Source: Gemmataceae bacterium
Lineage (GTDB): Bacteria; Planctomycetota; Planctomycetia; Gemmatales; Gemmataceae
Direction: 5' to 3'
DNA length: 34,050 nt
NCBI GenBank assembly: GCA_019747655.1
Contig: JAIEQO010000736.1
Coordinates: 1-34,050 of the forward strand
Positions 1-34,050 of the stretch are shown in pieces. Every line of letters begins with the position of its first letter. Positions within the stretch are counted from its first letter, which is position 1. The notes under the pieces were generated by a model. It did no database searches and had not been told where the DNA came from. It was given only the letters and a program-made list of their open reading frames with translations. The translations under genes were made by a program, and so were the position numbers.

Positions 1-890
1 ACCGCCACCTCCAGGGCCCGCAGGTCCGGCGGGGCGGCGTTCAACAGCGGCTGGGCCGTCGACAGCGTCAGGTTCACGTTCCCCCAGTCCTCCCCGGTCT
101 GTTGCTCGACGGCCGCCAGGTACTCCAGCGTCACCGGGTCCTTGTCCTTCGCCCCGGCCCGGAGCTTGTACACCGGCCGCCACCCGGCGCGCGACACCAG
201 GTAGCTCAGCCGGACCACCCCCGGCCCGGCCTTCTTGTCCACCAGCACGACCGCGTCCCGCTCGGTCCGGACCGACCCGCCGGCCCGCTCCCCGAGCAGC
301 CGCTTGGTGAACTCGGCCTGCTCCCCGAGGGCCTCGATCTGCTGCTTGATCTCCAGGGCGCCCTTCGCCCGCTTGGCCCGGTCGTCCTGGACGAACTTGG
401 CCAGGGTGATGATCTTCTCCGGGTCGAGCTGGCCCTTGTCCGTGACCGTCTCCAGCGACTTGGCGGTGAACCCTTCGAGCTTGTCCAGGAGCTTCAGGTT
501 CTCCTCGGCCGCCTTCAGGTCGGCCTGGAGCCCCTGGGTCTTCTGGGTCAGCGTCTTGAGCTGGGCGTCGAGCTTGCGGACCTCCTCCCGGGTGTCCTCG
601 GCGATCTGCCGGGTCCGGAACCGGACGCTCAGCACCCGCCCGGCGTCCCCGCCCTCGGCGTACAGCGAGGTCGGGATCACCTGCGGCGGCATCGGCGAGA
701 CCACCACCTCCGCCACCCCGGCCGCGTCCGGCAGCGTCACCTCCCGGGTGACGAGGGCGGTCGACTGGTACAGGGTGACGGCCGTGATCCGGCTCGCGGC
801 CGGCTTGACCGGGTCGGCCTTCGGGTCCTGGCCGCGGGCCGTTAACCCCAGGCCGGCGGTCAGGATGGCGAGGGCGAGGAAGCGGCTCAT
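1..890 (-). CDS. DUF4139 / mucoidy-inhibitor MuiA-like protein, C-terminus beyond window edge
   Basis: Open minus frame from ATG at 890 to the window edge, not in the ORF track because it has no stop: MSRFLALAILTAGLGLTARGQDPKADPVKPAASRITAVTLYQSTALVTREVTLPDAAG...VRLSYLVSRAGWRPVYKLRAGAKDKDPVTLEYLAAVEQQTGEDWGNVNLTLSTAQP. Signal peptide, ITAVTLYQSTALVTREV start, coiled coil and 'Y.V..AGWRP.Y.LRA' block are typical of DUF4139 proteins. Confidence 0.8.
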   Translation of the reverse strand, partial: MSRFLALAILTAGLGLTARGQDPKADPVKPAASRITAVTLYQSTALVTREVTLPDAAGVAEVVVSPMPPQVIPTSLYAEGGDAGRVLSVRFRTRQIAEDTREEVRKLDAQLKTLTQKTQGLQADLKAAEENLKLLDKLEGFTAKSLETVTDKGQLDPEKIITLAKFVQDDRAKRAKGALEIKQQIEALGEQAEFTKRLLGERAGGSVRTERDAVVLVDKKAGPGVVRLSYLVSRAGWRPVYKLRAGAKDKDPVTLEYLAAVEQQTGEDWGNVNLTLSTAQPLLNAAPPDLRALEVA

Positions 891-1088
891 GGTACACCGG
901 GGGAGTCGGTAATCGGGGGGACCCCTCCCCCCTTCGTTTTTCCCAGTTGCCGTAAACCGTTGCGGATTTTTCACATGGGTGCGATCGGCCGGCTGCCACC
1001 CGGCAACGGACTCTGACGCAACCCGTTGCCCTGTCTGCCCTTTTACACGGTCCGCTCCGTTGCCGGACCCGGTCACGGTCCTGACCGA

Positions 1089-1130
1089 TTCGCTGGCCCC
1101 GGACCCAACCCCGGGTCCGGGGCCAGCGAA
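1089..1130. terminator. Perfect 18-bp inverted repeat (TTCGCTGGCCCCGGACCC / GGGTCCGGGGCCAGCGAA), 6-nt loop
   Basis: Read directly; lies 57 bp past the stop of the minus-strand VWA gene. No U-tract, so terminator function is inferred. Confidence 0.5.
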
Positions 1131-1186
1131 CCACTCCAGTATACTATACTTTTGTGCAATAACAAGCCGGGTGGGGAAAATGCCCC

Positions 1187-2347
1187 CTACTTCCCGGCCT
1201 CGAACCCCCGGGCCTTGGCCTGCTCCCGGACGACGCCCCGGACGGCCTCGTCCAGCGCCTTCTCGGCGTCCGACTTCGGCTGCTTGGCCCGCTCGGCGTC
1301 GACCACCTTCTGCCGCTTGGCCGACAGCTCGGCCACCTGCTTCTGGATGTCCGCCCGCTCGTCGGCCTTCTTCTTGACGTAGGCCAGCCGCTCCTCCGGC
1401 TTCAGCTTCTTCAGCTCGTCCGGCAGCTCGTCCTCGGGGACCTTCGCCAGGTCGAAGTCCTTGTCCTCCTTCATCCGGTCCACGAGGTCCCACTCGCTGT
1501 TGCGGTACAGGGCCCCGGCCTTCGACGCGGCCCGGCCGAGGGCGGCGGTCGGGGCGGCGGCCCCGGCCGGGGCGGCGGCCAGGGCGTTCCGGTCCTGGGC
1601 CGCCTGGTTGGCGAACTTGTCCGCCCCGAGCTTGCCGTACCGGACGTAGGTGCCGTTCAGCTTGGCGTCGAGCTTCAGGATTTCCGCGTCGAACTCGGTC
1701 TTCACCGCGACCTCGGCGGCCGCCCGGTTCTGGTCGATGGAGAGCCCCTTCCCGCCGCACTGGGCCGCGAACCCCATCCACCCCGGGGCGATCCCGTCGG
1801 CCGCCGAGCCGCAGTAGATGGTGTTGACCACCACCCCGGCCTTCTTCGCCCGGGCGGCCGCGTCGGCCAGCGACACCTCCTTGTCCTGGTCGGCGGCCTC
1901 GTTGCCGCAGACGAAGATGACCTTCAGGGCCCCGTCGGCGGCCGACCACTTCTGCTCGGCCAGGGCCGCGGCCGTCACCCGGGCGACCAGCTCGGTCCCG
2001 CCGTTGGTCCGCAGCCCGTTGAGGGCCTTGTACACCTCGTCCAGGTCGGCCGTCAGGTCGACCTCCTTGCGGACCCAGCCGCTCTGCGGGGTGTAGGTGT
2101 CGTGCCCGTAGCTGTAGAGGGCGACCCGGAGGTCCGGGGTCGGCTTGAGCCGGGCCAACTCGTTGACGATGTCCCAGAGCTTGAGCTTGGCCGAGTCGAT
2201 CAGCCCGTTCATGCTGCCGGACACGTCCAGGCAGAGGACGAGGTCGATCGGCTTGGCGGCGACGGCGGGCTTGTCGGCGGCCCGGGCCGGGGCGGCGACG
2301 GCGGCCGCGACGACGGCGGCGGCGGCGAGACGTGAGGCGACGGACAT
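1187..2347 (-). CDS. Secreted von Willebrand factor type A domain protein
   Basis: ORF 1187..2482; likely start MSVASRLAAAAVVAAAVAAPARA (signal peptide) at 2347. MIDAS motif DVSGSMNG, TNGGTE, VIFVCGNEAADQ; charged coiled C-terminus. Confidence 0.8.
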   Translation of the reverse strand: MSVASRLAAAAVVAAAVAAPARAADKPAVAAKPIDLVLCLDVSGSMNGLIDSAKLKLWDIVNELARLKPTPDLRVALYSYGHDTYTPQSGWVRKEVDLTADLDEVYKALNGLRTNGGTELVARVTAAALAEQKWSAADGALKVIFVCGNEAADQDKEVSLADAAARAKKAGVVVNTIYCGSAADGIAPGWMGFAAQCGGKGLSIDQNRAAAEVAVKTEFDAEILKLDAKLNGTYVRYGKLGADKFANQAAQDRNALAAAPAGAAAPTAALGRAASKAGALYRNSEWDLVDRMKEDKDFDLAKVPEDELPDELKKLKPEERLAYVKKKADERADIQKQVAELSAKRQKVVDAERAKQPKSDAEKALDEAVRGVVREQAKARGFEAGK

Positions 2348-2922
2348 GCGGCCTCCTCCTGGGGCGGGCCGGGCCGGGGCGCTTCCTCCCCGGCCCGACC
2401 TCACCGGCGATTGTAACCGCCGGGCTGTAACGGAGGGGTAACGAAGGGGTTGGGACGAAGAGGGGGTGCGGTAGCGCCCCACCCGGGACGGCGGGTGCGG
2501 GACGAGTCGCCCAACAACTCCCCTCGACGGCGAAAGTGACAGCGGAGCAGCCGGGTAGGCGTCACTTTGGCGTATACACCAAAGTAGCCGCCCCGAGAGG
2601 CCCCGATTCGAGCGGCCGTCAGGCGGCTAACGACCCAGCTCAGCAGCGACAGCGGCCGAGTGAGTTACGAACTTCAGAAACCCTACCTGGCACCCTCGTC
2701 TGCTGCAACGGCTAGTTTGTGGAAGCGTGTTGCAGCGAAAACAGCCGGCTCGATCATTCTATCGGGTCAGCACTTGCGGCAAATCTCTGTCCTCTGAAAT
2801 CGCCTGCCCTCCCGGTCGTGGAGGGCAGATGGAGGGCAATCGAGGGGTTGCGTTGGAGTTACGTCGGTGGGGGCGGACGCACCCTTCGGCGATACTTCAG
2901 GCGTCCTTTCGGAGTCCTCGTC

Positions 2923-4155
2923 ATGGCCTGGCTCGAACAGCACCGGACCTCTGGACATTATCATCTCTGCTTCCGTTTTGGAGGCAAGAAGTATCGTCGC
3001 ACCCTCGACACCAGCGACACGAAGTCGGCCGAGGCGACCCGACTTCGCTTCGAGGAAAACCTCGTCCTGCTCGAACGCGGCCGCTTCGAGCTTCCGCCGG
3101 ATGCCGACCTCATCACCTTTCTGCTCTCCGACGGCAAGTTAGCGGCACCGCCGGTCGTCGCCCCGTCGCCGCTCCTCGGCGATGTCTTCGACCGCTACCT
3201 CGCCACCTGCGGGAACGGATCGATGGAAGCGAACTCGCTGGAGATGCTGGTTCTCCACTTGAAGCAAATCCGCCGCAAGCTCGGCGACTCGTTCAAGCTC
3301 CAGCAGCTTTCGACCTCGCACTTGCAGGAATACGTCAACACGCGCGTCCGTGTCAAAGGCAACAAGTCGATTCCGCTCAGTACCGTGTCGCTGCAAAAGG
3401 AAATGGCGGCGTTCCGGGCCTGCTTCAACTGGGCCGTGCAGACGGGCATCCTGGAGGGCACGTTCCCGAACAAGGGACTGCGGTATCCCAAGGGCGAGGA
3501 CAAGCGGCCGTTCACGACCTGGGAGGACATCGAACGCCGAATCGGTCGCGGTGGCCTCGCGGCGGGCGAAATCAAGAAGTGGTGGGACTGCCTTTTCCTC
3601 GATCTCGGTCAGGTGGCCGAGTTCGTCGCGTTCATGGCAACGCACGGCTCAAAGCGGTGGATGCACCCGATGATTGCGACGGCGGCCCACACCGGGGCAC
3701 GGCGTAGCGAACTCGTCCGGCTCCACGTCGATGACGTGGACTTCCAGGGCAAGACCATTCTGATCCACGAACGCAAGCGTGTGAAGGGGCAACGCACGAC
3801 CCGGCGGGTTCCGCTCACGCCGTTCCTGGAGTCGGTACTCAAGAACTGGCTCGCCAAAGATCACACCGGAGGGCAGAACTTGTTCTTCGATCACGAAGAC
3901 GGCAAGGCGGTGCCGGTCACGGTGGACGATGCCGGCTGGCAGTTCGTGCTTTCGGTTCGCGGCTCGAAGTGGTGTGTGCTGCGAGGCTGGCACGTCCTGC
4001 GGCACTCCTTTGTCTCGAATCTCGCCGCCAAAGGTGTTGACCAGCGATTCATCGACGAGTTTGTGGGGCATAGCACGGAGGCTCAACGACGCCGCTACCG
4101 CCACCTGTTCCCGCACCAGCAGCGGCAGGTACTGTGCAACGTGTTCGGCCCCTGA
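2923..4155 (+). CDS. Site-specific tyrosine recombinase / integrase
   Basis: ORF 2719..4155; protein-like sequence starts at MAWLEQHRTSGHYHLCFRFGGKKYRRTLDTSDTKSAEA (2923). Catalytic-type motifs TAAHTGARRSELVRLHVDDVD, HVLRHSFVSNL, GHSTEAQRRRYRHL. Confidence 0.9.
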   Translation: MAWLEQHRTSGHYHLCFRFGGKKYRRTLDTSDTKSAEATRLRFEENLVLLERGRFELPPDADLITFLLSDGKLAAPPVVAPSPLLGDVFDRYLATCGNGSMEANSLEMLVLHLKQIRRKLGDSFKLQQLSTSHLQEYVNTRVRVKGNKSIPLSTVSLQKEMAAFRACFNWAVQTGILEGTFPNKGLRYPKGEDKRPFTTWEDIERRIGRGGLAAGEIKKWWDCLFLDLGQVAEFVAFMATHGSKRWMHPMIATAAHTGARRSELVRLHVDDVDFQGKTILIHERKRVKGQRTTRRVPLTPFLESVLKNWLAKDHTGGQNLFFDHEDGKAVPVTVDDAGWQFVLSVRGSKWCVLRGWHVLRHSFVSNLAAKGVDQRFIDEFVGHSTEAQRRRYRHLFPHQQRQVLCNVFGP

Positions 4156-4297
4156 CTGCGAAAGGCATCCACTACACCGTCCTGTCTCGAAAGACGGCGG
4201 GACGGCGTTCGGCCTTGAATCGAAGCTTGTCAGCAACGCCCCAGCCATGCCATGATAACCCAACCCTTCGATTCGATGATGAGAAAATGACACCGGT

Positions 4298-4933
4298 ATG
4301 ACATCACCACGAGACCCCAAACGGAAACTTGTCCCGCGAGGCAAGGCGAACGCCCAACGGCCGGACGACTTCGATGAAGTCCTCCGGCTGATCGACGCCG
4401 CGCGTGTTCGCGCCGTCGCCGCCGTTAACACGACTCTGATCGAACTTTACTGGCAGATCGGGGAGTACATCAGCCACAAGATCGCATCGGCCTCTTGGGG
4501 CGAGGGCGTTGTCGAGCAGCTCGCGGCCCACATTGCCCAGAAGCACCCCGGCTTGCAAGGCTTCACTCGCCGCAACCTGTTCAGAATGCGGCAGTTTTAC
4601 GAGACCTACCGGGCCGACGAGAAAGTGTCACCGCTGGTGACACAATTGCCCTGGACCCACCATTTGCTCATCCTCAGCAAATCGAAACGCTCGGAAGAAC
4701 GCGAATTCTACCTGCGTATGGCCACCTCACAGAAGTGGTCGAAACGTGAACTGGAACGGCAACTGAACGGGGCGCTTTTCGAGCAGGTCGTTCTCTCGCC
4801 GACAAAAGTGTCACCGCCGGTGACACTTTTGCACCCCGATGCGTCGAGCATCTTCAAGGACAGCTACTTCTGGGTGACGCCTTTCGCCATCTCGCGTCTG
4901 ATCTCGGCGCGGGGCCGGGTGAGCCAGTCGTAG
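4298..4933 (+). pseudogene. DUF1016/YhcG-type (PDDEXK-like) protein, 3' end lost
   Basis: N-terminal half typical of DUF1016: TTLIELYWQIGEYISHKI, GFTRRNLFRMRQFYETY, QLPWTHHLLILSKSKRSEEREFYLRMA, KVSPPVTLLHPDASSIFKDSY. Homology-like sequence stops at FKDSY (~4868), where the transposase fragment begins on the other strand. Confidence 0.8.
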
Positions 4934-5748
4934 TGATTCCACCTCCGCTTCTTCAGCCGCGGCTCGTAACGGTCAGGGCGGTCCGCAACACGGTGGGTGG
5001 CGATGGCGGCGAGCAGATCCCGGTACAGGCGTGTGCGTTCGGTGGTGCCGGCCGCGCGAAACTCAAGTAGCGGCCGAAAGGCCGCCAGGGTTTGCAGGGC
5101 ACCCGTGAAGCTGATCGACCGCGGCACCGCGTCGTGTGTGGCCGCGGCCTGGGCCATCACGGTGCGGATCAGGTTGTACGCCAACACGTCCACCCACACT
5201 TCCTTGCGCGCCTGCTCCGGCGCCTTGCATCGCAACTCGCTCATCCCGATCGCACACTTGATCGACCGCAGGTCGAGTTCGTTGTTCCACCGCGCCCGGT
5301 ACAGCGCCGCCAGATCCTCCTTGGTCACCTGTCGCGGGTCCAGAAGCGTCGTCACCACCACGACCGACTTGGTCCGGAAGCCGGGTTGCGTGACCCGCAC
5401 CCGTGCCTCCCGGACCGTGATCGCCTCCGGCAGCGACCCGTACGTCTCCCGGTCCAGCGAGCGGATCGATGTCGGCTTGGCCCAGCGGACGATGTGGTCG
5501 TCGGGACCGAGGCGCTGCCCGCGTCTGAAGTCCGCCGAGCGGTGCGCCTTGTTCAGCCGGCTGACGAGATCGACGCCGCGCGCCTGGAGCATCTGGATGC
5601 TTGCCCAGTTGGCCGTCAGGCTGTCGGCCAGGATGACGTCGCCGGTGGCGAGCACGTCCCAAACTGGCGGAGCAGGCTGCATCACGCCGTCGAACAGAAA
5701 GTAGACACGCATCCCCCCTTCGCCGCGCCGAGATGCGTGTCGAACCAC
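4864..5748 (-). pseudogene. IS4-type (DDE) transposase C-terminal fragment
   Basis: LATGDVILADSLTANWASIQMLQARGVDLVSRLNKAHRSADFRRGQRLGPDDHIVRW, RVRVTQPGFRTKSVVVVTTLLDPRQVTKEDLAALYRARWNNELDLRSIKCAIGMSELRCKAPEQARKEVWVDVLAYNLIR (YREK-like region). No N-terminal part; recognisable sequence begins near 5710. Confidence 0.8.
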
Positions 5749-6357
5749 TCGACAAACGCCGGTACCACGGTCAGGTTGTGTTTCGCCGTAAACGTGTGTT
5801 CCCCGCCCTCGATCACCAGCAGCTTGCTCTTCACCTTCGCCTTCTCCAGCGCCGCCAGCATGGTATTGCTGTGTTCGATGGTAACGAGTTCGTCCTTGTT
5901 ACCGTGGATGAGCAGCGTCGGCGGGGTTTTGGCAGTCGCGTGCAATACCGGGCTGTAGTCGCCGGCGAGCTTCGGATCGAACGTCAGCGGCTTCATCAGG
6001 GCTGTGCTCGCCTTGACCAACGGCGGTGGGTCACTCACCCACTTGCGGATGTCGGTCGGTGGACAGATCGCAACGGCGACGGCGATGCGGCTGCTCTGGC
6101 GAAGAACCTCGTCCTTCGCCTTCGGGTCGCCGTCGTCCCTGGTCGGACCAGACGGAATACCACCCGCCACTCTGGATGAGCAGCACGCCCGCCCCATTCG
6201 GTTTGGGCGGCGTGAACACGTCGAACGCCAGGGCCATGCCGTCCTTGCAGCCGTAACTACGTCGTGCCGAATCTTCACTCCGACGTCGGCCAAGACGCAC
6301 GGGGCCGAAGTGGAAATCACTGTGTGGATCAATAGTCTCATAGTCATTCGACATCAT
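5712..6357 (-). pseudogene. Alpha/beta hydrolase pseudogene (frameshifted, core deleted)
   Basis: 5' part in frame of ORF 6031..6357 (DSARRSYGCKDGMALAFDVFTPPKPNGAGVLLIQSGGWYSVW), 3' part in frame of ORF 5682..6347 (DDGDPKAKDEVLRQSSRIAVAVAICPPTDIRKWV...TPPTLLIHGNKDELVTIEHSNTMLAALEKAKVKSKLLVIEGGEHTF...FVEWFDTHLGAAK). The central GGSAGG nucleophile region is absent. Confidence 0.75.
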
Positions 6358-6878
6358 TGTGTGTCTTTACCAGGATGGAGCGCATCAGGTGATCCAAGTA
6401 GGTCGGAGAGGAACCCTCGGAACTCCACAATCGTATCCGTGCACCGCAAGTCGGGTCGGAGCAACTCTCGAAGCATAAGACGGTGGGCCCACGGGAGCGA
6501 CTGGGTGTCCGGTACCGGGACGAAGAGGATTGTGAATAATCGCCCGATGCGCTCCCTTAGTGGGGCATCGCCCAGCGCGTCTTGAACGGTCACTCGGAAT
6601 CGCGATGCCGCGACTGCGACCGCCTCTCGAAACAGCGACTCTTTGCCCCGGAAGTGGTAACTCACAGCGGCGATGTTCGTCCCGCCCCGGGCCGCAATTT
6701 CCCGTACAGTGGTCCCGTGAAACCCCTTCTCGGCAAACTCCTCACCACCCGCCTCCAGTAGTCGTTCCCGAGTCCGAACCCCATCCCCACGCCGGGAAGC
6801 GTCCAGACCGACTGGAATCAGCTCGCGCGCTCGCCCCACGGTACTTCCTCGCAGCCAAGTCGTATTGACCCCAACCAA
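6354..6878 (-). CDS. TetR/AcrR-family regulator (CerR-like), C-terminus possibly truncated
   Basis: N-terminal HTH RTRERLLEAGGEEFAEKGFHGTTVREIAARGGTNIAAVSYHFRGKESLFREAV. The track start uses TTG. Shorter than typical for this type. Confidence 0.8.
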   Translation of the reverse strand: MVGVNTTWLRGSTVGRARELIPVGLDASRRGDGVRTRERLLEAGGEEFAEKGFHGTTVREIAARGGTNIAAVSYHFRGKESLFREAVAVAASRFRVTVQDALGDAPLRERIGRLFTILFVPVPDTQSLPWAHRLMLRELLRPDLRCTDTIVEFRGFLSDLLGSPDALHPGKDTQ

Positions 6879-6893
6879 GGTCGTCGCTAATTA

Positions 6894-6920
6894 TTTTACT
6901 GTCCAGTAGGTTAACTAAAA
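6894..6920. promoter_or_regulatory. Candidate TetR operator, copy 1 (TTTTACTGTCCAGTAGGTTAACTAAAA)
   Basis: Core TACT-GTCC-AGTA inverted repeat 16 bp upstream of TetR 1; 21/27 identical to 9534..9560. Confidence 0.5.
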
Positions 6921-7210
6921 GGTGAGTGATCGAGGGGGCGGCCGTCACTTCGTCATGGGCCGGATGTGCCGGACCGGCATGTGCTGGACCCTCGATCGAG
7001 GGATCTCAGGCCATGCTCAACGTCCGGGCCGTCCGCCAAGCCGGCCTCGCCGACCAGTTCCACCCCCACCACGCGACCAGTGAAGCGAGAAAAATCCACC
7101 AATACAACGACCTGCTCAAAAACTACCAACCGTTTGATTTTTGCGGATGACGGGATACATTCATACAGATCTCGCTACCGCAGGGCGCAATACCTATCCC
7201 AGTTCGCAAA

Positions 7211-8857
7211 TTATTTATTGCCTTTTGCTGGAGAAGGCACAGTAGGCATGGGTGCCTTTCCAGTGTCCGGCACCACTGGCTGGTCTTGTCCCATTTTCTT
7301 GATGCTTAACGGGACTTGACCGGGTGGAGTGATAGGCGAAACGGGTCGAGCAAGTCGAATCTCCCAGCCGCCCCCCAAGGCGCGATATAGATCGACCAAG
7401 CTTTGTGCCGAAGCACCACGGGCGACCGCCAATCTTTCCTCTTGGCCTAGCAACAACTGCTGCACAACAAACAACCGATTGAAGTCGGTCTCTCCCGCGC
7501 GATACTTGACCTGGGCGACACGCTCCGCTTCACGAGCATCACGAACACTCGTCTCCAGCAGTTTGACTTGATCGAGCAGGTGCAGGTAGGCAACTATGGC
7601 GTTCTCTGCTTCTTCGTTGGCCTTCAGCACCGTTTGCTGATAATTGGCAATGACTTGCTGAAATACGGCGTTTTCGGCTTTGATATTGTTGAGCAGCCGC
7701 CCATAGTTGAGCACTTCCCAGCGGAACGACGGGCCGATCGTTCCTCCGAAAGCACTACTCTTGAACACGTCGCTGAACTTGCCGGCCTCCCATCCCAGGG
7801 AGCCCAGAACGGAGATATGGGGGTATAATGCGGACGTTGCGACACCGATCTCCGCACTCTGAGCCGCGACGATCCGCTCGGCTCGACGAACATCCGGCCG
7901 TCGCCAGATCAACTCCGCCGGAATACCAACGGTCACTGTTCCCGGGGCTTTGGGAATCGGAGCAGGGCTGTTGATGATGTCCGAAAGGTCGTGCGGCGGC
8001 ATACCCATGAGTACGGAGAGGCGGTTCTGCGCCTCTCTCCGTCGAATTTCAATCCGTTCGATGTCGGCGAGTGTGCTGCCGAGATTCGCCTTGGCCTGAG
8101 GATAGTCCAGTTCGCTGCCCTCGCCTTTCGCATCGAATCGTGCCTTTGCCACACGGGTACTTTCGGTCTGCAACTCCGCATTCTTCTTGGCGACTGCGAG
8201 TCGTTCTTCTTCCGTCCGCAATTCGATGTATGCCGTCGCGACCTGGCCGATGAGCATCACTAGCACTTCGTCGTAGCCGAACACGGAGCTGTCGAGTTGT
8301 GCGTCCGCCGCCTCGACAGAGCGCCGGAATCTCCCCCAAAAATCGAGTTCCCACGCCAGGCTGCTGCCAATCCGCCAGTTGTTAAACCGTGTCGAGGCCA
8401 GATTCGCGAAAGGCGACGACGAATCGACATTAGGGAAAAGCGCGACTTCAGTACTACGCTGAGTTCGAACAAAATCAAGACTCACGTCTTGCACTTGCGG
8501 GAAGAGTTGACCGACCGCGACTCCTCGACGAGCCTGGGCCTCAGCTACTCGAAATCCGGCCTCCCTGAGACTAATGTTCTGCTCATACGCTGTTTGGATG
8601 AGTCGGTTCAAAACGGGATCGTTGAAGACACTCCACCAGTCTTTTAAGTCCGGGGCCTGTTTGGAAAAGCGCTCGCTTCGCGAGTCGATCCACTCATCTG
8701 CCACAGGTACTGCCGGCGGCTGATAGTTTGGCCCCACCTTGAATCCGTTGTGGATGTATTCCCGTACGCCCGTGCATCCGACGAGGCAGAAGCTGGAGAA
8801 CACCACCAGAATCCGCAGCAGACCGAGCCGTTGAATCAACTTACGCATTACGCTCAT
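7211..8857 (-). CDS. Outer-membrane efflux lipoprotein, NodT/TolC family
   Basis: Lipobox LVGC after MSVMRKLIQRLGLLRILVVFSSF; VGPNYQPPAVPVADEW, GSSLAWELDFWGRFRRSVEAADAQL, IPAELIWRRPDVRRAERIVAAQSAEIGVATSALYP. Confidence 0.9.
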   Translation of the reverse strand: MSVMRKLIQRLGLLRILVVFSSFCLVGCTGVREYIHNGFKVGPNYQPPAVPVADEWIDSRSERFSKQAPDLKDWWSVFNDPVLNRLIQTAYEQNISLREAGFRVAEAQARRGVAVGQLFPQVQDVSLDFVRTQRSTEVALFPNVDSSSPFANLASTRFNNWRIGSSLAWELDFWGRFRRSVEAADAQLDSSVFGYDEVLVMLIGQVATAYIELRTEEERLAVAKKNAELQTESTRVAKARFDAKGEGSELDYPQAKANLGSTLADIERIEIRRREAQNRLSVLMGMPPHDLSDIINSPAPIPKAPGTVTVGIPAELIWRRPDVRRAERIVAAQSAEIGVATSALYPHISVLGSLGWEAGKFSDVFKSSAFGGTIGPSFRWEVLNYGRLLNNIKAENAVFQQVIANYQQTVLKANEEAENAIVAYLHLLDQVKLLETSVRDAREAERVAQVKYRAGETDFNRLFVVQQLLLGQEERLAVARGASAQSLVDLYRALGGGWEIRLARPVSPITPPGQVPLSIKKMGQDQPVVPDTGKAPMPTVPSPAKGNK

Positions 8858-9505
8858 CCTTGCCGAACAGGTTCGGACGACAGCCGCGACCGGATACTTC
8901 ACGCTAATCGCGAAATCGCGAGCGCATGCCGGGTCTGTCAGATCTTGTTTCCGCTCGTTGGAGTTAAACTCAGTGCGTGCGGAATGCGTTTCTGGTATCG
9001 GCGGAAATACCGGCAGACTTGATACAAAGCATCCTCTCGGCGAAATCCATATTCGGCCATTGATGTGACGTTCAGGGATTCTGTTCCGCTGTTACGCCTC
9101 ACGAGTGAAGTCTGGGCTGTCCGAGGTTTTCCGGCCAGTTATTTGCCGTGGCCCGCTCGGCTGATGGATGACAGTGTCGTGCAACTCGGCCAACGCCAGC
9201 GGGGCAGCGCCGGACCGAATAAGGCATGCGCCTTCCTTCAGGGCCACCTCGGCCACCTCCCTGCCGTCATACTGTTCGGTTTTGGATCGCCGGTGATTAA
9301 ATACGGGGGTACGCCGAGAGGCAGGACATCGCCCGGACTTCGGATAAGCTCGTCCCCCCGAGCGTGCAAGGACTCATGGTGCCAGGTCGTGGGAGGGGCA
9401 AGATCGCCCCGGCTCCACAAGCCTCCCAGAATTCACAAGATCACACCCGTAATGGTTTTGCGCGTTGGCCATCAACCAGCGTATCGACCACACGGCCGAG
9501 TCGTC

Positions 9506-9534
9506 TTGACATCGCCCCCGGTAATCCCTATTTC
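9506..9534 (+). promoter_or_regulatory. Sigma70-like promoter TTGACA-17-TATTTC
   Basis: TTGACA 9506-9511, 17-nt spacer, TATTTC 9529-9534, directly abutting operator copy 2 and ~40 bp before the TetR 2 start. Confidence 0.45.
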
Positions 9535-9560
9535 TTTACTGACGAGTAAGTCAAATAAAA
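9534..9560. promoter_or_regulatory. Candidate TetR operator, copy 2 (CTTTACTGACGAGTAAGTCAAATAAAA)
   Basis: TTACT-GACG-AGTAA inverted repeat; matches 6894..6920 at 21/27 positions. Confidence 0.5.
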
Positions 9561-9574
9561 AATGGGAAGTTCCC

Positions 9575-10225
9575 GTGACGAAATCGACTACCCGCCCTCC
9601 GGGTCGACCGAAAGACCCCGAGCGGACCCGTCAGCGGAAGGACGACATCCTAGCCACGTCGGCAATCATCTTCGCGCGCCAAGGGTACGCCGCCACCGAC
9701 CTGGACGAGATCGCCAAGGCGATCGGGGTGAGCAAGGCGACGCTCTACTACTACTACGAGAGCAAAGAGCAATTGTTTCTGGCTGCCGTCGATCTCGGGA
9801 TGCGGAAGCTCCAAGAAGTCGTTCGCGACATGAGCGATCAGATTGAAGAGCCGCTCGACCGGATCAAAGCGGCGGTACACGCCTATCTCCGGTTCTTTCA
9901 CGAACACCCGCAGTTCGTTGAGCTGATCATCCAGGAACGGGCCGTGTTCCGTGATCGCAAGACTTCCACGTACTTCGAGCACCGGGATGCCAGTGCCCAG
10001 CGGTGGCGGGATCTGCTCGCCGGACTGGTCCGAGTTGGCCGGGTCCGCGACCTACCGGTCGATCGACTGCTCGACGTGCTCAGCGACCAGGTCTATGGGG
10101 CAATGTTTACCGCCCACTTCACGGGGGGCCGGAAGACGCCAGAAGAGCAGTCAGCCGACATCATCGACATCGTCCTCGGGGGAATGCTTACCCCGGCCGA
10201 GCGGAGGAAAACCAATGTCAGTTGA
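9575..10225 (+). CDS. TetR/AcrR-family transcriptional regulator
   Basis: GTG start at 9575 (VTKSTTRPPGRPKDPERTRQRKDDILATSAIIFARQGYAATDLDEIAKAIGVSKATLYYYYESKEQLFLAAV). Overlaps the next gene by 11 bp. Confidence 0.9.
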   Translation: MTKSTTRPPGRPKDPERTRQRKDDILATSAIIFARQGYAATDLDEIAKAIGVSKATLYYYYESKEQLFLAAVDLGMRKLQEVVRDMSDQIEEPLDRIKAAVHAYLRFFHEHPQFVELIIQERAVFRDRKTSTYFEHRDASAQRWRDLLAGLVRVGRVRDLPVDRLLDVLSDQVYGAMFTAHFTGGRKTPEEQSADIIDIVLGGMLTPAERRKTNVS

Positions 10226-11642
10226 ACAACTCGTGACCGCCCCCGCCACGCCAACCGCACCGGTTCACCCACCGCCCCCGAAACCTCCCGGGGGCGAGTT
10301 ACGGAAGTGGGTGATCCGGCTCGTGATCCTTGCCGCCGTGGTGGGGGTGGTGGGCGTCGCGACCGGCGTTATCCCCGGCCGCCCGAAGGGGAACACCCAG
10401 GCCGACCTGGCAGCCGGGGCGAAGGACCAACCGAAGCAACGGGAGGCAAAGCCGGTCCCCGTCACGGTCCAGCCGGCCACAGCCCGTCCGGTCCAGCGGA
10501 AGGTTCAGGTCGTCGGCACGATGATCGGCCGGGAGGAGATCACCGTCACGGCGAAGGCCGACGGCCGAATCGTCCGGATCTATTCCGACCTGGGCGACGA
10601 CGTGAAGCCCGGCGACGTGCTTCTGGAGATCGACGACACCGATTACAAGCTCGCCGTTGCCGAAGTGCAACAGGCGCTTGAACTCGAACTGTCCAAGCTC
10701 GGCCTGAGGGAGTTGCCGGCAAGCACTTTTGACGTGAGCCTCCTTCCGGCGGTTGTCAAAACAACGGCGTTGGAACGCAGTGCCGCATCCCGGTTTGAAC
10801 GGGCCAAGAAACTTCTGTCGGAAAAGTCGACTTCAGAAGAGGCGTACAATCTGGCCGAGGCCGACTACAAGGTCGCGGTGGCGAACTTTCAACAAGCGGT
10901 CCTCGACGCCCGGTCCACCCTCGTGGCCATCGGTCAGAAGAAAGCCCAGCTGGACACCGCCCGCCAGCGGTTGGCCGACACGAAGGTGGTCGTGCCGGTC
11001 ATTTCCGCGCAGCCGATCCCCGTCGTCGGCCCAGGCGGCAAGCCGATCGTACTTCCGGCGGTGAGTCGGTTCTCGGTGTCCCGGCGGATGGTGTCCGAGG
11101 GGGAAATGCTCAGAGTCTCCCCGACAACATCCATGTCGATCTTCAAGCTGGTAGTGGACGACTACCTGAAGCTCGGGGCGACCGTCCCGGAGCGGCATTT
11201 GGAAGACATCAAGATCGGCCAGGAAGTGGACATCGAGGTCGAGTCCCACCGCGGGCGGGTGTTCAAGGGGCTGGTCGTCCGGATGAACCCGACCGTCGAC
11301 CCGGCGAACCGGACCTTCCAGATCGTGATCGGGGTGGCCAACCCGGATCGCAAACTCCGGGCCGGGAGCTTCGCCAAGGCCGCCGTCTCGACGCGCATTG
11401 ACCCGACGGCGGTCACCGTTCCGGAGGAGGCCGTCGTGTCGTTCGCCGGGGTGACCAAGGTGTTCGTCGCGGACGGCGGCAAGGCCCGCGAAGTCCCCGT
11501 CACGCCCGGGGTCCGGGTCGAGGTCGGGGCCGACGGCTGGGTCGAGGTGACCGGGGATCTGAAGCCCGGGGCGGCCGTGGTGACGAGCGGCCAGTCGCAG
11601 TTGTCCGAGGGGAAGCCGGTCCGGGTGCGGGACGGGAAGTAA
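10215..11642 (+). CDS. RND efflux periplasmic adaptor (HlyD/AcrA-type membrane fusion protein)
   Basis: Single N-terminal TM, QPATARPVQRKVQVVGTMIGREEITVTAKADGRIVRIYSDLGDDVKPGDVLLEIDDTDY, beta-barrel V.RMNPTVDPANRTFQIVIGVANPDRKLRAGSFAKAAV. Confidence 0.9.
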   Translation: MSVEQLVTAPATPTAPVHPPPPKPPGGELRKWVIRLVILAAVVGVVGVATGVIPGRPKGNTQADLAAGAKDQPKQREAKPVPVTVQPATARPVQRKVQVVGTMIGREEITVTAKADGRIVRIYSDLGDDVKPGDVLLEIDDTDYKLAVAEVQQALELELSKLGLRELPASTFDVSLLPAVVKTTALERSAASRFERAKKLLSEKSTSEEAYNLAEADYKVAVANFQQAVLDARSTLVAIGQKKAQLDTARQRLADTKVVVPVISAQPIPVVGPGGKPIVLPAVSRFSVSRRMVSEGEMLRVSPTTSMSIFKLVVDDYLKLGATVPERHLEDIKIGQEVDIEVESHRGRVFKGLVVRMNPTVDPANRTFQIVIGVANPDRKLRAGSFAKAAVSTRIDPTAVTVPEEAVVSFAGVTKVFVADGGKAREVPVTPGVRVEVGADGWVEVTGDLKPGAAVVTSGQSQLSEGKPVRVRDGK

Positions 11643-11688
11643 CGGCGGCACGGCGAGCGAGCCACATTACACGACGCGGGGGTCAGGG

Positions 11689-14600
11689 ATGAGCCTGTAC
11701 GAGATTTGCATCCGCCGGCCGGTGTTCACGGTCATGCTCATGGCCGCGCCGGTCGTCCTCGGGGTCGCGTCCTACGCACGGCTCGGGGTGGACCTGTTCC
11801 CGAACGTCGATCTCCCGGTGGTCGTCGTCACCACCACCCTCCGCGGAGCCAGTGCCGAGGAGATGGAGACGACCGTCACCAAGCCGGTCGAGGAGATCGT
11901 CAACACCGTCTCCGGGATCGACGAACTGCGGAGCACGACGAAGGAGGGGTACTCGCAGGTCACCATCCAGTTCAAACTGGAGAAGAGCGGGGCGGTCGCC
12001 GCACAGGAGGTGGACGCCAAGATCCGTACCATACTGAGCCAACTCCCGGTCGGGACCGACCCGCCGGTCATCGACCGGTTCGACCTGGATGCGGCTCCCG
12101 TGCTGACGATCGCCGTGTCCGGCCGGCGCGACTTCCGGGAGGTGACCGAGATCGCCCGGAAGCGGATCAAGGAGGACCTGGAAACACTGCCCGGTGTCGG
12201 ATCGGTGACCCTGGTCGGGGGCCGGCAGCGGGCGGTGAACGTGTTCATCGACCCGGACAAGCTGCTCAAGTACGAGAACCTGACGGTCGAGGACGTGCGA
12301 CTGGCGCTCCTCCGGGAGAACCAGGAACAACCGGGCGGGCGGGTCGATCAGGGCCGCGGGGAGGTGGTCCTCCGGACTCTCGGGCGGGTGGAGAAACCGG
12401 CCGACTTCGAGAAACTGATCGTCGGCAACCGGGTCGGCCAGCCGGTCCGGATCGAGGACATCGGTCGTGTCGCGGACTCGTTTGAGGAGCCGCGGGGGAC
12501 GAGCCGGCTGTGGGTCCGCCAGAAGGCGGCCGCCGGGGAGATGTCCGACGCCGGGGACAACGCGGTCAGCCTGATCGTCCAGAAGCAGTCGGGCGAGAAC
12601 ACGGTCAAGGTGGTGGACCGTGTCCTCAAGCGGCTGGACGAGATCCAGCCCACACTCCCGGACGACATCCAGGTCGAGGTCATCCGCGACCAGTCGCGGT
12701 TCATCCGCAAGTCGATCGACGAGGTGAAAATGCACCTCCTCCTCGCCGCCGGGCTGGTCATCCTGACGATCCTGGTGTTCATGCAGGACTGGCGGACCAC
12801 GCTCATCGCCGCCCTGGCCATCCCGACCTCGATCGTCGGCACCTTCGCGTTCATGGACGCGATGGGCTTCACCCTGAACAACATCACCATCCTCGGGCTG
12901 ATCCTGGCGATCGGGATCGTCATCGACGACGCGGTGGTGGTGAACGAGAACATCTACCGGCTGATGGAGGAGAAGGGGTATCCGCCCGGGCGAGCGGCGG
13001 TCGAGGGGACGCGGGAGATCGCGCTGCCGGTCATCGCGACAACCCTGTCCCTGCTGGTCATCTTCATCCCGGTCGCGTTCATGGGCGGGCGGGTCGGCCG
13101 GTTCTTCTCCAGCTTCGGGTTCGTGGTCGCCTTCTCCCTGTTCCTGAGCATGGTGGTGAGCTTCACCCTGACCCCGATGCTCTGCGCCAAGATGCTCAAG
13201 TCCAAGCCGGGGCACGGGCAGGCCGGGCACGGGAGCAAGAGCGGGTGGGTGTGGCGGCTGGTCGAGGGGTCGTACATGCTGGTCCTCCGGTGGGCCATGC
13301 GGCACCGGTGGATCGTCGTTGCGGTCGCCGTCGGCGTCCTCCTCACCACCCCCGTCATCGCCGGCAAGGTCGGCAAGGACTTCGTGCCCCGGGACGACCA
13401 GAGCGAGTTCGAGGTGTCCGTCACCCTGCCCGAGGGGTACTCGCTCCAGAGGGCCGAGGAAGTCTTGGGGCAGATCGACCAGCGCCTCCGCGGCCTCCGC
13501 GGGGTGACCCACACCTACCTGGTGATCGGGGACACCAGCGGGCGGGTGACCAAGGGCCAGGGGGACGTGACCAAGGGGACCATCTACGTCCGCATCACCG
13601 ACCTGGAGAAGCGGAAGTTCATCCCGTCCGTCCGGGGCGTGGACCCGGACGGGGCTCTCGGGCACGTCCTGAAGGAGGTCGGGTCCGGACGCCAGGAGTT
13701 CACCCAGTTCGAGGTGATGGACGACGCCCGGGCGATCCTGGCCGACTACCCGGACCTGCGGGCGGCCGTCCAGGACGTGTCGGCGTTCCAGGGCACCGGG
13801 TTCCGGCAGGTGGAGATCGACTTCAACCTGAGCGGCCCGGACATGGACAAGTTGGAGAAGTACTCGGACGAGATCTCGGCGTGGATGACCGCCCAGGGGT
13901 ATTTTGTCGATATCGACACCAGTCTGTCGCTCCGCAAGCCGGAACTCCGCATCCGCCCGGACCGGGAGCGGCTCTCCGACCTGGGGGTGTCGCTCGACGC
14001 CGTCTCGACCACAACCAACGTCATGGTCGGCGGGCTGCCGGTGACGAAGTACAAGGAGGCGGGTGAGCAGTACGACGTGTGGCTCCGGGCCGACCGCCAG
14101 TACCGGGACGACGCGGACACGATCGCCCGGCTGACGGTCCCCTCGACGAAGGCCGCCAACGGCGTGGTCCGGGTCGGGAGCGTGGCCCGGATCGAGAAGG
14201 CTCTGGGGCCGAACTCGATCGACCGGTTCGGCCGCCAGCGGCAGGTGGTCGTCTCGGCCAACCTGCAAGGGAAGTCGCTCGGGGAGGCGGTCGAGGCCCT
14301 GTCGGCCCACGTCAAGGAGATGAACCTGCCGCCCGAGTACCGGTGGGAGTTCATCGGCCGGGCCAAGACGATGAACGAGTCGAACGCCAACTTCCTGATC
14401 GCGTTCGTCCTCGCCTTCGTCTTCATGTACATGATCCTGGCCGGCCAGTTCGAGAGCTACATCCAGCCGATCACCATCCTGGCGGCGCTGCCGCTGACCA
14501 TCCCGTTCGCCCTGCTGTCCCTCTGGCTCCTCCAGACGAACCTGGACATCTACGCCATGTTCGGGCTGTTCATGCTGTTCGGGATTGTGAAGAAGAACGG

Positions 14601-15027
14601 CATCTTGCAGGTGGACTACACGAACGTGCTGCGGGGCCGAGGGGTGCCGCGGGAGGAGGCGATCCTGGAGGCGAACGCCACCCGGCTGCGGCCGATCATG
14701 ATGACCACGCTGATGCTCCTTGCCGCGATGGTGCCGATGGCCCTCGGCCAAGGTCCGGGGGCGTCCACCCGGTCGGGGATGGCGAAGCTCATCCTCGGCG
14801 GGCAGGCTCTCTCACTCCTCCTGACCCTGCTCGTTACCCCGGTCGCGTACTCGTTGTGGGACGACTTCGCCCTCTTCGCCGGGCGGGTGTGGCGGCGGCT
14901 GTTCCCCCGCCAGGAGAGCCGCACTTCCGACCCCGTCGAAATCGAGACAGGAGACGGTATTGATTCGCCTCCGCTCGTTGCCGCTTCCACCGACGGGGGT
15001 GCCGGACATGGTCGAGAACACCGCTAA
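11689..15027 (+). CDS. HAE1-type RND efflux transporter (AcrB/MexB-like)
   Basis: 1112 aa; MSLYEICIRRPVFTVMLMAAPVVLGVASYARLGVDLFPNVDLPVVVVTT, TM4 proton-relay motif GIVIDDAVVVNENIYR, GRFFSSFGFVVAFSLFLSMVVSFTLTPMLCAKML. Confidence 0.95.
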   Translation: MSLYEICIRRPVFTVMLMAAPVVLGVASYARLGVDLFPNVDLPVVVVTTTLRGASAEEMETTVTKPVEEIVNTVSGIDELRSTTKEGYSQVTIQFKLEKSGAVAAQEVDAKIRTILSQLPVGTDPPVIDRFDLDAAPVLTIAVSGRRDFREVTEIARKRIKEDLETLPGVGSVTLVGGRQRAVNVFIDPDKLLKYENLTVEDVRLALLRENQEQPGGRVDQGRGEVVLRTLGRVEKPADFEKLIVGNRVGQPVRIEDIGRVADSFEEPRGTSRLWVRQKAAAGEMSDAGDNAVSLIVQKQSGENTVKVVDRVLKRLDEIQPTLPDDIQVEVIRDQSRFIRKSIDEVKMHLLLAAGLVILTILVFMQDWRTTLIAALAIPTSIVGTFAFMDAMGFTLNNITILGLILAIGIVIDDAVVVNENIYRLMEEKGYPPGRAAVEGTREIALPVIATTLSLLVIFIPVAFMGGRVGRFFSSFGFVVAFSLFLSMVVSFTLTPMLCAKMLKSKPGHGQAGHGSKSGWVWRLVEGSYMLVLRWAMRHRWIVVAVAVGVLLTTPVIAGKVGKDFVPRDDQSEFEVSVTLPEGYSLQRAEEVLGQIDQRLRGLRGVTHTYLVIGDTSGRVTKGQGDVTKGTIYVRITDLEKRKFIPSVRGVDPDGALGHVLKEVGSGRQEFTQFEVMDDARAILADYPDLRAAVQDVSAFQGTGFRQVEIDFNLSGPDMDKLEKYSDEISAWMTAQGYFVDIDTSLSLRKPELRIRPDRERLSDLGVSLDAVSTTTNVMVGGLPVTKYKEAGEQYDVWLRADRQYRDDADTIARLTVPSTKAANGVVRVGSVARIEKALGPNSIDRFGRQRQVVVSANLQGKSLGEAVEALSAHVKEMNLPPEYRWEFIGRAKTMNESNANFLIAFVLAFVFMYMILAGQFESYIQPITILAALPLTIPFALLSLWLLQTNLDIYAMFGLFMLFGIVKKNGILQVDYTNVLRGRGVPREEAILEANATRLRPIMMTTLMLLAAMVPMALGQGPGASTRSGMAKLILGGQALSLLLTLLVTPVAYSLWDDFALFAGRVWRRLFPRQESRTSDPVEIETGDGIDSPPLVAASTDGGAGHGREHR

Positions 15028-15166
15028 CGTCCTCAAGGGATGGCCCCGGCGGCGCTCGGCACCCGCCCCCGGAACGATCCAGGAGGAGTTCGACCGAGCC
15101 GTTCGGGAGGAGGCCCTGCTCTGGGGCGAACCTCTCGATGAGCCTCTGGGCGGGAAGGAGCCTGCC

Positions 15167-16348
15167 GTGCGACTGCAAGTGCTGATCGGGGTCGTGGCGC
15201 TCGCGACCGGGTGTGTTGCCGGGCGGTCGTACCCGCCCCCAGACCTGCCCGCCAACGCCCACCTGATCCCCGCCGATACGCCCGCCGCACCGCCGGTTCG
15301 TCCGGCGCGGTCGGCGCTCGTTCTGTCCGGCGGGGGCGCTCACGGCGCGTTCACCGCCGGTGTCCTGAAAGGCTGGTCGGAGTCCGGCACCCGGCCGCAG
15401 TTCGACGTGGTGACCGGGGTCAGCACCGGGGCGCTGATTGCACCGCTCGCCTTCCTCGGCCCGGAGTACGACGGGGAGTTGGAGACCTTCTACACGACCA
15501 CCCGGGACCGGGACGTGTTCCGCCGCCGGCCGCTTCCCGCCGTCCTCTGGACGGACTCCCTGGCCGACCCGACGCCGCTCCGGGCGCGGATCAAGGCGGT
15601 GGCGACCCCGGAACTCCTCGACCGGGTGGCCGCCGAACACCGGAAGGGGCGGCGGCTTTACGTCGGGACGACCGACCTGGACACGAAGAGCCAGGTCATC
15701 TGGGATCTCGGCGCGGTTGCGGCGGGGGCCGACCCCGGCCGCCGCGAGTTGTTCTGCGACGTGATCCTGGCGTCCTGCTCGGTCCCGGCGGTGTTTCCGC
15801 CGGTGGCCATCGACGTGGAGGTGGACGGATGCCGGCACACGGAGTTGCACGTGGACGGTGGGGTGAGCCGGTCGGCCTTTCTGCCCCCAGCAGCCCTCGG
15901 GGTGGGGCCGGCCGGGGAGGTCGATCCGTCCGCCCCACGGGCCGACGTGTACGTCATCCTGGCCGGCAACCTCGCCCCCCGTCACGGCCCGGTCGAGCGG
16001 CGGCTGGTGCGGGTGTCCGGGGAGGCGCTAGCCGGGGTGCTGCACGCCCGCGAAGAGGGGGACCTGCTGCGGCTGTACCTGCTGGCCCGGCACGCCGGGG
16101 CCGGGTTCCACCTCGCGGCGGTCCCCGCCGACCTCAAAGCGGACGGTCTTGCCCTGGGGTTCGACCCGCAGGCGATGGGGCGGCTGTTCGAGGCCGGGTC
16201 CGAGGCCGGGCGCACCGGCCGGTGGCGGGTTCTACCCCCCGGCCTCGGGCCGGGGGAGCGGCCGGTGCCCCGGGAGGGGACGCGGTTGAAGACCGTGGTC
16301 CGCGTCCCGGCCGGCGGGAAAGACGCTTCCGGCCCGCAGGGGGATTGA
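15167..16348 (+). CDS. Patatin-like phospholipase, predicted lipoprotein
   Basis: GTG start at 15167 with GGAAGGAG just upstream gives MRLQVLIGVVALATGC (lipobox). LVLSGGGAHGAFTAGVLKG, GVSTGALIAPLAFLG (Ser motif), DGGVSRSAF (DGG). An upstream in-frame start at 15008 is possible. Confidence 0.85.
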   Translation: MRLQVLIGVVALATGCVAGRSYPPPDLPANAHLIPADTPAAPPVRPARSALVLSGGGAHGAFTAGVLKGWSESGTRPQFDVVTGVSTGALIAPLAFLGPEYDGELETFYTTTRDRDVFRRRPLPAVLWTDSLADPTPLRARIKAVATPELLDRVAAEHRKGRRLYVGTTDLDTKSQVIWDLGAVAAGADPGRRELFCDVILASCSVPAVFPPVAIDVEVDGCRHTELHVDGGVSRSAFLPPAALGVGPAGEVDPSAPRADVYVILAGNLAPRHGPVERRLVRVSGEALAGVLHAREEGDLLRLYLLARHAGAGFHLAAVPADLKADGLALGFDPQAMGRLFEAGSEAGRTGRWRVLPPGLGPGERPVPREGTRLKTVVRVPAGGKDASGPQGD

Positions 16349-16382
16349 CTCCCCGTCGAGGAATTCGCCAGAGGACGCAGCA

Positions 16383-16733
16383 ATGGACGAGCAACCAAGT
16401 GTCGGTAGAAAGGCCGTGCGCTCGATGCGACGGGTCGTCCGCTATTGCGGGACGGAGCCGCTGCCGCTCCGGGTCGCGGTTGCGGTGGCAATCGCCGCCC
16501 GCCACGTCGGTGGTAGTGTGGCCGTCGGATACCGAGACCGGTGGTGTGACGGGCAGGACCCCTCCGAACTCTTCCTGCTCGGGGTTGACGCGGGGAGCGA
16601 TCTGACCCTTGAAGCCACGGGCGCCCGGGCCGGAGAGTTGCTCGATGAAATCCAGCGGGTCCTGGAGCACTCCGCCACCCCGGCCACTTCCCGTGAAAGT
16701 GATCTAGACTCCACCGGCCCTGATCCGGGCTGA
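16383..16733 (+). CDS. HPr-like fold protein lacking the catalytic His (degenerate PTS phosphocarrier homologue)
   Basis: MRRVVRYCGTEPLPLRVAVAVAIAARHVGGSVAVGYRDRWCDGQDPSELFLLGVDAGSDLTLEATGARAGELLDEIQRVLE aligns by eye along the whole HPr domain; the GLHxRPA motif is replaced by PLPLRVA. Confidence 0.55.
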   Translation: MDEQPSVGRKAVRSMRRVVRYCGTEPLPLRVAVAVAIAARHVGGSVAVGYRDRWCDGQDPSELFLLGVDAGSDLTLEATGARAGELLDEIQRVLEHSATPATSRESDLDSTGPDPG

Positions 16734-16802
16734 GCGCCAGACCTGGGTCCGCGGTGTTCTCGCCCGGTACCTCAGACGGTTCAGTACCCCAGGAGCACCG
16801 GA

Positions 16803-17681
16803 ATGAGTCTCGCCCGCGTGGCGGTCTCGGCCTGTCTGAACGGACTCGCGACGTTCTCCCCGACCTGTGCGGGCCGGTTCGCATACACCCTCTTCTGTCG
16901 GCCCCCGCGCACCAACCCAGGCCGCGGACCGGCGGCCCGACTTCCCGGTGCCGCCCGGGGTGTTCTCGGCGCGGCGGAAGTGATGTCCGTCCCGCACCCC
17001 GGGGGCCTGTTGCGAGCCTATCACTGGGGCCCCCCCGAGGCCCGGCGGCGGGTTCTGCTCGTCCACGGATGGGGCGGCCGGGCGTCGCACATGGTCGCGT
17101 TCGCCCGTACGTTGGCCGCATCGGGGCTCGGCGTCGTGGCCTACGACGCACCAGCCCACGGCGACTCGACGGGGCGGCGGGCCGACCTGCCGGGCGGGGC
17201 AGAAGCGTTGCGTGCGGTGAGTGACGTGTTGGGGCCGTTCGAGGCCGCCATCACCCACTCGTTCGGCGGGATGGTGGCGGCGCTCGCCGCCGAGGGCGGG
17301 CCGCCGTTGACCGGGAGGGTCGGGTTCGGCTCCCTCGTTCTTGTATCGCCACCGGCCCGCCTGGGCGACCTGATGCGGTGGTTCGGGTCGGGGGCCGGGT
17401 TGTCGGCGCGGACGATCCGGGGGATGCGGGAGTACGTTGCCAAGCGGGCGGGGAGGGCGGTGGCCGAGTTCGACACCGGGGCGCTGCTCCGGGGTAACGT
17501 CCGCCGGCTGCTCGTGATCCACGACGAGGACGATCCGGAGGTCCCGTTCGCGGACGGCAAGGCGGTGGCGGGGTCGGCGGGCGGCGAGTTGGTGGCGACC
17601 CGCCGCCTCGGCCACCGGCGGGTGCTGGTGGCCCCCGAGGTGGCACGGGCTGCGGCCGAGTTCGTGCTTGCCTCGCGGTGA
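16803..17681 (+). CDS. Alpha/beta hydrolase
   Basis: RVLLVHGWGGRASHMVAFARTLAASGLGVVAYDAPAHGDSTGRRADLPGGAEALRAV...THSFGGMVAAL...LVIHDEDDPEVPF...LGHRRVL. Confidence 0.85.
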   Translation: MSLARVAVSACLNGLATFSPTCAGRFAYTLFCRPPRTNPGRGPAARLPGAARGVLGAAEVMSVPHPGGLLRAYHWGPPEARRRVLLVHGWGGRASHMVAFARTLAASGLGVVAYDAPAHGDSTGRRADLPGGAEALRAVSDVLGPFEAAITHSFGGMVAALAAEGGPPLTGRVGFGSLVLVSPPARLGDLMRWFGSGAGLSARTIRGMREYVAKRAGRAVAEFDTGALLRGNVRRLLVIHDEDDPEVPFADGKAVAGSAGGELVATRRLGHRRVLVAPEVARAAAEFVLASR

Positions 17682-17777
17682 GGCATACCCCGTCGGGGTG
17701 CCCGACGGCCGCCGGGGCGGCCCGAAGTCGCAGGCCGGGTCGGGTGTGGCTCGGTTGACCGACGCAGCGGGGTGGAT

Positions 17778-17829
17778 GCCGCAGGTGCCAGGGTAGGCGG
17801 CGCGGGATTGCCCACCCGGCACCTGCGGC
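17778..17829. terminator. Strong hairpin (GCCGCAGGTGCC / GGCACCTGCGGC, 12-bp perfect arms plus inner GGGT/ACCC)
   Basis: Read directly; lies in the gap between the hydrolase and the HlyD-ABC operon. Confidence 0.45.
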
Positions 17830-17951
17830 GTTCCGGGTCACACGCCCGGAAGGGGGATTATCTCACCGCGAGGATTTCGGTGAGACCAGGTTACCGGCAC
17901 GCATCGCGCGTGCATCCTTGCGGCGAGACAGGGGCTCGATATCTCCGGGGA

Positions 17952-19022
17952 ATGGTCATGACGAGGCGGACATGGATCGTGGTGGTGGTCTTGCTCGGGG
18001 GAGGCTTTGTTGCCTACCTCGGGTGGAAGGCGCTCCGGCCCGCGAAGCTGCCGGACGGGTTCGCCAGCAGCAACGGCCGCATCGAGGCGGTCGAGATTGA
18101 TGTCGCAGCGAAGACTGCCGGTCGCGTCACAGAAATCTTGGTGGATGAGGGCGATTTCGTCGTCGCAGGCCAACTCCTCGCCCGGATGGAGACGGACGGG
18201 CTCACGGCTCAACTCAACGAGGCCGAAGCGGAGTTCCGCCGAGCGAAAAGCATGGTAGAGACTGCCCGGAGTAACGTTTTGCAGCGAGAGAGCGAGAAGG
18301 CGGCGGCGTTGTCGGTCGTCAAGCAGCGGGAGGCCGAACTCGAGCTCGCACGTAAGCAGTTGGACCGGGTCGAGAAACTAGCTCTAGAAAACGCAACATC
18401 CGCCGAAGCACGAGATCTTCGACGTGCCACCCACTACGGTGCAGAAGCGACGGTGCAAGCAGCTAGGGCGAATGTTGCTGCCGCCACCGCCGCCATCTCG
18501 ACGGCCAAGTCGCAGATTATCCAGGCCGAAGCATATGTCGAAGCGGCGAAGGCCAGGATCGAACGACTCAAGGTGGATATCAACGACTGCACGTTGAAGG
18601 CACCACGCGACGGCCGCGTGCAGTACCGGATCACCCAGCCGGGGGAGGTGTTGAGCACGGGCGGGAAGGTGCTGAACATGGTCGATCTCGGCGACGTGTA
18701 CATGACATTCTTCCTGCCGACCGCCGAGGCCGGCCGGGTCCGTCTGGGGGCCGAGGTCCACCTCGTGCTGGACGCCGCCCCGCAGTACGTCGTCCCGGCC
18801 CGGGTGTCCTACGTCGCCGACGTCGCCCAGTTCACCCCCAAGACCGTGGAGACGGCCGACGAGCGGCAGAAGCTGATGTTCCGAGTCAAGGCCCGGATCG
18901 ACCCGGACCTCCTCAAGAAGTACATCAAGAGCGTCAAGACCGGACTGCCGGGGGTGGCGTTCGTGCAACTCGATCCGCAGGCCGAGTGGCCGGCCAACCT
19001 GCGCATGAGGCTCCCGGAATGA
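17952..19022 (+). CDS. HlyD-family membrane fusion protein of ABC exporter (YhiI/YbhG-like)
   Basis: [81 protein letters not shown]; coiled coil; [43 protein letters not shown]. Confidence 0.9.
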
Positions 19023-21814
19023 CCGCCCCGCCCCCGGACGCCGACGGCGGTTCCCCCGGGCCGGTGCCGGTCGCGCGGCTGACCGGTGTCGGGCTGAGGT
19101 ACGGCCGAACGCGGGCGCTCGACGCCGTCACCCTCGACCTGCCGGCCGGGATGGTGGTCGGGCTGATTGGCCCGGACGGGGTCGGCAAGTCCAGCCTGCT
19201 CGCGCTGGTCGCCGGGGTCCGCCGGGTCCAGGAGGGGCGGGTCGAGGTACTCGGCGGCGACATGGCGGACGTCGGCCACCGCCGCCGAGTCTGTCCCCTG
19301 ATCGCCTACCTGCCGCAGGGGTTGGGAAAGAACCTGTACCCCACCCTCTCGGTCTTCGAGAACGTGGACTTTTTCGGCCGGTTATTCGGCCACGACCGGG
19401 AGGATCGCCGCCGCCGGATCGACGCGCTGTTGGAGAGCACCGGGCTGGCCCCGTTCGCCGACCGGCCCGCCGGCAAGCTGTCCGGCGGGATGAAGCAGAA
19501 GCTCGGCCTGTGCTGCTCGCTCATCCACGATCCCGACCTGCTGATCCTCGATGAGCCGACGACGGGCGTCGATCCCCTGTCCCGCCGCCAGTTCTGGGAA
19601 CTGATCGACCGCATCCGGGGCGGCCGGCCGGGCATGAGCGTCGCCGTCGCCACCGCCTACATGGACGAGGCCGCCCGGTTCGACCGGCTCGTCGCGGTGG
19701 ACGCCGGTCGCGTCCTCGCCACCGGGACGCCGGCGGAACTGCTCGCCCGCACGGGCACCCCGTCACTGGAGGCGGCTTTCATCGCCCTCTTGCCGGAGGA
19801 GAAGCGCCGCGGGCACCGGGAGGTGATGATCCCGACCCGACCGGCGTCCGAGGGCGTGGTGGCCATCGAGGCGGTCGAGTTGACGAAGCAATTCGGTGAC
19901 TTCGTTGCGGTGGACCGGGTGAACTTCCGGATCGAGCGGGGGGAGATCTTCGGCTTCCTCGGGTCCAACGGGTGCGGCAAGACGACGACCATGAAGATGC
20001 TGACAGGCCTGCTCCCGGCGAGCGGCGGGCAGGCCCGCCTGTTCGGTCAGACCGTCGATGCAGACGACATCGAGACCCGTCGGCGGGTCGGCTACATGTC
20101 GCAGGGGTTCTCGCTCTACACCGAACTGACGGTCCGGCAGAACCTGGTCCTGCACGCCCGGCTCTTCCAAGTGCCGCGGGACGAGATCCCCGACCGCGTC
20201 GCAGACCTGGCCGAGCGGTTAGGCCTCTCCCACATTCTGGACGCCCTGCCGGAGTCGCTCCCCCTGGGGCAGCGGCAGCGGCTGTCGCTGGCGGTCGCCC
20301 TCGTCCACCGGCCCGAACTCCTGATCCTCGACGAGCCGACATCGGGGGTGGACCCGGTGGCCCGGGACGGCTTCTGGCAGTTCCTGATCGACCTGTCCCG
20401 CCGCGACCGGGTGACCATCTTCATCTCCACCCACTTCGTGAACGAGGCCGCGCGGTGCGACCGGATCTCGCTGATGCACGCCGGGAGGGTGCTGGTCAGC
20501 GATACGCCCGCCGGGCTGGTCGAGCGGCGCGGGGCGGGGTCGCTTGAGGACGCCTTCATCGATTACCTGGAGGAGGCGGCGGGCGAGGACGCGGGGGCCA
20601 AGCCGGCCCCCGTGGCTCATCCCGAGGGAGTGAAGTCGCCAGCCCCGCCGCGTGCCTCCGCCGAAGGCGGGCCGCCCGGCGGCCGGTTCTTCAGCACCCG
20701 CCGGATGCTGAGCTACGCCCGCCGGGAGTCGCTGGAGTTGCGGCGAGATCCGATCCGGGCGACTCTGGCGCTCGTCGGCAGCGTGGTGCTGATGCTCATC
20801 ATGGGCTACGGCATCACGATGGACATGGAAGACCTGCCCTACGCCGTGCTGGACCGCGACCAGACGGCGGTGAGCCGAGAGTACGCCCTCAACTTGGCCG
20901 GGTCGCGGTACTTCTCCGAACGGTCCCCGGTCGCCGACTATGAGGAGGTCGATCGGCGGATGCGGTCGGGGGAGTTGAGCGTGGTGATCGAACTCCCGTC
21001 CGGGTTCGGGCGGGACCTGGCGCGCGGCCGGCCGGTGCAGATTGGCGTCTGGGTGGACGGGGCCATGCCGTCGCGGGCCGAGACCGTCCGGGGCTACGTC
21101 CAGGGGATGCACGCCCAGTGGCAGGCGGACATGGCCCGCCGCCGGCTCGGCCAGCCGGTCACGTCGGCCCCGGCCACAGTCGAGACGCGGTTCCGGTACA
21201 ACCCGGACGTCAAGAGCATCGTGGCGATGGTCCCGGGCGTCATCCCCCTGCTACTGATGCTGATCCCGGCCATGCTCGCGGCCCTCTCCGTGGTGCGGGA
21301 GAAGGAACTCGGCTCGATCATCAACTTCTACGCGACGCCGACCACCCGGCTAGAGTTCCTGCTCGGCAAGCAACTCCCCTACGTGGCCCTCGGGATGCTC
21401 AACTTCCTGCTGCTCGTTCTGCTTGCGGTGGTCGTGTTCGGGGTGCCGTTCACGGGCAACTTCACGACCCTGGTCGCCGGGGCTCTCCTCTACGTCGGCT
21501 GCGCGACCGCGATGGGGCTGCTCATCTCCTCGTTCATGCGCAGCCAGGTGGCGGCCATCTTCGGCACGGCGGTGCTCACGATCCTGCCCGCCGCATCCTT
21601 CTCCGGGATGATCGACCCGGTTTCGTCGCTGGCGGGCGTTGGGGCCTGGGTTGGGCGGGTCTACCCGACCACGCACTTCCTCACGATCTCCCGCGGCACC
21701 TTCTCGAAGGGCCTCGGGTTCGACGACCTCGCCGGCTCGTTCGTGCCGCTCCTCGTCGCCGTCCCGATTCTCATCGGGGCGGCCGCGGCGTTCTTGAAGA
21801 AACAGGAAGGGTGA
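19019..21814 (+). CDS. RbbA-like ABC transporter: two ATPase domains fused to an ABC-2 permease
   Basis: ATGA overlap with the previous gene. Walker [20 protein letters not shown] and [16 protein letters not shown]; signature [10 protein letters not shown] and [10 protein letters not shown]; Walker [14 protein letters not shown] and [14 protein letters not shown]-terminal multi-TM permease. Confidence 0.93.
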
Positions 21815-22938
21815 TGATGCGAGCCGGCAACGTCCTGCACCTAGGGATCAAGGAACTGTGGAGCTTGGCCCGCGACCCGATGATGATCGGGCTCATCGCC
21901 TTCGCCTTCACGGTCTCGGTGTACACCGGGGCGAAGGCCCTGCCGGAGACGCTCAACAAGGCACCGATCGCGATCGTGGACTACGACCGGTCGCCGCTGT
22001 CGCAACGGATCGCCGGGGCATTCTACCGCCCCCAGTTCATCCCCCCGGAGCAGATCTCTCCGGCCGAGATGGACGCCCGGATGGACGCCGGGCTCGACAC
22101 TTTCGCCCTGGTCATCCCGCCCGACTTCCAGCGGGACGTGCTCGCCGGGCGACAGCCGGCGATCCAGCTCAACATCGACGCGACCCGGATGAGCCAGGCG
22201 TACACCGGCAGCGGGTACGTCCAGGCGATCGTGGACGGGGAAGTCCGGGCGTTCGCCGCCCGCTACCGGTCGAACCCGACGCCGCCCGTGGACCTGGCGG
22301 TGCGGGTCCGGTTCAACCCTGAGCTGAACAAGTCCTGGTTCGGGGCGGTGATGAAGCTGATCGATAACGTGACCATGCTGGCAATCGTACTGGCCGGGGC
22401 CGCCCTGATCCGCGAGCGGGAGCGAGGGACGGTCGAGCACCTGCTGGTGATGCCGGTAACCCCGTTCGAGATCATGATGAGCAAGGTGTGGGCGACGGGG
22501 CTGGTGGTTCTGGTCGCGTGCAGCGCCTCCCTAGTCGTGGTGGTGCAGGGGTTGCTGTCGGTGCCGGTCGAGGGCTCCCGGCTGCTGTTCCTGGGCGGGG
22601 TCGCGCTCCACCTGTTCGCAGCAACGTCCCTGGGGATCTTCATGGGCACGTTTGCCCGGTCGATGCCACAGTTCGGACTGCTCCTGATGCTGGTGCTGCT
22701 GCCGCTGCAAATGCTCTCCGGGAGCGTGACCCCCCGCGAGAGCATGCCGGAGTGGGTCCAGACCGTGATGCTGGCGGCCCCGAACACGCACTTTGTGATG
22801 CTCTCCCAGGGGATTCTGTACCGCGGGGCGGGGGTGAGCGTCGTCTGGCCGCAGTTCCTCGCCCTCGGCCTGATCGGGGCCGCGTTCTTCGGCGTGGCCC
22901 TCGCCCGCTTCCGAAAGGCCATCGCGACGATGGCGTGA
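21814..22938 (+). CDS. ABC-2 type permease (YhhJ-like)
   Basis: Start overlaps the previous stop. ELWSLARDPMMIGLIAFAFTVSVYTGAKALPETLNKAPIAIVDYDRSPLSQRIAGAF...RERERGTVEHLLVMPVTPFEIMMSKVW...LSGSVTPRESMPEWVQ. Confidence 0.93.
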   Translation: MMRAGNVLHLGIKELWSLARDPMMIGLIAFAFTVSVYTGAKALPETLNKAPIAIVDYDRSPLSQRIAGAFYRPQFIPPEQISPAEMDARMDAGLDTFALVIPPDFQRDVLAGRQPAIQLNIDATRMSQAYTGSGYVQAIVDGEVRAFAARYRSNPTPPVDLAVRVRFNPELNKSWFGAVMKLIDNVTMLAIVLAGAALIRERERGTVEHLLVMPVTPFEIMMSKVWATGLVVLVACSASLVVVVQGLLSVPVEGSRLLFLGGVALHLFAATSLGIFMGTFARSMPQFGLLLMLVLLPLQMLSGSVTPRESMPEWVQTVMLAAPNTHFVMLSQGILYRGAGVSVVWPQFLALGLIGAAFFGVALARFRKAIATMA

Positions 22939-23248
22939 GGGTCGCAGACGGGCCGTTCTCGCTGCCCAGCCAAACTCGCCCCATCCGGCCGGTAACGCGC
23001 CTGGAACCGAACTGGCTTCCCGGACCGGATGCCGAATGGACCGGTCCGTTCGGGCCTTGTTGTCAAGCCGGCCGAAGACCGTGGTGACCGACGCTCCGGT
23101 TACCGGCGGCCGCTCGTCGTCGTCAGCCGAGAACCTCGTTGAGCAGCACGGGCAAGACCTCGGCGTATGGCGGTGGCTCGGCAACAAGTCCCGGATCAGC
23201 GTGTTCGACGGCACCGCCAACAGATACCTGAGTGGTGACACTGCGGAG

Positions 23249-23265
23249 TATGCCATAATGGCATA
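23249..23265. repeat. Perfect palindrome TATGCCAT-A-ATGGCATA
   Basis: Read directly; near-perfect over 23246-23268 (GAgTATGCCATaATGGCATAtTC). Confidence 0.7.
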
Positions 23266-23312
23266 TTCAACTGTTTGGTCTGGCTTTACGGTTCACCGTC
23301 GCCGTCGGAGTG

Positions 23313-23354
23313 TTTCGTCGCGGGGGTTCGCAAGAACCCGCCCCCGCGACGGAA
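23313..23354. terminator. Long GC hairpin between convergent genes (CGTCGCGGGGG / CCCCCGCGACG plus inner GTTC/GAAC)
   Basis: Read directly; sits between the end of the plus ABC operon (22938) and the end of the minus methylase-helicase gene (23449). Confidence 0.5.
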
Positions 23355-23448
23355 CGCGACAGAGGCGGCGGGCCTTCGAGCGGTTCACTAGAGCCTGAGG
23401 AGGATTCCGAGCGGGGGTTTTCTTCCGCCGGTCTGCCTGCGCCTTTCG

Positions 23449-26400
23449 CTACGGCGGGCTTTGTCCTTCGCCTTCGGCCTTCTGCTCGCGTTCGCGGCGG
23501 ATGCGTTCTGCAAAGCTCGGGGTTTCCGTCTCCGGGGCATGCTCCTGTGGTGTCGCTGCTGCCAACTCGTTCGCCTCGCCCGCCTCCTCCTGCCTGCGGC
23601 GGATGCGGGCGGCTATCGGCTCCTCGGCGGCCACCGCCTTGCGGTCACTGCGCGGGGCGGCCGATTCAAAGGTATTTGCTGCCTTCAGTGCCTTGATGCG
23701 GCCGGCCAGCTCGCCGGTCGTCGGCCCGCCGTCCGGCTTCGGCTCGTCGCCCCGCCCGGTCAGCGCCGTCTTCAAGGCGTCTCGAAAGCCGGCCAACTCG
23801 TTGAGGTACGCCTCGTGGGCGAATGGCTTTCCGAGCCGCTCCTGGTAGTCGCGCAGTTGACCCTCGGCGATGCCGGCGTCCTGCCGGATGCGGACGATCT
23901 CCGAGCCGTAGGACGCGGCGATCCGCTCGGCGGCGTTCAGGACCGCCCGCGGCCCCTGGTGTTCGCGGGACAGGCCGTAGGTTCTGGTTGTTTCCCCTTC
24001 GAGGTACACGTCCGGCGGGAAACTCGGATGCAGTACCAGTCCGAACGCCAGCCCCCGGTAGGTGCCAATCGGCATCCGGGTCGTGTCCCGCACGTCCCTG
24101 GTCAGGGATTCGAGCTTGCGGCCGAGCACGGCCGGCACGTCTTCGCGGGAGAGCGCGTGCTTTCCGACGGTAACCGGGTCGTGGGCATGGTCGGAGGCGG
24201 TCTGCTCGTCGGTAGCGAGCCTTTCGATCCGGTCATTGATGGCGTCGATGCGGTTCGGCAGGTCGCGCACGCTGCGGCGGGCGACGTACTGTTCGTCGAG
24301 ATGGTTCTTCTTCAGGAGCGACAGCCGCTGTAGCTCGGCGTCGGCCTCAGCGAGCGTCAGCACGGCCGGATTGCCGGAGGCAATCGCCTTGACCTCGGCG
24401 TAGGAGAGTTCCTGCCCGCCGATGTCTTCGGCCCGGCGGGCGGCGTTGTCGCCGGTCATCACTTGGCCGATGAACCGGGCTTTGGTCTCCAGCGCCTGCC
24501 ACATGTAGGCGTCGAACGAGCCTTCGGTGACGTAGCGGTAGATCGCCACCTCCTTGTTCTCGTTGCCCTGGCGCAGGATGCGGCCGTCCCGCTGCTCGAC
24601 CTCGGCCGGCTTCCACGGGGCGTCCAGGTGGTGCAGAGCCGCGAGCCGCTTCTGGACGTTGGTGCCGGTGCCCATCTTCTGGGTGCTGCCGAGCAGGACG
24701 CGGACCGCGCCGCTTCGCACCTTCTCGAACAAAGCCTGCTTCTTCGCGTCGGATTCCGCCTCGCCTATGGCGGCGATCTGTTCGGACGGAATGCCCCGCT
24801 GTTCCAGCTTGCGGATGATCTCCTGGTAGGGCGAGTAACCCCAGGTGGTCGGGTTGACGCCGATATCGGAGAAGATGAGCTGCGTCCCGCGCGTGGGCGC
24901 GGTCTGCTCCCAAACGGCGACGACGTTGTCCACCAGCTTGTTGATCTTGGAGTCGAGAAAGTCCGGTGCGGCAGCGTCCAGCATCCGGACGTCGGTGGCG
25001 AGCTTGCGACCGTCCGTGGTAATCGCCAGGGCGTTGTCGATGCGGGGATCAACCTTTTGTGACCGCAGTTTCTCGTACCGCTCGACCAATTCCTGCTGGA
25101 GGGCCTGCTGTTCGTCCGACATCGGCGAGGCGACGACGACCGGCTTGCCGCCGGCCAGCGTCGGCCGGGGCAGGTTCAGCATCTCGGCGGTCTGCACGTC
25201 CGAGAAGGCGCGGAACATCTGCTGGAGTTCCGGCAGGTTGGTGAACTTGGCGAACCGCGAGCGCGGACGCAGCCCCGCCCCGTCCGGGGCGATCTCCATC
25301 GTGTCCACGACCTCGCCGAAGGTCGCGGCCCAGGCGTCGAAATGGTCGATCCCGCGGCTCCTCAGCCCTTCCGGGTCGAGGAAGCGCTGCATGGTGTACA
25401 TCTCGACCATGGTGTTGGAGATCGGCGTGCCGGTGGCAAAAGTGACGCCGTGGCCGGGGTGCTCCTGGCCCAGGTAGCGGGCCTTCATGTACAGGTCGAA
25501 TGCCCGCTCGCTGCCCCCGGTCTGAATGCCGGCAACGCGGTCCATCTTGGTCGGCGTCTCCAGGTTCTTGAAGTAGTGGGCCTCATCGACGAAGACGTGA
25601 TCGACGCCCAGTTCGTCGAAGACCAGCCCGTCGTCCTTCTTGTCCTCGGCCAGCAGGTTCTTGAGCTTCTCCTCGCGGGCGGCTTTTTGCTTTTCGATGG
25701 TCTTGATGAGGTTGCGGTTTGTTCCTTTGCTCGATGCGTGTTCGAGCAGGAGCTGGTCGTACTCGGCGATCTGCTCGCGGAGAAACTCCTCCTGGTAGTC
25801 CTTGCTCATCCCGATCCGCTCGAAGCTGGAGTGGGTGACGATGATCCCGTCCCAGTCGCCCGAAGCGATCTTGGCGGTCAGCATCTTGCGGCGGTCGCGG
25901 GTCAGGTCTTCCTTGGCGGCGACCAGCAGCCTGGCGTTCGGGTAGAGCTGCATGAACTCGCGGGCGAACTGTTCGAGCAGATGGTTGGGGACGACGTACA
26001 TGGGCTTGTGGACGAGGCCCGCCTGCTTCATCTTCATGCCGGTGGCCGACATGGTGAACGTCTTGCCGGCCCCGACGACGTGGGCCAGGAGCGTGTTGCC
26101 GCCGCTCATGCCCCGCCAGACCGCGTCTTTCTGGTGGGGCCGCAGGGAGATGCCGTCCGTCATGCCGGGGAAGTCGAGGTGCGAGCCGTCGAACAGGCGC
26201 GGCCGCAGGTTGTTGTAGGTGTCGTTGTAAATGCGAACCAACCGCTCGGTCCGGTCGGGGTCGGCGAACACGAACGCGCGGAACCGCTCCTTGATGAGCT
26301 TCTGCTTCTCGCGGGCGGCCATTGTCTCCTCGGGGTTCACCACCCGCTCCTCGCGGTCACCGCTCTGGATGGTGTCGTAGATCGTCGGCGACTTCATGTT

Positions 26401-28461
26401 CAGCGCCAGTTCGAGCAGCCAGGTGCCGTTCGCCCGCGCCGTCCCGAAATCGGCTGTGGCCGCGACCGAAACCCGCACGGCGTAGGCCGGCTCCAGGCTC
26501 CAGAGGGCGTCTTTCTTCAGGTGGGAGACGGGTACGTCGCTCGGGGCGACCTTGAACAGGTCGGCGGCGAACGCCTGGATGTCGCTTTCAGGAATCCACG
26601 GCGCGCCCAAGTTGGCGTCGATGTCGCCGGGCAGCACGTCCTCGGGCTGGACCGCCTCCAGGCTTCGGACATTGCGGGCGAACTGCGGCCCGGCCGCGCG
26701 GGCGACTTCCAGTTTGCCCCGGACGTTGCCAGAGAGGTAGGCGTCGGCCGTCTCCCATTTGCCCGATTGCGGGTCTTTGAAGATCAGATCGCCGAGTTCG
26801 GCCTCGACCTGGGATTCCGGTTTGCCGTAGAGCGTGGCGATGAAGTCGAGATAAACCCCGCCATGCTGGTTGAGCGAAACCAAAAGTCCATCTTCGGCGC
26901 TCCTGACCGCCGTGACCGGCGCGAGCCGGCCGACCACATCGCGCAGCAGGATCGGGCTTTTGGCGGCCTTGCCGGTGACCTCGTCGTAGTCTTCGAGCGA
27001 CATCACCAGCATCGCGTCTGGGTCTTCCTTGAACTTCACCAGGTTGGGCATGCGGCGGATGACGCTGCCGTCCCTGGTCTCCCCGAAAGTCGTCTTGTTG
27101 ATCGGCCCGTAGGCGGCCGCGAACCGGTCGTAGGCCCGGTTCAACTCCCGCCGTGATTGCTCGCGGTGCTCTTCCGGCCAGCCTTCGTTCTGGGATTGCA
27201 GGACGCGGCGGGCTTTGTCGCGCAGGTCGATCAGCCCGGCCAGTCGCTTGCCGGTCATGGTGCCGTCGGATTTAAGCGCCGTGCCGCCATAGACGACGGC
27301 CTGCCCCTGCCCGCCGTCGATCTGGTAGATCGCCCGGTCCTCGCCGACGAAGAAGCTGCCCTCGCCGACATGCCGCTCGGCCGGCGGCGGAACGAAGGCA
27401 GGTGGTGCGTCCTCTTTGAACTCTGCTTTCGCCGGGGCCGCGAATGCCGGGAGCCGGTCAATCGCCTGCCGCAGTTGCCCGGCCAGGTCGCCACTGGCTT
27501 CGACGCTGAAGCCTTCGCCGCCATAGAGCGTGTCCTTGCGGGACCAGTTGCCCAGGACCATCTCGGGATGGGTCAAGAAGTAGCGGTTGACGGGAACCTC
27601 TGCGCCATCGATCGCCAGCGGGGCAGCACCCAACCAAGCATCATCAACATGATTGGCTGGCACCCCGGGTGCCCGCTTGCGAAGGAACACGATGTCGGTC
27701 ACCACGGCGGTTCCCTCCCGCTTGAACGCATCGGAGGGCAGGCGGATCGCCCCGACGAAGTCGGCTCGGCCGGCCAGGTACTCGCGGATCGCGGCGTTCT
27801 GCTTATCGAGGGTGAAATGCGATGTGACCAGGGCCAGGACGCCGCCCGGCTTCAGGGCGTCCACGGACTTGGCGAAGAAGTAGTCGTGCAGGGAGAACGT
27901 TTGGCCGCGGTAGTCGAGCTTGAGGTCGGCGAACGGCACATTGCCGATGACCGCGTCGATGCGATCCTCGGGCAACTTCGTGTCGCGGAAATTCTCGATG
28001 CGGATGTCGTGTTCGGGATGGAGCGCTTGGGCGATGCGGCCGGAAATCGAATCGAGTTCGACGCCGATGAAACGATGGCCCTTGTTCCCCTGGCCCATGA
28101 AGTTACCGACGCCACAGCCCGGTTCGAGAATGGTCGCCGCCTCCGGTACGCCCAGTCGGCCGATCCCGGCGTGGATGGCGTCGATCACGGCGGGCGACGT
28201 GTAGAAGGCGTTGAAGGTCGTCCGCTTGGCGCTGGCGTATTCGTCGTCGGTCAGGAGCGAACGCAGGTCCTCCCCGACCGCCTGCCAGCGGGCGTCCTTG
28301 TAGCGGCCGGTCGCCGGGTCGGGGAAGATGGACAGGGCCACCGGCCCGAAGCCGGAGAACCGGGCCAGCGTTTGTTTCTCCGGCGAACTCGCCGGCCGGC
28401 GATCCCGCTCGATGGTCTTGAGCGTGCGGACCGCGGCGAGAATGTCGCGGGCTTTGCCCAT
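23449..28461 (-). CDS. N12-class adenine-specific DNA methylase fused to SNF2/DEAD-type helicase (P1 DarB-like architecture)
   Basis: MTase: TILEPGCGVGNFMGQGNKGHRFIGVELD, VIGNVPFADLKLDYRGQTFSLHDYFFAKSVDALKPGGVLALVTS. Helicase: LLAHVVGAGKTFTMSATGMK, VFVDEAHYFKNL, FATGTPISNTMVEMYTMQRFL, VLLGSTQKMGTGTNVQKRLAALHHLDAPWKPAEVEQRDGRILRQGN. 28461 is the first in-frame ATG downstream of the 105-aa ORF; coding-like sequence extends upstream to ~28640. Confidence 0.9.
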   Translation of the reverse strand: MGKARDILAAVRTLKTIERDRRPASSPEKQTLARFSGFGPVALSIFPDPATGRYKDARWQAVGEDLRSLLTDDEYASAKRTTFNAFYTSPAVIDAIHAGIGRLGVPEAATILEPGCGVGNFMGQGNKGHRFIGVELDSISGRIAQALHPEHDIRIENFRDTKLPEDRIDAVIGNVPFADLKLDYRGQTFSLHDYFFAKSVDALKPGGVLALVTSHFTLDKQNAAIREYLAGRADFVGAIRLPSDAFKREGTAVVTDIVFLRKRAPGVPANHVDDAWLGAAPLAIDGAEVPVNRYFLTHPEMVLGNWSRKDTLYGGEGFSVEASGDLAGQLRQAIDRLPAFAAPAKAEFKEDAPPAFVPPPAERHVGEGSFFVGEDRAIYQIDGGQGQAVVYGGTALKSDGTMTGKRLAGLIDLRDKARRVLQSQNEGWPEEHREQSRRELNRAYDRFAAAYGPINKTTFGETRDGSVIRRMPNLVKFKEDPDAMLVMSLEDYDEVTGKAAKSPILLRDVVGRLAPVTAVRSAEDGLLVSLNQHGGVYLDFIATLYGKPESQVEAELGDLIFKDPQSGKWETADAYLSGNVRGKLEVARAAGPQFARNVRSLEAVQPEDVLPGDIDANLGAPWIPESDIQAFAADLFKVAPSDVPVSHLKKDALWSLEPAYAVRVSVAATADFGTARANGTWLLELALNMKSPTIYDTIQSGDREERVVNPEETMAAREKQKLIKERFRAFVFADPDRTERLVRIYNDTYNNLRPRLFDGSHLDFPGMTDGISLRPHQKDAVWRGMSGGNTLLAHVVGAGKTFTMSATGMKMKQAGLVHKPMYVVPNHLLEQFAREFMQLYPNARLLVAAKEDLTRDRRKMLTAKIASGDWDGIIVTHSSFERIGMSKDYQEEFLREQIAEYDQLLLEHASSKGTNRNLIKTIEKQKAAREEKLKNLLAEDKKDDGLVFDELGVDHVFVDEAHYFKNLETPTKMDRVAGIQTGGSERAFDLYMKARYLGQEHPGHGVTFATGTPISNTMVEMYTMQRFLDPEGLRSRGIDHFDAWAATFGEVVDTMEIAPDGAGLRPRSRFAKFTNLPELQQMFRAFSDVQTAEMLNLPRPTLAGGKPVVVASPMSDEQQALQQELVERYEKLRSQKVDPRIDNALAITTDGRKLATDVRMLDAAAPDFLDSKINKLVDNVVAVWEQTAPTRGTQLIFSDIGVNPTTWGYSPYQEIIRKLEQRGIPSEQIAAIGEAESDAKKQALFEKVRSGAVRVLLGSTQKMGTGTNVQKRLAALHHLDAPWKPAEVEQRDGRILRQGNENKEVAIYRYVTEGSFDAYMWQALETKARFIGQVMTGDNAARRAEDIGGQELSYAEVKAIASGNPAVLTLAEADAELQRLSLLKKNHLDEQYVARRSVRDLPNRIDAINDRIERLATDEQTASDHAHDPVTVGKHALSREDVPAVLGRKLESLTRDVRDTTRMPIGTYRGLAFGLVLHPSFPPDVYLEGETTRTYGLSREHQGPRAVLNAAERIAASYGSEIVRIRQDAGIAEGQLRDYQERLGKPFAHEAYLNELAGFRDALKTALTGRGDEPKPDGGPTTGELAGRIKALKAANTFESAAPRSDRKAVAAEEPIAARIRRRQEEAGEANELAAATPQEHAPETETPSFAERIRREREQKAEGEGQSPP

Positions 28462-28643
28462 CTCCCCGGCGGCCCGGCCGCCGGCTCCGGGGAGGGGAGA
28501 TGGTCCTGCCGCCGTCTCAACCGGCGGCAGGTCTGGTGCGCCCGTCGTGCCGACCGCGACGGGGGCGGCCTCGGACGGAGCGGGCGGTTCGGAAGGCGGG
28601 TCGTCCGCCAGAAGGTCGAAGAGCGACCCCTGGCGGGATCGGG

Positions 28644-28961
28644 TTATTTTTTGGGCGAACGAGCGGCCACCAGGGACATGATTTCGTGGGGTGAGAGGGT
28701 CGCGTCCTCGGTGGCTTGCGAACCGGGAAGCAAACGCTCCTCCATTTCCATCAGGGCCATCTCGAACGCTCGGTAATAGACCTGGACGGCTCCCTCGTCC
28801 GGCCGCGTCGCGGCCATCCGGTGCAGCCAGGTCTCGTGGCCGGCTTTCAACTCCAGGGCGATCCGCTCGACCGTCGCCAGAAGGTTGCGTTCCCTCCGAA
28901 GCCGGTTGTGGAGGGTCTCGTTCTGCTGGATCAGTTCCAGGATGATCGTCTTGTACTGCAT
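28644..28961 (-). CDS. Small conserved-looking protein (105 aa) preceding the methylase-helicase
   Basis: MQYKTIILELIQQNETLHNRLRRERNLLATVERIALELKAGHETWLHRMAATRPDEGAVQVYYRAFEMALMEMEERLLPG; natural composition, same strand. The overlapping N-terminal extension of the 1869-aa ORF is low-complexity and looks non-coding. Confidence 0.7.
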   Translation of the reverse strand: MQYKTIILELIQQNETLHNRLRRERNLLATVERIALELKAGHETWLHRMAATRPDEGAVQVYYRAFEMALMEMEERLLPGSQATEDATLSPHEIMSLVAARSPKK

Positions 28962-29218
28962 GTTCGGCTCCTTGCGGTGAGGTGATCGGTTCGGCCTGTT
29001 CGTCCGGGTCGTCGGGGAAAAGTGTGGGGCCTCGCCCGGAGGGCGGCTTGCGTCGCATCAGGGCCTACCATCAGCGTAGGAAACCGCACCCGTCCGCGCA
29101 AGGACAGACAAGCTATCGCACGGCTGTGATCGCCGGGCAACAACTGCCTGCGGGCGGAATCGATGGGAAAGTGGTGTGCGGTGTGACATGGCGGTCCGGC
29201 CCGTTCGTCATTGTTGCC

Positions 29219-29746
29219 CTAGAAAGGAATCTCCTGGCTGGTTTCTAGCCCCTTTTCCTGCCGCACCATCTGGCGGACATCCTGGTACACCCTGTCGGCC
29301 TCGACGCGGATACGGCGAGCGTATTCGGGGTGAATCGGGAGCACCCAGACCTGGTCCCGTGGGTTCCAGCGGAAGCCGGCGTCCTTCATGCGGTCGAGCA
29401 CGTCTCCGCCGGGCCTCTTTTCGAACTTGATGACCATGAGCCGCTCGCGCCGGTTCTCGAACAAACGCACCCCGGCTTCGGGGTCGCCGGCGATGCCGAA
29501 CGGATCGGGGACGAACCCAGGCTGGCGTTCACGCAAGACCTTCTCGACGAAGCTTTGCGGTTCAGGTGCGGCCTCAGTCTGGACCGGCTCCATCACGGCG
29601 GTTGCCGTCTCCTGGCGCAGCAGTTCGGCCGGGTTTAGCTTCTCGGACGGTGGTGCTGGTGGGGTTTCGACCGGGGAAGCGGTCGGCATATCGGGTGGGG
29701 TGATGGTTTCAGACGTGGTGTGCTTGGGTGTGCGTTTGCGTGGCAT
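29219..29746 (-). CDS. Hypothetical protein with C-terminal 'GFRWNPRDQVWVLP' domain
   Basis: ATG at 29746 (MPRKRTPKHTTSETITPPDMPTAS...). Pro-rich N-terminus and a compact C-terminal domain RRERLMVIKFEKRPGGDVLDRMKDAGFRWNPRDQVWVLPIHPEYARRIRVEADRVYQDVRQMV. Confidence 0.7.
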   Translation of the reverse strand: MPRKRTPKHTTSETITPPDMPTASPVETPPAPPSEKLNPAELLRQETATAVMEPVQTEAAPEPQSFVEKVLRERQPGFVPDPFGIAGDPEAGVRLFENRRERLMVIKFEKRPGGDVLDRMKDAGFRWNPRDQVWVLPIHPEYARRIRVEADRVYQDVRQMVRQEKGLETSQEIPF

Positions 29747-30196
29747 AAAATCCTCCTGACCTTCGCGGGCCATTCCTTGGCCTCTTTAAGCCGAATATAG
29801 CACGGCTCAAACCCTTCGCGCAAGAGGCTGAGTGCGGGTTACAGCATGATGTCATGCTGAAAAGCCGCAGAAATGCAGGTGTTTCAGCGGTTGGTCAGCG
29901 CGGAAAGCCGCCTTGAATCAGGATATTGCCACTATCAAAGCCTGCGAATCAGCGCGATGCCGGCTAATCGCAAATAAATGGTCGCTGGACCTATTCGGGC
30001 CGGCTGGAGGCGGTGGGGTAGCCGGAGAAAGCGTTTCTCGTCTCCTGACCCTGTTTGCTGCCAACTGTGGGCATCCGATAGCCAATCCCACCGGCCCAAT
30101 CCCTGAATGCCATGTGGCGGTTCGTCCCCACAGACCCTTGGACAGGGCACGGAGGCATTTCTACGCGAACACTGACTTTTCCGCATATTGTTCAAG

Positions 30197-30491
30197 TTGT
30201 CCACAGCCTTCGGTTAGCCAAGAGGTGTTAAATATGTGTTACAAGTAGTGTTACGCTGTGGATAACGACTTGCAAGCTATTGATAAGGAAGGTCGCTTTG
30301 GGATCGGCTGGTGTGCAAACCATCGAAACTCGGTGTGCAAACCATCGAAACTTGGTGTGCAAACCATCGAAACTCGACACCCGGTGGGTGAAGTGTCGAA
30401 AGCTCCGGAGAGGTGGGTGAAATGTCGAACGGCGACCGCCGGTGTGTAATCCATCGAAACCACTTGACTCGGTGTGTGAAATGACGAATGA
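30197..30491 (+). other. oriV: Plasmid-type replication origin (oriV)
   Basis: DnaA box TTGTCCACA (30197-30205, 1 mismatch), three GTGTTA repeats (30225, 30236, 30248), perfect DnaA box TGTGGATAA (30257-30265, reverse strand), then seven iterons directly before repA. Confidence 0.8.
30310..30491 (+). repeat. Seven iterons, consensus GGTGTGYAAAYCATCGAAACT / GGTGGGTGAARTGTCGAA
   Basis: Starts at 30310, 30332, 30354 (identical 21-mers), 30383, 30412, 30441, 30471 (diverged). Confidence 0.9.
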
Positions 30492-30500
30492 TCCCGCCTC

Positions 30501-31541
30501 ATGAGTTCCTCGATCAAAGAGCGTCCCCCTCTCCTGCCCGAACGCCGTCCGGTGCCGGACTTCTTCGTCTGCGACATCATGGACGCGGCCCCCAAGAGCG
30601 ACATGGCGTCGATGGAGCACCCCGTCTTTTCGCTCTCGACCAAACCCGATCACCGCGTCCGCCGGTACGAGAACGGCCCCAGCTACGTCGAGATCAAGCC
30701 GTCGTCGGACGGCCTGGCGACGGTCCACGACCGGGACGTGCTCATTTACTGCATCAGCCAGTTGATGGCGGCGATCAACGCCGGCCAGCCGGTCTCGCCC
30801 GTGATCCGCTTCAAGGCTTACGACCTCCTGAAGGCGACGAACCGGATGACCAGCGGCCAGGGGTACCAGGCGATGAAGGCCGCCTTCGAGCGGCTGGCGG
30901 GCACCCGGATCAGCACCAACGTCGTCACCGGCGGGCAGGAAGTGTTCGAGACGTTCGGCCTCATCGAACGCGCCAGGATCGTGCGCGAGACGCGGGACGG
31001 CCGCATGCAGGAGGTCGAGATCAAGTTGTCGGACTGGGTCTTCAACGCCATTCGGCACCGGGAAGTCCTCACCCTGCACCGGGACTATTTTCGGCTGCGG
31101 AAACCTCTGGAGCGGCGATTGTACGAGATCGCCCGAAAGCACTGCGGCAAGAAGCCGGAGTGGCGGATTTCTCTCGCGGCGCTGCAAAACAAGTGCGGGT
31201 CGGTTTCGACCGAGAAGGAGTTCCGCCGGCTCGTGTCCAAGATCGTGGACGAAGACCGGCTGCACCAGCACATCCCGGATTACGCCATCGACATCAACGA
31301 CGACATGGTGGTGTTCCGCGGCCGCGGTACCGTGCCGGGCAGTGCCGAGGACACAGCACCCGTGCCGGTCGGATTCTTGCAACCCGATACCTACAACGAC
31401 GCCAGGATCGTCGCCCCCGGTTGGGACGTGTACCTGCTGGAGAAAGAGTGGCGGGACTGGATGTCGGAGACACCCCGCGACCCAGACGCGGCGTTTGTCG
31501 GCTTCTGCCGGAAATGGTACGAACGACGAGGGCTTCCTTGA
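30501..31541 (+). CDS. repA: Plasmid replication initiator protein RepA (PF10134-type)
   Basis: MEHPVFSLSTKPDHRVRRYENGPSYVEIKPSSDGLATVHDRDVLIYCISQLMAAINAGQPVSPVIRFKAYDLLKATNRMTSGQGYQAMKAAFERLAGTRISTNVVTGG...KLSDWVFNAIRHREVLTLHRDYFRLRKPLERRLYEIARKHCG; start 10 bp after the last iteron. Confidence 0.88.
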   Translation: MSSSIKERPPLLPERRPVPDFFVCDIMDAAPKSDMASMEHPVFSLSTKPDHRVRRYENGPSYVEIKPSSDGLATVHDRDVLIYCISQLMAAINAGQPVSPVIRFKAYDLLKATNRMTSGQGYQAMKAAFERLAGTRISTNVVTGGQEVFETFGLIERARIVRETRDGRMQEVEIKLSDWVFNAIRHREVLTLHRDYFRLRKPLERRLYEIARKHCGKKPEWRISLAALQNKCGSVSTEKEFRRLVSKIVDEDRLHQHIPDYAIDINDDMVVFRGRGTVPGSAEDTAPVPVGFLQPDTYNDARIVAPGWDVYLLEKEWRDWMSETPRDPDAAFVGFCRKWYERRGLP

Positions 31542-32112
31542 TCGGCAGGTCGCCTCCCCGGTTCGGGAGTGTTGCGAGTGTCGTTGAATGACGAATGACG
31601 TGCCGCCTTCGACGGGCGAACGCCGTGGAAAGCTTCACTGACCGCCGCATGAGTAAACAGTGGGTAAGGGCGACGGTTCCACTGTGTGCTGGTGAACTTG
31701 TAGCTGCCTGCATTTGTGCTTTATGGCCTCCGGGTGAGAACCGTTTGGCAGTAACGCACTCTCTTAAACTCCTCCCCTTGCTCGTTGACAAAGATTCCCG
31801 TGGCAGATGGAACGGGCAGATGGAACCGAACGAAAGTGGATGTGGAATAGGGCACTCGTCAGCATTCTAAACCTGACGCTTGTGATCTCGATTGGACCGA
31901 GCGAATCACCACTGATGCGTCCATGCACCCGAATCCTACGCAAGCGGGCAAATACATGAAGTGTCCGGGCGATCCTCCCGGAGTGGCCTTGCCCTTCTCG
32001 ACCCGCACCATCCGCTACTGGCTCTCGAACACGCGGAAGATTTTTCGCCCCATCATTGCGGCGAGAATCCGGTCGCTTCACCTGGAACCGCGCCATCAGT
32101 GAGAACACCGGA

Positions 32113-33531
32113 TCAGGAACTCGTGCGGTCCAGGTGCCACCCGAAGAGGCGTCCGGTCTTGATCGTCGCCGCGACGGCGGACGGCACCATCTCCTCCCAG
32201 GAGGGATCCCCCCGCTGGAGCCGGGCAAGGACGTCCTGCGTCCTGATCGACAGGAGGGACTCGTCGTAGTCGCGGATCGGGACGACGCGGCGGAGGTCGA
32301 GCAGCAACTCGCGGAGGTGGTGCCAAGGGGGCGTCACCGGGCTGTCTCCCGCCGTCCGAATCCCGCCGGTGGCCGGGTCCCGCGTGGGGTACGCGTACAC
32401 CGTCACGGACCGCTTGAACAGCCGACCGACCGCCTCGAGCGTGCCGCCAGGCAGGGCGGGATGGGATGCCTCGTCCAGGAATTGTTGGAGCGCGGGCAGT
32501 TCGACCGCGATCCCGACCGGCGCGTCGGTGGAGCGGGCCAGATACTCGGCCAGTTCGTGGAACGGCTCGAACCGCGAGATCAGCACGTCGAACCCGAGCG
32601 CCCCCAGGATATCCGCCCGCGCGAGAAAGTCCTCGTGACCGACGTCGGGTTGCGAATCGAGGCTGCGCAACGTCATCTCCGCGAGCACGACGGGCCGCCC
32701 GCCGCGGACGCCTGGTACGTCGAGGAACTGCTCCAGCGCCCGGTCGAGCAGGTCGGCGGTGAGCTTCGTGAACGGCCGGAAGGTGCACCGCTTGACCAGG
32801 GCTGGCCTCTTGTAGAGCACCTCCGACGCCTGCACGACCTCGCCGCCGGCCGTGAACATGGCCGCGTCGGTCAGACCTTTTTCCACCAGTTGCAGGCTCA
32901 ATATCCGGTTGTCGATCCCTATCAACGCCGGACCCGACACCTTGATCATGTCGACCTCGGTACGCGTCCTGGGCAGGTCGTCCGTGAGGGCGGCGAGCAG
33001 GTCCGCGGAGTTTTCCCGCCGAAAGAACGCGGCGTGGATCAGGTTGACGCCGAGCACGCCGAGCGCCTCTTGCTGCCCGGCAGGGGTGGGGCCTATCAGG
33101 TGGGCGTGGATGATGATCTCGGAGGGCTCTTCGTGTGGATGGGCCTGGAACCGAACGCCTATCCAGCCGTGGCCGGGCCCCGGGTTCTTGTGGCCGCCGG
33201 TCGCCACGGTGTCGGCGAAGGCGAAGAACCGCTTGGCGTCACCGCGCCCAGGTGCCAGCAGCTCGCGCACCTGGGCGAACTCGTGGGCGAGCATCGCCTC
33301 CAGTCGCTGCCGGCTGACGTACCGTTTGGTGGGTCCGTAGTGCGCGTCGCTGACTGCCATGTCGTAGGCCGAGACCGTCTTTGCCACTGTTCCGGCCGCG
33401 CCACCGGCCGCGAAGAACCACCGGGCCACCTCCTGGCCGCCGCCGATCTCGGCGAGCGTGCCGTAAGTCGAACCGTCGAGGTTGAGCGCCAGGGCCTTCT
33501 GTCGCGTACCAAGGGCACCGTTCGCGTTCAT
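32113..33531 (-). CDS. Conserved ~470-aa protein of uncertain function (resembles a family I recall as inconsistently annotated 'nicotinate-nucleotide adenylyltransferase'/'TonB-dependent receptor')
   Basis: LNLDGSTYGTLAEIGGGQEVARWFFAAGGAAGTVAKTVSAYDMAVSDAHYGPTKRYVSRQRLEAMLAHEF...RFFAFADTVATGGHKNPGPGHGWIGVRFQ...EVDMIKVSGPALIGIDNRILSLQLVEKGLTDAAMFTAGGEVVQASEVLYKR. Confidence 0.55.
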   Translation of the reverse strand: MNANGALGTRQKALALNLDGSTYGTLAEIGGGQEVARWFFAAGGAAGTVAKTVSAYDMAVSDAHYGPTKRYVSRQRLEAMLAHEFAQVRELLAPGRGDAKRFFAFADTVATGGHKNPGPGHGWIGVRFQAHPHEEPSEIIIHAHLIGPTPAGQQEALGVLGVNLIHAAFFRRENSADLLAALTDDLPRTRTEVDMIKVSGPALIGIDNRILSLQLVEKGLTDAAMFTAGGEVVQASEVLYKRPALVKRCTFRPFTKLTADLLDRALEQFLDVPGVRGGRPVVLAEMTLRSLDSQPDVGHEDFLARADILGALGFDVLISRFEPFHELAEYLARSTDAPVGIAVELPALQQFLDEASHPALPGGTLEAVGRLFKRSVTVYAYPTRDPATGGIRTAGDSPVTPPWHHLRELLLDLRRVVPIRDYDESLLSIRTQDVLARLQRGDPSWEEMVPSAVAATIKTGRLFGWHLDRTSS

Positions 33532-33758
33532 GACAGCCTCCTGTTCAAATGCCGGGGTCCGACGTCGCCGGGCAACGACCTTCGTCGCCCCGCTTCGTCA
33601 CGTCAGACGACTCCGCCTACGCGGTTCTTACCCCCGTCGCTGTTTTTGGGGTAAAGATCTGCCGATTGGTGGCGACCTGAAGAACTTGGAACTGAGCGTC
33701 GAGTGGTGGACGGGCTAGAAATGCAGGGCGACCGAAAAAATCGGGCAGACGCGCCCGA

Positions 33759-34050
33759 TCAACGGGAGGAGTCTTCCTTGAGGGCCGTGAGCAGCGCCCG
33801 GAACTCCTCCGCACACTCCGGGCACAGGGCGAGGTGCCCGGCGGCCTTCTGAAGCGGCTCCGGTATCGGCTGAAGCGCGGCAACGAGTTCGGCGTAGCTC
33901 GGCGCGTACCCGAGCCAGTCGTCGCAGCCGATCTCGTCTGGCCGGGTCAGCAGTACGTACCGGGCCAGTTCTTTTAGGTTCTGTCTGCTGAAACCGGTTG
34001 GCTGCGGAGCAGCCGGAGGTAGCGGCGAATCATGGCGAGTTGCACGGTGG
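33759..34050 (-). CDS. C-terminus of an edge-truncated protein with an HxxxCxxC zinc-finger (anti-sigma-like) motif
   Basis: Open minus frame ending at 33759: ...GFSRQNLKELARYVLLTRPDEIGCDDWLGYAPSYAELVAALQPIPEPLQKAAGHLALCPECAEEFRALLTALKEDSSR*. Not in the ORF track because no start lies inside the window. Confidence 0.5.
   Translation of the reverse strand, partial: HRATRHDSPLPPAAPQPTGFSRQNLKELARYVLLTRPDEIGCDDWLGYAPSYAELVAALQPIPEPLQKAAGHLALCPECAEEFRALLTALKEDSSR

Follow-up and report, generated by a model that had tools for sequence, protein, structure and literature searches.

Two similar 27-mers lie on either side of a TolC-type gene (tolC) in the 34,050-nucleotide stretch of Gemmataceae bacterium DNA analysed here (the window; contig C1107 of a 7.33-Mb MAG in 1113 contigs), and each adjoins a gene for a TetR-type regulator, TetR1 on the minus strand and TetR2 on the plus strand. 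This arrangement raises the question whether one protein reads both sites, and which of the surrounding genes it would govern. An earlier note, made from the sequence alone, had seen in them a shared operator and had proposed cross-regulation or a common regulon covering tolC, an RND pump and TetR1. The 27-mers, called site 1 and site 2 here (Table 1), do lie where that note placed them, they are identical at 21 of 27 positions and both contain the inverted repeat TTACT-N4-AGTA(A). The reading that we regard as probable is a narrower one, in which site 2 would be the autoregulatory operator of TetR2, site 1 an orphaned promoter-operator cassette of the TetR2 type, and TetR1 merely its left-hand neighbour.

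Table 1 Features of the locus in window coordinates
Feature	Position	Strand	Basis
TetR1 gene	6354..6839 (GTG) or 6354..6878 (TTG)	-	Pfam TetR_N only
Site 1 promoter-like element: TTGACC 6865-6870, N17, TAATTA 6888-6893 (or N18, AATTAT)	6865..6894	+	Promoter scan
Site 1, TetR2-type dyad 6894-6915, centre 6904.5	6894..6920	+	Dyad model from site 2 only
Synteny breakpoint	6926		blastn against sister contig G019:C154
NodT/TolC-type outer-membrane factor (tolC)	7211..8848	-	Pfam OEP; NCBIfam outer_NodT above cutoff
tetR2 operon promoter: TTGACA 9506-9511, N17, TATTTC 9529-9534	9506..9534	+	Best promoter at fixed place before operator
Site 2, candidate tetR2 operator, 22-bp dyad 9534-9555	9534..9560	+	Relatives-only motif, 12.7 bits
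TetR2 repressor gene, GTG start, 216 aa	9575..10225	+	Pfam TetR_N 8e-16 (above Pfam cutoff), TetR_C_24 6.6e-8
RND periplasmic adaptor (MFP)	10215..11642	+	Pfam HlyD_D23, NCBIfam RND_mfp
RND transporter	11689..15027	+	Pfam ACR_tran 1e-257

The tetR2 gene is divergent from tolC, with 726 bp between their starts. Since the end of tetR2 and the start of the MFP gene overlap by 11 bp (10215-10225), tetR2 heads the pump operon, in which the RND gene begins 46 bp past the MFP gene.

Taken by itself, a 21/27 match is cheap, since the window contains about 135 27-mer diagonals at this level. This number, together with the weak score of site 1 under the motif of the TetR2 relatives (see below), would fit a chance likeness between promoter regions that are both AT-rich within a GC-rich genome. 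We nevertheless hold chance to be very unlikely, because 21/27 was reached in the TetR1 promoter region by one of 3000 dinucleotide shuffles, the background maximum was 19/27 across 1.06 million positions, mostly from related genomes, and dyad register and promoter geometry are common to both sites. The site 1/site 2 pair is also the only AT-rich one among the diagonals at 21/27.

The genome-wide scan suggested in the earlier note was carried out with patterns rather than with the relatives' motif matrix, and at up to three mismatches the shared pattern was found in the 7.33-Mb genome at sites 1 and 2 only. Zero mismatches at both sites is no evidence in itself, because the pattern was defined from those two sites, unlike the absence of further matches in the genome, which is evidence. 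Among the 102 genomes of the order that were scanned, the 16-bp core was absent from the 101 others, and the strict motif was not found outside the source genome in either family or order. A wider regulon received no backing, as no sites occurred above the control rate (the 13-bp core, searched at up to one mismatch, gave eight matches, compared with six for a reversed-pattern control).

The significance of site 2 becomes apparent from the relatives of TetR2, which we gathered from 94 other genomes of the source genome's family, using the upstream DNA of 46 of them, with the window itself and its 95% identical sister excluded. An obvious dyad lies upstream in most of the 46, and the palindromic motif that EM yields from these relatives alone is ACGGACGGAC-TA-GTCCGTCCGT-like, that is, a 22-bp dyad of the ACGGACGGAC-NN-GTCCGTCCGT type; in 42 of the 46 the best dyad scores at least 16.7 bits and occupies the place equivalent to site 2. 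With this motif, site 2 ranks second among approximately 34,000 window positions. The palindrome described earlier is present in both sites, with the better-supported dyad centres (9544.5 and 6904.5) lying 2 bp to its right. In most of the relatives a TTGACA-N16-18-TAnnnT-like promoter stands closely upstream of the dyad, and the same layout is found here, where the tetR2 promoter directly precedes site 2. This promoter is conserved, with TATTTT, in the nearest sister contig (JAIOPV010000138.1, labelled Planctomycetota). The sister's site 2 differs at four of 27 bp and its flanks are about 97% identical, so the constraint on the site is not strict and its exact sequence is not frozen. TetR2 therewith combines a TetR_N domain, an operon shared with the pump and a conserved dyad at the promoter of its own gene. 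On the strength of the relatives' dyad, the rank in the window, the promoter layout and the match between helix and bases considered next, we regard site 2 as very probably the operator through which TetR2 controls its own operon, tetR2-MFP-RND, and to this extent the earlier proposal of an operator for the pump holds.

The bases in which site 2 is unusual accompany an unusual residue in the recognition helix of TetR2, tyrosine in place of arginine. Nearly all relatives have the helix Y-R-Y/H-F and a few Y-L-Y-F, whereas TetR2 and its sister have Y-Y-Y-Y. Base 6 of the half-site is G in 59 of 76 half-sites of the Arg type, T in seven of eight of the Leu type, and T in all four of the Tyr type (TetR2 and sister). 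Since the sequences are few and related to one another, the link between helix residue and base 6 is a lead and not proof.

Turning to site 1, a dyad model built from site 2 alone gives it 17.6 bits, the second rank in the window. At this score or above, the background held three of 530,186 positions, which are two distinct places, one of them counted twice, and both are operators of TetR2-type paralogs (in genomes G019 and G027). Under the relatives' motif, site 1 reaches no more than 2.9 bits, the twelfth rank among about 34,000 positions, chiefly owing to one core change, the replacement of the near-invariant A by T. The promoter-like element before it is one of three sigma-70-like promoters in 6300-10300, where shuffles average 1.4, and promoter and dyad are arranged as in the TetR2 relatives and in the same orientation as site 2. 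Because this element lies on the plus strand, the cassette faces rightward, with TetR1 behind it and the 3' end of tolC ahead. After site 1 we found no gene of the kind seen in TetR2-type operons, and the plus-strand ORF located there (6966-7319) has no domain. The observation that a shared site stands beside each TetR gene is sound, but the sites have the same orientation and the two genes opposite ones. Site 1 is likely a second cassette of the TetR2 type whose downstream gene is gone, and action of TetR2 upon it is plausible from the dyad scoring. That both sites could be read by one protein keeps its footing for TetR2 and loses it for TetR1.

Site 1 might still matter for the gene to its left, in that TetR2 bound there would repress the leftward TetR1-hydrolase unit, its dyad overlapping or blocking the TetR1 promoter. 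The dyad at site 1 is a good one of the TetR2 type. It lies 55 bp ahead of the GTG at 6839, the likelier TetR1 start; for the TTG at 6878 the distance is 16 bp. As the divergent genes on which TetR proteins act usually lie less than 200 bp away (PMC3511530), such a position can matter. We consider this one-way cross-regulation unlikely, though, since the strand toward TetR1 has no recognisable promoter (score 6, compared with 9.5 on the other strand), TetR1 is short, the frame of the hydrolase gene in the same unit is broken, and the sister genome has TetR2 without TetR1. Site 1 as the TetR1 promoter itself was rejected, as the promoter-like element points the other way.

The opposite assignment, TetR1 as the repressor at site 1 in a classical divergent arrangement whose target has been lost, would make the likeness to site 2 a convergence on a common operator style. 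The layout is the classical one, with site 1 between TetR1 and a divergent promoter. Relatives of TetR1 share about 32-44% identity with it along most of the protein, and as much as 60% when only the DNA-binding domain is compared; a closer one was sought in 398 genomes of the class, the best reaching 42%. TetR1 itself, with the recognition helix NIAAVSYHF, has 138 residues when counting begins with the DNA-binding domain, compared with 195-235 in full relatives, and has therefore probably lost part of its C-terminal domain. The operator of this helix subfamily, ATCAAACAATTGTTTGAT (TCAAACA-NN-TGTTTGA), scores at least 16 bits in 26 of 29 relatives and is absent before TetR1, whose promoter region reaches -3.6 bits at best. 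On account of this different operator we rejected TetR1 as owner of site 1 and do not see support for its action at either site; mutual cross-regulation is not supported. Convergence would moreover have to produce 21/27 and the same promoter spacing, so we judge this assignment decidedly improbable.

TetR1 shares its N-terminal domain and the recognition helix N-I-A-A-V-x-Y with CecR/YbiH-like (DUF1956) regulators, and its nearest solved structure, 7e1l, is a DUF1956 (CecR-like) protein. It differs from CecR in being short, in scoring 36.9 bits against an NCBIfam CecR cutoff of 365, and in lacking the relatives' operator. The CecR-like TetR genes of the family (L066-L094) share the TCAAACA-NN-TGTTTGA operator clearly, and in many cases a further dyad of similar form seems to come shortly after it. 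The window's best match to the motif of the TetR1 relatives, AACAAACAACCGATTGAA at 7466-7483 (17.5 bits), lies inside the tolC coding region and is probably due to chance.

The origin of the orphaned cassette may be found directly beside it. By blastn, window positions 6926-17681 match the sister contig at 93.6% over 10.8 kb and positions 1-6925 do not, so that the match ends 6 bp right of site 1. The left part carries a tyrosine integrase (2719-4152), a DUF1016 protein, a DDE transposase and the frameshifted alpha/beta-hydrolase gene; judged by integrase, DUF1016 protein and transposase, it looks like a mobile, decaying island. A tRNA that could serve as its attachment site was not present in the window. 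Such a sharp stop of synteny in an assembly of 1113 contigs would also be expected if the MAG had joined unrelated pieces at 6926, in which case site 1 and TetR1 would belong elsewhere. The assembly contains the flanking DNA of the junction, left and right, in one copy each, however, so no repeat explains a false join and a repeat-driven misassembly is disfavoured; the hydrolase, in addition, has distant relatives among genomes of the same family. We rate an artefact as highly improbable. Just left of the breakpoint, the sister contig (L095, 6828-6877) is similar to the beginning of an RND adaptor gene, with 80% identity over 50 bp to window positions 10291-10340. This adaptor-like DNA hints that a second pump operon may once have stood at the breakpoint.

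For tolC, the proposed control through these sites found no support. Site 1 lies beyond the 3' end of the gene and was rejected as a tolC operator on its orientation and position, while site 2 is 686 bp from the tolC start. A divergent neighbour at a distance above 200 bp is usually not under the control of a TetR-type regulator (PMC3511530), with known exceptions, and in view of this rule and the positions of both sites, tolC is probably not controlled via either. An operator of the TetR2 relatives' class was not found in the tolC promoter region. From the suggested regulon of tolC, RND pump and TetR1 there consequently remains the pump, through site 2, but neither tolC nor a TetR1 promoter at site 1. 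The window's best match to the TetR2 relatives' motif (16.9 bits) is found far from the locus, at 23032-23053, where CCGAATGGACCGGTCCGTTCGG forms a nearly perfect dyad of 22 bp, about 95 bp past the end of an ABC-2 transporter gene and without an obvious promoter; it may represent either a terminator hairpin or a further TetR site. It is also conceivable, albeit with very low probability, that TetR2 controls two promoters, at site 2 that of the pump and at site 1 that of a rightward transcript antisense to the 3' end of tolC. If this were true, pump induction would also adjust the outer-membrane partner tolC via convergent transcription.

From the conservation of operator and promoter in relatives, the orientation, the register and the breakpoint, all read from the sequence, we infer binding, repression, a ligand and the loss of a former gene in the following manner. 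A TetR2 dimer would bind the dyad TTTACTGAC-GA-GTAAGTCAA, which follows immediately on the -10 element of the tetR2 promoter, and, once bound, would block transcription of tetR2-MFP-RND until a ligand, probably a pump substrate, releases it. At site 1, the rearrangement ending at 6926 would have taken away the natural downstream gene, leaving an orphan to which TetR2 may still bind; bound there, it would have no more than a short rightward transcript to control and might hinder TetR1. TetR1, short and of another subfamily, would not be expected to bind either site.

AcrR, MtrR, TtgR and SmeT are TetR-family local repressors of RND pumps. Like them, TetR2 has a TetR_N domain, its gene stands together with the MFP-RND genes, here in one operon and otherwise beside them, and its candidate dyad operator overlaps the transcription start region. 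Unlike them, TetR2 falls below every NCBIfam equivalog cutoff and its operator is of the ACGGAC-NN-GTCCGT class, as in the TetR2 relatives. In the literature we found no description of this motif and nothing relevant on planctomycete TetR/RND operators.

Together, the locus appears to hold a real, ordinary operator and, likely, its orphan twin. The analysis separates the sound operator from its orphaned look-alike and provides a concrete candidate operator for a planctomycete family of pump repressors for which we found no site described in the literature. The suggested link between one helix residue (Arg, Leu or Tyr) and one half-site base (G or T) would aid the prediction of TetR targets from sequence.
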